Assembly (NCBI RefSeq): GCF_018274385.1
Contig: NZ_JAAFYZ010000032.1
Coordinates: forward strand, 1-64,000
Direction: 5' to 3'
Source of the DNA: Catenulispora pinistramenti
Lineage (GTDB): Bacteria > Actinomycetota > Actinomycetes > Streptomycetales > Catenulisporaceae
Length of the DNA: 64,000 nt
Part shown: positions 1-64,000 of the stretch, piece by piece
How the letters are laid out: every line of letters begins with the position of its first letter
Position numbering within the stretch: the stretch's first letter is position 1
Position numbers and translations under genes: made by a program
The notes under the pieces: model-generated
The model's database searches: none
What the model was told of the DNA's origin: nothing
What the model saw: only the letters and a program-made list of their open reading frames with translations

Positions 1-80
1 TAAGAGACAGGGGCGGGCACCGCGCCGGCGCCGGAGTCGTCTCCGGCCGCGCCGTGCAGATCCGTGAGCACTGCGGTCAC
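1..80 (-). CDS. 5' end of a glycine-riboswitch-controlled gene (partial)
   Basis: A leftward open frame starts at a GTG at 80 and runs out of the window. A GAGAGG Shine-Dalgarno-like stretch lies about eight bases upstream. Only about 26 codons are visible (VTAVLTDLHGAAGD...), too few to identify the protein. It lies about 70 nt downstream of a tandem glycine riboswitch, and in actinobacteria such switches usually precede glycine cleavage genes (gcvT, gcvP), glyA, or serine/glycine catabolism or transport genes. A glycine-related function is therefore inferred from the regulator, not from the protein. A second GTG at 71 is an alternative start. Confidence 0.4.
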   Translation of the reverse strand, partial: MTAVLTDLHGAAGDDSGAGAVPAPVS

Positions 81-150
81 TGTTGTGGCCTCTCAGGCGG
101 ACGCTCTTAGACGTCGGGTGGTGGATACGCGCCTCCCGCGGATCCGTCCT

Positions 151-340
151 CCCCCTCTGTCATGGAACCTGAGAGTTTCACCGCGGGCGGCCTGAACCGG
201 CCCACGGCTTACACCGTCGGTGAGGGCTTCCCAGAAGCTCCGCCCTGCTTTCCAGAGTTGCCTGCCCGAACGGTCCGTTTGCCTGAGAGTTTCCGGGGAG
301 GGTTGCTCCTTCGGCGCCCACGAGAGGTCTCTCCCGTCCG
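151..340 (-). promoter_or_regulatory. Tandem glycine riboswitch (two gcvT-type aptamers)
   Basis: Read on the minus strand, aptamer 1 (340-271) carries GGGAGAGACC, CGCCGAAGGAGCAACC and GAAACTCTCAGGCA, all hallmark core blocks of the gcvT element. Aptamer 2 (about 262-151) carries AACTCTGGAAAGC, CACCGACGGTGTAAGCC and GTGAAACTCTCAGG. The two are joined by a short linker, the normal arrangement for this class. The outer P1 stem of aptamer 1 can form between bases near 272-277 and 334-340. About 70 nt separate aptamer 2 from the GTG at 80, leaving room for an expression platform. In actinobacteria glycine binding usually turns the downstream gene on; whether control here is transcriptional or translational is not visible. 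Confidence 0.9.
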
Positions 341-437
341 AGGTAGTCGGCACTTACGAAGGTATCAGCGCCACCACCGCCTGTTCTAATCCCATTAACC
401 GTTTGCCGTAACCGCCCACCGGTGCTGAGCTGACCCG

Positions 438-1253
438 ATGACCTCCCCCACCCCCGACGAAGACCTCCTCGCGATCTTCGACACCAGGATGCGCGCCACC
501 GCCGAGCCCGACGAACCCGGCGCCCGCGTCGAACACGCCGACGGCGTCCGCCGCCAAATCGGCGCACACCCCACGGACTGGCACGGCGTCCTGTACTCCG
601 ACCTGGACGCCACCACCGCCGACGCCGCGATCCAGGCCCAGATCGCCCACTTCCGCACCCTCGGCACCGACTTCGAGTGGAAGCACTACCGCCACGACCA
701 GCCCGCGGATCTGGCCCAAAGGCTGCAAGCGGCCGGCTTCGTAGCCGACGACCCGGAAACCCTGTTCGTGGCGGAGATCACACAGCTATCCGGCGCCGGG
801 CAACCCGGCGCCGGCCTGTCGGAAGCACTGCCGGACGGCATCTCCCTACGCGCGGTCACCACCGAGGCCGACGCCGACCTGGTCGGCGAAGCGTCCGAAG
901 CCGCCTTCGGCAGCGGCGGCGACCGAGCCCGCGACCGCGTCCTGGCCCGCCTGGCCGACGACCCCGAGACGGTCTGGACCTGGCTGGCCATGGCCGGCGA
1001 CCAACCCGTGAGCGCCGCCCGCATGCTGATCCACCCCGGCACCGGCTTCGCCAGCCTCTGGGGCGGCGGCACCGCCCCGCAATGGCGCGGACGCGGCATT
1101 TACCGGGCACTGGTGGCGCGGCGGATGCGGGTGGCCGCGGGCCTGGGGTGTGAGTACTTGCAGGTGGACGCGACGGATATGAGCCGGCCGATTCTGGAGC
1201 GGCTGGGGTTCCGGGCTCTGAGTGTCACGACGCCTTACGAGTTCAGGGTCTGA
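438..1253 (+). CDS. GNAT family N-acetyltransferase
   Basis: This 271-residue protein has a C-terminal GNAT fold. The acetyl-CoA binding motif A is visible as PQWRGRGIYRALV near residues 214-226, followed by a motif B-like segment (ILERLGFRAL) near the end. The N-terminal half (about 120 residues, rich in Asp and Ala) aligns with no domain I recognise and may be a degenerate second GNAT repeat. It is transcribed away from the glycine riboswitch, so the two share the region 341-437 as a divergent promoter area. The substrate is unknown. It is not obviously of the same subgroup as the GNATs at 1942-3116 and 12984-13568. Confidence 0.85.
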   Translation: MTSPTPDEDLLAIFDTRMRATAEPDEPGARVEHADGVRRQIGAHPTDWHGVLYSDLDATTADAAIQAQIAHFRTLGTDFEWKHYRHDQPADLAQRLQAAGFVADDPETLFVAEITQLSGAGQPGAGLSEALPDGISLRAVTTEADADLVGEASEAAFGSGGDRARDRVLARLADDPETVWTWLAMAGDQPVSAARMLIHPGTGFASLWGGGTAPQWRGRGIYRALVARRMRVAAGLGCEYLQVDATDMSRPILERLGFRALSVTTPYEFRV

Positions 1254-1323
1254 CTGACATACTCGAAGCCGGTCACAGCACTTCGCAGGGGGATGCGATG
1301 AATCGGCGGCGCGGGGACCGAAC

Positions 1324-1791
1324 GTGGTAGCGGACCACGACGGCGAAGCACGGCTCACCACGTTCAAGGCATTGGTCGTTTCGCATTCCAACGCCATCGC
1401 CGAGGACCTTGAGCGGAGCCAACGCCACAAGCGGCCGTCCTGGGCGCGTTCGCGGTCGGAGCGGGAGGATCATCGCAGGACCCGTCGCGAATCCTCCGAG
1501 ACGGCCATCATCGCCGACTTCGACCGCATACAAACCGGCGCACGGCTCAGGTTCGTCTCCGCAGCCGCAGCCGCAGCCGCCGCCGCGCGCCCCGGGGCCT
1601 TGGTCCTGGACGACTTCTACGACCGCTCGGCGCCGTTCAAGCAGCGCTACGCCGACCTGATCGCCACGATGCCGGCCGCACGTGCGGAAGCGAGCGGCAG
1701 GGTCCTGCTGACCGGCGCCGAGGGCGAACACACGAGGCGACGCCTTCGTCATGGCGATAGAACACTTCTTGAGCCCGTTGGGCTTCAATGA
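1324..1791 (+). pseudogene. Possible degenerate coding sequence, unknown function
   Basis: A GTG-started frame of 155 codons lies here; its last half (ALVLDDFYDRSAPFKQRYAD...) looks protein-like, but its middle is a poly-Ala run and its start is Arg/Ser-rich. At about 1735 a second frame takes over plausibly (AFVMAIEHFLSPLGFNDT...), continuing to about 1905. This suggests a frameshifted remnant rather than an intact gene. I recognise no domain. The surrounding gap, 1254-1941, holds nothing else that I can support. Confidence 0.25.
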
Positions 1792-1941
1792 CACGAAGAG
1801 TGTTTCGGCAAGCTGGAAATCGACACTGGCGGTCGACGCCTACACCGGTGAGATACTACGGACGGTCTTCTTAGTGATGTTCATCCGGCGCATGTTCCGC
1901 CTGTGAGGGCAACACCGACGCACTACAGCCCCAGGCCCTGA

Positions 1942-2469
1942 TCACGAGGCAGGAACCTGCGGAACCATCGCGCCATTGACGTGCCCGCCGCCCGACCGCC
2001 CTGACTGGCTGCTGAGCAGCAAGGACATCACCATCCGATCTTCGCCGGGGCCGAAGTGATCCATGCGCTCTCCGGTGTCGAGGAAACCGGCGGTCTCGTA
2101 GAGATGACGGGCGATCTTGTTGGCGGGCTTGACCAGCAGGCGGACGACTTCCATATCGTGGTCCTGCAGACGTTGGATGGTCGCCCGCAGCAGCAGCTGG
2201 CCCCAGCCACGCCGCTGCCGCTCGGGGTGGATCGCCATCCCGACGATCCATCCGATGGCGGGATCCTCACCACGTGCGTTCACGGAGTGCCCCCAAGCCC
2301 CCTCGTCGTCCTCAGCCAGCAGCCAGAGACCGCCGGACGGATCGAAGATGACGTCGAGCGCGCTGCGCGTCAGGCTGTTGCTCCCGAACGCGGCGGCCTC
2401 CAACTCGGCGATCGCAGACAGATCCCTCTTCTTGACGCCGCGCAGCCGCGGAGGGTCGAACGAGTCCAC
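1942..2469 (-). CDS. GNAT acetyltransferase, left-edge copy 1 of the SCO252x island
   Basis: A GNAT protein of 175 residues from the GTG at 2469, chosen because GGAGGAG sits five bases upstream and because the resulting N-terminus (VDSFDPPRLRGVKKRD...) lines up with that of the next gene. The frame stays open upstream to 2718, but that extension overlaps the neighbour. Motif A is IHPERQRRGWGQLLL and the C-terminal ARHLYETAGF motif is typical of GNATs. It is clearly paralogous to the gene at 2649-3116 (shared IAELE...F..., WLLAED.EG.WG.S, GWI/GWLLA, HPER). It is the last gene of the leftward module and probably acetylates a protein or small molecule; substrate unknown. Confidence 0.85.
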   Translation of the reverse strand: MDSFDPPRLRGVKKRDLSAIAELEAAAFGSNSLTRSALDVIFDPSGGLWLLAEDDEGAWGHSVNARGEDPAIGWIVGMAIHPERQRRGWGQLLLRATIQRLQDHDMEVVRLLVKPANKIARHLYETAGFLDTGERMDHFGPGEDRMVMSLLLSSQSGRSGGGHVNGAMVPQVPAS

Positions 2470-2648
2470 GAAGTCTCCTCCAGGAGTCATCATCCGCCGA
2501 TGGACGATCTCCTCTTCGGGTGTACCCGGTCGTGGCGCGTCGGAAGCTCCGGACGGAGAATCGTGCGCCTGCGAGCCGTGGCGATGAGGGCATTGGCTCG
2601 CGTCGCACTCCCCTGTCGGCTGCCAGCGGGTGTCGAGAAAGCCCGCGG

Positions 2649-3116
2649 TCACGGTGTTGGCAAGAGCAAGGTCAGCATCTTGCGACCCTGGCCGTCGCCC
2701 AGATCGCCGTCCTTCCACTGGCCGGTGTCCTGGAAGCCGGCCCGGATGTACATGTCGTAGGCCGTCCAGTTCTCTGGCTTGACCGTCACCTTGATCGCGT
2801 TGGCCCCCTTGCTCTGCAGCCAGGCGATGGACTCGTCCAGCAGCCGCAGCCCGATGCGCAGGCCGCGCCGCTCCGGATGCACCCCCAGCGCCAGCAGCCA
2901 GCCGACCTGTGGATCGTCGGTGTCCCGCATGCTCAGTGAGTAGCCCCAGATCCCCTCGGAATCCTCGGCCACCAGCCAGGCCACCCCGGAAGGGCCGAAC
3001 AACTGCATCAGTGTGGAGAAGGTGAAACCTGTGCCCTCGAACACTATGTCTTCGAGTTCTGCGATCCGCGGCAGGTCATCTCCTTCAGCAGCCCGTACTG
3101 AAAGCGAAGCGCCCAC
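2649..3116 (-). CDS. GNAT acetyltransferase, left-edge copy 2 of the SCO252x island
   Basis: A 155-residue single-domain GNAT. Start is the GTG at 3116 with GGGAG five bases upstream, just nine bases after the stop of the SCO2521-like gene, so it is almost certainly co-transcribed with the module. Motif A reads GVHPERRGLRIGLRLL; the C-terminus has the usual YIRAGFQDTG strand-turn. The sequence pattern (IAELEDIVFEGTGF, WLVAEDSEGIWGYS) matches the downstream GNAT at 1942-2469 and more loosely the GNAT at 12984-13568 on the other edge of the island. Function beyond acetyl transfer is not known. Confidence 0.88.
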   Translation of the reverse strand: MGASLSVRAAEGDDLPRIAELEDIVFEGTGFTFSTLMQLFGPSGVAWLVAEDSEGIWGYSLSMRDTDDPQVGWLLALGVHPERRGLRIGLRLLDESIAWLQSKGANAIKVTVKPENWTAYDMYIRAGFQDTGQWKDGDLGDGQGRKMLTLLLPTP

Positions 3117-3125
3117 GTCAGCTCC

Positions 3126-4106
3126 CTAGACAACTTCCTTGTGCAGGGCCTCTTCAATCGCTTTCCGTGTCAACAGCGACACTTTGTCCCGGACCCGGGT
3201 CACAGTGGACTTCCATTCCCACGTCAGTTGTGCCTCATTCTCCAGGCGTTGCCACAGACCGCGCATCTCGTGAGGCAGGTGGGCCTCCGGATTCCACATG
3301 TGGCCCAGGTAGCTCAGCGCCGGATCCAGTTCACCCTCCGGGCGGCGGCCCCGCCGGTTCGAGCGCTCGAAGGCGTTTCGCAACGCTGACAATAGCCAGT
3401 GGTGCAATGCCAGAATCTCGCAGAACTCGACGAATTGTGGTAGCAGCTCGGCCGGAGTGCCGATCCGGACCCGCAGCATTCCGTCGTCCCGCAACTCGAC
3501 CAGGCTGTCCGGTTCCGCCCCGTCCTGGACGTGCACAGCCCACAGCAGGCGGCCGGTCTCGGTCTTCAGCCGGGGCTGCCGGTCTATCTGCGGCACCCGG
3601 TCCAGCAGGGACATCACGTAGGCCCCGGTCTTACCGAGGTCCAACACGGTGCTGTTTACCGCGCCCTGCAGGAACCCGGTCACCAGGTCGGCGGGGTCGG
3701 CCCTGTTGATCGCTTCCACGACGCCGGTCCGGGCCGCGTAGTGCGCCCAGGGCAGCCGCCGGCGGTTGGCGTCCAGCAGGACTTCGACGCGCGCCGAGCC
3801 CTGCAGGATGTGGCCGGCGGTGAGCACCGCCCGGGCCCGCGCCGTGCCGATCACCCTGGGCTGGGAACCGGCCCCGGGCGGGACGGCCAGTCGGCAGTCC
3901 AGGCCGAAGAAGATGTCCGGTGAGACCACCTGCTCGATCGGGTGCCGGTGCCAGTCCGGGCTGACGCCGGGAAGCAGGGCCAGCGCCTGGCGAGCCGCTT
4001 CCAGGGGAAGCGGTTCGGAGGTGTTCAGCAGACCGGTCGTCACGGCCCCTAGGACGACTTGTGGTCGCTGCCCACCCGGGTCCGACGGCCCGACAGGGCG
4101 CGCCAT
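3126..4106 (-). CDS. SCO2521-like conserved protein, left module
   Basis: A 326-residue soluble protein without recognised catalytic domain. It is the counterpart of the gene at 11890-12888: both have VSP....G.DCRL near residue 70, a following RVIGTA/RAIGTV strand, ILQG.A, a GVVE motif, an FCE..ALH.WLL segment in the C-terminal third and an LW...E helix near the end. Streptomyces homologues are named after S. coelicolor SCO2521 (recollection, to be verified). Start ATG at 4106 shares one base with the stop of the preceding gene (TGATG), so translation is likely coupled; a TTG at 4109 is an alternative. It follows the SCO2522-like gene and precedes a GNAT. Confidence 0.8.
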   Translation of the reverse strand: MARPVGPSDPGGQRPQVVLGAVTTGLLNTSEPLPLEAARQALALLPGVSPDWHRHPIEQVVSPDIFFGLDCRLAVPPGAGSQPRVIGTARARAVLTAGHILQGSARVEVLLDANRRRLPWAHYAARTGVVEAINRADPADLVTGFLQGAVNSTVLDLGKTGAYVMSLLDRVPQIDRQPRLKTETGRLLWAVHVQDGAEPDSLVELRDDGMLRVRIGTPAELLPQFVEFCEILALHHWLLSALRNAFERSNRRGRRPEGELDPALSYLGHMWNPEAHLPHEMRGLWQRLENEAQLTWEWKSTVTRVRDKVSLLTRKAIEEALHKEVV

Positions 4107-5125
4107 CAATTCCCGCCGGCCAGGAAGAAGTGGCTCAGCCGGTCGGCGATGACCGGCGGAAGGGGGACGTTCTTCGCGCCCGCCTGCCGATCGAGCGATT
4201 CCACCACCGCCGGGTCGGGGAGGAAGTGGTTGATGATGTTCTGCACCGAGTGCTCGATGGGCAGGAAGGTCCGGGGCAGGATGCTCAACGAGCGGTAGGC
4301 GTAGAACGGCTGGGCACTCGGATTGACCTTCACGATGTCAGGGCACTGATCCCACTCCGTACGCCACTCGCCGTCGAAGTCGGTGACCTTCAGTGCGGGC
4401 TGGCCGTCCTGGCGCAGCAGCCCCAGCCGGATGAGTTGCCAGACCGCGGCCAGGAACGGACAGGAGTATCGGCGGTTGCCCAGCTCTCCGTCATCCTCGC
4501 CCCCGGGCCTGCCCTGGCTGTCCCAGAGTTCGACGTCGAGGTAGATCGAGTGGTTGCGTTCGCCGAATTCGTGCGCCGGTTCCCACACGTGGGATTCCAT
4601 GGTCTCCAGCACGCGGGACTCACGCGGCGGCTTCCCGTTCGACATCCACCCCGACATCGAGATCGGCGGACGCCCGCCATTGGCCCCCTCCGGGAACGGC
4701 TCCTCCAGAAGCCGCGTGGCGACCAGTTCCGCGGTCTGGAATCCGTCCAGCCGCCGCGCGCACGCTGATTCCCGGGCGACGTAGTCGATGGTGACGCCGG
4801 CCTCGCGTGAGAGCCGCAGCAGCTTCTCCATTATCTGCGGGGCATCCGGCCAGTGCTGGAAGTAGTCATCGACCAGGAAGCAGGTGCTGACCCGCGGCCG
4901 CTCACCGCCGCTGATCGCCGAGGCCTTGGCGGCGTCCAGCCAGGGCTTGACCCGCTCGAACTGGGTGCGGATCGGCTCCTCGCCGTTCTCGAGCTCGTCC
5001 ATATAGAAGTGGCCGACCGCGACCGACAGGTGTGACAGGCCCAGGTTCTGCACGGTCGTGCCCTGGTTGCGCTCGTGAAACACCGAAGGCGCGGCGTCCG
5101 GGACCGCAGAGAACATGGCGCTCAC
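4106..5125 (-). CDS. SCO2522-like conserved protein, left module
   Basis: A 339-residue protein of unknown function, paralogous to 10881-11918. Both share LSHLSV..GH.Y near residue 30-40, the striking block STCFLVDDY (residues 80-88 here), IDY.ARE..CA, a GANG.RPP....GW.SNG segment, HS...D.ELW, and YSC..L.AVWQL.RLGLLR in the last third. The invariant Asp pair and Cys residues are candidates for metal binding or catalysis, but this is inference. The GTG start at 5125 overlaps the P-loop gene stop (GTGA, four bases); an ATG lies three codons in. No signal peptide or membrane span is visible. Confidence 0.8.
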   Translation of the reverse strand: MSAMFSAVPDAAPSVFHERNQGTTVQNLGLSHLSVAVGHFYMDELENGEEPIRTQFERVKPWLDAAKASAISGGERPRVSTCFLVDDYFQHWPDAPQIMEKLLRLSREAGVTIDYVARESACARRLDGFQTAELVATRLLEEPFPEGANGGRPPISMSGWMSNGKPPRESRVLETMESHVWEPAHEFGERNHSIYLDVELWDSQGRPGGEDDGELGNRRYSCPFLAAVWQLIRLGLLRQDGQPALKVTDFDGEWRTEWDQCPDIVKVNPSAQPFYAYRSLSILPRTFLPIEHSVQNIINHFLPDPAVVESLDRQAGAKNVPLPPVIADRLSHFFLAGGN

Positions 5126-6045
5126 CGTTCGAAACCTTCCCAGGCCTCATCATCGATCAGTTTGTTCGCGAGTTCTTCGAACGCCTGGGTGGTGGCCTTG
5201 TCGGCCAACCGGCGCTTGACGTCCACGTCCATGATCACCTGCTCTCGCCACAGCAGCATCGGCTCCAGCGGGGTGGTGCCGGCCAGCATGTCCAGCCCCA
5301 GCCCCCGGCTCTTGGCCAGGGTTTTGAGTATGTCGTCGCTGCGGCTGAGCCAGGCGTCCTGCTCAGCGGTGGTCTTCTTGCCGAAGGCCGAGGCGTCCGG
5401 CACCGCGGTGCGGATCGTGCGCACCAGGCGCAGGAACTCCCGCCTGGCGAAACCGGCCGCGAGGGCGCAGGAGAGGATACCGTTCTCCTCCAGCAGCAGA
5501 CCGCTGGCGGCGATCACGTGCTGTGTCGTCCACCGGTGGAACAGCAGCCAGCGAACCGCCTCTGCCTTCTTGGGCCGGTTCTTCGGCGAGATCGCTTGCA
5601 GGGACATGTCCAGCGCCGAGGACCGCCCGGCACTCAGGTCGACGATGCAGACGTCGAACTCGCGCTCCACGGTTTGGAAGAGCTCTGCCGCCTTCTTGAT
5701 GTGCTCGTTGGTGAGCGAGAACTCCGCACCGCCGACATCGCCGGGGAACAGGGTCAGCTTGCCCGAGCCGGGCGGCCGCTCCTTGAGCACCTGGCGCTCG
5801 GTGGTAGTGCGGATATCCGCGCGCACCGGCTCGGTGGCCCTGCCGCGGATGTAGGAGTGCAAGCCGCCGTTTCTGGTACCGCGCTCCAGGGTGGGGATCT
5901 CGAAGATCGCTCCGGCCGTGGGCGAGCCGAAGTCGAAGTCCAGGTACGCCACGTCCTGGCCGAGCAGCGAGAGCCGGTAGGCCAGGTTGCAGCTGGTCAC
6001 CGAGCGGCCGGTGCCGCCCTTGTCAGAGGAGGAGAAGATCAGCAT
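5122..6045 (-). CDS. SCO2523-like variant P-loop NTPase (ParA/MinD-like), left module
   Basis: A 307-residue SIMIBI-class protein. The N-terminus reads SDKGGTGRSVTSCN: the ParA/MinD signature lysine (K9) is present, but the canonical P-loop lysine is arginine (R14). Asp36 and Asp38 in LDFDFGSPT sit where ParA proteins have the switch I DxDP motif, and VCIVDLSAGRS (Asp136) is the Walker B/switch II strand. Streptomyces homologues are annotated as a variant P-loop family (SCO2523). The gene starts with ATG at 6045, two bases after the stop of the SCO2524-like gene, and ends overlapping the next start. Probably a nucleotide-dependent switch or positioning protein for the module; ATP binding is not proven. 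Confidence 0.85.
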   Translation of the reverse strand: MLIFSSSDKGGTGRSVTSCNLAYRLSLLGQDVAYLDFDFGSPTAGAIFEIPTLERGTRNGGLHSYIRGRATEPVRADIRTTTERQVLKERPPGSGKLTLFPGDVGGAEFSLTNEHIKKAAELFQTVEREFDVCIVDLSAGRSSALDMSLQAISPKNRPKKAEAVRWLLFHRWTTQHVIAASGLLLEENGILSCALAAGFARREFLRLVRTIRTAVPDASAFGKKTTAEQDAWLSRSDDILKTLAKSRGLGLDMLAGTTPLEPMLLWREQVIMDVDVKRRLADKATTQAFEELANKLIDDEAWEGFER

Positions 6046-6047
6046 GG

Positions 6048-7895
6048 TTACCGCCTCCTCCCGGCGTCCTCGCGAGCCTCTTCCAAGGCGTCCAGCAACC
6101 GCAGCGCGCGCTCAGCCAGCGCGATCGCGGTGCTCGTGCGGCGGAAGCGCAGCTCACGAGACCGCTTGATGTGCTCGCCGATCTCCTCCAGCCGGTCGCG
6201 CAGGGTAGAGCGGTCGTTGACGTTGGAGCGCAGCAGCTCCTGGTTGTATACGTGGTCTGCCTCGTGCAGCAGCCGGAGCAGATGGTCGTACATGCGGGAG
6301 CTGCGGGGCGGTTCCTGCTCGAACGCGGCGGCAGTGGCGACCAGGGCCTCTACGACACGCTCGGTCACGTACCAGGAGGGCTTGGCGAACGAGAGGTTCT
6401 CCAGGCCGGGGAAGTGCTGGAGGCTGTCCCACAGCTCGACCGGGTTGCCGTCCCGGATCAGGCGGCGCTCGTTGAGATGGTCCATGGCCGCCTCGGCGAC
6501 CGTCATAAGCGCCTCGCGGGCCTCGACGTTGTCGGTGAGCTGCGCGGCCTGCAGGGACCGCTTGATGATCAGCGGGGCGTAGTCCGCGGCATACAGTGCC
6601 AGGCCCGCGTCCACCACGTCCTCGCTGCCGCCCAGGCCCTGTCGCACACCGGGGTGGTGCAGGGCGACGGCGGGGTCGTCGTCAGTCATCCGGCGGGTGA
6701 TCCGGCCGCGGATGGCCAACTCCTGGATGATGCCGACCGCTTTGATCAGGTCGGCGTCGGTGGCGGCCCGGTTGATCAGGTCCTGGATCAGGACCGACAT
6801 GACCAGCAGGGAGTAGTAGTCGGACTCTTCGCCGTCGCTGGTGCGCCAGGGGATGTCCTCCAGCGGCCAGTGTTCCGGGTCGAAGCGCGCCATCGCCGAC
6901 CAGTATCGCTGGGTCAGGTCCCACCGCAGGGCCAGCGCGTCGGACAGCCTGCGCTGGTCCTCGTCCAGGATGTTCAGGGCCCTGATCCGGCGGGAGTCGA
7001 GGTCCACGATGCCGTCGAGGGCGGACACGGTGAAGTACAGCCAGGGGCGAGTCGTCGCGTACCCGTCCTTGGCGGCCACGTCGAAGTCGAAGTCCCCGAT
7101 CGACTCCGCGCCCTGGGCGATCCCCCAGGTCCAGCCGCACTCGAAGAGCTCGTCGTCGTCGGGCTTGGTGTCGTCCGGCACGCCCAGGCGCACGTCGGCG
7201 TGCAGCTGGCTGCGCAGCCGGCCGAACCGGGTGCTCAGGCCCTGCTGTAGCTCCGCGTCGGTGGTGTCGCCCTGCCGCAGCATGTTGAGGATGTTCTGGC
7301 CTTCGGCGGTGTCCACGCTGACGGAGTTCACCACGAAGCTGCGGAGCATGCCGACCATCGCGGCGGTCAGCCGTCGGGAGGCCCTCACCCGCAGATCGCC
7401 GAGCTTGTCCAGCTGCCGGGCCTGCTTCTCCTCCTCGGCGCGAGCGTTCACGAACACCAGCAGTGACAGGCACAGCGTGATCGATATGGAGTAGGCGTCG
7501 ACGACGTCGAGCCCCTGGAGCCGCTGGTCCTCTGGCAGCGGTTGGTCCGGATCCAGGGTCCGCAGATAGCTGCCGGCGCCGAACCGCGGCTGGCCGTCCT
7601 CGCCGGTGTGGTTGTCGAAGTACTCCAGCGCCACGTCCACCAGCGTGCGCGAGATCCGGCTGGACTCCCCCAGCGGCCGCAGCACGTCGAGCACGTCGTC
7701 GGGAATGGCGTCGGGATCGTAGACACCGAAGGTGTCGATCTGGGTGATCGGGTAGAAGAGACATAGGAGCTGTTCGGCGTCCGCGATGGAGTTGGACTCG
7801 GCGCGGCCGCCCCAGATCCACTTCTTTTGCTCGTAACAGTCCTTCAGCATGTCACGCCAGATGTCGAGGATCTGTTTGCGCGGTTCGATCCGCAC
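6048..7895 (-). CDS. SCO2524-like large helical protein, left module
   Basis: A protein of 615 residues from GTG 7895, chosen because GAGGGAGG lies upstream and because the N-terminus (VRIEPRKQILDIWR) then matches the paralogue at 8127. The frame extends to 8006, but that would cover most of the divergent promoter. Conserved blocks shared with the other copy are WGGR..SNSI.DAEQ (residues 28-42), YSIS.TLCLS, TAMVG.LRSFVVN, FECGW.WG.AQ, W..EDIPW and a C-terminal helical region. The pattern of regularly spaced helices recalls all-alpha barrel or repeat proteins, but I recognise no enzyme family. It is the first gene of its operon. Confidence 0.8.
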   Translation of the reverse strand: MRIEPRKQILDIWRDMLKDCYEQKKWIWGGRAESNSIADAEQLLCLFYPITQIDTFGVYDPDAIPDDVLDVLRPLGESSRISRTLVDVALEYFDNHTGEDGQPRFGAGSYLRTLDPDQPLPEDQRLQGLDVVDAYSISITLCLSLLVFVNARAEEEKQARQLDKLGDLRVRASRRLTAAMVGMLRSFVVNSVSVDTAEGQNILNMLRQGDTTDAELQQGLSTRFGRLRSQLHADVRLGVPDDTKPDDDELFECGWTWGIAQGAESIGDFDFDVAAKDGYATTRPWLYFTVSALDGIVDLDSRRIRALNILDEDQRRLSDALALRWDLTQRYWSAMARFDPEHWPLEDIPWRTSDGEESDYYSLLVMSVLIQDLINRAATDADLIKAVGIIQELAIRGRITRRMTDDDPAVALHHPGVRQGLGGSEDVVDAGLALYAADYAPLIIKRSLQAAQLTDNVEAREALMTVAEAAMDHLNERRLIRDGNPVELWDSLQHFPGLENLSFAKPSWYVTERVVEALVATAAAFEQEPPRSSRMYDHLLRLLHEADHVYNQELLRSNVNDRSTLRDRLEEIGEHIKRSRELRFRRTSTAIALAERALRLLDALEEAREDAGRRR

Positions 7896-8126
7896 CGGGG
7901 CCTCCCTCAGGGAAGATCGCCATGTCAGGACCCTACTTTCGCCCCGCCATGCTATCGGCTCCCCCTCCCGGCGCCGAACCGTTCCGGGGATTCCCGCCAC
8001 CTGCATGTATCAGACCCCGACAACCTGGGTAGGGGAGTTGTCCGGCAGACAACGCCGTGCCGGTCCGGCATGCGACATGGGACCGAACACGCGCGATCGG
8101 GGCAGGTCAGGGCAGGGGCGGCAGCT
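7896..8126. promoter_or_regulatory. Divergent promoter region with alternating GACAAC/GTTGTC sites
   Basis: This 231-bp region separates the start codons of the two SCO2524-like genes and must hold promoters for both modules. It contains GACAAC at 8019-8024, GTTGTC at 8037-8042 and GACAAC at 8048-8053. The last two make a perfect six-base inverted repeat with a five-base spacer, and the first two an inverted repeat with a twelve-base spacer. This looks like a regulator binding site placed to control one or both arms. No convincing -35/-10 pair could be fixed by eye. Confidence 0.5.
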
Positions 8127-9962
8127 TTGAGAACGAACCCACGACAACACATCCTGGACACGTGGCGGGCCTTCGCGCGCGCGACGTTCGGTAGCGGGGA
8201 GTGGGCCTGGGGTGGCCGCTACGCCTCGAACAGCATCAGCGATGCCGAACAGATCTTGATCCTCCTCTACCCGGCGACCGAGGTCGCCGGCTTCCGGCTG
8301 GACCGGCCGGACTCCATCGAGGACGACGTGCTCGCGGTGCTCAGACCCATGGGCAGCGGCCTGGACATCCCGATGCGGATGCTGGAGGCACTGGAGCAGT
8401 ACCTGGCCCGCTACACCGACGACGACGGCGGTCCGACCTTCACCGGCGGTTCCTATCTGCTGGCCGAGGACCCAGACGAGGAGGTGAAGCCGGAGCAGTA
8501 CGCCTACGACATCACAGAGTCGTACTCGATCTCCGTCACCCTCTGTCTGTCAGCGAAGGGCTTCTTGCGCGAGTTCCAGCGCACGGTCGAGCGGCGCGAG
8601 CTACAGAACCGGATCGAGGCCGTGATCCTGGCCATGGACCAGCGCCTGACCTCGGCCATGGTCGGCCTGCTGCGCTCGTTCGTCGTCAACGTCCTGGACC
8701 CCGACTCCGCTGCCGAGGCCGTCCTGCTGCGCACGGTCAGCCAGGGCCGGGTCGTGGGCCGGACGCTGACCCAGGACCTGCGCGGTCGGCTGCAGCCGGT
8801 CCGTGACAAGCTGCCGGAGCTGACCTTCGGTCTGCCGCCGGAGAACGAGCAGATGCTGCGGGACTATCCCGAGCGCTTCTTCGAGTGCGGCTGGGCCTGG
8901 GGGGTGGCCCAGGACGCCACGGACATCGAGTTGACGGCCGCCGAAAGTGTGAAGCAGCCCCACGGCATCGCCGAGTCGCGTCCGCTGCTGCACTTCACGG
9001 TCAACGCCCTCGACGGTCTGGCCGACCTCTTCTCCACCCGCACCTCGCGCCAAGGCCTGCTGACCTCCGAACAGCAGTCCCTGCGTGAGGCCCTGAACCT
9101 GCGCTGGGGTCTGGCGCTGCAGTACTGGTCCACGATCGCCACCTTCGGCTCCGGCCGCTGGGCGATCGAGGACGTGCCGTGGGAGGCGACCACCGGTCAG
9201 AGCTCGCCGTACTTCACCGAGCTGGTGCTCGCGATCGTCGCGATGTCGCAGCAGGGCGGCACCATCAGCGGCAGCATCGGACGAAGCGTCGCTGTGCTGG
9301 AGGAGCTGGGCCAGCGCGGTCTGGTGAGCCGGCGCGCGGCCGAGGACGACCGCGGCGTGCTGCTGCACGATCCCGGCGTCCTGATGCGCTTGGGCGGATC
9401 AGAGCTGGAAGGGCCGTCGTTGGCGTGGTCCTACAACGGTTTCGCCGCCGCCTTGGCCAAGACCGCGCTGCGCGTCGCGAACATCAGCAGCAGCCGCCGC
9501 AACCGGGCCCGCCTGATCGAGGTCGCGGACGCCTCGGTGGAGCACCTGCTCGCCCGGCGGCAACCGTCCGACGGGCTGTGGGACCACCCCGCCAACGTCT
9601 ACCCCCGCCTCGCGCAGGCGCCCGCCACTCCGGCCTGGGACATGACCGAGCGCTGCATCGAGGTCTTCGTCGCCGCGGCCGCGCTGGTCAGCGCCCCTCC
9701 GGTGGCCGACCAGGGCCAGGTGGACCAGGCCAACAACAAGATCGCCGAGGCCCGGCACATCCTGGACCAGGAGCGTTTGACCACCCCCACGGCCGGTGGG
9801 TCGCAGGAACAGAAGCTGCTCCGGGAGGCCGAACAATCGCTGAACCGCGCCGACTCGCTGTCCGGCGAGCGGCCCGCGACGGCCGCGGCGCTGGCAGACA
9901 AGGTACTCAGAGACTTGGACGAACTGGCCTTCGCCCGCCAAGCAGCGAGCAGGAGCGCATGA
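8127..9962 (+). CDS. SCO2524-like large helical protein, right module
   Basis: A 611-residue paralogue of 6048-7895. I place the start at TTG 8127 because LRTNPRQHILDTWR then aligns residue for residue with the other copy (W26, WGGR, SNSI.DAEQ at identical positions) and AGGGGCGG precedes it; an in-frame ATG at 8070 is the alternative. Conserved features: YSISVTLCLS, TSAMVGLLRSFVVN, FECGWAWGVAQ near residue 252, and W.IEDVPW. The C-terminal 100 residues are charged and helical (possible coiled coil). First gene of the rightward operon, one base before the P-loop gene. Function unknown. Confidence 0.8.
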   Translation: MRTNPRQHILDTWRAFARATFGSGEWAWGGRYASNSISDAEQILILLYPATEVAGFRLDRPDSIEDDVLAVLRPMGSGLDIPMRMLEALEQYLARYTDDDGGPTFTGGSYLLAEDPDEEVKPEQYAYDITESYSISVTLCLSAKGFLREFQRTVERRELQNRIEAVILAMDQRLTSAMVGLLRSFVVNVLDPDSAAEAVLLRTVSQGRVVGRTLTQDLRGRLQPVRDKLPELTFGLPPENEQMLRDYPERFFECGWAWGVAQDATDIELTAAESVKQPHGIAESRPLLHFTVNALDGLADLFSTRTSRQGLLTSEQQSLREALNLRWGLALQYWSTIATFGSGRWAIEDVPWEATTGQSSPYFTELVLAIVAMSQQGGTISGSIGRSVAVLEELGQRGLVSRRAAEDDRGVLLHDPGVLMRLGGSELEGPSLAWSYNGFAAALAKTALRVANISSSRRNRARLIEVADASVEHLLARRQPSDGLWDHPANVYPRLAQAPATPAWDMTERCIEVFVAAAALVSAPPVADQGQVDQANNKIAEARHILDQERLTTPTAGGSQEQKLLREAEQSLNRADSLSGERPATAAALADKVLRDLDELAFARQAASRSA

Positions 9963-9963
9963 C

Positions 9964-10884
9964 GTGCTGATATTCGCCACCTCCGACAAGGGAGGCACGG
10001 GGCGTTCGGTGACCAGTTGCAACATGGCCTACCGACGGGCGTTGCAGGGCGAGGCGGTCGCCTATCTCGACTTCGACTTCGGATCGCCCACCGCCGGCGC
10101 GATCTTCGATGTTCCCAAGGCCGAGCGCGGCGTGGACGCCTCGGGCCTGCACTCGTACTTCACCAAACACACCGAGGCCCAACAGCTGGACACGGCGCTG
10201 CACTCGGACAGCGACACGCTGCGCGACCTGCCGCGGATCTCCGGCGCCAGCCGACTGGTGCTGCTACCCGGGGACAAAGACGGCGGGGAGTTCTCGATCA
10301 GCGCGGACATGCCAGCCCGCTGCGCCCAGCTGTTCCTGAAGCTGGACCGCGAGTTCGACCTGTGCATCGTGGACCTGTCCGCGGGCCGCTCCTACGCCGT
10401 AGACCTGGTCCTGGAGGCCACCGCCCGACCCGAACTGGCCGCGCTGACCAGCCGCTGGCTGGTCTTCCACCGCTGGACCAAACAGCACATCCTGGCCGCA
10501 CACGGCCTGGTGTTCGGCGAGAAGGGGCTGCTGAAGGCCGGCGAGCGGCGGGGCCACGACCCGCAGAAGCTGAACAACTCAGTCCGCTACGTCCGCACCG
10601 CGGTCGTGGACCTGGGCGTGGATCAGGAGTCGGTGACCCGGCCGGCGCAGGGCGCCTGGCTGCGCGCCTACGACCAGAAGCTACGGGAACAGGCGGACAA
10701 GCTGCGCATGGGCCGGGCCCGGTTGGCCGGGCAGATACCCTACGACCCGATGCTCCAGTGGAGCGAGCAGGTGATCGACGACTCCGACGTGAGCGGACTG
10801 AAGATCGCCAACCAGGCCACCGTGCAGGCCTTCGAAGACCTCGCCGCGAAACTGTCGGACGAGAGATTCTGGGAAGGGCTGTGA
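9964..10884 (+). CDS. SCO2523-like variant P-loop NTPase (ParA/MinD-like), right module
   Basis: A 306-residue paralogue of 5122-6045 with the same altered P-loop: K9 of KGGTGRS is kept and the second lysine is R14. LDFDFGSPTAG (Asp36, Asp38) and LCIVDLSAGRS (Asp137) are also kept. Shared downstream motifs are W..FHRWT.QH..AA.GL and the C-terminal ...A....FE.LA.KL.D..WEG. Starts at GTG 9964, one base after the upstream stop (TGACGTG), with AGGAG upstream; its own stop overlaps the next gene by four bases. Retention of the arginine in two diverged copies argues that it is functional rather than a decay product. Confidence 0.85.
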   Translation: MLIFATSDKGGTGRSVTSCNMAYRRALQGEAVAYLDFDFGSPTAGAIFDVPKAERGVDASGLHSYFTKHTEAQQLDTALHSDSDTLRDLPRISGASRLVLLPGDKDGGEFSISADMPARCAQLFLKLDREFDLCIVDLSAGRSYAVDLVLEATARPELAALTSRWLVFHRWTKQHILAAHGLVFGEKGLLKAGERRGHDPQKLNNSVRYVRTAVVDLGVDQESVTRPAQGAWLRAYDQKLREQADKLRMGRARLAGQIPYDPMLQWSEQVIDDSDVSGLKIANQATVQAFEDLAAKLSDERFWEGL

Positions 10885-11918
10885 CGGCCGTGGACGTGAG
10901 CTACGACGAGATGACCCAGTCCGCGCGGGTGGAGGCGGTACCACTGAGCCATCTCTCGGTCGAGACCGGGCACCTCTACCTGGAGGACTTCGCCGACGGC
11001 GACCGCAGGATCGCCCGGCAGCTGGAGCAGGCAGCACCGTGGTTGGAAGCGGCGACCAAGCGGACCCGCAAGCGGTTCGGCCGCAACGCCAGGATCAGCA
11101 CCTGCTTCCTGGTCGACGACTACTCCCCGTCCGGCCCGGTGGACGACCAGCCCAAGCCCTCGGAGGTGGTGGACATCGTGACCACCGCCGCCGACCAGGC
11201 CGGTTTCAAGATCGACTACCTGGCGCGGGAGGCTGGCTGCGCGATCGCCTGCGAGCGCCCTTACTCCGGGCCGCGCGACCAGAGCCCACTGGCGAACATC
11301 GTCGCCGGACTCATCGTCGAGGAGGCCGCGGTCGGCGCCAACGGCTCGCGGCCGCCGACCGCGCAGACCGGCTGGCTGTCCAACGGGGAGCGCTCCCCGG
11401 CCGTCTCGGTGGCCATGGACGCCCCTCAGTGGGAGCCGCCTGAGGAGTTCGGGAAGTACCGGCACTCGGTGTTCGTGGACATCGAGCTGTGGAGCCAGGA
11501 CAGCAACCTGCAGTCCGCGGAGCGTCAGTACTCGTGCTCGTTGCTGTCGGCGGTCTGGCAGCTGCTGCGACTGGGCCTGCTGCGCGACGCCGGCAAGGCC
11601 GTCGCCAAGCCCTACCGGTTCGGCTCCGGCGAAGGGTTCCCGGATCTGTGGCAGCAACTGCCGAGCATCACCCAGCTGACGTCGGACGCCGCCCCGTTCG
11701 CGGCGTATCAGGCCCTTTCCGTCCTGCCGCCGCACTTCCGCGCGGCCGAACACGCCGCCGAGATCATCATCGACCACCTGCGCTTCGACAAGGCGGTGCT
11801 GAAACAGACCGCGGACCGGGCCCGGGACGAGACGAACGCGGTGACATTACCCGACAACCCGGTGGGCCGCGTGAGCCATTTGTTCTTCGATGACGTCCAT
11901 GTCACACGCAACGACTGA
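10881..11918 (+). CDS. SCO2522-like conserved protein, right module
   Basis: A 345-residue protein from GTG 10881, which overlaps the P-loop stop as GTGA exactly as in the left module, with GGGAAGGG upstream. The frame is open further 5' to 10017, but that part is only the shadow of the P-loop gene. Residues 74-81 carry the family block STCFLVDDY; PLSHLSVETGHLY, IDYLAREAGCA, GANGSRPP, HSVFVDIELW and YSCSLLSAVWQLLRLGLLR are also shared with 4106-5125. An insertion before the GANG block makes this copy slightly longer. Soluble, function unknown. Confidence 0.8.
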   Translation: MTAVDVSYDEMTQSARVEAVPLSHLSVETGHLYLEDFADGDRRIARQLEQAAPWLEAATKRTRKRFGRNARISTCFLVDDYSPSGPVDDQPKPSEVVDIVTTAADQAGFKIDYLAREAGCAIACERPYSGPRDQSPLANIVAGLIVEEAAVGANGSRPPTAQTGWLSNGERSPAVSVAMDAPQWEPPEEFGKYRHSVFVDIELWSQDSNLQSAERQYSCSLLSAVWQLLRLGLLRDAGKAVAKPYRFGSGEGFPDLWQQLPSITQLTSDAAPFAAYQALSVLPPHFRAAEHAAEIIIDHLRFDKAVLKQTADRARDETNAVTLPDNPVGRVSHLFFDDVHVTRND

Positions 11919-12888
11919 CCGGGACCCGATCCCGGCCGTCCCCGACGACGGCGCGCAGCCCCTGCTGGGGTTCGGCGAGGTGCGCACCTGCCTGATCCAG
12001 AACCTGGCCGGCCTGTCCCCCTCGGCCAGCGTCGCCCTGATGCAGCTGACCCCCGGCTCCCCGGTGAGCAAGGTGGACCGGCCGACCCGCCGCGTGGTGT
12101 CCCCGGAACAGGTCACCGGGGTGGACTGCCGGCTGCACGTGGCGCGCGAGGGCCGGGGCCGGGCGATCGGCACCGTGCTGAGCCACGCGGTCGTGACCAA
12201 CGGCCGCATCCTGCAGGGCACGGCACACGCGGCCCTCGCCTCGGCCACGGCCAAGGAGCGCCGCGAGTGGCGGCACTACCTGCGCCAGCCCGGCGTCGTG
12301 GAGGTGCTGGGCTCACCGAAACCGCACAACGTCATGGACGGCTACCTCACCGACGCCTCCCCGGCCCGCGGCCTGGACCTGGCCTCGATCAGCGACCGGA
12401 TCATCGACGAGGTCCAGCAGAGCGACCGCCTGGACCACACCACCGCCCTGCGCACCGGCACGGCCGTGGTCCGCTGGGCCGCCACGCTGGCCCAGGAGGC
12501 CAAGCCGACGGTCGGGATAGCGAAGAGCGACATACCGAACTTCCACGTGATCCGGCTCAACGGATCGCCGGAAGACCTGCCGATGCTGATCCGTTTCTGC
12601 GAGGAGTTCGCGCTGCACGAGTGGCTGCTGACCACGGTGCAGGACGTCATCGTGCCCCGCGCCGAAGCCGACATCGCCCGCGACCGTGATCCCTTGGACT
12701 CGCTGCTGTTCGCTCTCAATGAGTTGGCGCCACTATGGATGCCTCCGACGCACCTGAGCCCGGATATGAAGGCGTTGTGGGAAGCTATGGAGAGCCGGAC
12801 ACACTACTCGCGGTTGTTCGAGCGTCAGGTCGCGCGGATCCGCGACCTCCGGGACCAGGTGAAGATCAGGCCGCCCCGACGTTTCTAG
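11890..12888 (+). CDS. SCO2521-like conserved protein, right module
   Basis: A 332-residue counterpart of 3126-4106. Shared blocks are VSPEQVTGVDCRLHV, RAIGTVL, ILQGTAH, GVVEV, FCEEFALHEWLL and a final MKALWEAME helix. The ATG at 11890 lies 29 bases inside the preceding gene; ATG 11899 is equally possible, and neither has a strong Shine-Dalgarno sequence, so reinitiation after the SCO2522-like gene is likely. It is the last of the four core genes. A GNAT gene follows after about 95 bp, mirroring the left module. Confidence 0.8.
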   Translation: MTSMSHATTDRDPIPAVPDDGAQPLLGFGEVRTCLIQNLAGLSPSASVALMQLTPGSPVSKVDRPTRRVVSPEQVTGVDCRLHVAREGRGRAIGTVLSHAVVTNGRILQGTAHAALASATAKERREWRHYLRQPGVVEVLGSPKPHNVMDGYLTDASPARGLDLASISDRIIDEVQQSDRLDHTTALRTGTAVVRWAATLAQEAKPTVGIAKSDIPNFHVIRLNGSPEDLPMLIRFCEEFALHEWLLTTVQDVIVPRAEADIARDRDPLDSLLFALNELAPLWMPPTHLSPDMKALWEAMESRTHYSRLFERQVARIRDLRDQVKIRPPRRF

Positions 12889-12983
12889 GGGCGCGGCGCT
12901 TGCGAACCAGGCGTGATCGAGGCGCGTGGACACTTATTGCAGCATCCTGCGTACAAGCCGATGCCGCCGGACGGTAACATGCC

Positions 12984-13568
12984 ATGGAAGGTGGTCCCGA
13001 TACCCCGTATCAGGAACCTGTAAACCCTTATCCGACGTCTGACGAGGTGTGCGTGACCACCACCCGCGAGGAGCTGGGCAGTAAGTCCGACTATGCGACT
13101 CTGCGCTCCGTCGTCAAAGCCGACCTGAAAGCCCTTGCGAACCTCGACGAAGAGGTCTTCGGCAACGCCGCCTACTCGTTGATGTACATGACGTCGCTGT
13201 ACCTCATGTTCCGCAAGAGCTGGTACCTCGCCGAGCACGAAGGCGGTCTGGCGGGCTACGCCCTGGTGTGCCCGGACTCGGACAACTCCGAAGTCTGGCT
13301 GATGGGTCTCGCCGTCAGCGGAAACTGTCAGGGACACGGCCTCGGCCGCACTCTGATGGCCCGGGCCATGGAGCTGATGATGGACTCCGGAGCCCCCGAC
13401 GCCTACATCACCGTCCGCCCCGACAACAAGGCCGCCCGCCACCTCTACGAGGCATTCGAGTTCACCGCGGACGGCGAGGAGCGCGACAACTTCTACGGGA
13501 ACGGCGAGCCGCGCCAGGTGTTCCATCGCTCTCTGGTCAAGAACCCATATACCGCGGCTCCCGCCTAG
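12984..13568 (+). CDS. GNAT acetyltransferase, right-edge copy of the SCO252x island
   Basis: A GNAT protein of 194 residues from ATG 12984, or 171 from GTG 13053, which has GAGG at a good distance and removes a Pro-rich tail absent from its relatives. Motif A is GNCQGHGLGRTLMARAM and the C-terminal part reads VRPDNKAARHLYEAFEF. Its plan (LA.LDEEVFG, WYLAEHEGGLAGYAL, WLMGLAVS) resembles the two GNATs at the other edge of the island, so one ancestral acetyltransferase probably belonged to the module. Its stop is interleaved with that of the convergent membrane-protein gene in the palindrome CTAG. Confidence 0.85.
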   Translation: MEGGPDTPYQEPVNPYPTSDEVCVTTTREELGSKSDYATLRSVVKADLKALANLDEEVFGNAAYSLMYMTSLYLMFRKSWYLAEHEGGLAGYALVCPDSDNSEVWLMGLAVSGNCQGHGLGRTLMARAMELMMDSGAPDAYITVRPDNKAARHLYEAFEFTADGEERDNFYGNGEPRQVFHRSLVKNPYTAAPA

Positions 13569-14377
13569 TCCCTGACCAGGAACGCGAAGAAGATCGCCAT
13601 CGAGATGCTGCCGAAGTAGCTCTCGATGACCAGCAGCACCTGCCCGGCTCCGCTGAACGCCCCGTCCAGGTCGCCGAAGGACAGCGGATTGAGGAAGTTG
13701 ATCAGGCACCCGTGCAGCGACCGCACGTACCCCGCCGGCCCGCACAGCCACACCGCCACGCTGAACACCAGCAGCGTCAGCGCCATCCAGCCGAGCATCC
13801 GGAACGGGCGGTAGCCGTACCCGCAGATCGCGTCGTACATCGCCTCGAAGAAGCGGGCCGGGCCGCGTGGGCGGGCCTGCTGTTGCGCGCGCCGCAGGTT
13901 CAGGAGCGATAGTTCGCGCTTGGGCTTCTGCTGGAGCTGGAGGAACAGGTCTGCCGCGCTCTGGAACGCCGACATGGCGTGCCCCGGCATTCCGAGCGCG
14001 ACGAATTCCTTGCCGATCGCGTCATAGTGGGCTGCGATGCGTCCGGTCTGCGTGCGGCTGAGGCGGAACTGTCCGCGCCTCTCGGTCTCGGTCGCCAGGA
14101 AGGACCGGATCACCGCCGCCCGGCGCGCGTCGGGATCCCCGCTCGTGGTCTTGCGCCACTCGTAGAACTCCTTCTCCAACGCCAGGTCCCCACCGCGTTC
14201 CCGCGGGGAGGGGACCCGGCTGTCGAAGGCGTACACCAGGGGTGGCAGGTAGCTGTCGAGGAGCTCCAGCAGCTCCTCTTCGCCGAGCTTCTTCTCGGTG
14301 CCGTCGCGGTATCTCAGCTCGCACTTGGCTATGTCGTCGATCACTGATTCGACGCCGGGGAAACTCGAGGTCGGCAC
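13565..14377 (-). CDS. Two-helix membrane protein with potassium-channel-like C-terminus
   Basis: A 270-residue protein with a charged cytosolic region of about 190 residues and a C-terminal TM1-loop-TM2 module: TM1 about 195-217 (MLGWMALTLLVFSVAVWL), a hydrophobic loop ending LSFGDLDG, and TM2 about 243-268 ending at the C-terminus. The order matches the pore module of Ion_trans_2 potassium channels, with LSFGD in place of the selectivity filter TVGYGD; conduction is therefore doubtful. The N-terminal region contains a helix pair typical of tetratricopeptide-like folds (FVALGMPGHAMSAFQSAADLFLQLQ). Starts at GTG 14377. It converges on the GNAT gene at 12984-13568 with interleaved stop codons. 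Confidence 0.65.
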   Translation of the reverse strand: MPTSSFPGVESVIDDIAKCELRYRDGTEKKLGEEELLELLDSYLPPLVYAFDSRVPSPRERGGDLALEKEFYEWRKTTSGDPDARRAAVIRSFLATETERRGQFRLSRTQTGRIAAHYDAIGKEFVALGMPGHAMSAFQSAADLFLQLQQKPKRELSLLNLRRAQQQARPRGPARFFEAMYDAICGYGYRPFRMLGWMALTLLVFSVAVWLCGPAGYVRSLHGCLINFLNPLSFGDLDGAFSGAGQVLLVIESYFGSISMAIFFAFLVRD

Positions 14378-14532
14378 TTACGCGAGTTTAATGATGATCC
14401 GGTAGCACGTCGATGACCTTCTGATACACAGCCAGGGTCCTTACCCGTTTCTCAGGCGCACGGCCGAGGCGGACGCGCCGCCCGCCCCGGAGCCGTGACC
14501 GCGAGACCCTTGACCGCACCCACCGGCGCCGC

Positions 14533-15582
14533 TCAGGCGACCCCCGCCAACTCGGCAGCCTCCACCGCCGTCCGAACGATCCCCAACCGAGTCTCCTGAT
14601 CCCCGAAAGCCGCCGCCACGCTCAGCGTCGTCACCCCGGCCTCCTTATAGGCCGCCATCCGCTCCGCGATCCGTTCCTTCGGCCCGATCAGGCTGGTGCG
14701 GTCGATGAACTCGAACGGGACGGCGGCCGCCGCGCCGGCGTAGTCCTTCGCCAGGTACTTCTGCTGGACCTCGTCGGCTTCCTTCTCGTAGCCCATGCGG
14801 CAGGCGAGCTGGTTGTAGAAGTTCTGCTCCTTGCTGCCCATGCCGCCGATGTACAGGGCCGCGTACCACCGGACCAGGTCCGCGCACAGTTGTACGTCGT
14901 CGCCGATGACTGTTGGGACCGTCGGGGCGATGTCGAAGCCGTCCAGGTTGTTCTTGCCGGCCTTGGCCCGGCCCGCCTTGATGTGTTCCAGGTGGTCGGC
15001 GGCGTGCTCGGGGCTGAAGAACACCGGGAGCCAGCCGTCGGCGATCTCGCCGGTGAGTTCCAGGTTCTTGGGGCCGATCGCCGCCAGGTAGACCGGGATG
15101 GTTTCGCGGACCGGGTGGACCGTGAGCTTCACCGGCTTGCCGGGGCCGCCGGGCAGTGGCAGCTGGTAGTGCTTGCCCTCGTAGGTGAGGCGTTCGCGGG
15201 TCAGGGCTTTGCGGACGATGGCCACGTACTCGCGGGTGCGGCCCAGGGGGGCCGCGAACGGGACGCCGTGCCAGCCCTCGGAGACCTGGGGGCCGCTGAC
15301 GCCCAGGCCCAGGCGGAAGCGGCCGTCGGACAGGGTGTCCAGGGTGGCGGCGGTCATCGCGGTCATGGCCGGGGTGCGGGCCGGGATCTGGAAGACGGCT
15401 GCGCCCACGTCCATGTGCTGGGTGTGGGCCGCGATCCAGGTCAGGACGGTGGCGGCGTCGCTGCCGTAGGCCTCGGCCGCCCAGCAGACCGTGTAGCCGA
15501 GCCGGTCGGCCTCCTTGGCCACCTCCAGGCTCTCGGCATCGTTGCCCGCGCCCCAGTAACCCATGTTCACGCCGAGCTTCAT
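14533..15582 (-). CDS. LLM class F420-dependent oxidoreductase
   Basis: A 349-residue luciferase-like monooxygenase fold protein. It begins MKLGVNMGYWG and contains the typical blocks VCWAAEAYGSDAATVLTWIAA, LDTLSDGRFRLGLGVSGPQV.EGWHG, and PVYLAAIGPKNLELTGEIADGW. These match actinobacterial F420-dependent dehydrogenases/reductases. The ATG at 15582 has AGGAG upstream. It probably uses cofactor F420 to oxidise or reduce a small organic substrate in the cytosol; the substrate cannot be read from sequence. It diverges from the aldo/keto reductase, with an inverted repeat in the shared upstream region. Confidence 0.9.
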   Translation of the reverse strand: MKLGVNMGYWGAGNDAESLEVAKEADRLGYTVCWAAEAYGSDAATVLTWIAAHTQHMDVGAAVFQIPARTPAMTAMTAATLDTLSDGRFRLGLGVSGPQVSEGWHGVPFAAPLGRTREYVAIVRKALTRERLTYEGKHYQLPLPGGPGKPVKLTVHPVRETIPVYLAAIGPKNLELTGEIADGWLPVFFSPEHAADHLEHIKAGRAKAGKNNLDGFDIAPTVPTVIGDDVQLCADLVRWYAALYIGGMGSKEQNFYNQLACRMGYEKEADEVQQKYLAKDYAGAAAAVPFEFIDRTSLIGPKERIAERMAAYKEAGVTTLSVAAAFGDQETRLGIVRTAVEAAELAGVA

Positions 15583-15638
15583 CGCCCACTCCTGTCCGCG
15601 GTTCGCCGCGCTTGATCGCCAGGCCGTCGCCGCTGATA

Positions 15639-15655
15639 TTACTCGTCAGTAGTAA
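15639..15655. promoter_or_regulatory. Inverted repeat TTACT-N7-AGTAA between divergent redox genes
   Basis: A five-base perfect inverted repeat with a seven-base spacer lies 57 bp upstream of the LLM oxidoreductase start and 60 bp upstream of the aldo/keto reductase start. Its size and AT-rich ends suit a TetR- or MarR-type operator, but no regulator gene is adjacent. Functional assignment is inference. Confidence 0.35.
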
Positions 15656-15714
15656 GCGGCGCGATGGTGACGCCGCCCACGCGGTGTCCCCGGCAACCGA
15701 TAGCGTCACCTGTC

Positions 15715-16725
15715 ATGGAGCAGCGACACCTGGGGCGGACGGGACTGCGCGTGTCCCGGCTGGGGCTGGGCACGATGACCTGGGGGCGGGACACCGACGA
15801 ACACGAGGCCGCCGACCAGCTCAAGACGTTCCTGGACGCCGGCGGCACCCTGGTCGACACCGCCGACGTGTACGGCGACGGCGACGCCGAGTACATCATC
15901 GGCCGGATGGTCGAGGGCATCCGCTCCGACGTCGTGATCGCCACCAAGGCGGTGAGCGTCCCGTTCGGCCCGCGCCGCTTCGACGCCTCCCGGCGCCACC
16001 TCCTGAACGCCCTGGACGCCTCGCTGAAGCGGTTGGGCACCGACTACATCGACCTGTGGCAGTTGCACGCCTACGACGCCGCCACCCCGCTGGAGGAGAC
16101 GCTGGCCGCGCTGGACACCGCGGTGGCCTCCGGCAAGGCCCGCTACGTGGGCATCTGCAACTACACCGGCTGGCAGCTGGCCCGCGCCGCGACCTGGCAG
16201 TCCGCCGACTTCAGCCGGGCCCCGATCGCCTCGGCGCAGATGGAGTACTCGCTGCTGCAACGCGGCGTGGAGCGCGAGGTGCTGCCGGCCGCCGTGGACC
16301 TGGGCATAGGACTGCTCCCCTGGTCGCCGCTGGGCCGCGGGGTGCTGACCGGCAAGTACCGCACCGGCGTGCCGGCCGACTCCCGCGCCGCCTCGGCGAT
16401 GTTCGCGCCCTTCGTCGAGCCCTACCTGGACGGCCCGAGCGAGGGCATCGTGGACGCGGTGTTCATAGCCTCCGACGGCCTCGGCGTGGCGCCGCTGGAG
16501 GTGGCCCTGGCCTGGGTGCGCGACCGACCCGGCGTCACCGCCCCGATCGTCGGCGCGCGCACCGTGGCGCAGCTGCGGGGCTGTCTCAACGCCGAGCTGC
16601 TCACCCTGCCCCGGGAGATCCGCGAGGCGCTGGACGACGTCTCCGAGCCCGAGATCGGCTATCCGGAGCACACCTGGCAGCCGGCCCGGCCGCGGCTGGT
16701 GTCGCAGCACACGCAGAACCAGTAG
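15715..16725 (+). CDS. Aldo/keto reductase
   Basis: A 336-residue NADPH-dependent (beta/alpha)8-barrel oxidoreductase. Start is ATG 15715 (MEQRHLGRTGLRVSRLGLG), the standard AKR N-terminus; an upstream in-frame ATG at 15664 adds a non-homologous tail. Catalytic tetrad residues are visible: Asp and Tyr in LVDTADVYGDGDAE, Lys in VVIATKAV, and His in IDLWQLHAYD. The cofactor-binding C-terminal segment (TAPIVGARTVAQLRGCL) is present. It probably reduces aldehydes or ketones; some homologues act on sugars or prenylated quinones. Divergent from the LLM oxidoreductase. Confidence 0.93.
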   Translation: MEQRHLGRTGLRVSRLGLGTMTWGRDTDEHEAADQLKTFLDAGGTLVDTADVYGDGDAEYIIGRMVEGIRSDVVIATKAVSVPFGPRRFDASRRHLLNALDASLKRLGTDYIDLWQLHAYDAATPLEETLAALDTAVASGKARYVGICNYTGWQLARAATWQSADFSRAPIASAQMEYSLLQRGVEREVLPAAVDLGIGLLPWSPLGRGVLTGKYRTGVPADSRAASAMFAPFVEPYLDGPSEGIVDAVFIASDGLGVAPLEVALAWVRDRPGVTAPIVGARTVAQLRGCLNAELLTLPREIREALDDVSEPEIGYPEHTWQPARPRLVSQHTQNQ

Positions 16726-16759
16726 CAAGCAGTAGTAGCCAGCAGTAACTAGTAGCAGG
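16720..16759 (+). repeat. Degenerate 10-bp CAGTAG-type repeat at a gene end
   Basis: Four 10-base units (CAGTAGCAAG, CAGTAGTAGC, CAGCAGTAAC, TAGTAGCAGG) start within the last codons of the aldo/keto reductase and include its stop codon. The composition is AT-richer than the neighbourhood. It may be slippage-generated filler; no function is visible. Confidence 0.5.
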
Positions 16760-16864
16760 CCTTGCAAGATATGCAGTACTGCTTGAACCGATCAAACTAG
16801 CAAACTGTGTAAACCGCACAAACCCGCTCAAAGCGCGAACAGAACTCGCGATGGCGCAGGACGG

Positions 16865-18778
<1,914 letters not shown>

Positions 18779-18816
18779 GGCAGTGTAAGGCGATGCGAGG
18801 CAAGCAGAGATAGCAG

Positions 18817-18852
18817 AACCGCGCCGGTCCCTGTGGGAGGACCGGCGCGGTT
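18817..18852. terminator. Bidirectional hairpin terminator
   Basis: A perfect 14-bp stem (AACCGCGCCGGTCC paired with its complement) and an 8-base loop lie between the convergent HHH and GDSL esterase genes. The stem starts AA and ends TT followed by CGGTTT, so it could act in both directions. Confidence 0.85.
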
Positions 18853-18909
18853 CGGTTTATGTGTGGATCACTGCGCGGACTACCGCGTGGGCTACTGCCT
18901 GGACTGGCC

Positions 18910-19752
18910 TCAGCCGGTGACGGAGTCCATCGCCGGCAGGTAGCCGCCGGACTGGCCGTCGGCCGTCGGGTGGTAGGACTCGGTCACGTCGGTGACGTTG
19001 ACCGAGTGCAGCCACTCGCTGAAGTAGTCGCACAGCTCGTGCCCGGAGAAGTTGCTCCGCACGTCGGCGTAGGAGTCGCCGGCGTTCTGCGCCGCGGTCT
19101 GGATGACGCTGTCCAGCGTGTCAGCGGCGTTGTTCAGAGCACTGCGGTCCGTGGTCGACAGGCCGGGGCAGATGTCGGAGTTGCCCAGGTCGTACAGCTC
19201 GGGGTAGCCCATCACCACGACCTGCGCGTTGGGCGCGGCGTCGGCGATCGCGGCGAAGGTGTTCGCCAGCTTGCCCGGCAGCACCGAGTCGGCCTGCGAC
19301 GTGGCGGTGTTGATGGCGCTCAGGCAGGCGCTGTCGGAGTCCAGGACGCAGGTCTCCATCACCGAGGAGAAGCCGACGTCGTTGCCGCCGATGGTGATCG
19401 ACACCAGGTTGGTGCCGGAGTTCAGCGCCGAGATCTGGTTGTTCAGCACGTCGGCGGTGGTCGCGCCGGAGCAGGCCACCGAGGTGTAGCTGGCCGGGCT
19501 GTGGGCGTTGGCCCACAGCTGCGAGTACGCCAGCGTGCTGCGCAGGCAGTTGCCGGAGGCCGAGATGTAGGAGCCGGAGCCGACTCCGGAGGAGTACGAG
19601 TCGCCGAGCGCGACGTAGTTGACACCGCTGGCGGCCGAGGCGTTGGTGGCCAGTACCGTGGTGAAGGCGGTCGTCACCGCGCCCAGGACGATGAGCGCCC
19701 GCTTGAGTACGGGACGACGCGTCCGCGTCCGCTTGTGGGGACGAGGGAGCAC
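18910..19752 (-). CDS. Secreted SGNH/GDSL-family esterase or lipase
   Basis: A 280-residue exported hydrolase. The N-terminus has an Arg/Lys-rich n-region, a hydrophobic core (ALIVLGAVTTAFTTVLA) and an ASA/AS cleavage site near residue 40. Block I is ALGDSYSSG with nucleophile Ser52; block III is ITIGGNDVGF; the catalytic His lies in SYHPTADGQ near the C-terminus. This is the arrangement of Streptomyces secreted GDSL lipases such as the SCO7513 type. Several Cys pairs suggest disulfides. GTG start at 19752. The 147-bp upstream region contains an inverted repeat. Expected to cleave esters outside the cell. Confidence 0.93.
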   Translation of the reverse strand: MLPRPHKRTRTRRPVLKRALIVLGAVTTAFTTVLATNASAASGVNYVALGDSYSSGVGSGSYISASGNCLRSTLAYSQLWANAHSPASYTSVACSGATTADVLNNQISALNSGTNLVSITIGGNDVGFSSVMETCVLDSDSACLSAINTATSQADSVLPGKLANTFAAIADAAPNAQVVVMGYPELYDLGNSDICPGLSTTDRSALNNAADTLDSVIQTAAQNAGDSYADVRSNFSGHELCDYFSEWLHSVNVTDVTESYHPTADGQSGGYLPAMDSVTG

Positions 19753-19828
19753 AGGGAACCTCCATGTGGGGGTGGATGGGGGGTGCGCGTGGATGAGAAT
19801 GGCACCCGGTCAGGGCCCTGTGAAGACC

Positions 19829-19862
19829 AAGTTACTAACGAGTTTTGACGAGCGGGTAACTT
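19829..19862. promoter_or_regulatory. Inverted repeat AAGTTAC-N20-GTAACTT upstream of GDSL esterase
   Basis: Seven-base arms separated by 20 bases lie 77-110 bp upstream of the esterase start in an AT-rich stretch. The spacing of two helical turns fits a regulator binding two half-sites. No regulator is linked, so this is tentative. Confidence 0.3.
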
Positions 19863-19899
19863 CTTGGTTGGCAGGTCAGGACGTTTCGGAACAATCACG

Positions 19900-21933
19900 T
19901 CATCCGGTCCGCGGAATCAACCCCATGACGCGGGACCGGACCCGGCGGGTCAGGTGGTCCACCTCGGTCACCCGCAGCGCCTTGGCCGCCAAAACATAGA
20001 CAACGACCAGAGCCGAGCCCCCGGCCGCGGCGGCGAGCACCGAGCCCAGCCGTGCGCCGCCGACGAGCGCGCCGACGTCTTGGGCCGCCGCGTAGCCGAC
20101 GGCCGCGGCCACCGCCGCGGCAAGCAACAGCCTGCGATACACCCGCGAGACGCCCTTGCCCGGTTTGGCGGCGGCGCTCCCGGCCAACCGGGGCCGCAGC
20201 CGGCGGATGGACCAGAGCAGACCGACGGCCGAGGACAGCCCGGTGCCGCCGGCCATCACCACCACCGGCCAGCGGGTGCCGCCGAGCGCGGCACTGGCCG
20301 TGATCGCGATCGCGGCGTTCACCGCGCCGGTGATCAGGCCGATGGTGAAGGGGGTGCGGGTGTCGCCGAAGGCGTAGAAACCACGCAGAATCACGTATTG
20401 CGCGGAGAACGGGATCAGGCCGAGTCCGGAGGCGGCGAGCATGTAGCCGATCCCGTGCGTCTGCGGGAGCGAGGTGTGGCCGTAGCCGAACAGCACCGCG
20501 GCGAACTGCGGACCCAGAGCCAGGAACGCGAAGGCGCAGGGCACGATCGCGGCGCCGGAGACCCGCAAACCCAACGACAGGTCGTCGCGCACACCGGCCG
20601 GATCGTTGTCGGCCGCCGCCCGGCTCATCCGCGGCAGCAGCATCGTCAGCAGCGACACGGTGATCACCGACTGCGGCAGGATCCAGATCTGCTGTGCCTT
20701 GGAGTAGGCGGCGTAGCCGACGCCCGCCTCCGGGCGCGCCTGGTCCACGCCGGCGGCCAGGGACATCACCAGGATGTTCACCACCTGCCCGACCAGCATG
20801 TAGGCCAGCGTCCACTTGGCCAGCGAACCGGCCTGGCCGAGTCCGGCGCCGCGCCAGTCGAAGCGGGGCCGGAAGCGGACGCCGGAGCCGATCAGGAACC
20901 AGACCACGACGAGCGCCTGCGCCACGACCCCGACGGTCGTGCCGACGCCGATCGCCATCGTCTGCCCGACACTGAGGACCGGTAGGTGGTCGCTGCCCTG
21001 CCCGAGTCCCCCGCCGACCGCGATGAAGCCGGCGAAGACCGCGACCACGATGACGTTGTTCACGACCGGGGCCCACGCGGCCGCCCCGAAACGTCCGCGT
21101 GCCCCGAGCACCTGGCCCACGACGGCGAAGACGCCGTAGAAGAAGATCTGCGGCATGCAGTAGCGGGCGAAGGAGACGGCCAGCGCGCGTTGGACCGGGT
21201 CCAGGTGCCGCGCCGGGACGGCGACGATCCACGGCGCGGCGACGGTCGCCACCACGGTCACCGCCAACAGCGCGCAGATCACCAGGGTCAGGAGGCGGTC
21301 GACGTAGGCGGCGCCGCCGTCGGGGTCCCGGTGCATCGCGGCGACCAGCTGCGGCATGAAGACGGCGTTCAGCGCGCCGCCGATGATGAGGAAGTAGATC
21401 ATGTTCGGCAGGGTGTTGCCGACGGTGAACGTGGTCGCCAGCGCGCCGGATCCGAGGGCCGCGGCTTGCAGCAGCTGGGCCGCCATGCCGCCGAAGCGGG
21501 ACAGGACGGTCACGGCGGCCATCGCGGCCGAGGAGCGCGCGCCGCTGACGGGCTTCGAGTGCGGAGCAGCCTTCGAACTCTGAACCGCGGGCACGTCAGC
21601 AGCCGCGACGGCTTGCGAAGCCACAGGCTCCTCGACCGACGGCCACCACAGATCCGCCCGCCCGAGATACGGATCCGCCGCCCCGAGAGCCGAACGATCC
21701 GCGTCGCCGTCGCCGACACCAGCGCCGTCGCCACGCACCGCCGCACCCTGAACCGCCGGACCCTGGACCGGCCCGCGTCGCAACGGCATCAGCTCAGCGA
21801 GGCGCGCGGGATCGGCGACCACCCGCAGCATCCCGGTGTCCCAGTCACCGGCGACCGCCGGGACCTCGAACCGGGCCGCGGTGACAGCCGCGGCCTGCGC
21901 GTAGCGGCGCGGATCTATCTCGGGTTCGCTCAC
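19900..21933 (-). CDS. murJ: MurJ/MviN-type lipid II flippase
   Basis: About 677 residues. A hydrophilic N-terminal tail of roughly 140 residues precedes a polytopic MOP-superfamily domain with about 14 predicted helices. Diagnostic segments are TVLSRFGGMAAQLLQAAALG, TVGNTLPNMIYFLIIGGALNAVFMPQL and VGYAAYSKAQQIWILPQSVITVSLLTMLLPRMS, typical of actinobacterial MurJ. It moves the peptidoglycan precursor lipid II across the membrane. I use GTG 21933; TTG 21942 is possible. The protein kinase gene ends 25 bp upstream, so the two form one unit. This resembles the link between MviN and Ser/Thr kinases in mycobacteria. Confidence 0.9.
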   Translation of the reverse strand: MSEPEIDPRRYAQAAAVTAARFEVPAVAGDWDTGMLRVVADPARLAELMPLRRGPVQGPAVQGAAVRGDGAGVGDGDADRSALGAADPYLGRADLWWPSVEEPVASQAVAAADVPAVQSSKAAPHSKPVSGARSSAAMAAVTVLSRFGGMAAQLLQAAALGSGALATTFTVGNTLPNMIYFLIIGGALNAVFMPQLVAAMHRDPDGGAAYVDRLLTLVICALLAVTVVATVAAPWIVAVPARHLDPVQRALAVSFARYCMPQIFFYGVFAVVGQVLGARGRFGAAAWAPVVNNVIVVAVFAGFIAVGGGLGQGSDHLPVLSVGQTMAIGVGTTVGVVAQALVVVWFLIGSGVRFRPRFDWRGAGLGQAGSLAKWTLAYMLVGQVVNILVMSLAAGVDQARPEAGVGYAAYSKAQQIWILPQSVITVSLLTMLLPRMSRAAADNDPAGVRDDLSLGLRVSGAAIVPCAFAFLALGPQFAAVLFGYGHTSLPQTHGIGYMLAASGLGLIPFSAQYVILRGFYAFGDTRTPFTIGLITGAVNAAIAITASAALGGTRWPVVVMAGGTGLSSAVGLLWSIRRLRPRLAGSAAAKPGKGVSRVYRRLLLAAAVAAAVGYAAAQDVGALVGGARLGSVLAAAAGGSALVVVYVLAAKALRVTEVDHLTRRVRSRVMGLIPRTG

Positions 21934-21958
21934 CGACAGCAAACTAGCAACAGAGCGC

Positions 21959-23770
21959 TCACTCCTGCGGGTAGCGCTTAAGAATCTTGCCCGTCAAATC
22001 CGCCTGGAGATACCCGGCCCGGTAGTCGTCACCGACGTAGACCAGCATCTCCAGGGAGCCGTCGATGTTGTCGGAATCGACGATGACGTAGTGGTAGGTC
22101 GGCTTCTTGACGTTCAGCGTGCTGTCCGCGTCCTTGAGCAGGGCCGGCAGCGCGTTCCAGTTCACCTTGGCCGGGTCCAGCGGCTGCTGGTCGGGGTCCA
22201 GGGTGCTGCCGGTCATCGAGAAGGCGGCCTGCCCGTCGTTGTAGTCGTAGGTGTCGTAGACGGTGTCGTCGTCCTTCTTGATCACGTCGAAGCTCGCGTG
22301 GTCGTCGTAGACGGTCATCGACACGATCCGGGTGCCGCCGCTGACCGCGAAGATCTGGGCGATCACGTTCCGGACCCCGGCCGGCGTGAGCAGGTCCTGC
22401 GACCCGGTCGAAGGCGCGGTCGAGGGGGCCGTGGGCTGCGTGTCCTGGACCGTCGGCACGGAGAACGTCGATGCCGTGACCGGCATGGAGAACGTCGGGC
22501 CGGTGTTCGCCGCGTCGTTTCGCGCCGTGTGGGCGGCGTGGCTCTGCGCCCGGGTCGAGGCCCACACCGAGAAGCCCATGATCACCAGGACGCACACCGT
22601 GGACATCGCGGTGAGGCGGAAGGCCTTCGAGCGGTGGCGCCCGGCGGCCTCCGGGCTCATGCCGTTGCCGTAGGACTGGCCGGGCTGGTTGCCGTAGGGG
22701 TTGATCGGCGGGCGCCCGGGCGCGCCGGGAATCTGGTCGGTGGTCCCGAACTGTCCGGCGGGACCGCCGAACTGACCGGCAGGACTGCTGAAGTGACCGG
22801 CAGGACCGCTGAACTGACCGGCAGGACCGCTGAACTCGCCAGTGGAACCGCCGAACTGCTGGCTGTCGGGCATCCGCGGCCCCGGTATCGGCGGCCCCGG
22901 TATCGGCGCCTGGAAAGCGGTCACGCTCTGCCCGGCCTCGACCTGCGCGAACATCGCGTCCAGCACCTCGGCCGAGGGCCGCCGGGACGGGTCCGGGACC
23001 AGCAGCGCGCTGAGGATCGTGCGCATCGGACCACTGCGCTCCGGCGGCGGGACGTAGCCCTGGGAGACCGCCGCGATGGTCGCGATGGTGGTCTCGCGGG
23101 TGAGCGGGTTACGGCCCTCCAGCCCGACGTAGAGCAGCAGACCCAGCGACCACAGGTCCGAGGCCGGGTCGCCCTCGATGCCGTGCACGCGCTCGGGCGC
23201 CATGTACTCCGGCGAGCCGATCAGCATGCCGGTCGCGGTGATTCCGGGGCTGGCCTCCAGCGCGGCGATGCCGAAGTCGGTGAGCACCGGCGTGCCGTCC
23301 GCGCGCAGCAACACGTTCGCCGGCTTCACGTCCCGGTGCTGGATCCCGGCGGCGTGCGCGGCCCGCAGCGCGCCGAGCACGCCGCGCCCGATGCGCGCCG
23401 CCTCGGGGACCGTCAGGTCGCGCTGATCGAGCAGCCCGTCCAGCGAACCGCCGGTCACCAACTCCATGACCAGCCACGGGTGGGCCAACTCGACGGAGTC
23501 GACGATGTGGTGGATCGTGACCACGTTGGGGTGGTGCAGCCGGGCCAGCGCCTGCGCCTCGCGCAACACCCGCTCGCGCACCACACGCGCCTCGGCCGGA
23601 TCGCTGCCGTGCAGCGACGGATCCGGCGAGCGCACCTCCTTCAGCGCGACCTCGCGCTGAAGCATCAGATCACGGGCCCGCCACACGAACCCCATACCGC
23701 CGCCGCCGAGCCGAGCGAGCAGCTCGAAGCGCCCGTCGATCACGTATCCGCCCTGGTCCCCTCCGGTCAT
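21959..23770 (-). CDS. Membrane-anchored serine/threonine protein kinase
   Basis: A 603-residue Hanks-type kinase. The kinase domain covers about 10-265 with a glycine loop (LGGGGMGFVW), Lys44 in VALKEV, catalytic Asp147 in HRDVKPAN and DFG Asp165, so it should be active. Residues about 303-343 hold five repeats of F(S/G)(G/S)PAGQF, then a Pro/Gly linker, one transmembrane helix at about 380-401, and an extracellular domain of about 200 residues without PASTA repeats. ATG start at 23770. It lies upstream of murJ in the same direction and may phosphorylate or respond to cell-envelope targets; this link is inference from context. Confidence 0.93.
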   Translation of the reverse strand: MTGGDQGGYVIDGRFELLARLGGGGMGFVWRARDLMLQREVALKEVRSPDPSLHGSDPAEARVVRERVLREAQALARLHHPNVVTIHHIVDSVELAHPWLVMELVTGGSLDGLLDQRDLTVPEAARIGRGVLGALRAAHAAGIQHRDVKPANVLLRADGTPVLTDFGIAALEASPGITATGMLIGSPEYMAPERVHGIEGDPASDLWSLGLLLYVGLEGRNPLTRETTIATIAAVSQGYVPPPERSGPMRTILSALLVPDPSRRPSAEVLDAMFAQVEAGQSVTAFQAPIPGPPIPGPRMPDSQQFGGSTGEFSGPAGQFSGPAGHFSSPAGQFGGPAGQFGTTDQIPGAPGRPPINPYGNQPGQSYGNGMSPEAAGRHRSKAFRLTAMSTVCVLVIMGFSVWASTRAQSHAAHTARNDAANTGPTFSMPVTASTFSVPTVQDTQPTAPSTAPSTGSQDLLTPAGVRNVIAQIFAVSGGTRIVSMTVYDDHASFDVIKKDDDTVYDTYDYNDGQAAFSMTGSTLDPDQQPLDPAKVNWNALPALLKDADSTLNVKKPTYHYVIVDSDNIDGSLEMLVYVGDDYRAGYLQADLTGKILKRYPQE

Positions 23771-23971
23771 GGGCGGAAGTCTAGGGTCGGGGACCGACCG
23801 GTCTTGCGGGCCGAAACATCGTCACCAAACCGGGATATACGGCTTCGATATCGCGGATAAGCGGCATAGGCGGGCATGCGAACAGCCGGCCTCCCACCGG
23901 TGCCGTCGGGATTCCTATCCCTCCGGCAACGGTCGCCAGTGGCCGGGGTACAACAGGGCTTCTGCGGGCGG

Positions 23972-24340
23972 CTATGAGCCGCTGAGAGCATCCTCGATCC
24001 GCTCGAAGATGTCGGAGTCCGTTTCCTGCTGCCACTGTGGCAGGTCTTCCCAACCGGCGACGTAGGCGGGCTTCGGGTCCGCGATGTGCTTGAAGATCTG
24101 CGCTGTCCAGCAGAGCGCGACGTAGCGGCCCTTGTCCTCCCGGCTGAGCTTCTTCACCCCGTCGCCCGTCGTTTCGGTGAACGCTCGCACGAGTTCGAAG
24201 ACCGATGCGGCGGCAGCGCGCTCCCACTCCGGAGTCTCCTCCCATGGCGCGACGTATCCCGCCTTCGGCTCGCCCGGGTAGTACTTGTGGACGCCAGCGA
24301 TCCAAGCCGCGCGGAAGATCTGACCACCGTCTACGCTCAT
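23972..24340 (-). CDS. Conserved hypothetical protein with duplicated PxAGYVAxWE motif
   Basis: A 122-residue soluble protein with an internal repeat: EPKAGYVAPWEETPEWERAAAASVFE in the first half and DPKPAYVAGWEDLPQWQQETDSDIFE in the second. The GGQIFRAAWIAGVHKYYPG opening is shared, as I recall, with small actinobacterial proteins near XRE regulators. The ATG overlaps the stop of the regulator remnant by four bases, so it was the second gene of that operon. Function unknown. Confidence 0.75.
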   Translation of the reverse strand: MSVDGGQIFRAAWIAGVHKYYPGEPKAGYVAPWEETPEWERAAAASVFELVRAFTETTGDGVKKLSREDKGRYVALCWTAQIFKHIADPKPAYVAGWEDLPQWQQETDSDIFERIEDALSGS

Positions 24341-25267
24341 GCGCTTCCCTTCCTCCTGAGTTCGTTGATCCTAGACCGCAGGGTCTTCACCTCGGCGGTT
24401 TCCGGCACCCGGTCCAGGTAGGGCGTGAGGGAGTTGAGGCGCTGCGCGTTCACCCCGGACTGTGAGCGCTGCGTGATGTTGAGTGCTGCTGACGCGTACG
24501 TGGCCACGCGCTCGGGGTCGTGGAGTTGCGCCCCGACCTTGGCCAGGTCCACTAGCTAGGGAACAGGCCCACAGGTCGTAGTGCCGGGCCGCACGGCCCG
24601 CGTGGGCGGCGACGGCATAGCAGTTCGCGGCGTCCGTGTAGTCGTTGACGTCGAAGAGGATTTCCCCGGCGAGCTGGAACGTGTTGCTTGTCAGCTCGTA
24701 TAGATGCTCGCGGCGGGCCGATGTCATGGGGGTTCGAAGTTCGTCGACGAGTTGCCCCGCGTGTAGCCGGACGGCCGGCAAGGTTGAGCTTTTCACCGGT
24801 GCCGACCCGTATTCGGTCCACAGGTCCGCACTCGCCGCGCCCCACTGGTCCAGGTCGCCGACCGATTGCTTGACAACGCCGCGTGAGGCACCGCCGAACA
24901 TGGCGGCGGCTTCGTGCTCGACCGCAGCCGCGCCGACCAACGCCCCGAGACGAAGTAATTCCCGCCGGTTCACATCGTCAATAGTGGCAGGTGGCAATTG
25001 GGCGGCGGCGGGAGCCCGGTAGTAGAACCCGAGATCCCGGTCTTCGGAGACGCCGAAAAGCTCTCGCAGGGCGCCGCGTTCGTCCTTGTCCGGCCACCGG
25101 GTCTCGCCCCGTTCGAGGCGCGACATCTTGCGTTGATCGAAACCAGGTCTGACCTGGCCCGTCCGTCTTTCAACGATCGAGCGGACCCGCTCGGCCACCT
25201 CGTCCTGAGTCCAACCGGACGCCGCGCGAGCTGCCTGAAGCAGATCGTTAGGCGTGATCGGTCCCAT
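24337..25267 (-). pseudogene. XRE-family regulator with internal deletion and frameshift
   Basis: The ATG at 25267 opens a Streptomyces-type XRE regulator: HTH at residues 5-70 (LLQAARAASGWTQDEVAERV), then DVNRRELLRLG and a helical region to LWACSL at about 24560. There the frame moves into nonsense, while an overlapping frame (VDLAKVGAQLHDPERVATYASAALNITQ...) supplies the normal C-terminus to 24337. In relatives I recall, about 100 residues of TPR-like sequence lie between LWACxL and DLAxVGAQ, so that part appears deleted with a frame change. The junction at about 24548-24558 contains the palindrome CTAGCTAG. The HTH part could still be expressed as a truncated repressor. Confidence 0.7.
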
Positions 25268-25349
25268 ACGAAGAGTGTAAGAGGTCGAGGATCGATCTGG
25301 TCTGCGATCTGGTCTGCCGTGCAATGGCCGACTCGGATGAACTTGCGTT

Positions 25350-25733
25350 ATGGCAACGAACCCGACTGATCCCCCGGCGCAGTGCGAGACCTGCGACAAC
25401 CGCTGGAAGATCCACCACGCTGGGCGCGACGCCGGGCCGTGCCCGGACTGCTCCTACGTTCTGACTCGCTCCCGTCTCCCGAGCGTGCTGCTCTGGAGCA
25501 CGCCGGGCCTACTGCCGTACAGGGCCGCTGAGGGCGTTCTCGCGGTGGTCTGCCACAACGGCGGCATTGTGTACGGGACGCTGAACAACAGCGAAACGGT
25601 GGAGTACATCACCAGACATCCGAAGGTGATGCGTTGGGAGTTCCGGCCCATCCCGTATGAGGAGGGCCGTTCGTGGCTCGCCGCGCATGAAGCGGATCTG
25701 AACAAAGACCGCGCGCTGAGGTTCATCTCTTGA
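25350..25733 (+). CDS. Small zinc-ribbon hypothetical protein
   Basis: A 127-residue protein. The N-terminus has CETCDNRW and GPCPDCSY, a CxxC...CxxC pattern that suggests a zinc ribbon. The rest is globular (VLLWSTPGLLPYRAAEGVLAVVCHNGG...), with no domain I recognise. It is divergent from the broken XRE gene with an 82-bp spacer and starts at ATG 25350. It belongs to the same accessory patch. Confidence 0.65.
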   Translation: MATNPTDPPAQCETCDNRWKIHHAGRDAGPCPDCSYVLTRSRLPSVLLWSTPGLLPYRAAEGVLAVVCHNGGIVYGTLNNSETVEYITRHPKVMRWEFRPIPYEEGRSWLAAHEADLNKDRALRFIS

Positions 25734-25850
25734 ACCCCGAGGCCGACGCCCACGGAACAGGCGGGACGACAGGCGGTTCCGCAGCGGACCGATCGGGATC
25801 GTCCTAGGCGCGGTCTTCGTTCAGGAGTCGCTTCTGATGATCGTCGCCGC

Positions 25851-26513
25851 CTAGACGACCTCGATCCCGTCGATCTCGTCCTCCGACCCGTCCTCGGCGA
25901 ACGTGTCGAAGTACTCGTCGTCCTCCTCCTCGTCGCCGATCACGTCGAACCGGCAGACGGTCCGCTCGGGGTCGGTGTCGGAGAACGGGTCGTCGAACCA
26001 CTGCTCGTCGCCGATCGTCTCCGGATCGGCGGCCAGGACCCAGGTGGTGCCGTCGGCCGGGAGCAGGCCGAGTTCGTCGGAGCGGTTGTGGATCTCGTCC
26101 GGGTCGAACACGTCGAACAGCGCGGCCAGCGAGCCGGCGACGGTGTTGATGTCCACCTCCGGGTCGACCGCGCCGGCGGCCAGGGCACGGGCCGCGCCCA
26201 GCAGCCGCCCGGGGTGCTCGATCTGGTAGTCGCGGCGGATCAGCACGCTGATCGCCTCCGGGTTGTCCGGGTCCGCGGCCACCTCGGGGTACTGGCTCGG
26301 GATCTCGAACGGGGTGACCTCGTTGTAGGTGTCGTACAGCGAGTCGTCGTAGGCCTCGGCGGCGGCGGCCATGGCCAGGAACGCCGCGCGCACGGCGGGG
26401 TCGCTCTCGTCCGACCGGCCTTCCACCGCGGCCAGGTGAGCGTCGATCGCGGCTTTGAGGACGTCGGCGGCGGTGCGGACGTCGGCGGCGGTGGGGGCGG
26501 TCGGTTCAGACAT
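25851..26513 (-). CDS. Acidic conserved hypothetical protein
   Basis: A 220-residue, highly acidic cytosolic protein. The start ATG 26513 (MSEPTAPTAADVRTAADVLK) is preferred over the long upstream extension because codon use changes there. A helical N-terminal half is followed by a conserved-looking VTPFEIPSQYPEVAADPDNPEAI block and a C-terminal tail of Asp/Glu (about 40 residues). No catalytic motif or membrane span is seen. It stands alone between two unrelated genes. Confidence 0.7.
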   Translation of the reverse strand: MSEPTAPTAADVRTAADVLKAAIDAHLAAVEGRSDESDPAVRAAFLAMAAAAEAYDDSLYDTYNEVTPFEIPSQYPEVAADPDNPEAISVLIRRDYQIEHPGRLLGAARALAAGAVDPEVDINTVAGSLAALFDVFDPDEIHNRSDELGLLPADGTTWVLAADPETIGDEQWFDDPFSDTDPERTVCRFDVIGDEEEDDEYFDTFAEDGSEDEIDGIEVV

Positions 26514-26679
26514 GAGGTAGACGGTATCCGGTCTTGGCCGTGTCGGCTCGCAATACCCGCGTGCATACCGACAAGAAGGCATGGACTTGTCAGTCCCATG
26601 GACGACGCGGCGGCGGCTCGGTAGCGTCGCTGCAGGCGAGGCGGTCGCCCGGCCGCCGCACGGACAGCAGGGGGCGCAC

Positions 26680-27534
26680 ATGCGCGCGTACCACGTCACC
26701 ATCGGCGCGTACGAGTTCGCCGCCACCGAAGAAGGCCCGCAGACCGGTCCCCCGGTGGTGCTGTTGCACGGCTTCCCGCAGACCCCGGCCAGCTGGCAGG
26801 CCACCTCCCGGCTGCTGGCCGCCGAGGGCATGCGCACCATCGCCCTGGAGCAGCGCGGCTACTCCCCCGGCGCGCGCCCGACGCAGGTCGCCGAGTACCA
26901 CGTGGACCGCCTGGTCCAGGACGTCATCGGGCTGCTGGACGCGCTGCACCTGCCGACCGCGCACCTGGTCGGCCACGACTGGGGCGCGATCGTCGCCTGG
27001 CACGCCGCGGTCGCGCACCCGGACCGTTTCAGGACGTTGACCGCGGTCTCGGTGCCCCATCTGCGCGGTTTCTACGAGGTGCTGGCCGATCCGGGGCCGC
27101 AGGGCGAGGAGCAGCGGCAGCGGTCGGCGTACGTGCAGCTGTTCCGGATGGAGGGCGAGAAGGCCGAGGACGTGCTGCTGGCGAACAGCGCCCGCGCCCT
27201 GCACGACCTGTTCTCCCCGCTGCCGGAATCGGCGATCCTGCCGCACTACGCGGCCCTGGGCCGGCGTGCGACGCTGACCGCCGCGCTGAACTGGTACCGC
27301 GCGATCGACGTGAAGCAGTCGGTGGCGCTGGCGAACGTGACGATCCCGACCACGTTCGTGTGGTCCACCGAGGACATCGCGATCGGCCGCCCGGTCGCGG
27401 AGCGGTGCGCACAGTTCGTCGAGGGGCCGTACCGGTTCGTGGAGCTGAACGGGATCAGCCACTGGATTCCGGATCAGGCGCCGGAGGAATTGGCGCGCGC
27501 CGTGGCCGACCGCGTTCGCTCTGTTGAAAGCTGA
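26680..27534 (+). CDS. Alpha/beta-hydrolase, epoxide hydrolase-like
   Basis: A 284-residue alpha/beta-hydrolase. The start ATG 26680 has AGGGGG upstream. HGFPQ at 30-34 forms the oxyanion hole, Asp100 in GHDWGA is the nucleophile typical of epoxide hydrolases and haloalkane dehalogenases, an acid (E or D) lies in VWSTEDIAIG, and the His is in GISHWIPDQAP. HGFPQ followed by GHDWG favours epoxide hydrolase. Cytosolic, substrate unknown. A distant fused relative occurs at 57684-59456. Confidence 0.9.
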   Translation: MRAYHVTIGAYEFAATEEGPQTGPPVVLLHGFPQTPASWQATSRLLAAEGMRTIALEQRGYSPGARPTQVAEYHVDRLVQDVIGLLDALHLPTAHLVGHDWGAIVAWHAAVAHPDRFRTLTAVSVPHLRGFYEVLADPGPQGEEQRQRSAYVQLFRMEGEKAEDVLLANSARALHDLFSPLPESAILPHYAALGRRATLTAALNWYRAIDVKQSVALANVTIPTTFVWSTEDIAIGRPVAERCAQFVEGPYRFVELNGISHWIPDQAPEELARAVADRVRSVES

Positions 27535-27624
27535 GGAGCAAACGCCGCTCCAGGCGTGAATCCGGTCACAGCTACCGCTCGTAAGTCGAGAAACCGTGGC
27601 GCGGCTTGGAAAACTGATGAGCGT

Positions 27625-28869
27625 ATGACTACGCCGACGCCTGAAGACCGCGACGAACGCGGCGAACCTGCCCCCCGCCACCACATCGACCTGTCCGTCA
27701 CCAAGATCGCCGCCGGTGCCTGCGCCGCCGCCCTGGCCGCCGCGGTGGGCTCGAAGCTGGGAGTGGCCGGCACCATCGCCGGCGCCGCGGTCGCCAGTGT
27801 GGTGGCCACCTCGGCCAGCGCGCTGATCGGGCACTCGCTCGAGCGCGGGAAGACGGCGGCTCGCAAGGCGATGCCGGTGCTGGATCCGGAGGCGTACACG
27901 ACGATCTTGTCGCGGGCCCGGATCGAGCGGGAGTCGGCGGCCGAGCATGATGCGGCGGACCGGGAGGCTCGGACGCATCTGGTGCCCGATGAGCGCACGG
28001 CGGTTGACGCGACTCGGGTCGATGCGCCTCGGTTCGGCCATTCCCGGGCCGAGGCGACTCGGGGCGGCCAGACCCGGGCCGATGCGACTCGGTTCGGCCA
28101 GACCCGATTCGGCCAGACTCGGGGCAGCCAGACTCGGGTCGATGAAACCCGCGTCGACGAAACCCCCGTCGAGATGCCGACCGGTGTCCTGAGCAGCGAT
28201 CTGGACCAGACGATCGCGCTGCACGGCGGCACGCTCTCCGTGGCGAACCCGAACGCCGAGACCGTGGTGCTGCCGACGATCACAGCCGGTGCCGGTGCTG
28301 ATAGCGCGGCCGGTGGCGCGGCCGGTGGCGCGGCGCGCACGTGGAAGGACCGCCTCCCCGGCCGCAAGCCGATGATCGCGGCGGCGATCGCGAGCTTCGT
28401 CATCGGCACCGGTGCCGTCACCGCCCTGGAAGTGGCGCGCAAGGGCGAGTTCCCCGGCTACCACGGCAGCGTGTTCGACCCCGGGACCGGCGGCAACTCG
28501 AACAACCAGCAGCCCGCCCAGCAGGATCCGAGCGGCACCGGCGGCACTCACAAGCAGAGCACGCCGTCGCAGAAGCCGGATTCGCCTTCTTCGAGCGGGT
28601 CCGGGTCCGGGTCCAGCGGGCTGCCGAGCAACACGCCGCCCTCGACGCCGTCGCCGTCGGGTTCCGGGGCGAGCACGCCTTCGGCGCCGTCTTCGACACC
28701 GTCGAGCAGTCCCTCCACGTCCCCGTCCTCGATCCCGTCCACGCCGCAGAGCAGCGGCAGCAGTAACGGACCGACGACGCCGCCGACTTCGTCCGCCGGC
28801 GGTAACACGCCGAGTACGGCCAACACCGGGGCGGGCAAGGCCACGCCGAGCGGCGGCGCCGCGGGCTGA
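27625..28869 (+). CDS. Membrane protein with RFGQTR-type repeats and Ser/Pro-rich tail
   Basis: A 414-residue protein from ATG 27625. Segment 1 (about 30-75) is Ala/Gly-rich and hydrophobic, a likely membrane hairpin. Residues about 130-185 are built of degenerate units such as DATRFGQTRFGQTRGSQTR. A single transmembrane helix lies near 255-275 (MIAAAIASFVIGTGAVTALEV). The final 130 residues are a Ser/Pro/Thr/Gly-rich low-complexity tail typical of extracellular wall-spanning segments. No catalytic domain is visible. Related proteins in streptomycetes are annotated only as hypothetical. Confidence 0.7.
   Translation: MTTPTPEDRDERGEPAPRHHIDLSVTKIAAGACAAALAAAVGSKLGVAGTIAGAAVASVVATSASALIGHSLERGKTAARKAMPVLDPEAYTTILSRARIERESAAEHDAADREARTHLVPDERTAVDATRVDAPRFGHSRAEATRGGQTRADATRFGQTRFGQTRGSQTRVDETRVDETPVEMPTGVLSSDLDQTIALHGGTLSVANPNAETVVLPTITAGAGADSAAGGAAGGAARTWKDRLPGRKPMIAAAIASFVIGTGAVTALEVARKGEFPGYHGSVFDPGTGGNSNNQQPAQQDPSGTGGTHKQSTPSQKPDSPSSSGSGSGSSGLPSNTPPSTPSPSGSGASTPSAPSSTPSSSPSTSPSSIPSTPQSSGSSNGPTTPPTSSAGGNTPSTANTGAGKATPSGGAAG
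28000..28170 (+). repeat. Degenerate tandem coding repeat (GACTCGGxxCGGCCAGA)
   Basis: About ten imperfect units of 12-27 bp containing ACTCGG.TCGGCCAGAC encode the (Q/A)TR(F/G)G(Q/S) repeats of the membrane protein. Units differ enough to suggest an old expansion. Confidence 0.6.
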
Positions 28870-28930
28870 TCCGCGACCAAGCCGGCGGTATACCTGCGGG
28901 CCAGGGCCGCGGCTGGATAGCGTGCCGGTC

Positions 28931-29665
28931 ATGGGTATGGGTTGGGATGTCTATGTGTGCGGCGTCGACGGCGCGCCAGCGGTGATCAGCCTGGATCTGG
29001 ACCTGCGGGAGACCGCCGAGCGCGGCACGCACCCGCAGCGTCTGCACGTCCGGCACGCCTTCCACGCGCCGCGCGCCAACGGCCTGCCCGACGGCACCGA
29101 GAACGACGCCATGTACGCCCTCCAGGACACGCTGGTCGCCGCGCTGACCGAGGAGACGGACGCGGTCTACCTGGCGTGCATGAACAACCACGGCTATCGC
29201 GAGCACTTCTTCCACCTGCCCGCGCACAGCGACGGGCGCACGGTGGTGGCGAAGGTGGAAGCCGAGTCGGCGGACTACGAGCTGGAGACCTTCAGCGAGG
29301 ACGACCCGGCGTGGGCGTACTACACGGAGTTCCTGTGGCCCGACCCGCGCACGATGCAGTACCTGATGGACCGGCGCGTCCTGCAGTCGCTGGCGGAGAA
29401 CGGGGACCGGCACGACCTGCCGCGCTCGGTCGACCACTGCCTCGACGTCCCGGACGAACGCAGCGGCCGCGCGCTGCTGGCCGAGGCGCAGGCGGCGGGG
29501 TTCGGCGGGAGGGTGCGGGCGCAGGAGGGGCGGTGGCAGGTGCTTCTGGAGCGGGACGACGCGGTGGAACTGGACCACATTCACGGCGTGGTGTGGGGGC
29601 TGTGCGAAATGGCGGAGCGGTATGGCGGTGGGTATGACGGGTGGGGATGCTTGATCGCGAAGTAG
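28931..29665 (+). CDS. DUF695 plus RraB-like (RNase E inhibitor fold) protein
   Basis: A 244-residue protein with two regions. Residues 1-130 match the DUF695 pattern (WDVYVC..DG.PAVISLDL.LR, ANGLPDGTEN, LQDTLVAALTE, YREHFFHLPA). Residues about 145-240 resemble RraB/DUF1260 (DPRTMQYLMDRRVLQSLAENGD, RSVDHCLDV, ALLAEAQAAGF, V.WGLCEMAERYGGGYDGWG). RraB inhibits RNase E in proteobacteria; regulation of RNase E/G here is inference. ATG 28931. Converges on the FAD oxidase gene with only 16 bp between stops. Confidence 0.8.
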   Translation: MGMGWDVYVCGVDGAPAVISLDLDLRETAERGTHPQRLHVRHAFHAPRANGLPDGTENDAMYALQDTLVAALTEETDAVYLACMNNHGYREHFFHLPAHSDGRTVVAKVEAESADYELETFSEDDPAWAYYTEFLWPDPRTMQYLMDRRVLQSLAENGDRHDLPRSVDHCLDVPDERSGRALLAEAQAAGFGGRVRAQEGRWQVLLERDDAVELDHIHGVVWGLCEMAERYGGGYDGWGCLIAK

Positions 29666-29681
29666 TGCGGCGGAACCGCGA

Positions 29682-32600
29682 TCAAGCCTCGGGCGTGGGC
29701 AAGCCGGCGGCCAGCACCTCGGCGACGTGCCACACCCGGCGCTCCGCCACCGCCTGCTCAACCTGCGTGCGGCAACTGAACCCGTCCGCGACGAGCAGCG
29801 TGTCCGAGGAAGCGGCGCGGATGGCCGGCAGCAGATTCAGCTCGGCGACGGCCATCGACACGTCGTAGTGCCCGGCGGTGACACCGAAGTCACCGGCCAG
29901 GCCGCAACAGCCGGACACCACCGTCGCCGCCACCCCGGCGCGCGCCAGCAACTCCACCTCCGCCTCGCCGGTAGCACCGCTCGCGTACTGATGGCAGTGG
30001 ATCTGGATCAGCGCCTTGTGACCGCTCCAGGGCGAAGCCGGCGGGCGCCAGTCGGGAGCGTGCGCGGCCAGGAACTGCGCGGGCCCGGTCACCAGCCCCG
30101 CGGCCCGCGCCGCCAACGGATGCGACGGCAGCACCTCGGTCAGCTCCTCCCGCAACGCCGCCGCACAACTCGGCTCCGGCACCACGATCGGCAATCCGGC
30201 CTCGATCGCGGGCCGCATCAGCTCCAGCGTGCGGGACAAGACCCGGCGCGCCACGCCCAGCTGACCGGTGGAGATCCAGGTCAAGCCGCAGCAACCGGTA
30301 CGCGGCGGCACCACGACACGGAATCCGGCCGAGCGCAGCACCGCGATCAGCGCCTCGCCGACCGCGGGGGTGAAGTTCTCGGTGAAGGTGTCGGCCCACA
30401 GGACGACCGAGCGCGTGCCTGACAGCGTGTGCAAAGCAGAACCCGACCAGGCGCCGGCAGGAGCACCCGTCTCTTGGGCCGCTGCCGAGCGCACCACTGG
30501 ATCAGCCGCCGATCCGGCTGAGGCGGCACCGGCATGGGGCAGTGGACCCACCCGCCGTCCAGACTGCAAGGCTTCCGCCCGCACCGCATCCGCCCGCGCC
30601 CGCCGGAACGACCGCACCGCGAAACGCGGCAGCGCCCGCTCCCCCGCGATCCCCCCGGCCCGCTTCAGCAGCGGCGCCAGCGGCGAGGCCATCAGCCGGT
30701 TCACCACCCGCGGCGCGAAGCCCGCCAGCCGCGCCCACACCGGCAGCCAGCCCAGCGAGTAGTGCGCCGCGGGCCGCACCCGGCCCCGGTAGTGCTGGTA
30801 CAAGACCTCCGTCTTATACGCCGCCATGTCCACCCCGACCGGGCAGTCCGTCTTGCAGCCCTTGCACCCCAGGCACAGGTCCAGCGCGTCCAGAACCTCC
30901 GGCGCCGCGTAGCCGCCGCCGACCGCGCGGCCGTCCAGCATCTCCTGGAGCACCCTGGCACGTCCGCGCGTGGAGTCCTTCTCGTCCCCGGTCGCGCGGA
31001 ACGAGGGGCACATCACCCCGCCCGACGCGCTGCGGCACTTCCCCACTCCCACGCACCGCCGCACCGCGCGCCCGAAGTCGCCCTCGTCCCCGGCCAGCGC
31101 CAGCTGCGGCGGCGCCGCCTGCATCACGCGCGGGGCCCGCAGGTCCGCGGCGAAAGCGCGCGGCGCCACCAGGATCGCCGGGTTCAGCACCGCGGCCGGG
31201 TCGAACGCCGCCTTGAACTCCGCGAACGCCGCCAGCAGCTCAGGGCTGTACATCGCCGCCAGCAGCTCCGAGCGCGCCTGCCCGTCGCCGTGCTCGCCCG
31301 ACACCGAGCCGCCGTGCGCCACCACCAGCTCCGTCGCGGCGGCCGTGAACTCCGCGAACTGCTGCCGCCCCGACCCCGTCTGCAGGTCGTGGTCGATCCG
31401 GACGTGCAGACACCCCTCGCCGAAGTGCCCGAACACCGTGCCCCTGCGCCCCGCGCTCCGCATCAGCGCCTCGAATCCGCGCAGGTAGTCCGCCAGCCGC
31501 TCCGGCGGCACCGCGGCGTCCTCGAAGCCCGGCCAGGCCTCGGCCCCGCCCGGCGTCCGCGTCGCCAGCCCCGCGCCGTCCTCGCGGATCCGCCACAGCT
31601 CCCGCTGCTCGGCCGGGCCGAGGACCACCCGCGTGGCGTGGGCCCCGGCCAGGTCCGCGACGACCGACGCGGCCTGCTCCGCCGTCGTCTCGATGAACAG
31701 CCAGCCGCCGCCCTCCGGCAGCGCGGCGGGCAGCGGCCGCTTGCGCCGCGCCGACCACACCTCGGCCAGCTCCGCGCCCAGCCCCTCGATCGCCGAGGGC
31801 TGATGCGGCAGCACGGCCGGCACGTCGGCAGCCGCAGCGACCATGTCCGGGTAGGCCGCCACCACCAGCACCGGCTCCCGCAGCACCGGCACCAGCCGCA
31901 GCTCGGCGCCGAGCACCGCCGCGAGCGTCCCCTCCGAACCGACCAGCGCCTTGGCGACGTCGAAACCGTTCTCCGGCAACAGATGCTGCAAGGCGTAGCC
32001 GGAGACCTGGCGCGGGAAGCGGCCGAGTTCGGCGCGGATCGCCGCGTCGTGCCGCGCGACCAGATCCCGCAGCCGGGAGTCGAGCGCTGCGACGCCGCTG
32101 GTGCCGCGCCGCACGGTGGTCCTGGTGCCGTCCGCCAGCAGCACGTCCAGCGCCAGCACGTTGTCCGCGGTCGTCCCGAACGCCAGCGACCGGGCCCCGC
32201 AGGCGTTGTTGCCGATCATGCCGCCGATCGTGCAGCGCGACGCGGTCGACGGGTCCGGCCCGAAGCGCAGCCCGTGCGGGGCCGCCGCGGCCTGGAGCGC
32301 GTCCAGCACGACGCCCGGCTCGACCCGTGCTGTACGCGCCGCGGCGTCCAGCTCTAGCACCCGCCCGAAGGACCGCGAGCAGTCCAGCACCAGGCCCTCG
32401 CCGATCGCGTTCCCGGCCACCGACGTGCCGCCGCCACGCAGCGTCACCGGCACGCCGTGCGCACCGCAGATCCGGACCGCGGCCTCGACGTCGGCGGCGG
32501 AGCGCGGGAACGCCACGCCGCGCGGCACGTGCCGGTAGTTGGAGGCGTCCGCGCTGTACTCGGCGCGTCGCCGGGTCCCGAAATCGACGTCCAGACCGGC

Positions 32601-32708
32601 CTCCGTCAGCGCCCCGCGCCAGGCGCGTTCGGCCAGGTCGGGAACAGAATCCGGGCTTTCACCCGGGCCGGTGGCGGAGGACTTCGCGCGGGAGGATCGG
32701 TCGGGCAC
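29682..32708 (-). CDS. FAD-binding and Fe-S oxidoreductase (GlcD-GlcF-type fusion)
   Basis: A protein of about 1008 residues fusing a PCMH-type FAD dehydrogenase with an Fe-S subunit. The N-terminal half has VTLRGGGTSVAGNAIGEGLV, GGMIGNNACG, VGSEGTLA and GEHGDGQARS, all D-lactate/glycolate oxidase motifs. The middle holds CVGVGKC...CPSF and CLGCKGCKTDCP, two cysteine clusters for [4Fe-4S]. The C-terminal part has two CCG motifs (TGCCGLTW, SGCCGLAGDFG) as in GlcF/LldE. It likely oxidises a 2-hydroxyacid and passes electrons to the respiratory chain. GTG 32708 is the best start, with GGGAG close to it; no transcription partner is visible. Confidence 0.92.
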   Translation of the reverse strand: MPDRSSRAKSSATGPGESPDSVPDLAERAWRGALTEAGLDVDFGTRRRAEYSADASNYRHVPRGVAFPRSAADVEAAVRICGAHGVPVTLRGGGTSVAGNAIGEGLVLDCSRSFGRVLELDAAARTARVEPGVVLDALQAAAAPHGLRFGPDPSTASRCTIGGMIGNNACGARSLAFGTTADNVLALDVLLADGTRTTVRRGTSGVAALDSRLRDLVARHDAAIRAELGRFPRQVSGYALQHLLPENGFDVAKALVGSEGTLAAVLGAELRLVPVLREPVLVVAAYPDMVAAAADVPAVLPHQPSAIEGLGAELAEVWSARRKRPLPAALPEGGGWLFIETTAEQAASVVADLAGAHATRVVLGPAEQRELWRIREDGAGLATRTPGGAEAWPGFEDAAVPPERLADYLRGFEALMRSAGRRGTVFGHFGEGCLHVRIDHDLQTGSGRQQFAEFTAAATELVVAHGGSVSGEHGDGQARSELLAAMYSPELLAAFAEFKAAFDPAAVLNPAILVAPRAFAADLRAPRVMQAAPPQLALAGDEGDFGRAVRRCVGVGKCRSASGGVMCPSFRATGDEKDSTRGRARVLQEMLDGRAVGGGYAAPEVLDALDLCLGCKGCKTDCPVGVDMAAYKTEVLYQHYRGRVRPAAHYSLGWLPVWARLAGFAPRVVNRLMASPLAPLLKRAGGIAGERALPRFAVRSFRRARADAVRAEALQSGRRVGPLPHAGAASAGSAADPVVRSAAAQETGAPAGAWSGSALHTLSGTRSVVLWADTFTENFTPAVGEALIAVLRSAGFRVVVPPRTGCCGLTWISTGQLGVARRVLSRTLELMRPAIEAGLPIVVPEPSCAAALREELTEVLPSHPLAARAAGLVTGPAQFLAAHAPDWRPPASPWSGHKALIQIHCHQYASGATGEAEVELLARAGVAATVVSGCCGLAGDFGVTAGHYDVSMAVAELNLLPAIRAASSDTLLVADGFSCRTQVEQAVAERRVWHVAEVLAAGLPTPEA

Positions 32709-32849
32709 GCTCCCAACGTAGCGCCCCGTCGCGCGGGTGGGCGTGGCGTGGCGTGTCCCGGGGGCGGACCGGACCGGCGGCGAGTAGGTTCGGGAGCAGA
32801 CCCGCAAACCCCCGCCTGGCCGCTGCCGGCCGGCTGAAGGAGGCCCGCG

Positions 32850-33641
32850 ATGAAGATGACGGACTACGTCCCCGGCACCCCGTGCTGGGTGGACCTGATG
32901 ACCACGGACCTGGACGGCGCCAAGGCCTTCTACGGGGGGCTGTTCGGCTGGACCGCGCAGGTCGCCGACGACCCGGCGGCCGGCGGCTACGTCCTGTTCG
33001 AGCTGGACGGCGTCCAGGCGGCCGGCGGGATGAAGACCATGTCGGCGGACCAACCGACGGCCTGGAGCACCTACGTGGCGGTGACCGACGCCGACGCCAC
33101 GATGGCCAAGGCCACCGCCGCCGGCGCGCAGCCGATCGTGGCCCCGATGGACGTCACCGACGTCGGCCGGATGGCGATGTTCGCCGACCCCACCGGCGCC
33201 ATCCTGGGCCTGTGGCAGCCGCGGAGCATGAAGGGCGCCGGCGTGGTCAACGAGCCCGGCGCGCTGACCTGGGACGAGCTCAACACCCGGGACGCCGCCG
33301 CGGCCAAGACCTTCTACGCCGCGGCCTTCGGCTGGACGGCCGAGACCAGCGCCATGGGCGAGGGCATGGAGTACACCGAACTGCAGGTCGACGGCCGCAC
33401 GGTCGCCGGGCTGATGGAGATGGACGACGAGCACTTCCCGAAGGAGACGCCGCCGCACTGGGCCGTCTACTTCGGCGTCGCCGACTGCGACGCCTCGGTG
33501 GCCAAGGTCGGCGCGCTCGGCGGCACGGTCGTGGTGCCCACGACGCCGATCCCGCCGGGGTGGTTCGCGGTGTGCCAGGACCCGCAGGGTGGGTTCTTCT
33601 CGCTGTTCGAGGCGAAGGAGCCGGCCGGCGCCGCGAGCTGA
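32850..33641 (+). CDS. VOC-family protein with two glyoxalase-like domains
   Basis: A 263-residue protein with two repeated VOC domains: residues 8-125 (GTPCWVDLMTTDLDGAKAFYGGLFGW) and 135-258 (GALTWDELNTRDAAAAKTFYAAAFGW). This is the architecture of the mycobacterial Cfp30B/27-kDa antigen family and Streptomyces hydroxylase-annotated proteins. Metal-binding His/Glu positions are only partly conserved, so catalytic activity is uncertain. ATG 32850 follows GGAGG. Divergent from the FAD/Fe-S gene and followed by a strong terminator. Confidence 0.9.
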   Translation: MKMTDYVPGTPCWVDLMTTDLDGAKAFYGGLFGWTAQVADDPAAGGYVLFELDGVQAAGGMKTMSADQPTAWSTYVAVTDADATMAKATAAGAQPIVAPMDVTDVGRMAMFADPTGAILGLWQPRSMKGAGVVNEPGALTWDELNTRDAAAAKTFYAAAFGWTAETSAMGEGMEYTELQVDGRTVAGLMEMDDEHFPKETPPHWAVYFGVADCDASVAKVGALGGTVVVPTTPIPPGWFAVCQDPQGGFFSLFEAKEPAGAAS

Positions 33642-33673
33642 GGCGACATAGGGCTCACGCAAGCCGGTTCACA

Positions 33674-33710
33674 GGCCCCGCCGGATGCCGATCACGCGTC
33701 CGGCGGGGCC
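33674..33710. terminator. Hairpin terminator between VOC and ABC genes
   Basis: A perfect 12-bp GC-rich stem (GGCCCCGCCGGA and its complement) with a 13-base loop lies between the convergent genes ending at 33641 and 33717. It lacks a T-run, as is usual in actinobacteria. Confidence 0.8.
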
Positions 33711-33716
33711 GCACTG

Positions 33717-34478
33717 TCATCTCCCGGCGCCGGCCCCGTCGGACGCCAGCAGGTCCTCGGGACGCTGGGACGGGCTGGACTCGTCGACGATCAGCCCGTC
33801 GCGGATGAACACGATGCGGTCGGCCCACGCCGCGTGCCGGGACTCGTGGGTGACCAGCACCCCGGCCGCGCCGGCGTCACAGCGCTTGCGCAGCAGGCCC
33901 AGGACCGTCTCCCCGGTCTCGCTGTCCAGCGCGCCGGTCGGCTCGTCGGTGAGGATCAGGCGGCGCTCGCCGATCAGGGCCCTGGCGATCGCCACCCGCT
34001 GCTGCTGGCCGCCGGACATCTCATCCGGGAACCGGTCGGCCTCGGCCCGCAGGCCCACTTCCTCCAGGGCTGCGACCGCCTCCTGCCGGGCCTTGCGCGC
34101 CGACATGCCGTCCAGCTCGCGCGGCAGGGCCACGTTCTCGGCGGCGGTCAGGGCCGGGATGAGGTTGTAGTCCTGGAAGACGTAGCCGACCGAGCGACGG
34201 CGGATCGCAGCGAGCTGAGTCCTGCTCTGCGAGGCCAGCGCCGTGCCCTCGATCACCACCTCGCCGGTGGTCGGCATGTCCAGCCCACCGGCCAGCGACA
34301 GCAGCGTGGACTTGCCCGAACCCGAAGGCCCCATCACCGCCACCAGCTCACCCGGCGCGACGGCCAGGTCGATGCCGCGCAGCGCGTGCACCTCGGCGGC
34401 ACCCTTGCCGTGCACCCGGGTGACGGTGCGCAACTCCAGCACCGGTCTTGTCGTGGTCTCCCCGTTCATCGCTGTCAC
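33717..34478 (-). CDS. ABC transporter ATP-binding protein (MacB/LolD-type)
   Basis: A 253-residue ABC ATPase: Walker A GPSGSGKS, Q-loop VFQDYNLIPALTAAENV, signature MSGGQQQRVAIARAL, Walker B LILTDEPTGALDS, H-loop VTHESR. YNLIPALTAAENV and DEPTGALDS assign it to the MacB/LolD group, which works with FtsX-like permeases. No permease is adjacent; the next FtsX-type permease is at 39049-42009, so pairing is possible but unproven. ATG 34478, with an alternative at 34469. It lies downstream of the SMI1-like gene in the same direction. Confidence 0.93.
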   Translation of the reverse strand: MTAMNGETTTRPVLELRTVTRVHGKGAAEVHALRGIDLAVAPGELVAVMGPSGSGKSTLLSLAGGLDMPTTGEVVIEGTALASQSRTQLAAIRRRSVGYVFQDYNLIPALTAAENVALPRELDGMSARKARQEAVAALEEVGLRAEADRFPDEMSGGQQQRVAIARALIGERRLILTDEPTGALDSETGETVLGLLRKRCDAGAAGVLVTHESRHAAWADRIVFIRDGLIVDESSPSQRPEDLLASDGAGAGR

Positions 34479-34532
34479 GGTCGGTACCGTATTCGCTCGC
34501 CGCCGACTAGGCGCGCCGGTGTCTGAGGCCCC

Positions 34533-35258
34533 TCAGTCCGGGACCAGCTGCCAGGACGCCGGCAGCGCCGCGCGCACCGCGTCGACGGCCGCGGGGGTCC
34601 GGCCGTGGACCCACAGCCACGTCCCGCCGCCGTCCTCCCGGATCAGCACGTCGGGCCCCTGGTACCAGCGGATCGGGCGGCCGTCGGGCGCGCTCCACTG
34701 CGGGATGCCGGGCAGCCCGAGCGGTTCGTAGCGCGATTCCAACAACGAGCCCTGCTCGTCCCAGTCGAACTCGGTCGTGTCGTAAAGCCCTCGGGCCGGG
34801 TCCTTGGAGAACATGGCTTCGAGCAACACCATCTCGGCCGCCAGGATCGACAACCGATCCGTGAACGGCGCCCACCGCCCCCGGTCCTGGACGACCGTCG
34901 GCGGATCATCCCGGTCCCGCCCCAAGTCCCAGAGGCGCACGCCCCAGCTGGTGCAGCCCTGATTCTCCCGCCGGAACACCAGCGCCTCGCGGGCGTCGTC
35001 GACGTGCAGCTCATCGGGCGGTAGCAACCGATCCTGCCACCGCGTCAGGTCATCACGCGCCCCGAACAGCAGGTACGCCTCGCGCAGCGCGGCGGGCAAC
35101 ACGAGACCGAGGCGGGCCTCGACCGCGTCGAGCCGGGCGGCCTCCACGCCGTCGCCGGGGCGCAGCGGCTCGCTGTACGCGGCCGCGAATGAGCGCACGA
35201 AGTCCCAGGTCTGGTGGCGATCGTCGAAGGCGCCGTGCAAATAGCCGTCTTCGGTCAT
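34533..35258 (-). CDS. SMI1/KNR4 (SUKH)-like protein
   Basis: A 241-residue cytosolic protein. Residues about 35-180 have the SMI1/KNR4 pattern (VEARLGLVLPAALREAYLLFGARDDL, LLPPDELHVDDAREALVFRRENQG, WGVRLWD). In bacteria SUKH proteins are often immunity factors for polymorphic toxins, but there is no toxin gene next to it, so that role is not supported here. Start ATG 35258 (MTEDGYLHGAFDDRHQ). It faces away from the Rrf2 gene across a 98-bp promoter region. Confidence 0.8.
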   Translation of the reverse strand: MTEDGYLHGAFDDRHQTWDFVRSFAAAYSEPLRPGDGVEAARLDAVEARLGLVLPAALREAYLLFGARDDLTRWQDRLLPPDELHVDDAREALVFRRENQGCTSWGVRLWDLGRDRDDPPTVVQDRGRWAPFTDRLSILAAEMVLLEAMFSKDPARGLYDTTEFDWDEQGSLLESRYEPLGLPGIPQWSAPDGRPIRWYQGPDVLIREDGGGTWLWVHGRTPAAVDAVRAALPASWQLVPD

Positions 35259-35343
35259 GCCACGACGGTAGCCACTGGCCCCGACAGCGGGCCCGCCCCG
35301 ACCTACGTCCGCACCCGCACCCACACCCCCTAATCAAGACATG

Positions 35344-35349
35344 TAGTAT
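35344..35349 (+). promoter_or_regulatory. -10 element TAGTAT seven bases before the Rrf2 start
   Basis: TAGTAT ends seven bases upstream of the ATG at 35357, so a transcript would begin at or next to the start codon (leaderless). No clear -35 hexamer is present. The AATCAAGACATGTAGTATCC stretch around it is AT-rich and may also hold the autoregulatory Rrf2 site. Confidence 0.45.
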
Positions 35350-35356
35350 CCCGGTT

Positions 35357-35836
35357 ATGCAGATGGGTGAAGGCGTCGAGTGGGGCCTGCACTGCCTGGT
35401 GGCACTGGCCTGGCTGGATGACCACGCGCCGGTGGCGACGGGGCGGCTGGCGGAGATCTTCGATCTGCCGCCGGAGTACCTGAAGAAGCGGCTGCAGCCG
35501 TTGGTGCGCACCGGGATTCTCACCTCGACGCCCGGCGCGCGCGGCGGCTACTCGCTCGCGCGGCGGCCGGAGGAGATCACGCTGATGGACGTCGTGGCGG
35601 CCGTGGAGGGGCGGGACGAGGCGTTCCGCTGTACCGAGATCCGGCAGCAGGGGGCCGGGACGTTGGCCGCGCCGACCGAGTTCGGGGACGCGTGCGGGGT
35701 GGCGCGGGCGATGCGGCGGGCGGAGACGGCGTGGCGGCGGGAGTTGGCCGCGCAGACCGTCGCCGACGTGATGGGGATGGCACCGCCCGGCGCCCCGGTC
35801 CGCATGCGCCGCTTCTACCAGGACATCACCCTCTGA
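35357..35836 (+). CDS. Rrf2-family transcriptional regulator
   Basis: A 159-residue Rrf2 protein. The winged HTH lies at residues 1-85 (VEWGLHCLVALAWL, LAEIFDLPPEYLKKRLQPLVRTGILTSTPGARGGYSLAR). Only two cysteines lie in the region where Fe-S Rrf2 proteins have three (FRCTEI and DACGVA), so cluster binding is uncertain. ATG 35357, with the -10 element directly before it. It probably represses itself or the MFS gene downstream, from which it is separated by a hairpin terminator. Confidence 0.9.
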   Translation: MQMGEGVEWGLHCLVALAWLDDHAPVATGRLAEIFDLPPEYLKKRLQPLVRTGILTSTPGARGGYSLARRPEEITLMDVVAAVEGRDEAFRCTEIRQQGAGTLAAPTEFGDACGVARAMRRAETAWRRELAAQTVADVMGMAPPGAPVRMRRFYQDITL

Positions 35837-35848
35837 CTCCCACCAATC

Positions 35849-35871
35849 AGCCCGGCCGCCTCGGCCGGGCT
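35849..35871 (+). terminator. Hairpin terminator after Rrf2 gene
   Basis: AGCCCGGCCG-CCT-CGGCCGGGCT forms a perfect 10-bp stem with a 3-base loop, followed by TTCGCG. A second small palindrome CTTTCGCGAAAG overlaps its 3' end. It separates the Rrf2 gene from the MFS gene. Confidence 0.8.
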
Positions 35872-35891
35872 TTCGCGAAAGGTGATTCGGG

Positions 35892-37220
35892 ATGCCTAAT
35901 GTCTCGATACGAAGCGTCTCGATACAACGTGGAGGACGTGGAGGACGTGGAGGACGTGAAGGACGTGAAGCCAGCCGTGAGGACAGTCGAGACGGGCACC
36001 AGCCCCGCACCGCGGGCAACGGCCTGGGCCGCACCCTCGTCCTAGCCCTGGGCACCTTCGCCGTCGGCACCGACGCCTTCGTCCTGGCCGGCTTCCTCCC
36101 CGACGTCGCCGCGTCCCTGCACACCTCCACCGCGAGCGCCGGCCAGGCCATCACCGTCTTCGCCGCCGCCTACGCCATCGCCTCCCCGGTGGTGGCCACC
36201 CTCACCGCACGCTTCCCCCGCCGCGTCCTGCTGGTCGCCGCCCTCGCCGTCCTGGCCCTGGCCAACGCCGCCTGCGCGCTGGCCCCGAACCTGCCGTTCC
36301 TGCTCGCCGCGCGGGTCCTGGCCGCGGCGGGCGCCGCCGGGTACACCCCGACCGCCGGCGCGGTCTCGGCCGCGCTGGTCCGCCCGGAGCTGCGCGGCCG
36401 CGCGCTGTCGGTCGTGGTCGGCGGGCTGACCGTGGCGACCGCGCTCGGCGTGCCGCTCGGCGACGCGGTGGGCTCGGTCATGGGCTGGCGGGCGGCGCTC
36501 GGGCTGGTCGCCGGGCTCTGTCTGGTCACCGCGATCGCCGCCGGCTTCCTGATGCCGACGCTGCCGGGCTCGGCCCCGGTCCCGCTCTCGGCACGCCTGG
36601 CCGCCCTGCGCCGCCCCGGCGTGGCGACCGTGCTGCCGCTGACCGTCCTCGGCATGGGCGCCGCGTACATCGTCTACGCCTACGCGATCCCGGCCCTGCG
36701 CACGCTCGGCATCGGCGGCAGCGGCACGGCCTGGATCCTGGCCGCGTACGGGGCCGGCGCCATCGTCGGCAACCTGGTCGCCGGGATCGCCGCCGACCGG
36801 CTGGGCCCGATCCGCGTCCTGACGGCCGGCTACGCGCTCATGGCCGCGAGCATGGCAGCCTTCGCACTCCTCGCCGCCTCCGGCGTGCACGCCCCGGCCC
36901 TGGTCGCGCTGCTCGCGATCGCCTGGGGTGCGGCGACCTGGTGTCAGACCCCGCCGCAGCAGCACCGCCTGTTCACGGCCGCGCCCACCGAAGCGCCGCT
37001 GCTGATGGCGCTCAACGCCTCGGCGATCTACGTCGGCATCGGGCTCGGCACCGCCACCGGCGGCCTGCTGGAGTCCTCCGGGACGGCGCGGATGTTCACG
37101 GTCGCCACGGTGGTCGCCGGCCTGGCCGTCGCCTGGCTCGCCACGACCGCGCGCATGGCCGAGCGCACAACCGAGCGCATGACCGAGCAACACGCAAGGG
37201 TGACTGAGCAAGCTCGCTGA
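35892..37220 (+). CDS. MFS transporter, DHA1-type drug exporter
   Basis: A 442-residue 12-helix major facilitator. The membrane domain begins near residue 49 (TLVLALGTFAVGTDAFVLAGFLPDVAASL); the segment ARFPRRVLLVAALAVLALANAACALAPN is motif A-like, and AARVLAAAGAAGYTPTAGA is typical of the CmlR/arabinose-efflux group. Likely exports drugs or sugars by proton antiport. The first 40 residues are encoded by short repeats (Arg-Gly-Gly), so the true start may differ; ATG 35892 is the only ATG before TM1. The last residues (TTERMTEQ) are also repetitive. Probably regulated by the upstream Rrf2 protein. Confidence 0.88.
   Translation: MPNVSIRSVSIQRGGRGGRGGREGREASREDSRDGHQPRTAGNGLGRTLVLALGTFAVGTDAFVLAGFLPDVAASLHTSTASAGQAITVFAAAYAIASPVVATLTARFPRRVLLVAALAVLALANAACALAPNLPFLLAARVLAAAGAAGYTPTAGAVSAALVRPELRGRALSVVVGGLTVATALGVPLGDAVGSVMGWRAALGLVAGLCLVTAIAAGFLMPTLPGSAPVPLSARLAALRRPGVATVLPLTVLGMGAAYIVYAYAIPALRTLGIGGSGTAWILAAYGAGAIVGNLVAGIAADRLGPIRVLTAGYALMAASMAAFALLAASGVHAPALVALLAIAWGAATWCQTPPQQHRLFTAAPTEAPLLMALNASAIYVGIGLGTATGGLLESSGTARMFTVATVVAGLAVAWLATTARMAERTTERMTEQHARVTEQAR
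35901..35970 (+). repeat. 15-bp and 9-bp tandem repeats in the MFS 5' end
   Basis: GTCTCGATAC occurs at 35901 and 35916, followed by GTGGAGGAC at 35929, 35938 and 35947 and GTGAAGGAC at 35956, then a partial unit. The 9-bp units read Arg-Gly-Gly in the MFS frame and Val-Glu-Asp in another. Confidence 0.85.
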
Positions 37221-37266
37221 TGGGAACCTCGGCCCGGCCGCGCCACCTCTGGTTTACCCTCACGGG

Positions 37267-38883
37267 GTGACCGGCCGACCCCACCTGCTCCGAACCGCCG
37301 CGACGATCGGCGTGTGCGCCGCGATCCTCACCATGTCCGCGTGCGGCGGCAGCACCAGGGCGAAGATCGGCGCGGAAACCACCGCGCTGCCCGCCGCCGG
37401 CGTCAGCCTTTCCGCCTCGGCGACCCCGTCCCCCGCCGACCAGGCCGCACTCCAACGCGTCGTCCCGGCGCCGACCACCGCCACCGCGGCCACCGGCACC
37501 TTCACGCTGACCAGCGCCGCCACCATCCACGCCGATCCCGGCGCCGAACCCGTGGCCACCGAGCTCGCCGCCTACCTCAAGCAACAGACCGGCCTGGCCC
37601 TGCCAACGACCGCGAACACCGACGCAGGCATCCGACTCCTCCTGCGACCCACCGGCGGCGACCCGGCCCTCGGCGCCGAGGGCTACACCCTGACCACCAC
37701 CCCGACCTCCGTCACCCTCACCGCCGCCACCGACGCGGGCCTTTTCCACGGCGTGCAGACCGTCCGCCAACTCCTGATCGGCGACAAGCTCCAGGCCGGC
37801 ACGATCACCGACCACCCCCGCTTCGCCTACCGAGGCGTCATGCTCGACGTCGCGCGCCATTTCTTCAGCGTGGCCGACGTGAAGGCCTACATCGACGCCG
37901 CCGCCCTGTACAAGGTCAACGAGTTCCACCTGCACCTCAGCGACGACCAGGGCTGGCGCCTCACCGTCCCGGGCTGGCCGAAGCTGGCCGCGGTCGGCGG
38001 CTCCACGCAGGTCGGCGGCGGGCACGGCGGCTACTACACGGCTGCCGACCTGAAGGAGATCGTCGACTACGCCGCCTCCCGCTCCATGACCGTGATCCCC
38101 GAGATCGACATGCCGGGGCACGTCGGCGCGGCCGTGTATGCCTACCCCACGCTGGCCTGCGACGGCCGCCGCCACGGCCCGGTGACGTCGGTCTCCCCCG
38201 GTTACGACGCCCTGTGCCCGTCGAGCGAATCAACATACAGATTTGTCGATTCAGCGATGAAAGCGGCGGCCGACGCCACCCCCGGCTCGCCTTACCTGCA
38301 CCTGGGCGGCGATGAAGCCCAAGCCCTGAACCTGACGCGGTACAACGCCTTCGTCCAGCGCGCCCAGAACCTGGTCGCCGCACACGACCGCACGCCGATC
38401 GCCTGGGCCGAGGCCGGCACCGCGCCGCTGCTGCCGCAAACGATCCTCGAGTACTGGAACACCGGGCAGCCGCAGCCCTCCGTCCTCCAAGCCGCCGCCA
38501 AGGGCACCAAGCTGATCATGGCCCCGGGCGACCACGCCTACCTCGACCAGCAGCCGGTCGCCGACTTCCGCCTCGGCCTGCACTGGGCCGGCTACGTCCC
38601 GGTCTCCAAGGCCTACGACTGGGACCCGGTGACCGTGCTGCCGGGCGTGTCCCCGTCCTCGGTCCTCGGTGTGGAGGCACCCTTGTGGACCGAGACGGTC
38701 AAGAGCCTGGCCGACGCCGAGACGCTGGCCTTCCCCCGGCTGCCGGCCATCGCCGAGATCGGCTGGTCCGCGCCGAACACCCACGACTGGCCGGGATTCT
38801 CGCACCGGCTGGCCGATCAGGCGCCGCTGTGGGACAAGCTGGGGATCGCCTACTACAAGTCGCCGGAAGTCCCCTGGGGCTGA
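37267..38883 (+). CDS. GH20 beta-N-acetylhexosaminidase, predicted lipoprotein
   Basis: A 538-residue exported glycoside hydrolase. The signal peptide ends in LTMSAC, a lipobox with the acylated Cys at about residue 25. A GH20b domain covers about 70-185 and the catalytic barrel starts at PRFAYRGVMLDVARHF. The Asp349-Glu350 pair in LHLGGDEA is the substrate-assisted catalytic dyad. NEFHLHLSDDQGWRL and WAEAG are further hallmarks. It removes terminal GlcNAc/GalNAc from chitin oligosaccharides or muropeptides at the cell surface. GTG start 37267. Stands alone. Confidence 0.95.
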   Translation: MTGRPHLLRTAATIGVCAAILTMSACGGSTRAKIGAETTALPAAGVSLSASATPSPADQAALQRVVPAPTTATAATGTFTLTSAATIHADPGAEPVATELAAYLKQQTGLALPTTANTDAGIRLLLRPTGGDPALGAEGYTLTTTPTSVTLTAATDAGLFHGVQTVRQLLIGDKLQAGTITDHPRFAYRGVMLDVARHFFSVADVKAYIDAAALYKVNEFHLHLSDDQGWRLTVPGWPKLAAVGGSTQVGGGHGGYYTAADLKEIVDYAASRSMTVIPEIDMPGHVGAAVYAYPTLACDGRRHGPVTSVSPGYDALCPSSESTYRFVDSAMKAAADATPGSPYLHLGGDEAQALNLTRYNAFVQRAQNLVAAHDRTPIAWAEAGTAPLLPQTILEYWNTGQPQPSVLQAAAKGTKLIMAPGDHAYLDQQPVADFRLGLHWAGYVPVSKAYDWDPVTVLPGVSPSSVLGVEAPLWTETVKSLADAETLAFPRLPAIAEIGWSAPNTHDWPGFSHRLADQAPLWDKLGIAYYKSPEVPWG

Positions 38884-39048
38884 TCGCCTGACCCGGCGAG
38901 ACGGCCCTGCGGCCCCGCGGCACGGCCCTGCGAGACGGCCCAGTTAAGACTTCGCAGAGCCCGCCAGGCGACTACAGCACCCCGCGCAGATGCGCTACGC
39001 AAACCTTCCGATGCAGTACTCGAACATACTCCGGTAATCCTGGTCACC

Positions 39049-42009
39049 ATGATCTGGAAGGTAGCCGTCCGCATCGCCCGGCGAGAGGCCCTGCGCCACA
39101 AGGGCCGCTCGGCGCTGGTCGCGGCGATGCTAGCGCTGCCGGTGGCCGGGGCGAGCGCGGCCGACACGCTTTACCACACCACCAAGCTGACCACCGTCGA
39201 GCAGTTGCAGCGCGACCTCGGGCACGCCGACGCGCTGGTGTCCTACGTCGCCCCGACCCCGATCGAGCAGCTGCCGGACGGCACCGTGCCCGGTTCGGCG
39301 CAGGCCGGCGGGATGCTCAGCGGTGCGCTGCAAGGGGTGCAGGTGGCCTCGCCGGTCGACTCCGGCGTGCTGCCCTCGGGATCGCGCGTGGTGCCGTTGC
39401 CGAACCAGCAGGAACTGCGCGTCGAGGCACCGCAGGGGGCTGATTCGGTCCCGGTCGTCGAGCGCGATCTCGGGGACCCGTTGCTGTCCGGGCTCTACGT
39501 CCCCAAGGCCGGCCGGGCCCCGCGCGCCGCGGGCGAGGTGACGCTGTCCACCTCGCTGCTCTCCTCCCTCGACAAGCACATCGGCGACCAGCTGACCGCC
39601 GAGTTCCTCACCCCCGGCCAGGTCCCCGACAAGAACGGGCAGCTGCCCAAACACCAGCTCACCATCGTCGGCGAGGACGACGACCCCGCGCATCTGGACG
39701 CCGACGAGGTCATCGCCTACCCCGGCACGCTCCCGGCCGTACCGGACGACGCCGGTCCGACGCAGTGGCTCGCGCAGATACCCGGCGGCCTGAACTGGGC
39801 CCAGGTACAGAAGCTGAACCAGGGCGGGTACTCCGCCGAGTCACGCCTGGTCGTCGAGAACCCGCCGCCGGACTCCGCGGTGCCGCTGATGCAGCACTAC
39901 CACGCGGCCTCGGTCGGCAGCAGCCGGCTGACCCAGGCGCTGCTCGCGGTCGGCGCTGTCGGCATCGTCATGGCGCTGCTGGAAGTGGTGCTGCTGGCCG
40001 GACCGGCGTTCGCGGTCGGAGCCCGCAAACGGCGCCGCGACTTCGGGCTGATGGGCGCCGCCGGGGCCGACCACCGGATGGTGCGCGCCGTGGTGCTGGC
40101 CGACGGGCTGGTGCTGGGCGCGGTCGGCGGTGTGGTCGGGGCGCTGGCCGGGATCGGGCTGGGGCGGCTGGCGCTGCCGGAGGCCGTGGACTTCACGCAC
40201 CGCGAACCCGGGGCGTTCCGGATCGCGCCGGGCGACCTCGCGGGCGCGGCCCTGATCGGGGTCGTCACCGGACTGATCGCCGCCCTGATCCCGGCCGTGA
40301 TCACCGGCCGGCAGCAGGTGCTGGAATCGCTGACCGGCGGCCGGCGCGGCGCCCGGGGCGTGCCGTGGAAGCTGGCCACGCTCGGCGCGGTGATCCTGGC
40401 CGCCGGGCTGGCCGCGACCGGATACGCGGTCTTCCGGCCCGGGATCCACACCGTGCCGCTGGTCGGCGGCATCGCGGTGTCCGAACTCGGGGTGGTGGCC
40501 TGCACCCCGCTGCTGGTCGCGCTGACCGGCAAGCTGGGCCGGCTGCTGCCGCTGACCGGCCGGATGGCGTTGCGCGACAGCGCGCGCAACCGGGGCCGCA
40601 CCGCGCCGGCGGTCGCGGCGATCCTGGCCGCCGTCGCCGGTTCCACGGCCGTGGCCACGCTGCTCACCACCAACGACGCCCAGGGCCGGGCGCAGTATCA
40701 CAGCACACTGCGACCGGGGCAGGTGGCGCTGATGTTCGGGGCCGCCGCCCAGCAGCAGGAAGAGCAGCAGTCCGGCGGAAGCCTGCGCTACAACGGCACC
40801 CCGACCGGCCCGGACCTCACCCCGGTGGACGCCGCCAAGGCGATCGCCGCGATCAGCGCCGTGCTGCCGGTGCGCTCGGCCGCCGTGATCCCGACCCAGG
40901 ACTACAACGGCTTCGTGCCGGTCAGCATCGTCGTCAAACGCACCCCGGCCAACGACTGCCCGTTCTTCAACGGCAACGGCGGCGCCGTGGTGCTCCCGCC
41001 GGGCCAGGGCGGCGAGTCGATGATCCAGTCCGATCCGCGCTGCCAGGCCGCCTTCGGGGGCGGCCAGGTGGTGCCCGGGGACGCCGCCACGCTGCGCGCG
41101 CTCACCGGCACGGTCGACCCGCAGGCCGAGAAGATCCTCGCGGCCGGCGGCATGGTGGTCTTCAGCCCCTTCGACCTCACCGGGACAGCTCCCGCCGGCG
41201 GCGCCCCGAGGGCGACCATCGCGCTCCAGCGCGACTGCCCGCCGGCCGGCCTGGACCTGCCGGACGACCTGCGCAGCCAGTTCGCGCCGTATTGCGCCGG
41301 CCCGCCGCCGGCCGATCTGACCCTGCCGGCCGCGGTGGCCAGGACGAAGGACGGCAGCGCGGTCAACGGCGTCCGGGCCCTGATCCCCCAGTCCGCGGCC
41401 GACAAGTACCGGGTGAAGTACGTGCCGTCGATGGTCCTCTTCGACACGACCCGGATGCCCACCAAGGCCGAGCAGGAGCGCGCGAACGCCGCCGCCGAGT
41501 CCCTGGGCACCACCGCGCTGCTGGACGTCGAGCGCGGCTACCAGGGCGGAAACGACACCACGATGCTGGCCCTGGCCGCCGTCGCGGCGTTCGTGACGCT
41601 CGGCGCCGCGGCCATCTCCACCGGGCTGGCCATCACCGACGGCCAGGCCGATCTGGAGACCCTGGCCGCGGTCGGCGCGCGGCCGCGCATGCGCCGCGCG
41701 CTGGCCGGATCGCAGGCCACGATCACGGCCGTGCTGGGCACCGTACTGGGCTCGGCGACCGGTCTGGTGCCGGCGGTCGCGATCGTCGAGGCCCGGTCGC
41801 ACAGCTTCGTGCAGTCGGCGTTGCAGGGGCGCTCCGGGCACGGTCTTCGAGGTCTGATCGGCGGGGGCCCGACGGTCCACGCGCAGAGCTATCTGACGAT
41901 CCCGTGGACGTTCTTGATCGGCACGATCGTGATCGTTCCGATGCTCGCCGGGATCGCAGCGGCCCTGGTCACACGCTCGAAGATAGAGATTCGGCGACGA
42001 CGGGGATAA
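39049..42009 (+). CDS. FtsX-like ABC transporter permease
   Basis: A 986-residue permease of the FtsX/MacB type. TM1 lies near residues 22-40, a large extracytoplasmic domain follows, then three helices from about 300 to 430 (VGIVMALLEVVLLAGPAFAVGARKRRRDFGLMGAAGA), more helices to about 540, a second extracytoplasmic domain, and a final FtsX core at about 840-980 (ISTGLAITDGQADLETLAAVGARPRMRRALAGSQA). The duplicated FtsX core is usual for actinobacterial lipoprotein- or peptide-export systems. Its ATPase is normally encoded next door, but here none is adjacent; the gene at 33717-34478 is a candidate. Confidence 0.92.
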   Translation: MIWKVAVRIARREALRHKGRSALVAAMLALPVAGASAADTLYHTTKLTTVEQLQRDLGHADALVSYVAPTPIEQLPDGTVPGSAQAGGMLSGALQGVQVASPVDSGVLPSGSRVVPLPNQQELRVEAPQGADSVPVVERDLGDPLLSGLYVPKAGRAPRAAGEVTLSTSLLSSLDKHIGDQLTAEFLTPGQVPDKNGQLPKHQLTIVGEDDDPAHLDADEVIAYPGTLPAVPDDAGPTQWLAQIPGGLNWAQVQKLNQGGYSAESRLVVENPPPDSAVPLMQHYHAASVGSSRLTQALLAVGAVGIVMALLEVVLLAGPAFAVGARKRRRDFGLMGAAGADHRMVRAVVLADGLVLGAVGGVVGALAGIGLGRLALPEAVDFTHREPGAFRIAPGDLAGAALIGVVTGLIAALIPAVITGRQQVLESLTGGRRGARGVPWKLATLGAVILAAGLAATGYAVFRPGIHTVPLVGGIAVSELGVVACTPLLVALTGKLGRLLPLTGRMALRDSARNRGRTAPAVAAILAAVAGSTAVATLLTTNDAQGRAQYHSTLRPGQVALMFGAAAQQQEEQQSGGSLRYNGTPTGPDLTPVDAAKAIAAISAVLPVRSAAVIPTQDYNGFVPVSIVVKRTPANDCPFFNGNGGAVVLPPGQGGESMIQSDPRCQAAFGGGQVVPGDAATLRALTGTVDPQAEKILAAGGMVVFSPFDLTGTAPAGGAPRATIALQRDCPPAGLDLPDDLRSQFAPYCAGPPPADLTLPAAVARTKDGSAVNGVRALIPQSAADKYRVKYVPSMVLFDTTRMPTKAEQERANAAAESLGTTALLDVERGYQGGNDTTMLALAAVAAFVTLGAAAISTGLAITDGQADLETLAAVGARPRMRRALAGSQATITAVLGTVLGSATGLVPAVAIVEARSHSFVQSALQGRSGHGLRGLIGGGPTVHAQSYLTIPWTFLIGTIVIVPMLAGIAAALVTRSKIEIRRRRG

Positions 42010-42040
42010 GGCGAGCCCGGCGCGGGCAATTGGAGAGCGG

Positions 42041-42075
42041 CCGGATGGCGCGCGCCTGGCGGGCGCGCCATCCGG
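42041..42075. terminator. Hairpin terminator after the FtsX permease gene
   Basis: CCGGATGGCGCGC (42041-42053) pairs perfectly with 42063-42075 across a 9-base loop, 32 bp after the permease stop. Confidence 0.8.
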
Positions 42076-42149
42076 TTCGGGTACGGGGAGCTTTCAGGGG
42101 TGTGCTGAGGGTGATCGGCGGGGCTGCTCGGCGACCGTTCCCGGCGGCC

Positions 42150-42207
42150 GTTACCGGTCGCGGCCGTTACCGGTCGCGGTCGCTACCGGTCGCGGTCGCT
42201 ACCGGCC
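42150..42207. repeat. 16-bp tandem repeat, 3.6 copies
   Basis: Units GTTACCGGTCGCGGCC, GTTACCGGTCGCGGTC, GCTACCGGTCGCGGTC and a partial GCTACCGGCC are contiguous. Each contains the palindrome ACCGGT. The array sits between the convergent permease and acyl-CoA synthetase genes, 15 bp from the latter's stop. Confidence 0.9.
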
Positions 42208-42221
42208 GTGACTGCCACCGG

Positions 42222-43934
42222 TCACGCTCCGGCAAGCGACGGCGGCAGATCGCGCACCACGACCTTGCCGGTGGCGTTGCGCGGCAGGGCGTCGACGAAC
42301 ACGACGTCGCGCGGCACCGCGTTGCCCGGCAGGTACCGGGCCACGACGCCACGCACCTGGGGCGCGGTCATCTCGGCGCCGGGGCGGACCACGACATAGG
42401 CGGCGAACCGCTGGCCCTGGTCGGCGTCGGGCACGCCGACCACCGCCGCTTCCCGGATGTCCTGCACCGAGGCCAGCAGGTCCTCCACATCGCGCGGGAA
42501 CAGCTGCTCACCGGCGCACACGATCATGTCGGCGTCGCGGCCGTGGACGAACAGCCGCCCGGAGGAGTCCAGATGGCCGCGGTCGTTGGTGGCCATGTAG
42601 CCGGCCCGGTGTTCCTTGGTCCCGCCGCTGGTGTAGCCCTCGAACAGCAGGTTGTTCCAGACGAAGATGCGGCCGGTGACGCCGCGCGGCACGACCTCGC
42701 CGCGGTCGTCCAGCACCTTCAGCCGGGAGTCCAGCGGCGGGCGGCCCGCGGTGTTCGGGGCGATGCGCAGATCCGCCGGCTCGGCGATGGCGGCCCAGGA
42801 GACCTCGGTGGAGCCGTAGAAGTTGTAGAGGACGTCGCCGAAGACGTCCATGAACGCCGTGACCAAAGGCGTCGGGATCGCCGAACCGGAGGTCGCCACG
42901 ATCCGCAGCGAGGAGGCGTCATAGGAGTCGCGCAGCTCCGGCGGCAGTTCCATGATCCGCTGGAGGATGACGGGGACGCCGAACACGACCGCGCATCGCT
43001 TCTCTTCAATGGCCTGGAGCGCGGCCTTGGGCTCGAAGCGGCGTTGCAGGACCAGGGTATTGCGAAGCGCCATGCTGATCTGCAGCCCGGCCAGCCCCCA
43101 CATGTGGAACAGCGGAGTGGCCACGAGCACTGATTCCCTTGCCCGCAACGGTATTCGGGAGATGAGCCCGGCCGCGGCGGACAGCCCCGGCGGGTTCGCG
43201 CGCTGGGCGCCCTTGGGCGCGCCGGTGGTGCCGGAGGTCAGGACGATGATCCGGCCCGGGCGCTGGGGCGGGCGGCGCTTGGCGGCCGAGGCGGCGGCGA
43301 TCACGTCGTCGACCGTGGCGGTGCCGGGGGCGCGCTGCGCGGAGTGGCTGAAGGACCGGCCGGCGCCCGGTCCGGCGCCCAAGCCGGCCCCCGATCCGGC
43401 GCCGTCCGGCCAGGCGACGAGGAACGGCACGCCGAGCCGGGCGGCGGCGACGTGATCGGCGAACTCGGCGTCGGCGATCACCACGGCCGGCTCGTGCGCG
43501 CGCAGCACCTCAGCGGTGGCGCGCACGGTCAGGCCGGTGTTGACCAGGACGACGTCCGCGCCGAGTTCGGCGGCGGCGACCACCGACTCCACGAACCACG
43601 CGTGGTTCCGGCACAGGACCGCCACCCGGCTGCCCGGGGCGGCTCCCAGCCGCTCCAGACCGTTGGCCAGCCGGACGGCGCGCTCGTGCAGCTCGCGGAA
43701 GGTCACCGAACGCTGCTCATCGATGACCGCGAGCCGCTGCGGCGAGCGGGCCACCGCGGCCCGGTAGCCGCCGGCGACGGTGGCTCCCCACCGGGCCAGG
43801 CTCAGCAGCTGGCGGACGTTGCGGTCCGGGCGTGCCGGGGAGGCCACCCCCGAGCGCGTCAGGATGCGCAGCACCCGCAGGCTACTGCCCTTCGGGCCGG
43901 TGATCTCGCTGGGCTCGGCACGGCTGACGGACAT
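42222..43934 (-). CDS. AMP-dependent acyl-CoA synthetase/ligase, copy 1
   Basis: A 570-residue ANL-superfamily enzyme. The P-loop motif A3 is TSGTTGAPKGA, the adenine site YGSTEVSW, the hinge region GR.FV.GRDADMIV, and the catalytic lysine sits in PRNATGKVV near the C-terminus. It activates a carboxylic (probably fatty) acid to its CoA thioester. An insertion around residue 195 is Gly/Ala-rich (GSGAGLGAGPGAG). ATG 43934 follows GGAGGG. Strongly similar to the next gene upstream (44085-45710), which is encoded in the same direction after a 150-bp gap. Confidence 0.93.
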   Translation of the reverse strand: MSVSRAEPSEITGPKGSSLRVLRILTRSGVASPARPDRNVRQLLSLARWGATVAGGYRAAVARSPQRLAVIDEQRSVTFRELHERAVRLANGLERLGAAPGSRVAVLCRNHAWFVESVVAAAELGADVVLVNTGLTVRATAEVLRAHEPAVVIADAEFADHVAAARLGVPFLVAWPDGAGSGAGLGAGPGAGRSFSHSAQRAPGTATVDDVIAAASAAKRRPPQRPGRIIVLTSGTTGAPKGAQRANPPGLSAAAGLISRIPLRARESVLVATPLFHMWGLAGLQISMALRNTLVLQRRFEPKAALQAIEEKRCAVVFGVPVILQRIMELPPELRDSYDASSLRIVATSGSAIPTPLVTAFMDVFGDVLYNFYGSTEVSWAAIAEPADLRIAPNTAGRPPLDSRLKVLDDRGEVVPRGVTGRIFVWNNLLFEGYTSGGTKEHRAGYMATNDRGHLDSSGRLFVHGRDADMIVCAGEQLFPRDVEDLLASVQDIREAAVVGVPDADQGQRFAAYVVVRPGAEMTAPQVRGVVARYLPGNAVPRDVVFVDALPRNATGKVVVRDLPPSLAGA

Positions 43935-44084
43935 GGTGGCGGGGCCCTCCTGTCGGGGTGACGGATGGCTGGGCGTTCGTGGGGTTCGCAGTTTTCCGGT
44001 TCCGTTCGGGAGTCGGCCGCTGACAAGATCGGCAGACGGTTATCCCGCAGACCGGGTTTCATTCACCGTTCAGTCCGCCACCGT

Positions 44085-45710
44085 TCAGTCCGCCAGCAGC
44101 CGGTTCACGACCTTGCCGGTGGCGTTGCGCGGCAGTTCGTCCACGAAGTGCACGTCCCGGGGCACCGAGAAGCGGGCCAGCCCGGCCTTCACCAGGGCCT
44201 TGACCTCCTCGGCGGTCATCGTCGCACCGGGCAGCAGGGCGACGTAGGCGGCGAAGCGCTGGCCCCATTCGGCGTCCGGCACCCCGACCACCGCGCACTC
44301 GCGCACCCCGGGCTGGGCCGCGATCAGCTCCTCGACCTCGCGCGGGAAGACGTTCTCGCCGCCGGAGACGATCATGTCGTCGTCCCGGCCGGAGACGAAC
44401 AGCAGGCCGTGCGGGTCGACGTAGCCGCGGTCGCCGGTGGCCATGTAGCCGTCGGCGGTCTCCTTGCCGGCCCCGTTGGTGTAGCCCTCGAAGAGCATGT
44501 CGTTCCAGACGAAGATGCGCCCGACGGTGCCGGTGGGGACCGGCTGCCCGGTGGCCACGTCCCGGATCACGATCTTGGAGCCCAGCGGCGGACGGCCGGC
44601 CGTGGTCGGGGCCTGGCGCAGGTCCTTGGGGTCGGCGATGGAGGCCCAGGAGACCTCGGTGGAGCCGTAGAAGTTGTAGAGGACCGGCCCGAAGGTGTCC
44701 AGGAACTTGGTCACGGCCGCGGCCGGGATCGCCGAGCCGGACAGCGCCACGACGCGCAGCGTGGAGGTGTCGTACTTCTTGATGACGTCCTCGCCGAGAT
44801 CCAGGATCCGCTGCACCATCACCGGCACCGCGAACATCGCCGTGGGCCGCTTGCTCTGGATCGCCTTGAGCGTGGCCTCCGGGTCGAAGCGGCGCTGCAT
44901 GATCAGCGTGGCCCGCAGCGGCATGGCCATCTGCAGCGCGGCCAGGCCCCAGGAGTGGAACATCGGGGCCGGCACCAGGATCCGCTCGCCGGCGTGCAGC
45001 GGGATCCGGCTCAGGATCGAGGCCGCGGCGCCGATGCCCGGCGGGTTCGGGCGGCGCGCGCCCTTGGGGGCGCCGGTGGTGCCGGAGGTGAGCACGATGA
45101 TGCGGCCGGGCTTGGCCGGCGGCTTGCGCTGCGTGGCCGGGGCGGCCTTGATGACTTCATCCAGGCTCAGGGCGATCGCCGCGCCGTCCTCGGGCCAGGC
45201 GTTGATCCGCAGCGTGCCGTCCGGACAGTCGGCCAGGACCGCGTCGAACTCGCTGTCCGCGATCACCGCCTTGGGCTGCTGCTCGGTGATGACCTGGGCC
45301 ATCTGGCCGGCGGACAGGCCGGTGTTCAGCAGGACCGCGTCCACGCCGAGTTCGGCGCAGGCGATGAAGCAGGCCACCATGCCGGCATGGTTGCGGCACA
45401 GCAGCGCGACCTTGTCGCCGGGGGCGACGCCGCGCTCCTGCAGGCCGTTGGCCAGCCGGGTGGCCCGGGCGGTGAGCTGCTTGTAGGTGAGCACGACCCG
45501 CTCGTCGATGACCGCCTCGGCGTTCGGGGTGCGCGCGGCCGCCGCGCGAAAGCCCCCGGCGATGGTCGCGCCCCAGTTCATGAGCGCGCGCAGCTGCGGG
45601 ACGCTGCGGTGCGGCGGCCCGGGGCGGAGCACGCCGGCCCGTACCAGGGTCGCGACCACCGCCAGGTGGGAGCCGCCGCCGTCGATGGTCGCGCCTGCCG
45701 GGCCGGGCAT
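44085..45710 (-). CDS. AMP-dependent acyl-CoA synthetase/ligase, copy 2
   Basis: A 541-residue paralogue of 42222-43934, with the same TSGTTGAPKGA, FYGSTEVSWA and PRNATGKVV motifs. I place the start at ATG 45710 (MPGPAGATIDGGG); the frame upstream to 45884 is unlike protein and contains the presumed operator. Segment RNHAGMVACFIACAELGVDAVLLNTGL matches mycobacterial FadD-type enzymes such as FadD2/FadD12 more than acetyl-CoA synthetases. Probably handles medium- or long-chain or aromatic acids. Likely the first gene of a two-gene unit. Confidence 0.93.
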   Translation of the reverse strand: MPGPAGATIDGGGSHLAVVATLVRAGVLRPGPPHRSVPQLRALMNWGATIAGGFRAAAARTPNAEAVIDERVVLTYKQLTARATRLANGLQERGVAPGDKVALLCRNHAGMVACFIACAELGVDAVLLNTGLSAGQMAQVITEQQPKAVIADSEFDAVLADCPDGTLRINAWPEDGAAIALSLDEVIKAAPATQRKPPAKPGRIIVLTSGTTGAPKGARRPNPPGIGAAASILSRIPLHAGERILVPAPMFHSWGLAALQMAMPLRATLIMQRRFDPEATLKAIQSKRPTAMFAVPVMVQRILDLGEDVIKKYDTSTLRVVALSGSAIPAAAVTKFLDTFGPVLYNFYGSTEVSWASIADPKDLRQAPTTAGRPPLGSKIVIRDVATGQPVPTGTVGRIFVWNDMLFEGYTNGAGKETADGYMATGDRGYVDPHGLLFVSGRDDDMIVSGGENVFPREVEELIAAQPGVRECAVVGVPDAEWGQRFAAYVALLPGATMTAEEVKALVKAGLARFSVPRDVHFVDELPRNATGKVVNRLLAD

Positions 45711-45805
45711 GGTCGGTACCTGCTTTCGTCCGTGGAACCAGGTCGGTCGGCGCGCGGGGGCCGGGCGGGGGTGTGCGTCCGCGCCGAAACGCCGCTCGCT
45801 CGAAG

Positions 45806-45819
45806 TTACCCTCCGGTAA
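45806..45819. promoter_or_regulatory. TTACC-N4-GGTAA palindrome before acyl-CoA synthetase
   Basis: A five-base inverted repeat with a four-base spacer (TTACCCTCCGGTAA) lies about 100 bp upstream of the acyl-CoA synthetase start and about 110 bp before the divergent lipase gene. The form is typical of TetR-family operators controlling lipid genes; no TetR gene is adjacent. Confidence 0.45.
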
Positions 45820-45930
45820 ATTGGAGCCGACGTCAATACCTCCCCCGCCCTCCGACAGCCCGGGGCCAGACGGGTGAATATCATGGTGTTGAGAATGTAC
45901 GGGAGCCCGCCGCGGGCCTAGAAAGGACTC

Positions 45931-46842
45931 ATGCGACCGCACTTCCCGCGTCCTCGAACCCTGCGACGCCGCGCGGCCCGGCTGCTGGCCGCCGCCCTGC
46001 TCGCCGGCCCCGCGGCGCTCGCCGCGGCCCCGGCGCACGCGGCATCGGCTCCGGCCTTCTCCTCCGGTGTCAACGACTTCGGATGCCGGCCGAGCGCCGA
46101 ACATCCACGGCCTCTCGTATTACTGCACGGCACCTTCGTGAACCCGACCGAGCAGTGGCTGATCGGCGGGCCCTACTTCGCCGAACTCGGATACTGTGTG
46201 TTCGAGCTCGACTACGGTCAGTACGACGGCATCCCGCTGGTCCACGGGATCGGGCCGATCGAGCGATCGGGACGTCAGCTGGCGGCGTATGTCGACCGGG
46301 TGCTGGCCGCGACCGGCGCGAGCCAAGTGGACATCCTGGGGCACTCCCAAGGCGGCGGGGCGCTGCCCCGGTACTACCTGAAGTTCCTCGGCGGCGCGCC
46401 GAAGGTGCACACCCTGGTCGGGATCGCGCCGACCAACCACGGCGGGACCGCATCGGGGATCTTCACGCTCGCGCAGCAGATTCCGGGCGCCACGCGGGTG
46501 ATCGGGACGGCGTGCCCGGCGTGTGTGGAGCAGTTCGTGGGGTCGGCCTTCAACCGGCGGCTCGACGCCGGCGGGGACACCGTGCCCGGGGTTCAGTACA
46601 CGACGATCGTGACCCGGAACGATGAGTTGGTCACGCCCTACACGAACCAGTTCCTGTCCGGGCCGAACGTGCACAACGTGCTGGTGCAGGATCTGTGCCC
46701 GCTGGACGTGTCGGACCACGTGCTGGTCGGGACGGTCGACGGGGTGGCGTTCCACGAGGCGGCGAACGCGCTGGACCCGGCGCACGCGACGCCGACGACG
46801 TGTGCGGATCTGCTGACGGGGGTGGTCGGGGCGCTGATCTGA
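45931..46842 (+). CDS. Secreted alpha/beta-hydrolase lipase (class 2/EstA-type)
   Basis: A 303-residue exported lipase. The signal peptide (Arg-rich, then LLAAALLAGPAALAAAPAHA) is cleaved near residue 38. The oxyanion motif VLLHGTF, nucleophile elbow GHSQGGG, and the catalytic acid/His near DVSDHVL match lipase class 2/EstA proteins of streptomycetes. ACPAC and other Cys suggest disulfides. It acts on lipids outside the cell. ATG 45931 is preceded by AAAGGA. It diverges from the acyl-CoA synthetase genes, with which it could make a lipid-use set. Confidence 0.93.
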   Translation: MRPHFPRPRTLRRRAARLLAAALLAGPAALAAAPAHAASAPAFSSGVNDFGCRPSAEHPRPLVLLHGTFVNPTEQWLIGGPYFAELGYCVFELDYGQYDGIPLVHGIGPIERSGRQLAAYVDRVLAATGASQVDILGHSQGGGALPRYYLKFLGGAPKVHTLVGIAPTNHGGTASGIFTLAQQIPGATRVIGTACPACVEQFVGSAFNRRLDAGGDTVPGVQYTTIVTRNDELVTPYTNQFLSGPNVHNVLVQDLCPLDVSDHVLVGTVDGVAFHEAANALDPAHATPTTCADLLTGVVGALI

Positions 46843-46858
46843 GCGCGGCCGAACGCAG

Positions 46859-47944
46859 TCACCGGAGCACCGCGGCCACCAGGTCCGAGCCCAACGCCGT
46901 CGTCGCCTGCAGGTCCAGCCGGTAGTGCACATACCGCCCGCGCCGCTCGGCGGTGAGCAGCCCGGCCTTGCGCAGGACGGCCAGGTGCCGTGACACCTCC
47001 GGCGGCGTCAGGTCCCAGGCCTGCGCCAGCTCGCCCGTGGTGTGCGCGCCGCGGGCGAGCGTCCGCACCAGCCGCAGCCGCACCGGATGCGCGAGGGCTT
47101 CCAAGCGCGCCTGCATCGTCTCCAGCGACACCGCCTGCGCCGCACTCGGGTGCGCGACCGGGTACTGCACCACCGGACGCCACCCGGCGGCATGCACCGC
47201 GACCAGGTGCGGATGCCCGTAGACGCTGGGCAGGAAGGTGACCCCGGCCTCGCCCGCGCTGGTCGCGTTGTCCTGCAGCTTGTCCACGACGATCGCGTTC
47301 CCCCCGGGCTCCAGCCGGACCATCGCCGACACGGCCGCGAGCGCGCTGCCGACACCCTGCCGCGCACGCAGGTCCGCCTTCTGCCGCGTGTCCGCGGTCA
47401 GCTGCGCGACGAGGCCCGGCCAGGCGGCGTCGAAGAACTCGGCGGCGCACCACTGCAACGTCTGCCGCACCCGGGCCCGCACCGCCGCCGGGTCCGCGAG
47501 CAGCCGCTCGGCGAAGCCCTCCTGGACCGCACCGCGCGCCTGGGCCAGATCCAGGGCCCACTCGCGGGCCCGGGGATCGGCCAGCGGCGAGCGGCCGGCG
47601 AACGTGACCCGGTTGCTGCCGCAGGTGGTGACGAGCGCCGAGGTGACATAGGCCTCGTCGGCGATCCGGTCCACATCGTCGAGTTCCTCGGCCAGGGTCG
47701 GTGCCGGCCGGGCCGGAAGCAGGAAGTCCGCCCGGGAGGAGCGCCACAGGAACTCGGCTTCCTGGAGCCGCTCGGTCAGCTCCGGCGGGAGCGCCGACCG
47801 TACTGCGGCGACCCAGGCGGCCAGGTCCGGGTGGTGCTCGGTGGCGGCCAGCGCGTGCAGCATCGAGGTCAGCTCGGCCAGCGGGGAGACGGCGAACCGG
47901 ACGCGGTCCGGCGCCAGGCCGGTGATGTCGATGCGCAACGTCAT
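46859..47944 (-). CDS. DUF5937/ArsR-type HTH transcriptional regulator
   Basis: A 361-residue regulator. The N-terminal ~250 residues match the DUF5937 pattern (ITGLAPDRVRFAVSPLAELTSMLHAL, PPELTERLQEAEFLWRSSRADFLLP). The C-terminus is an ArsR-type winged HTH (LEALAHPVRLRLVRTLARGAHTTGELAQAWDLTPPEVSRHLAVLRKAGLL). No metal-binding Cys set is seen, so the ligand is unknown. ATG 47944; a 101-bp divergent region separates it from the MFS gene, the usual arrangement for regulator and target in this family. Confidence 0.9.
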   Translation of the reverse strand: MTLRIDITGLAPDRVRFAVSPLAELTSMLHALAATEHHPDLAAWVAAVRSALPPELTERLQEAEFLWRSSRADFLLPARPAPTLAEELDDVDRIADEAYVTSALVTTCGSNRVTFAGRSPLADPRAREWALDLAQARGAVQEGFAERLLADPAAVRARVRQTLQWCAAEFFDAAWPGLVAQLTADTRQKADLRARQGVGSALAAVSAMVRLEPGGNAIVVDKLQDNATSAGEAGVTFLPSVYGHPHLVAVHAAGWRPVVQYPVAHPSAAQAVSLETMQARLEALAHPVRLRLVRTLARGAHTTGELAQAWDLTPPEVSRHLAVLRKAGLLTAERRGRYVHYRLDLQATTALGSDLVAAVLR

Positions 47945-48045
47945 GTCCACCATCATCGCAGGTCGGGACGCGGCCGGCAGCTCCGATTGACGGGAACCGT
48001 CAACCATCGTGCCGGTATCGACGGCCGGCCCATACCGTGGCCGCC

Positions 48046-49245
48046 ATGACCGCACCGAAGAACCCGGCAAAGACCCGCGGCCGCGAGCTGGTCCGGGCCA
48101 CCGGCGGGCCCCGCTACGCCGTCGCCATCGCCATCGACGCCCTGGGCACCGGGCTGCTCCGGCCGTTCCTGCTGCTGTTCGCGATCAAGGTGCTGGCCCT
48201 GTCGGCCCCGGCCGCCGGCGCCGCGATGACCGGCGGGATCGTCCTGGGCCTGGCGGCGATGCCCGGCGTGGGCCGCTGGCTGGACCGCGGGCCGCGCTCG
48301 ACGGTGGTGGCGGCGTCGATGCTGATCCGGGTGGTCGGGACCGCGCTGCTGCTGGCGACCCCGGCCGGGAACGCCTGGATGTTCGCCGCGGCCTGCCTGT
48401 TCCTGGGCATCGGCAACCAGGCCTGGCCCGCGGCGCACGCGGCCCTGGTGGCGACGATCGCTCAGGGCCGGGAGCGGGACGCGGCCCTGGCCGCGGCTCG
48501 GGCACTGCGCAACGGCGGGATGGGCGTCGGCGCCCTCATCGCGGCGGGGGCGCTCGCCGGCGGGACCTCGGGGCTGCGGGTGGTGGCCGCCACGACCGGG
48601 TTGGCGTACCTGGCCGCGGCGACCCTGGCATGGTCGGTGCACATCAGCGCCCCGCCGGCGGCGACCGCTCCGGCCGCGGCGGCGGACCCGGACGAGCCCG
48701 CGCCCCGGATGGGCACGCTGCTGGCCGCCAACGTCATCTACGTGTTCTGCCTCAACGTCCCCGAGATCGCGCTCCCCCTGGTGCTGGTCACCCAGCTGCA
48801 CGCCTCACTCGCGTGGGCGGCGGGCATCTTCGTGATGAACACCGTATTGGTGGTCACGCTCCAGGTGGCGGTGACCGTCTGGATGGCGCGCTTCTCGCGG
48901 CGCACCGCGCTGGTCATCGCGGGCGTCATCATCTCGGCGTCCTACCTCGGGTTCCTCGCCGCGACCCCGTTGGGCGGCGGCTGGGGCGCCCCGATGATCG
49001 CGGCGGTGTCCGTGGTCTGCGCGCTCGGCGAGATCGTCTACGCCGGCAGCGCCACGCCGCTCATCACCGCCGTCGCCCCGCCCCGCGCGGTGGGCCGCGC
49101 CCTGGCCAGGTTCCAGCTCTCCTCGGGTTTCGGCCTGGCGGTGTCGCCGGCGGCGATCACGGCGCTGGCCGCCGCCGGGCCGGTGGCGCTGTGGGGGACG
49201 CTCGCGGCGGCGACGCTGGTTTCTGCTGCGGCTGTGGCGCGGTGA
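48046..49245 (+). CDS. MFS transporter
   Basis: A 399-residue 12-helix major facilitator (ATG 48046; an upstream GTG at 48037 adds three residues). N-terminal GGPRYAVAIAIDALGTGLLRPFLLLFAIKV and LGLAAMPGVGRWLDRGPRSTVVAASMLIR (loop 2-3 motif A) are typical of the small-molecule exporters linked to DUF5937/ArsR regulators. The substrate is unknown. Probably repressed by the divergent regulator. Confidence 0.9.
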   Translation: MTAPKNPAKTRGRELVRATGGPRYAVAIAIDALGTGLLRPFLLLFAIKVLALSAPAAGAAMTGGIVLGLAAMPGVGRWLDRGPRSTVVAASMLIRVVGTALLLATPAGNAWMFAAACLFLGIGNQAWPAAHAALVATIAQGRERDAALAAARALRNGGMGVGALIAAGALAGGTSGLRVVAATTGLAYLAAATLAWSVHISAPPAATAPAAAADPDEPAPRMGTLLAANVIYVFCLNVPEIALPLVLVTQLHASLAWAAGIFVMNTVLVVTLQVAVTVWMARFSRRTALVIAGVIISASYLGFLAATPLGGGWGAPMIAAVSVVCALGEIVYAGSATPLITAVAPPRAVGRALARFQLSSGFGLAVSPAAITALAAAGPVALWGTLAAATLVSAAAVAR

Positions 49246-49276
49246 GAGGGTCCTGGGCTCTGTATAAGGTCGGCGT

Positions 49277-49885
49277 GTGGCTGAGATCGCTGAGGTCGCT
49301 TTTCTGGACGACCCCGCTGAGTTGTTCGTCGTCGCCGGCGCGCCCGGCGTCGGGAAGTCGACGGTGGCCGGGCTGCTCGCCGCGCGCCTGCGTCCGGTCC
49401 CGGCGGTCCTCGACAAGGACACCATGTACCGCGATTTCGCCTCGGAAGTCCTGGCCGCGGCCGGGCGCCCTTTCGGCGAGCGTGAGGGCGCCTGGTACGA
49501 CGAACACGTGAAAGCCCACGAATACGGCGGGATGACCGCGACCGCGCGGGAGATCCGGCGCTTGGGCTGTCCAGTACTGCTGGTCGCGCCGTTCACGTCC
49601 CAGATCCGCGATCCGGAGCGATGGTCGCGGTGGACTGCCGAGCTCGGCGGCGGGACCGTGCGCCTGGTGTGGGTGCGGTGCGACGTCGACGCCCTGCGGT
49701 CCCGGATCGTCGCCCGCGGCCGGAATGAGGACACTGCGAAACTCGCCGCGTTCGACGCATGGGCCGCCGCGATCCGCCCCGACACTCCCCCGCCGGTCCC
49801 GCACCACGAGATCGACAACTCCCCCGACCAGCGGGAACGCCTGACCGCGCAGGTTTCGGCCCTCGCCGAAGAGTTCGCGGCGTAA
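49277..49885 (+). CDS. P-loop kinase-like protein (AAA_33/Zeta-like)
   Basis: A 202-residue protein with Walker A GAPGVGKS at 21-28, a following DKDTMYR motif like small-molecule kinases, and [22 protein letters not shown], the lid/arginine region of the AAA_33 family. Likely phosphorylates a small molecule (gluconate-kinase or chloramphenicol-phosphotransferase-like). GTG 49277 is 31 bp after the MFS gene, so the two may be co-transcribed. Confidence 0.85.
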
Positions 49886-49896
49886 GGTTCGGCGGT

Positions 49897-50724
49897 ATGA
49901 GCCTGCTGACCGCCGAAGACCAGTACCGCCGCGCCGAGACCTTCGCCGCCCTCCACGCCGGCCCGGACGCCTTCGTGATCGCCAACGCCTGGGACGCCGG
50001 CACCGCGAAGATCCTGACCGCCCTCGGCTTCCCAGCCCTGGCCACCACCAGCGCGGGCATCGCCCACAGCCTGGGCCACGCGGACGGCGCCATCACCCGC
50101 GACGCCAGCCTGGCCAACGCCCGCACCCTGATCGCGGCCACCCAACTGCCAGTAGCGGCCGACCTCGAAAGCGGCTTCGGCGCCACCCCCCAGGACATCG
50201 CCGAGACCATCCGCCTCGCCGCCGACGCCGGCCTGGTCGGCGGCTCCATCGAGGACGCGATCGCCGGCGAGGTGATCCCCCTGGAAGCGGCCCTGGAACG
50301 ACTGACCGCAGCCATCGAGGCGGCCCGCGCACTCCCCTTCAAGTTCACCGTCACAGCCCGCGCCGAGAACTTCCTCTACAACCACGACGACCTGAAGGAC
50401 ACCATCACCCGCCTGCAAGCCTTCGAAGCCGCCGGCGCCGACGTCCTCTACGCCCCCGGCCTGACCACCGAACACCAGATCCGCACCATCACCTCCGAAG
50501 TCACCAAGCCCGTCAACGTCCTGGCCGGCGGCGCCCGCCTCACCGCCACCGTCACCCAACTCGGCGACTGGGGCGTACGCCGCATCAGCCTCGGCTCGAA
50601 CCTGGCCCGGGTGGCGCTCAGCGCGGCGATCGGCGCCGCGAGGGAGATCGCGGAGCGGGGGACGTTTGAGTTCGCGCAGGGTGGGGTGCTGGCGCATGGG
50701 GATATTGAGGGGTACTTCGGGTGA
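49897..50724 (+). CDS. Isocitrate lyase/PEP mutase family protein
   Basis: A 275-residue ICL/PEPM-fold protein. ANAWDAGTAKILTALGFPALATTSAGIAHSLG, VAADLESGFG and GGSIEDA are the barrel strands carrying the Mg2+ ligands of this family. It lacks the KKCGH motif of isocitrate lyases, so it is a C-C or P-C lyase/mutase-like enzyme (oxaloacetate hydrolase or 2-methylisocitrate-lyase-like). ATG 49897 lies 11 bp after the kinase-like gene. The last three codons and stop are repeated downstream. Confidence 0.9.
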   Translation: MSLLTAEDQYRRAETFAALHAGPDAFVIANAWDAGTAKILTALGFPALATTSAGIAHSLGHADGAITRDASLANARTLIAATQLPVAADLESGFGATPQDIAETIRLAADAGLVGGSIEDAIAGEVIPLEAALERLTAAIEAARALPFKFTVTARAENFLYNHDDLKDTITRLQAFEAAGADVLYAPGLTTEHQIRTITSEVTKPVNVLAGGARLTATVTQLGDWGVRRISLGSNLARVALSAAIGAAREIAERGTFEFAQGGVLAHGDIEGYFG

Positions 50725-50780
50725 GGTGGGGGGTACTTCGGCTGAGGTGAGGTGGGGTGAGGGTTACTTCGGGTGAGGTG
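50711..50780 (+). repeat. Tandem copies of the preceding gene's 3' end
   Basis: GGTACTTCGGGTGAGGTG (50711-50728, including the stop TGA) recurs at 50732-50749 with one change and at 50762-50780 with one extra T. G-rich GGTGAGGTTGGGTGA repeats follow to about 50810. This looks like replication slippage at the gene end. Confidence 0.85.
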
Positions 50781-50890
50781 AGGTTGGGTGAGGTGAGGTT
50801 GGGTGAGCTGTTGGTGGGGGAGCTGTCGGGCTGTCGGGCTGAATGGTTGCGGCAGTGCTGCGGCCGCTCTTGCACACCTTCTGTGAATGC

Positions 50891-51458
50891 AGGTTCGGAT
50901 GCTTTTTTGGGGGACTGGAGTTTGCGGGCCGGGTTGCGGTTGGGGTGTGGGTTGCAAAGCTTTTTACGGCCTTCGGTCATAGTTGTGCCGGTTCGGGGTT
51001 CGGGGTGGCGGGTGTGTTTGTCGGCTGCCGGTTTTCGCGTTCACAATCCCGCCCCACCTCAGGCCTCTTCAACTCCAGCAAGTCAGAGCAAGGTCACAGG
51101 CCAGATCAAGAGCAAGATCAAGAGCCACCAACAAGATCAAGATCAAGAGCTGTGATGAAGGGCCGGGCCTCCGGCGGGCCTCGGCAACCTCAGGGAAACT
51201 AGCGCGGTTCCCTCGGGTGGCCGATCTAGTCTCAGCGGCTGCGGTTTGTGAGGTGGTGCGGTCCGTTCCCCTCGGTCGCGTCGTCAGCCCGGGGGGTACA
51301 GCACCGGTGTCCGGGGGTAAAGTCCGCGCGCGGCGGACCTGCAGGTAGGCGGCGGTTTCGCACGGCGCGAACTTGACCCCCGGCCACCGGCACTGTAGGC
51401 GAAGCCCTGCCGACGCGACCGAGGGGAACGAACCGAAAACCAGCCGGAAGAATGGCAA
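50891..51458 (+). repeat. Left arm of a large non-coding inverted repeat
   Basis: This arm is the reverse complement of 51803-52379. By eye, 51157-51336 matches 52104-51925 with three mismatches and no gaps over 180 bases, and 51365-51453 matches 51896-51808 perfectly over 89 bases. The outer 250 bases are more diverged but alignable. No reading frame is kept between arms, so the repeat is non-coding. It includes a purine-rich AAGATCAAGAGC tract (51103-51150) and a pair of internal 20-base palindromic ends. Confidence 0.9.
51264..51430. repeat. Nested inverted repeat in the left arm
   Basis: CGTTCCCCTCGGTCGCGTCG at 51264-51283 and its exact complement at 51411-51430 bound a 167-bp palindromic unit. 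The similarity extends inward for about 70 bases on each side (GTACAGCACCGGTGTCCGGGGGT against CTACAGTGCCGGTGGCCGGGGGT read on opposite strands). Confidence 0.88.
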
Positions 51459-51802
51459 AGCCCAGTGGTTCGGTACCGGCGGCCCGGCGAGGTCAACCGC
51501 CGGTCAGGGTGCTGGCAGCGCGGCAGTCCCGAAGGTGCGCATTCTGGGCTGGCGGGTGCGGACTGGCCCGACTCCCCAGATGGACACCGGCGGATAGCTG
51601 CTTGGCCTCGCGGCCAAGGCCGATGCTGCGGCTGGCAAGGTCTACCAGGGGATATCAGGAGCTGGCGGTTGGCTATCGCGGGCACATGCCCCATATCGCG
51701 CTTCACTGCACCCGGGCATGTTCTCGACCAACTGACCACGGACCCGCCGCCACACCCTCACCGGCAGCCGCATCACCAAACCGGTGTCCACGTTCCCTGC
51801 GA

Positions 51803-52379
51803 TTGCTATTCTTCCGGCTGGTTTTCGGTTCGTTCCCCTCGGTCGCGTCGGCAGGGCTTCGCCTACAGTGCCGGTGGCCGGGGGTCAAGTTCGCGCCGTA
51901 CGAAACCGCAGCTCACACGGCCAACCGCCGCGCGCGGACTTTACCCCCGGACACCGGTGCTGTACCCCCCGGGCTGACGACGCGACCGAGGGGAACGAAC
52001 CGCACCACCCCACAAACCGCAGCCGCTGAGACTAGATCGGCCACCCTAGGGAACCGCGCTAGTTTCCCTGAGGTTGCCGAGGCCCGCCGGAGGCCCGGCC
52101 CTTCACCATGGGTTTGACTTTGATCTTGCTGTTGATCTGGCCTATGCCCTTGATCTTGCTCTTGATCTGGCCCTTTGCCCTTGTCCTGACTTGCTGGAGT
52201 TGAAGAGGCCTGAGGTGCGGCGGGGTTGTGAACGCGAAAACCGGCAGCCGACAAACACACCCACCACCACGAACCCCGAACCGGCACAACTATGACCGAA
52301 GGCCGTAAAAATCGCCTTTCAACCCACACCCCAACCGCAACCCGCCCCGCAAACTCCAACCCCAAAGAAGATTCGGACC
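51803..52379 (-). repeat. Right arm of a large non-coding inverted repeat
   Basis: The mirror copy of 50891-51458, separated from it by about 344 bp (51459-51802) that hold no supported gene. The arm carries its own nested palindrome: the same 20-mer at 51831-51850 and its complement at 51978-51997. The region from here to 52575 contains no gene I can support. Confidence 0.9.
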
Positions 52380-52575
52380 AAAAAGCCACAAACAAGCCTA
52401 TATCTGACAAAACTCCTCGTGACTGAACCTCATCTACGTCGCCAAGCCGTTGCTCGGCCGCGAAGGTGCCTCGATCCGCATCGATGACCAGCAGGTAGGG
52501 TCGCCGATGCAGGTATCGGTGTCGTCAGCCGGACGGTACTAGGGCGAACGCCCGCGATCAGCGACAATGACGGGC

Positions 52576-53451
52576 ATGGCTGACCAGCAGAAGCAGCAGT
52601 GGGTCCTCACCCTGTCGTGTCCGGACACCCCCGGTGTCGTACACGGCGTCGCGAACTACCTCCTCATGACCGGTTGCACCATTCTGGACAGCCAGCAGTA
52701 CGGCGACCCGGACTCGGGGCTGTTCTTCATGCGGGTCAGCTTCGAGCGGGTGCACGACGAGGTCACCCTGGAGCAGCTCAACAGCAGTTTCGCCGCAGTC
52801 GGCGCGACCTTCCGGATGGACTGGCGGATCCGCGACGCCCGCGAGCTGATGCCGGTGGTGCTGATGGTCAGCAAGTTCGGGCACTGCCTGAACGACCTGC
52901 TGTTCCGGGCCGGCACCGGGGCGCTGCCGGTGCGGATCGCGGCAGTGGTGTCCAACCACAGCGACTTCGAGGAGCTGACCCGCTCCTACGGCGTGGACTT
53001 CGTGCACCTGCCGGTCGCCGCCGGGGACGCCGAGGCCAAGGCGAAGTCCGAGGCCGCGCTGCTGGAGGTGGTCCAGAGCCGGGGCGTGGAGCTGGTCGTG
53101 CTGGCCCGCTACATGCAGGTGCTCACCGACGACGTCTGCAAGGCGCTGGAGGGCCGGATAATCAATATCCACCACTCCTTCCTGCCGAGCTTCAAGGGCG
53201 CCAAGCCCTACCACCAGGCGCACGCCCGCGGCGTGAAGCTGATCGGCGCCACCGCTCACTACGTCACCGCCGACCTGGACGAGGGCCCGATCATCGAGCA
53301 GGAGGTGGCCCGGGTCGGGCACGGCGTCAGCCCCGAGCAGCTGGTCGCCGTCGGCCGCGACGTCGAGTGCCAGGTGCTGGCCCGCGCCGTGAAGTGGCAC
53401 GCCGAGCACCGGGTACTGCTGAACGGGAGCCGCACGGTCGTCTTCGCCTGA
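52576..53451 (+). CDS. purU: Formyltetrahydrofolate deformylase
   Basis: A 291-residue PurU. The N-terminal ACT domain (VLTLSCPDTPGVVHGVANYLL) is followed by a formyltransferase-fold domain with IINIHHSFLPSFKGAKPYHQAHARGVKLIGATAHYV and DLDEGPIIEQE, which contain the catalytic Asn, His and Asp. It hydrolyses 10-formyl-THF to formate and THF, balancing one-carbon pools. The start is ATG 52576; an in-frame ATG at 52567 is possible. Followed by a strong hairpin. Confidence 0.95.
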   Translation: MADQQKQQWVLTLSCPDTPGVVHGVANYLLMTGCTILDSQQYGDPDSGLFFMRVSFERVHDEVTLEQLNSSFAAVGATFRMDWRIRDARELMPVVLMVSKFGHCLNDLLFRAGTGALPVRIAAVVSNHSDFEELTRSYGVDFVHLPVAAGDAEAKAKSEAALLEVVQSRGVELVVLARYMQVLTDDVCKALEGRIINIHHSFLPSFKGAKPYHQAHARGVKLIGATAHYVTADLDEGPIIEQEVARVGHGVSPEQLVAVGRDVECQVLARAVKWHAEHRVLLNGSRTVVFA

Positions 53452-53487
53452 GCACGCGGGCACGAGCACGAGCACGCGCACGGCGAA

Positions 53488-53519
53488 GCCCTGAGAAGCG
53501 CGGAAACGCTTCTCAGGGC
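53488..53519. terminator. Hairpin terminator after purU
   Basis: GCCCTGAGAAGCG and its complement form a perfect 13-bp stem with loop CGGAAA, 37 bp after the purU stop, between convergent genes. Confidence 0.88.
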
Positions 53520-53564
53520 CGACCTCAGTTCATACCGACCTCAGTTCATACCGACCTCAGTTCA
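53519..53564. repeat. 16-bp direct repeat, 2.9 copies
   Basis: CCGACCTCAGTTCATA occurs at 53519-53534 and 53535-53550, and CCGACCTCAGTTCA at 53551-53564. The last unit contains the stop codon of the leftward gene ending at 53562. Confidence 0.92.
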
Positions 53565-54701
53565 CGAGGACGAGCTCCCCGAAGGCGACGAGGGCGTGGA
53601 CAGGCTGGAAGAAGCCCCGCTCCCCAACGGCTGCGACGACCAGGACTGGCCCGACGAAGGCCCGCTCCCGGATGGCGATGAGGGCGACGACTGGCCTGTC
53701 GAAGCCCCGCTGTCCGACGGCGATGACGGCCACGACAAGCTGGACGAACCCGCACTCCCCGAAGGCGGACTCGACGGGTACCCGCCCGGCGGCGGGTACG
53801 ACTCCGAGTTTGAAGCACCGCTGGACGGCGTCCAGGAACCGCTCGGCGGCGCCATGGACTGCAGCTGCTCGGTGATGTCCGCCAGGTGCCGCACCTGCGC
53901 CTTCGCGTAGCCGAGGAACCCCGGATCGGTCAGGATCTTCGCCAGCTGGGCATCGGTCAACAGCGGAACCGGACCGGTCGGCCCCGCCATCCCGTTCAGC
54001 CCGCCGGTGACCGAGGTCCCCAGGATGAGATCGACGCGCGGGTCCTTCAACCCCGCCGCGACGTACCCGGCGCTCGGCTCCCCCGACGGCCCGCCGGCCA
54101 CGACCACGGTCCCGCCGGCGGTGCTGGTCTGGACGCAGTCGGACGGCGCTGGAACGCCGCAGCCGAGCTGATGCCCGTCCAGCGACGAAGCCGGCTCCGC
54201 CGACGGGAACATGTAGTTCGTCTTGCCGTCCGGCCCGGTGAGGATGAGCACCCACTTGCCCGTCGGCTGGACGGTGAACCCCGCGGGCAGCGCCGCCTGG
54301 ATGTACTTCGCCGATCCCGCGGCGAAGTCGATGCCGAAGTTCTGCTCCTCGTTGTACAGCTCGCAGTACTTCTGCAAGTCCTTCGTGACCGTGCCGCTCG
54401 CCGAGCAGTACGGCGTCCACCAGCTCCCCTCCGGTCCGGACGGGGAAGCATCCGACCGGTGTGTCTGGGCGCCCGAGGGCGTCCCGCCGCCGGCGTTCAC
54501 GGTGCTCCCGGACCCGCCGCTCATAGCGGCCACCCCGGTCCCCACCGCGAGCACCGCCAGCGCCGCCGCGCCGGACAGCACCCAGTCCCGCCGCCGCCGG
54601 CGCGTTCCCCAGTCCATGGCGTCGTCGATGACGTCCCGGTGCTGTGGCTCGTCCTGCGGCGCCGGGAGGGCGCCGGACAACAGCTCACGCATGTCGCTCA
54701 C
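53562..54701 (-). CDS. Single-pass membrane protein, putative sigma-factor partner
   Basis: A 379-residue protein. The start GTG 54701 (or ATG 54692) has GGGAGAAG upstream, 14 bp after the sigma-factor stop. A short cytosolic region is followed by RRRRDW and a transmembrane helix (VLSGAAALAVLAVGTGVAAM, about 40-60), an extracytoplasmic domain of about 200 residues with four Cys, and a 100-residue Ser/Pro/Gly-rich tail. The location after an ECF-like sigma gene suggests a regulator or sensor, though no ZAS anti-sigma motif is present. Function not otherwise recognised. Confidence 0.75.
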   Translation of the reverse strand: MSDMRELLSGALPAPQDEPQHRDVIDDAMDWGTRRRRRDWVLSGAAALAVLAVGTGVAAMSGGSGSTVNAGGGTPSGAQTHRSDASPSGPEGSWWTPYCSASGTVTKDLQKYCELYNEEQNFGIDFAAGSAKYIQAALPAGFTVQPTGKWVLILTGPDGKTNYMFPSAEPASSLDGHQLGCGVPAPSDCVQTSTAGGTVVVAGGPSGEPSAGYVAAGLKDPRVDLILGTSVTGGLNGMAGPTGPVPLLTDAQLAKILTDPGFLGYAKAQVRHLADITEQLQSMAPPSGSWTPSSGASNSESYPPPGGYPSSPPSGSAGSSSLSWPSSPSDSGASTGQSSPSSPSGSGPSSGQSWSSQPLGSGASSSLSTPSSPSGSSSS

Positions 54702-54715
54702 AGTTCTTCTCCCAG

Positions 54716-55249
54716 CTAGTCGTGGATGAGCTCGCTGACGGCGGTACCGAGCCGCTGCCGCAGAATCGCGATCGCCCGGGACGTCTGGCTTTTCACCGTT
54801 CCGGGCGACACCCCCAGCGCGTCGGCCGTCTGGTCGACGCTCAGGTCCTCCCAGAACCGCAGGACGACGACCGCCCGGGCCCGGGGCGGCAGCGTGTCGA
54901 GTGCGCTGCGCACCGCGAGCCGCAAGGCGGCGTCGTCGGCCGGGGAGGCCGGTTCGGGGGCGTCGTCGAGGGCGACGGTCGCGTGGTCCTTCTGCTTGAG
55001 ATCCAGGAAGGCGCGGTACAGCACCGTGCGGGCGTAGGCGTCGATCGAATCGGCGCGCTGCACCCGGGGCCAGGACCGGAACAGCCGACCGAAGGTCGTC
55101 TGGACCAAGTCCTCGGCGGTGTGCCAGTTCCCGCACAACAGGTACGCGCTACGGCGCAGGTGCGGCTGTGCGCCCACGGCGTACTCACGGAACTGTTCGC
55201 GGGCCTCGGCCGAACCGCCATGCGCCAGCGGGCTCTTGAGTTTCCTCAC
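54716..55249 (-). CDS. ECF RNA polymerase sigma factor (SigE family)
   Basis: A 177-residue sigma factor. Region 2 is at about 20-90 (FREYAVGAQPHLRRSAYLLCGNWHTAEDLVQTTFGRLFRSW, AYARTVLYRAFLD) and region 4 at about 112-165 (LDTLPPRARAVVVLRFWEDLSVDQTADALGVSPGTVKSQTSRAI). The pattern is that of the actinobacterial SigE-type ECF group (as in RNA polymerase SigE-family annotations), not the M. tuberculosis SigE orthologue itself. GTG 55249. Co-transcribed with the membrane protein gene downstream. Confidence 0.93.
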   Translation of the reverse strand: MRKLKSPLAHGGSAEAREQFREYAVGAQPHLRRSAYLLCGNWHTAEDLVQTTFGRLFRSWPRVQRADSIDAYARTVLYRAFLDLKQKDHATVALDDAPEPASPADDAALRLAVRSALDTLPPRARAVVVLRFWEDLSVDQTADALGVSPGTVKSQTSRAIAILRQRLGTAVSELIHD

Positions 55250-55333
55250 ATCAGGTATGACCGGAGTGCGGCCCCCGCGGTTGGAACAGGGAACGTATTT
55301 CCCCGCCCCGTATCCGCGTCCCCTATTACGGGG

Positions 55334-55984
55334 CTAGACCGGGACCTCATGGCCGATCGCCATAAGCAGCGCGCCGAGCTGCACGATCAGCTGCTGCTCG
55401 ACCTCCACCCGGGCCAGGTCCTGGTGCTTCAGCCAGTCCAGTACCGCGGTCTCGGCGGCGGCGACCCAGCACTTGAGGGTCATCCGGACCAGTGGGTCCA
55501 CCGGAGTGGGCTCCCCAAGGCCTTCCACGAGGAGTTCATAGACGGTGTCCTCCACGGAGTGCACCAGCGCGGCCGACTCCCCGCCCGATCCGTAGGCCGC
55601 GGATCCGCCGAGCAGCGCCACGAACCCCGCGGAGTGCGCCTCGGCGAACTCCACGAACGCGCGCACCGCGCGATCCAGCCGCTGCAACGGCGTGTCGCCC
55701 GGCTCGACCTGGGCCAGCCGCCGGGTCAGCTCGGCGGCGGCCTTGGACAGCGCGGCGGCGTAGAGCTCCTGCTTGGTCCCGAAGTAGTGGTAGACCAGGG
55801 CGCGCGAGGCACCGGCGGCCTGCGCCACGTCGTCGACCGAGACCTCCTCCGGGCCGCGGCTGGCGAGCAGGTCCAGCGCCGCCTCGATCAGCTCGTCGCG
55901 GCGGCGGTCCACCGAGAGCCGGCGCCGGGGGGCCGTGCGCGTGGCGGAGGGGACGGGCTGGGAGCTGCGGGACTCGGACTGCAC
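55334..55984 (-). CDS. TetR-family transcriptional regulator
   Basis: A 216-residue TetR protein. The N-terminal HTH is LIEAALDLLASRGPEEVSVDDVAQAAGASRALVYHYFGTKQELYAAAL; the C-terminal ligand domain has no motif that names a ligand. The start GTG 55984 leaves about 20 flexible residues before the HTH. It diverges from the RibD-like reductase gene across about 200 bp and may control it. Confidence 0.92.
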   Translation of the reverse strand: MQSESRSSQPVPSATRTAPRRRLSVDRRRDELIEAALDLLASRGPEEVSVDDVAQAAGASRALVYHYFGTKQELYAAALSKAAAELTRRLAQVEPGDTPLQRLDRAVRAFVEFAEAHSAGFVALLGGSAAYGSGGESAALVHSVEDTVYELLVEGLGEPTPVDPLVRMTLKCWVAAAETAVLDWLKHQDLARVEVEQQLIVQLGALLMAIGHEVPV

Positions 55985-56182
55985 ATCGCCATGCTGCCAT
56001 GTCCGGGGCGAGGAGCGAATCGGTGAGCGTGTCGCGACCGTTCCTGAATCTTCTTCAGTCTTCCTGATTCTGCCTCCGCGACTGATGTGGAACCGGCCGA
56101 TAAGTATCGGCGGGGCGGGTCGTCTGAGGAAGTGGCGGCCCGCTCGACCAGATGACAGCCCGCTCGGCCCAAGGAGAACGCG

Positions 56183-56728
56183 ATGCGCAAGGTGGTGGTG
56201 ACCCAGTTCGTTTCCCTCGACGGAGTGGCCGAGGCCGCCGACAAGTTCCGCACCGGCTGGGACGACGTGGTGGACGCCAGCGGCGCCGAGATCATCGCCA
56301 CCCAGGACGCGGTCATCCTCGGCCACCGCACCTACGACGAGTGGTGCGCGTTCTGGCCGGGCAGCGACATCGAGCCGTTCGCCACGTTCATCAACAAGGC
56401 GCCGAAGTACGTCGCCGCGTCCACCCCGCTGGCGACCCAGTGGAACAACGCCACCGCGATCGACGGCGACCTGATCGAGTTCGTCCGCGAGCTCAAGAAC
56501 TCCGCCGGCGGCGACATCGGCGTCCACGGCAGCATCGCGGTGGCCCAGTCGCTGCTCACCGCCGGCGTCGTCGACGAGCTGCGGCTCCCGGTCGTCCCGG
56601 TGGTCGTCGGCCACGGCCGACGGCTGCTGGACGGGCTGCCGCACATCGGTCTGGAACTGATCCGGAACGTGGGGACGCCGTCCGGCTACCTGCTGGCCGA
56701 CTACCACGTCGTCGGATCCGCCGGCTGA
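56183..56728 (+). CDS. Dihydrofolate-reductase-like (RibD C-terminal) protein
   Basis: A 181-residue protein of the RibD_C/DHFR-like family: MRKVVVTQFVSLDGVAEA opening, AVILGHRTYDEWCAFW, and DIGVHGSIAVAQSLLTAGVVDELRLPVVPVVVGHGRRLL. These streptomycete proteins bind NADPH in the DHFR fold but are distinct from FolA. The start ATG 56183 has AAGGAGAACGCG upstream. Function unknown; it may be controlled by the divergent TetR. Confidence 0.92.
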   Translation: MRKVVVTQFVSLDGVAEAADKFRTGWDDVVDASGAEIIATQDAVILGHRTYDEWCAFWPGSDIEPFATFINKAPKYVAASTPLATQWNNATAIDGDLIEFVRELKNSAGGDIGVHGSIAVAQSLLTAGVVDELRLPVVPVVVGHGRRLLDGLPHIGLELIRNVGTPSGYLLADYHVVGSAG

Positions 56729-56769
56729 AGCCGCGAGTCACACCCGGTGTCCGTTCCGGGAACGGGGTC

Positions 56770-56798
56770 TTGTCGGCGGGGGCCCCGGCGCTTACATT
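56770..56798 (+). promoter_or_regulatory. SigA-type promoter giving a leaderless mRNA
   Basis: TTGTCG (56770-56775), a 17-base spacer and TACATT (56793-56798) form a good -35/-10 pair. The -10 ends seven bases before the GTG at 56806, so the transcript is expected to start at the GTG itself. Confidence 0.7.
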
Positions 56799-56805
56799 AG
56801 ACGCC

Positions 56806-57687
56806 GTGTCCAATAAAACCGGTCCCACGTCCGAGGCCCTGCAGCGCCACCGTGACGCCCAGGCGCTGGCCTACCGCTGCGCCGAGACGGTCGGCGCGGG
56901 ACTGGAGGCCGGCGTCACCGAGCGGGAGGTCGCGCGGCGGATGCGCGCCTTCCTGCGGGAGAACGGCGTCGCGGACTTCTTCCACATCCCCTTCGCCTGG
57001 TTCGGGGAGCGCACGGCGTTCCGGTCGCTGAAAGGCCCGTGGACGCCGCTGCACTTCTTCCCGACCAACAAGCGGCTCAAGGAGGGGATGTCCTACGTCC
57101 TCGACTGCTCCCCGGTCGTCGACGGCTACGTCTCCGACATCGGCTACGCCGGGGTACTCGGTAAGCCCGGTGACAACCGCATCTTCGACGCCCTTATGCG
57201 CGACCTCGCGCAATACCGGACCCTGATCCTGGACCGGATCAAGGCCGGGGACACCCTCTCCGAGGTCTATGCGGCGGTCGACGTACTCATCGCGCAGCAG
57301 GGCTACGAGTCCCGCCACAAGGTCTACCCGGGCAGCGTCATCGGCCACCAGGTCGGCCGGATGACCCAGCGCCGCAACATGGGCCGCTACGCCTTCGGGT
57401 TCGGCCTGCGCACCCTGGAGACCTTGGGCCGGGAGATCGTCACCGAGGGCATCAAGGGCCGCTCCCCGCTGTGGGCCGGCGGTCGCGCCTCCCGCCACGC
57501 CCCCACGCCGGGGCTCTGGGCGGTCGAGCCGCACATCGGCTTCCGCAACGTCGGGGTGAAGTTCGAAGAGTTGCTGGTCGTCACCGAGGACGACGCCTTC
57601 TGGCTGGACGACGACCTGCCGCACGTCCGGCGGTGGCAGGAGCAGGGCCTGGCGGCCGTCCCGGTGCTGGAAGGCGCGCGCTCATGA
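56806..57687 (+). CDS. M24-family metallopeptidase-like protein
   Basis: A 293-residue pita-bread-fold protein. Metal ligands fit the M24 pattern: two Asp in VLDCSPVVDGYVSDIGY, His in VIGHQVGR, Glu in WAVEPHIG and Glu in KFEELLVV. It resembles aminopeptidase P/methionine aminopeptidase relatives, but its short N-terminus and non-standard central region leave substrate open. GTG 56806 is preceded directly by a promoter. It overlaps the next gene by four bases (ATGA), so translation is coupled with the EphD-like gene. Confidence 0.88.
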   Translation: MSNKTGPTSEALQRHRDAQALAYRCAETVGAGLEAGVTEREVARRMRAFLRENGVADFFHIPFAWFGERTAFRSLKGPWTPLHFFPTNKRLKEGMSYVLDCSPVVDGYVSDIGYAGVLGKPGDNRIFDALMRDLAQYRTLILDRIKAGDTLSEVYAAVDVLIAQQGYESRHKVYPGSVIGHQVGRMTQRRNMGRYAFGFGLRTLETLGREIVTEGIKGRSPLWAGGRASRHAPTPGLWAVEPHIGFRNVGVKFEELLVVTEDDAFWLDDDLPHVRRWQEQGLAAVPVLEGARS

Positions 57688-59456
57688 CCCAGGACGTCCG
57701 CACCCTGGCGGTGACCGTGGAGGGCGGCAAGCTCTCCGTCCGCACTTATGGGGACCCCTCGAAGCCGACCGTATTGCTGGTGCACGGCTACCCCGACACC
57801 CAGGCGGTGTGGGACGGCGTGGTGTCCGAACTCGTCGACGACTTCCACGTCGTCACCTACGACACCCGCGGCATCGGCGCCTCCAAGGGGCCGCTGTTCA
57901 AGCACGGCTACACCCTGCAACTCCTCGCGGACGACCTCTACGCGGTCGCCGACATCGTGGCTCCGGACCAGCCGGTGCACCTGGTCGGTCACGACTGGGG
58001 ATCCATCCAGGCCTGGGAAGCGGTCACGCGCGCGGATTCCGCACAGCGTTTCCTCTCCTATACGTCCATCTCCGGGCCGTGCCTGGACCACGCTGCCATG
58101 TGGACGCGCTCCGGGATCCGTAAACCGACACCCAAAGCGGCCGTGCGCTCGTTGAAACAGGCGCTCGCGTCCTGGTACATCGTCGTGTTCCACCTGCCGG
58201 TGGGACCGCGGGTGGCATGGCGGTTGGGGCTGGCCAAGCAGTGGCCGCGGATCATCAGGGCCATGGAGGGGACCAGACTCGACCCCTCTCCTACTCTCCA
58301 TAGAGACGGTTCGCGCGGTGTCCTCTATTACCGCGCCAACATGCTGCCCAAGATGCGGCATCCCGAGGAGCGGCCGACCACCGTTCCGGTCCAGGTGCTC
58401 ACACCGACCGGCGACCGGTTCGTCACTCCGGCTCTGGCCGCACAGGCGCCGGCCCCGTGGACGGAGCGGCTCTATGTGCGCAAGGTCCATGGCGGCCATT
58501 GGATCGTCGTGAAGAAGCCCGCACTGATCGCCGAGCGGATTCGCGAGTTCGTCCAGTCCAGCATCGCGACTCCGGGAGGACCCGAGCCTGTGCGTTCCCT
58601 ATTGCGTGCCGAGGCTAAGCAAGGCACTAAAGACCGGCCGGAGTTCGAGGACAAGCTCGTCGTCATCACCGGCGCCGGATCCGGGATCGGCCGCGCCACG
58701 GCGTTGGCGTTCGCCGAGAAGGGCGCGGACATCGTCGTCGCCGACATCGACTCGGTCGCCGCGGCCCGGACCGTGGAGCTCGTGGAACTGCTCGGTGCGC
58801 GGGGATACCCCTACACCGTGGACGTCTCCTCCGGCGAGGCCATGGAGGCGTTCGCCAATGACGTGAAGGCGACCGCCGGTGTCCCCGACGTCGTGGTCAA
58901 CAACGCCGGCATCGGGATGTCCGGGCCGTTCCTCGCCACCGAGGTGAAGGACTGGGAGAAGATCCTCGGCGTCAACGTCTGGGGCGTCATCCACGGCGCG
59001 CGGTGTTTCGGCGAGATGATGCGGGAGCGCGGCGAGGGCGGGCACATAGTGAACCTCGCGTCCGCGGCCGCTTATACGCCGTCGCGCACGCTGTCCGCCT
59101 ATTCGACCTCCAAGGCCGCGGTCCTCATGCTCTCCGAGTGCCTGCGCGCGGAGTTCGCCCGCTACGGCATCGGCGTCTCGGCGATCTGCCCCGGCTTCAT
59201 CGCCACCAACATCACCCGGACCACGAAGTTCGTCGGGCAGAGCGCGGAGCAGCAGGAGCGCACCCGGCAGCGCATCACCGGCTTGTACCGGAGGCGGAAC
59301 TTCGGGCCGGACAAGGTGGCCGAGCGCATCGTGGACGCGGTGCGGCGCGACAAGCCGGTGGTGCCGGTCGCGCTGGAGGCCAAGGCCGGCAAGGCCATTT
59401 CCCGGCTGTCCCCGGCGCTGGCGCGCCGGATGGCGAAGATCGACCCGACCGGCTGA
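57684..59456 (+). CDS. ephD: EphD-like epoxide hydrolase-SDR fusion
   Basis: A 590-residue two-domain enzyme. Residues 1-300 form an alpha/beta-hydrolase (HGYPD at 34-38, nucleophile Asp104 in GHDWGS, His in HGGHWIV). Residues about 320-590 are a short-chain dehydrogenase (TGAGSGIG near 329, NNAG, Tyr473 and Lys477 in YSTSK). Length and order match M. tuberculosis EphD (Rv2214c, 592 aa), implicated in epoxide and mycolate/lipid metabolism. Here the organism need not make mycolates, so another lipid epoxide is possible. Start ATG 57684 overlaps the M24 gene. Cytosolic or membrane-associated. Confidence 0.92.
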   Translation: MTQDVRTLAVTVEGGKLSVRTYGDPSKPTVLLVHGYPDTQAVWDGVVSELVDDFHVVTYDTRGIGASKGPLFKHGYTLQLLADDLYAVADIVAPDQPVHLVGHDWGSIQAWEAVTRADSAQRFLSYTSISGPCLDHAAMWTRSGIRKPTPKAAVRSLKQALASWYIVVFHLPVGPRVAWRLGLAKQWPRIIRAMEGTRLDPSPTLHRDGSRGVLYYRANMLPKMRHPEERPTTVPVQVLTPTGDRFVTPALAAQAPAPWTERLYVRKVHGGHWIVVKKPALIAERIREFVQSSIATPGGPEPVRSLLRAEAKQGTKDRPEFEDKLVVITGAGSGIGRATALAFAEKGADIVVADIDSVAAARTVELVELLGARGYPYTVDVSSGEAMEAFANDVKATAGVPDVVVNNAGIGMSGPFLATEVKDWEKILGVNVWGVIHGARCFGEMMRERGEGGHIVNLASAAAYTPSRTLSAYSTSKAAVLMLSECLRAEFARYGIGVSAICPGFIATNITRTTKFVGQSAEQQERTRQRITGLYRRRNFGPDKVAERIVDAVRRDKPVVPVALEAKAGKAISRLSPALARRMAKIDPTG

Positions 59457-59469
59457 GGAGCTGATCGAC

Positions 59470-60432
59470 ATGGCTGATACCCCGGCAGGCCGCGGCTCGG
59501 CAGCGGAACTCGACGAGCGGCACCCGGACCTGAAGCCGCGGCGCGTGAAGTTCGACTGGGAGAACACGCCGCTGCACTGGATCCCCGAGGACCCGTACGC
59601 GACGCACATCATCAACGTGCTGCACCTGTTGCTGCCAGCCGGCGAGCGCTGGTTTGTGCACGTCTACAAGCAGGTGCTGCCCTACATCCGCGACGAACGG
59701 CTCAAGGCCGAGGTCAAGGGCTTCATGGGCCAGGAGGGCACGCACGCGGTCGCGCACCAGAATGTGCTGTACCACATGAAGGTGCAGGGGCTGGATCCCG
59801 ATCCGTTCGTCGGGCAGATCGAGTGGCTCTTCGAGCAGCTGCTCGGCGACACCACGATGCCGCCGTTCGCCCGCAAGAAGTGGCTGCGCGAGCGGCTGGC
59901 GATCATCGCGGCGATCGAGCACTTCACCGCGGTGCTCGGCAAGTGGATCGTCGACTCCCGCGGCCTGGACGCGGCCGGCGCCGACCCGGTGATGCTGGAC
60001 CTGCTGCGCTGGCACGGCGCCGAGGAGGTGGAGCACCGGTCGGTGGCGTACGACGTGTTCATGCACCTGGACGGCTCCTACGCCCGGCGCACCCGCGCGA
60101 TGATCGTGACCTCGGTGGCGTTCGCCTGGATCTGGGGCCGCGGCGCGAAGTTCATGGTCGCCGCCGACCCGAACGGCCTGCGGCCCGGCCGCCCGCCGCA
60201 CATGACCGAGCGCGAGTTCCTGGGCCGGTTCCGCGCCGCCGCCCGGCGCGACCGCCTGCCCACGCTGGCCAGCCTGGTCGCGGAGGTACCGAAGTACCTC
60301 AAGCCGTCGTATCACCCGTCGCGCCACGGATCCACGCAGTCGGCGCTGGACTATCTGGCGATCTCCCCGGCCGCCGTCTACGCGGCCGAACTCGCGGCCG
60401 CGCGCAAGGACGGCGTGGAGAGCGCCGGCTGA
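59470..60432 (+). CDS. Metal-dependent hydrolase family protein (PF10118-like)
   Basis: A 320-residue, mostly helical protein. The carboxylate/His motifs GQEGTHAVAH, AAIEHFTA and HGAEEVEHRSVAYD resemble a ferritin-like di-metal site. Homologues are annotated as predicted metal-dependent hydrolases. It follows the EphD-like gene by 13 bp with a GAGGAG ribosome site, so it is the third gene of the operon and likely acts on the same substrate class. A strong terminator follows. Confidence 0.88.
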   Translation: MADTPAGRGSAAELDERHPDLKPRRVKFDWENTPLHWIPEDPYATHIINVLHLLLPAGERWFVHVYKQVLPYIRDERLKAEVKGFMGQEGTHAVAHQNVLYHMKVQGLDPDPFVGQIEWLFEQLLGDTTMPPFARKKWLRERLAIIAAIEHFTAVLGKWIVDSRGLDAAGADPVMLDLLRWHGAEEVEHRSVAYDVFMHLDGSYARRTRAMIVTSVAFAWIWGRGAKFMVAADPNGLRPGRPPHMTEREFLGRFRAAARRDRLPTLASLVAEVPKYLKPSYHPSRHGSTQSALDYLAISPAAVYAAELAAARKDGVESAG

Positions 60433-60460
60433 GCCGCGCACTCGGAAGTGCCCCCAGGAC

Positions 60461-60503
60461 GGCGGGGCCGTGGCGGATCAGGGCCGCCGCGGCCCCGCCT
60501 TTT
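60461..60503 (+). terminator. Hairpin terminator with T-run after the ephD operon
   Basis: GGCGGGGCCGTGGCGG (60461-60476) pairs with 60484-60499 across loop ATCAGGG with one wobble pair, and is followed directly by TTTT. Confidence 0.9.
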
Positions 60504-60574
60504 ACCGGTTTTTGATCACGCAGCACGCCCGTTTTCCGATGATTCGTGTCAGCACAACGATCTAGCATGAGGCC

Positions 60575-61702
60575 ATGCAGCAAAGCACGGATGTCTCCGA
60601 CCCCTCCTGTCAGTCCGGCCGCGTCTGGGTGGACGAGGCGATCCGGCGCGTCTCGGCGGACGCCAACCGCTCCGCCGACACCCACCTGATCCCGCTCCGG
60701 CTCCCCGATCCGTGGGCCGAGTGGGGCATCGACGTGTATCTGAAGGACGAGTCCACGCATCCGACCGGCTCGCTCAAGCACCGGCTGGCGCGCTCGCTGT
60801 TCCTCTACGGCCTCTGCAACGGCTGGATCCGCGAGGGCACCACGATCGTCGAGGCCTCCAGCGGATCCACGGCGGTGTCCGAGGCGTACTTCGCGCGGAT
60901 GCTGGGCCTGCCGTTCGTGGCGGTGATGCCGCGCTCGACCTCCAAGGAGAAGTGCGAGCTCATCGAGTTCCAGGGCGGGGAGTGCCACTTCGTGGACGAC
61001 CCGGGCGCGCTGTATGAGGAGGCCCGCAGGGTCGCCGCCGCGGCCCCGGCCGAGTCCGGCGGCGGCCACTACATGGACCAGTTCACCTACGCCGAGCGGG
61101 CCACCGACTGGCGGGGCAACAACAACATCGCCGAGTCGATCTTCGAGCAGATGAGCCAGGAGCGGCACCCCTGCCCGCGCTGGATCGTGGTCGGGGCCGG
61201 GACCGGCGGCACGTCCGCGACGATCGGCCGGTACCTGCGCTATCAGAGGTACGGCACGCAACTGTGCGTCGTAGACCCGGAGAACTCGGCCTTCTTCGAA
61301 GGCTGGCGCAGCCACGACCCCGACTTCGTCACCGGCAAGGGCTCCCGTATCGAGGGGATCGGACGGCCGCGGGTCGAGCCCTCTTTTCAGCCCGACGTGG
61401 TGGACCGTATGATCCGGGTCCCGGACGCCGCGTCCATCGCCGCGATGCGCACCGTGTCCGAACTCAGCGGTCGCGACGCCGGCGGATCCACCGGCACCAA
61501 TTTCTGGGGCGTGGTGAAGCTGATGTGCGAGCTGCGCGCCGTCGGCGCCCGCGGTTCGATCGTGACATTGCTGTGCGATGGGGGCGACCGGTACCGGAAC
61601 ACGTATAAATCGGACGCGTGGCTGGCCGAGCAAGGGCTCGATCTGGCGCCGCACAACGAGCGGCTGCATGTGGCGCTCGCCACAGGGAAGTGGCCCGACT
61701 GA
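60575..61702 (+). CDS. cds1: PLP-dependent cysteine desulfhydrase Cds1-like
   Basis: A 375-residue fold-type II PLP enzyme. The PLP-binding lysine is Lys68 in GSLKHRLA, and the phosphate-binding glycine loop is [55 protein letters not shown] and [10 protein letters not shown] match the mycobacterial Cds1 (Rv3684) family, which converts L-cysteine to H2S, pyruvate and ammonia. It is often annotated as cysteine synthase family. ATG 60575. Stand-alone gene. Confidence 0.88.
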
Positions 61703-61905
61703 CCCCTCGGGGGCACCCGATCCGGTGATTGTCACAAAGCTGTTTCGAAGACTTTACCTGCGTAAGGGCAACCATGCGTTGCTACGTACCTAGTCCCATG
61801 GCTTTCTACGCACATCGCAGGATGCGCAGATGTCTGCCTCTGGGGAGGGTTGCGTGGGCGGTCAAGTAATTGCCGACCGCCGCGCCCGTCCACGGAGGAA
61901 ATCGC

Positions 61906-63552
61906 ATGCATGTCCCGACTAAGGCCCGGCTGGCTGTCGCCGCGGTGGCCGCGTCTGCCGTCAGCATGGGTGTAGCCGCGCCTTCATTCGCGGCGGCGAC
62001 TCCGGCGCGGACGGCGGCGCCTTCGGCCCCGACGCCTGTCGGCGCCATCAAGGCCAATCTGGACATCCACCCGGACCCGGACAGCAGCAATCCGCTGGCG
62101 ACTGACTTCGTGATCCACGCGTCGGACACTGCGGGCGCGAAGCTCACCTACACGCTGGACTTCGGCGACGGTTCCGGGAGCGGCGGCCCGGTGCTCGGCC
62201 CCGACGGCATGGTCACCGCGCATCACACGTACAAGACCGCCGGTACCTACCAAGTTGCCCTGACCATCAAGGATGACCAGGGCAATACCGGTGTCAGCAA
62301 TGTGTCGTACACCGCGGGTGCGCAGTCCGGCCCGACCGCCCTGGCGACCGTGACGACCACGCCCGGCTCCCTCGCGGTCTCGGCGGACCTGTCCAAGAGC
62401 GCCGCCGGCAGCGGGCAGACCATAGCCCTGATCACCCTCGACTGGGGCGATGGATCGACCACCGACCTTAAGAACCCGACCGCCAAGGATCTGGCGACCC
62501 CGGTCGCCCACACCTACAAGGCCGCGGGTTCCTACACCCTCAAGACCACGGTCACCGATGCCGACGGCATCGCCGAGGCCTCCACGGCCCCGGTCGTCGT
62601 CACCGCGTCGGCCACCGGCGGCACCGCGGTCTCGCGAATAGCCGGCGGCGACCGCTACCAGACCGCGATCGCGATCTCCTCCAAGCTCCCCGCGGGTTCG
62701 GCGCCGGCCGTCGTGCTGGCCACCGGCGGCACCTTCCCGGACGCGCTGGCCGGCGTCCCGCTGGCGAAGAAGGTCGGCGGCCCGTTGCTGCTGACCCCGG
62801 GCACCGGCCCGAACGCCGCGGTCACCGCCGAGATCAAGCGGGTCCTCAAGCCCGGCGGCACGGTGTACGTGCTCGGCGGTACCAACGCCGTCCCGCAGTC
62901 GGTCGTGCAGGCCCTGGGCGCGGTGAACGTGGACCGGATCGGCGGCACCGACCGCTACGAGACCGCGCTGAAGATCGCCGACCAGCTCGGCGACCCGAGC
63001 CACGTGGTGCTGGCGACCGGCGAGGACTACGCCGACGCGCTGGCGGCCGGTCCGTACGCCGCCGACATCTTCGGCGCCGACGCCTCGCACCCGGCGGCGA
63101 TCCTGCTGACCGCCGACAAGCAGCTGACCCCCGACGTCAAGGCGTACCTGGCCAAGGCCGGCGGCGCCGTGGCGGCGGTCGGCGGCCAGGCGGTCACCGC
63201 GGCCCAGAGCGCGCACGTCGCGCTGGCGCTCGGCGCGAGCTTCCGCGGCTACGACCGCTACTTCACCGCCGCGATGGTGGCCGGCGCCTTCAAGGGCGAG
63301 ACCACCGCGGGCGTGGCCACCGGCGAGAACTTCGCCGACGCGCTGACCGGTGCGGCCTCCCTGGCCCGGGCCGGCGGCCCGCTGGTGCTCACCCCGACCC
63401 ATCTGCTCGCTCCCGCGACGTGGGCGGCCCTGCAAGGCATCGAGGCGGCGGTCGGCGCGACCGGCACCGTCGAGGTCTTCGGCGGCCCGGCGGCGGTCAG
63501 CGGCACCACGCTTCAATCGGTCGTCACCGCGGTGCACGGCCACCTGGCCTGA
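61906..63552 (+). CDS. Secreted PKD and cell-wall-binding repeat 2 protein
   Basis: A 548-residue exported protein from ATG 61906 (GGAGG upstream). The signal peptide is cleaved near residue 30 (PSFA-AA). Two PKD-like beta domains occupy about 45-235 (TYTLDFGDGSGSGG...HHTYKTAGTYQVALT and LDWGDGST...AHTYKAAGSYTLKT). Three cell-wall-binding-type-2 units follow: RIAGGDRYQTAIAIS, RIGGTDRYETALKIA and FRGYDRYFTAAMVAG. Such repeats attach proteins to the wall non-covalently. No enzymatic domain is present; it may be an adhesin or surface structural protein. The 203-bp upstream region holds no riboswitch I can identify. Confidence 0.92.
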   Translation: MHVPTKARLAVAAVAASAVSMGVAAPSFAAATPARTAAPSAPTPVGAIKANLDIHPDPDSSNPLATDFVIHASDTAGAKLTYTLDFGDGSGSGGPVLGPDGMVTAHHTYKTAGTYQVALTIKDDQGNTGVSNVSYTAGAQSGPTALATVTTTPGSLAVSADLSKSAAGSGQTIALITLDWGDGSTTDLKNPTAKDLATPVAHTYKAAGSYTLKTTVTDADGIAEASTAPVVVTASATGGTAVSRIAGGDRYQTAIAISSKLPAGSAPAVVLATGGTFPDALAGVPLAKKVGGPLLLTPGTGPNAAVTAEIKRVLKPGGTVYVLGGTNAVPQSVVQALGAVNVDRIGGTDRYETALKIADQLGDPSHVVLATGEDYADALAAGPYAADIFGADASHPAAILLTADKQLTPDVKAYLAKAGGAVAAVGGQAVTAAQSAHVALALGASFRGYDRYFTAAMVAGAFKGETTAGVATGENFADALTGAASLARAGGPLVLTPTHLLAPATWAALQGIEAAVGATGTVEVFGGPAAVSGTTLQSVVTAVHGHLA

Positions 63553-63580
63553 CCGGCCGATACCCCAAAGCCTGGCCGCG

Positions 63581-63650
63581 GGCGGGAGACGTACCCACGA
63601 GGTACGCCGCCTGATCCGCGACCAGCCCCGGCGCCGAGAGGCGACCGGGG
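63581..63650 (+). promoter_or_regulatory. Two adjacent hairpins in the gap between surface-protein genes
   Basis: GGCGG-GAGA-CGTACC-CACGA-GGTACG-CCGCC (63581-63611) forms an 11-bp stem with a GAGA bulge. CCCCGGCGCC-GAGA-GGCG-A-CCGGGG (63626-63650) forms a 10-bp stem with one bulge. They may terminate the upstream gene and/or act in the leader of the next one. Confidence 0.6.
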
Positions 63651-63733
63651 CACCACACAACTGAAAATTGCAGACGAGAAACGCCGGAGAAGCCAGTCCC
63701 AGGCACCCGGCCCATTCCGGAGGTCCCCCCATA

Positions 63734-64000
63734 ATGGGAAACCAGAACAACCACTCTATGGCTCGTAAGCGTCTTTCGACGCTGGCTATCACCACCACGC
63801 TGGCCGCTGTCGGCGTGGGTGTCGTCGGCGCGGGCGCGGCCAACGCCGCGACCACCAACACGCCGCTGGCGCACTCGCAGGACAACACGGTTGCCAAGAC
63901 CACCGCCGCGGTCAAGCTCACCGACGGTGGCGCGAACCTGCTGACCGCCACCGCCGACCTGACCGGCACCGCGGTCGACCCGACTCTGGCCACCGCCGCG
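63734..64000 (+). CDS. Secreted surface protein, N-terminus (partial)
   Basis: The frame runs off the window end. ATG 63734 has GGAGG ten bases upstream; a second in-frame ATG at 63758 is closer to the signal peptide. Residues 9-40 form a typical signal peptide (MARKRLSTLAITTTLAAVGV... ending ANAA). The visible mature part is Thr/Ala-rich (TNTPLAHSQDNTVAKTTA). Given its position after the wall-binding gene it is probably another surface protein, but no domain is visible yet. Confidence 0.8.
   Translation, partial: MGNQNNHSMARKRLSTLAITTTLAAVGVGVVGAGAANAATTNTPLAHSQDNTVAKTTAAVKLTDGGANLLTATADLTGTAVDPTLATAA

What the first reader, a model, noticed from the sequence alone, without database searches (positions are those of the whole stretch)
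1942..13568. Mirror-image pair of SCO2521-SCO2524-like modules with GNATs at both edges
The sequence shows two four-gene modules in identical order diverging from one promoter region: SCO2524-like, variant P-loop SCO2523-like, SCO2522-like and SCO2521-like. Each ends in GNAT acetyltransferase genes. All four proteins in one arm have a clear paralogue in the other, with the same junction types (stop/start gap of one or two bases, GTGA overlap). Established knowledge: these families are named after S. coelicolor loci and have no assigned function that I know of. Inference: an inverted duplication created two versions of a multiprotein machine, perhaps working with each other or with different targets. 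This is my top candidate for an undescribed system.
Basis: partly seen in the sequence, partly recalled or inferred. Interest (0 to 1): 0.85.

Follow-up and report, generated by a model that had tools for sequence, protein, structure and literature searches.

The report
Paired ancient SCO2521-2524 gene cassettes
Two complete but anciently diverged versions of an uncharacterised actinobacterial gene cassette sit back to back in this genome, and comparison with relatives shows that each cassette normally includes an acetyltransferase and one of two alternative membrane proteins, which points to a membrane-linked machine of unknown job.

Summary
In detail: two full SCO2524-2523-2522-2521 operons diverge from a 231-bp gap, with GNAT genes at both outer ends. 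The inverted-duplication reading fails. The arms are only 30-49% identical, fall in different clades (AU p = 0.008 against one clade) and coexist in all 10 Catenulispora genomes examined. Arm B is the family's inherited copy (sister genera have it with the same GNAT and membrane-protein order). Arm A is closest to Nocardia/Pseudonocardiaceae/Frankia copies and was not found in four sister-genus genomes. Between the window and C. pinisilvae the blocks are reordered without any strand change. Pairs of diverged modules recur independently in Nocardia.

New here: the module is part of a larger cassette. GNATs lie within three genes in 75 of 97 loci. Each locus carries one of two unrelated membrane proteins, never both (54 versus 37, six with neither): one with a degenerate K-channel-like pore loop, the other a DUF6879-type anchored protein, usually with the SCO2525 methyltransferase. 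SCO2524 is predicted to be an (alpha/alpha)6 toroid. SCO2523 has Arg for the P-loop Lys. Function remains inferred: an ATPase-switched, membrane-linked machine. In S. coelicolor the neighbouring SCO2525 is reported to affect growth and development.

The parts
438..1253 (+). flanking GNAT acetyltransferase (GNATl3), conserved border of the locus in Catenulispora
   Evidence: Pfam PF00583; syntenic in 9 loci
1324..1903 (+). broken c6' gene: remnant of the second membrane (pore-loop) protein, frameshifted and missing about 300 bp against C. pinisilvae
   Evidence: tblastn hits in frame +1 (1330-1809) and frame +2 (1712-1903) to the intact 298-aa homologue; DNA blocks with the gap
1942..2469 (-). 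GNAT acetyltransferase GNATl2 (ORF open to 2718; start uncertain)
   Evidence: PF00583 E 2.7e-12; gene call
2649..3116 (-). GNAT acetyltransferase GNATl, next to arm A
   Evidence: PF00583 E 6.2e-11
3126..4109 (-). SCO2521 family protein, arm A
   Evidence: NF040565, 343.5 bits
4106..5125 (-). SCO2522 family protein, arm A
   Evidence: NF040566, 339.7 bits
5122..6045 (-). SCO2523 family variant P-loop ATPase-like protein, arm A (KGGTGRS)
   Evidence: NF040564, 435.3 bits; motif
6048..7895 (-). SCO2524 family protein, arm A; predicted (alpha/alpha)6 toroid
   Evidence: NF040567, 695.7 bits; AlphaFold2 pLDDT 92; Foldseek
7896..8126 (.). intergenic region between the two arms, conserved in the other divergent-order species (79-83% identity)
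8010..8031 (+). element TCAGANCCC-N(7-8)-GGGTA upstream of SCO2524 arm B; travels with arm B in both gene orders; candidate operator or promoter element
8127..9962 (+). SCO2524 family protein, arm B
   Evidence: NF040567, 675.5 bits on the longer ORF 7827-9962
9964..10884 (+). SCO2523 family variant P-loop ATPase-like protein, arm B (KGGTGRS)
   Evidence: NF040564, 445.9 bits
10881..11918 (+). SCO2522 family protein, arm B; predicted alpha/beta fold
   Evidence: NF040566, 359.3 bits; AlphaFold2 pLDDT 87
11890..12888 (+). SCO2521 family protein, arm B
   Evidence: NF040565, 282.8 bits
12984..13568 (+). GNAT acetyltransferase GNATr, next to arm B (start possibly 13053)
   Evidence: PF00583 E 9.6e-17
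13565..14377 (-). c6 membrane protein: helical N-terminal part plus two hydrophobic segments around a degenerate pore loop (NFLNPxxxxD); arm B's partner by synteny and tree

Best explanation
The locus holds two complete, anciently diverged cassettes of one actinobacterial system, not a mirror duplication. Each cassette consists of a four-protein core (SCO2524, a predicted (alpha/alpha)6 toroid; SCO2523, a MinD/ParA-type ATPase whose P-loop Lys is Arg; SCO2522 and SCO2521, two orphan proteins), a GNAT acetyltransferase, and one membrane protein that is either a pore-loop (degenerate K-channel-like) protein or a membrane-anchored DUF6879 protein. Arm B with GNATr and the c6 gene at 13565-14377 is inherited in the family; arm A, probably with GNATl/GNATl2 and a c6' gene that is broken in this genome, is a second lineage gained before the genus Catenulispora radiated. 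Proposed mechanism (inferred): the toroid binds or processes a small ligand, SCO2523 in its nucleotide-bound state assembles or switches the core on the membrane protein, and the membrane protein gives the output (ion flux or local envelope change), while the GNAT and, in other taxa, the SCO2525 methyltransferase modify the ligand or a protein. Two arms give two specificities. Anatomy and history are about 0.9 likely; this particular mechanism about 0.3.
For: Shown: family identities; two copies in 10 of 10 genus genomes; A and B each one clade at 100% on opposite sides of the deepest split; AU p = 0.008 against one A+B clade; arm B clusters with sister genera at 98-100% and those loci read 2521-GNAT-c6 in the same order; c6 of the window groups with a sister-genus c6 (92/88); arm A sits with Nocardia/Frankia/Pseudonocardiaceae (99%) and was not seen in 4 sister-genus genomes. 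In 97 loci with both flanks: c6 in 54, c5 in 37, both in 0, neither in 6; GNAT within three genes in 75; GNAT per gene 92/638 near versus 0/655 at five or more genes away. SCO2523 KGGTGRS invariant. SCO2524 model pLDDT 92; its better Foldseek hits are nearly all (alpha/alpha)6 enzymes, best E 2.3e-3, prob 1.00, target TM 0.44-0.54. Pore loop of c6 aligned in register with Ion_trans_2 channels, P 0.001 and 0.019, all unrelated control pairs at or above 0.088. Both arms under purifying selection, dN/dS 0.09-0.36.
Against: No step of the mechanism is demonstrated. No profile-level match of SCO2524 to (alpha/alpha)6 enzyme families and no Pfam hit, so the toroid rests on fold comparison alone. The c6 channel likeness is weak and its selectivity filter is not TxGYGD; Pfam does not see a channel. 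SCO2521 has no fold information. Which GNAT and c6 belong to arm A is not settled by their trees. The exclusivity of c5 and c6 reflects few evolutionary switches, not 91 independent ones.
Confidence: 0.4

Rival explanations
1. A tailoring or small-molecule/glycan pathway: SCO2524 acts as a carbohydrate-active or cyclase-type toroid enzyme, SCO2522 as an activating alpha/beta enzyme, and the GNAT and methyltransferase decorate the product; SCO2523 is an accessory ATPase and the membrane protein an exporter or sensor.
For: The structural neighbours of SCO2524 are mostly (alpha/alpha)6 enzymes such as cellobiose 2-epimerase and GH76. Many invariant polar and aromatic residues in SCO2524 and SCO2522 look like active sites. 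GNAT and a PNMT/NNMT-type methyltransferase accompany the core. SCO2525 has a reported growth phenotype (PMC11472566, PMC6344877).
Against: No profile match of SCO2524 to AGE or GH76 families or of SCO2522 to aminoacyl-tRNA synthetases. No further gene family travels with the cassette across taxa that would supply a precursor or carrier. A MinD-type switch and exchangeable membrane proteins fit signalling better.
Confidence: 0.3
2. A phage-defence or other conflict system with exchangeable membrane effectors (pore-former or anchored DUF6879 protein), gated by the core.
For: Patchy distribution (37 of 395 genomes of the class); exchangeable membrane partner; pairs of diverged modules side by side; inactive-looking MinD-like domains occur in actinobacterial conflict systems (PMC7159879).
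Against: No PADLOC system match in the genes tested, only a weak partial P-loop hit. No relative of arm B SCO2524 on 72,556 plasmids or 50,697 phages, and none in IMG/VR contigs. Present in all 14 genomes of its family. Stable chromosomal neighbourhoods among related species. A growth/development phenotype is reported for SCO2525. None of these excludes defence.
Confidence: 0.2
3. One reading: a recent inverted duplication created the two arms.
For: Same gene order, opposite strands, two of three junction types shared.
Against: Identity only 30-49%; separate clades with other taxa in between; AU p = 0.008; block order, not block strand, changes between species.
Confidence: 0.03

Closest known systems
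SCO2521-SCO2526 operon of Streptomyces coelicolor (HupS regulon; PMC11472566)
   Same: Same four core families in the same order (NF040564-NF040567).
   Different: Streptomyces-type loci have one module with the SCO2525 methyltransferase, the c5 (DUF6879-type) membrane protein and a divergent GNAT; the window has two modules, c6 instead of c5 and no SCO2525.
Nocardia SCO2521-2524 modules
   Same: Core plus c6 membrane protein plus GNAT; closest clade to arm A together with Pseudonocardiaceae and Frankia copies.
   Different: Usually one module, with c6 convergent to 2521; a few Nocardia have pairs of their own.
MinD/ParA-type (deviant Walker A) ATPases, including the KGGVGR variant domain NF047398
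   Same: Same P-loop region and fold class (E 2e-9 to 6e-9); signature Lys kept.
   Different: P-loop Lys replaced by Arg in all aligned members (KGGTGRS).
Two-helix pore-loop potassium channels (PF07885)
   Same: Hydrophobic segment, pore-loop-like stretch ending in GD, hydrophobic segment in c6.
   Different: Filter is NPxGxGD-like, not TxGYGD; Pfam does not score it.
(alpha/alpha)6 toroid enzymes (AGE/cellobiose 2-epimerase, GH76, GH9)
   Same: Predicted fold of SCO2524.
   Different: No detectable sequence relation.

Membership tests
SCO2521-SCO2524 modules (NCBIfam NF040564-NF040567) | all four proteins above the curated cut-off, adjacent and co-directional | tested here: met
   both arms
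SCO2521-SCO2524 modules, Streptomyces type | SCO2525 methyltransferase next to SCO2524 | tested here: not met
   absent next to both arms; found in 32 of 97 loci with both flanks, 30 of them with c5
MinD/ParA ATPases | deviant Walker A with signature Lys | tested here: met
   SDKGGTGRS, K9 invariant
MinD/ParA ATPases | P-loop Lys that contacts the phosphates | tested here: not met
   Arg at this place in all 11 aligned members
MinD/ParA ATPases | ATP binding and hydrolysis | not testable with these tools
   needs biochemistry
Potassium channels (Ion_trans_2) | TxGYGD selectivity filter and Pfam score over cut-off | tested here: not met
Potassium channels (Ion_trans_2) | two membrane helices around a pore loop | tested here: inconclusive
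   sequence pattern and profile alignment P 0.001-0.019; no structure predicted
(alpha/alpha)6 toroid fold | fold match to solved toroids | tested here: met
   Foldseek prob 0.9-1.0 for the toroid hits, target TM about 0.5, best E 2.3e-3 on a pLDDT 92 model
(alpha/alpha)6 toroid enzymes | sequence membership in AGE or GH76 families | tested here: not met
Class I aminoacyl-tRNA synthetase-like fold for SCO2522 | significant fold or profile match | tested here: not met
   ArgRS best hit only E 0.08; profile P 0.16-0.20
Known defence systems (PADLOC) | model match | tested here: not met
   only an E 6e-5 partial hit on the P-loop
Conservons (cvnA-D) | histidine-kinase-like CvnA, roadblock CvnB, DUF742 CvnC, GTPase CvnD | tested here: not met
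   no such Pfam domains in the eight core genes

The most novel reading that the evidence does not exclude
The SCO2521-2524 core with GNAT and an interchangeable membrane protein is an undescribed class of actinobacterial machine in which a Lys-to-Arg MinD-type switch controls a pore-loop or anchored output protein, and neighbouring diverged copies, gained repeatedly next to one another, work as an interacting pair.
Probability: 0.2. Interest if true: 0.8.

Novelty: new variant of a known kind. Interest (0 to 1): 0.55.

Why it matters
These four families are named only after Streptomyces loci. Showing that they travel with a GNAT and with one of two unrelated membrane proteins gives a testable picture of the whole cassette, and the fold of the largest subunit suggests a ligand or substrate pocket. 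Catenulispora, with two diverged cassettes at one locus, and several Nocardia with their own pairs offer natural material to ask whether copies cooperate, insulate or compete. A reported SCO2525 phenotype in S. coelicolor makes a link to growth and development testable.

Tried and rejected
Recent inverted duplication: rejected by trees and synteny. Class I aminoacyl-tRNA synthetase identity for SCO2522 (suggested by a GH motif, a DD motif and weak Foldseek hits): not supported by profile comparison; my first comparisons used partly wrong reading frames and are replaced. AGE/GH76 membership of SCO2524: no profile support. Solved-structure sequence searches with SCO2521, SCO2522, SCO2524 and c6 profiles gave nothing useful. 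Viral fold search of SCO2522: nothing. Plasmid, phage and viral-contig searches with SCO2524: no relative. An intermediate idea that the convergent order is ancestral and that the window's GNATs sit next to the wrong arm was dropped after sister genera showed 2521-GNAT-c6 for arm B in the window's order. The value printed for c5 against channels comes from a stale file and is not used.

Full report
Observation. Window 3126-7895 (minus; SCO2521 ORF from 4109) and 8127-12888 (plus) are two complete SCO2521-SCO2524 operons; every one of the eight proteins exceeds its NCBIfam cut-off by a wide margin, and none has a Pfam domain except the P-loop region of SCO2523. The starts of the two SCO2524 genes are separated by 231 bp. 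GNAT genes flank both ends. Two of the three gene junctions are of the same type in both arms; the 2522/2521 junction differs. The genome holds no further copy of SCO2523 above the cut-off.

Not a mirror duplication. The arms are 37, 49, 40 and 30% identical for SCO2524, 2523, 2522 and 2521. All 10 genomes of the genus, which contig names identify as Catenulispora, hold exactly two SCO2524 genes. In a tree of the four concatenated proteins from 70 modules, A and B each form one clade with full support on opposite sides of the deepest split; holding A and B together costs 32 log-likelihood units, AU p = 0.008. With the sister genera added (SCO2524 alone, mixture model), arm B groups with modules of two other genomes of the family (98-100%), while arm A groups with Nocardia, Frankia and Pseudonocardiaceae modules (99%) and is not seen in the four sister-genus genomes. 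Whether the B lineage is nearer to the A side or to the Streptomyces type depends on data and model and is left open. That arm A came by horizontal transfer is inference.

Block order. Compared with the near relative Catenulispora pinisilvae (core proteins 91-96% identical), all blocks lie on the same strand but in another order: the four genes of arm B lie to the left of c6', GNATl and arm A there, and to the right here. Thus A-B runs divergent in the window, in C. rubra and in two further species, and convergent in five others. Tandem duplication with loss, or movement of arm B as a unit, explains this; a single inversion does not. A short element, TCAGANCCC-N(7-8)-GGGTA, lies upstream of 2524B in both orders and is nearly unique in each genome that has it, so arm B seems to carry its own upstream control site. 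In two sister-genus genomes arm B is followed by GNAT and c6, in one of them exactly as in the window, so the window's right half looks ancestral.

The cassette is larger than four genes. In 97 loci with flanks on both sides, a GNAT lies within three genes of the module in 75; per gene the frequency is 92/638 near against 0/655 five or more genes away. The GNAT profile was built from part of these loci, and many loci are close relatives, so the p-value is not to be taken literally. Each locus has at most one of two unrelated membrane proteins: c6 in 54, c5 in 37, both in none, neither in six. c5 has an N-terminal hydrophobic region and a DUF6879-like C-terminal part and goes with the SCO2525 methyltransferase (NF040568). 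c6 has an N-terminal part without hydrophobic segments and a C-terminal pattern hydrophobic segment, NFLNPxGxGD, hydrophobic segment that aligns in register with the pore of Ion_trans_2 channels (P = 0.0011 with pore regions; 0.019 with whole proteins; control pairs 0.088 or higher). This is suggestive, not proof. In the window the c6 gene at 13565-14377 is intact, while c6' at about 1324-1903 is broken by a deletion and a frameshift.

Core proteins. SCO2523 keeps the MinD-type signature Lys but has Arg in place of the P-loop Lys in all aligned members, with further invariant motifs such as DFDFGSPTA and DxSAGR. SCO2524 is predicted with high confidence (pLDDT 92) and its Foldseek neighbours are mostly (alpha/alpha)6 enzymes: cellobiose 2-epimerases, GH76 mannanases, GH9 and GH48 enzymes, a squalene-hopene cyclase (best E 2.3e-3, target TM 0.44-0.54). 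Profile comparison does not connect it to AGE or GH76. SCO2522 is an alpha/beta protein (pLDDT 87) with only weak hits. SCO2521 stays without fold evidence.

Is one arm decaying? The core is not. All eight core genes have dN/dS 0.09-0.36 against C. pinisilvae, with arm A's 2524 and 2523 evolving faster than arm B's (0.33 and 0.36 against 0.13 and 0.09). Only the c6' gene is broken.

Pairs recur. N. vaccinii, N. bovistercoris and Nocardia sp. SYP-A9097 each carry two modules side by side that are 46-55% identical to each other but 54-89% identical to a module in another species; N. arizonensis has a lone second SCO2522. So modules of different lineages have come to lie next to each other several times. 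Whether this reflects cooperation or just recombination at a homologous site is unknown.

Function. The literature held here gives two leads: the operon sco2521-sco2526 belongs to the HupS regulon of S. coelicolor (PMC11472566), and SCO2525 is described as a methyltransferase needed for normal growth or with a morphogenetic role (PMC11472566, PMC6344877, PMC3017869), citing Gehring et al. 2004, which was not readable here. No relative of SCO2524 was found on plasmids, phages or viral contigs, and PADLOC gave no system match. The proposal that the core is an ATPase-switched machine with a membrane output, with a ligand pocket in the toroid and acetyl- and methyl-transfer as modification steps, is inference from this anatomy; a biosynthetic or tailoring pathway is nearly as likely.

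Noticed in passing
window 1324-1903: Remnant of a second c6-type membrane protein gene, frameshifted and lacking about 300 bp; intact in C. pinisilvae and in two divergent-order species.
   Followed up: yes
window 8010-8031; L054, L055, L059, L060, L062: Element TCAGANCCC-N(7-8)-GGGTA upstream of SCO2524 arm B; found there in 6 of 10 Catenulispora genomes, with only three single matches elsewhere in the ten genomes; some copies are near-perfect inverted repeats (CCCTGTGACAGGG).
   Followed up: partly
L104, L138, L140, L147: Nocardia loci with two diverged SCO2521-2524 modules (or a remnant of one) side by side, in tandem or convergent.
   Followed up: partly
L264 7918-12535: In a sister-genus genome a shortened run (2524-2523-2524) without detectable 2522 and 2521, one copy on a long branch: possibly decaying.
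   Followed up: no
window 12984-13568: GNATr has a much higher synonymous divergence from C. pinisilvae (dS 0.38) than its neighbours (0.11-0.23), as if exchanged or misaligned.
   Followed up: no
window 16865-18778: ORF with RecD2-type HHH and AAA_30 domain matches and a long Asp/Ser-rich repetitive stretch.
   Followed up: no
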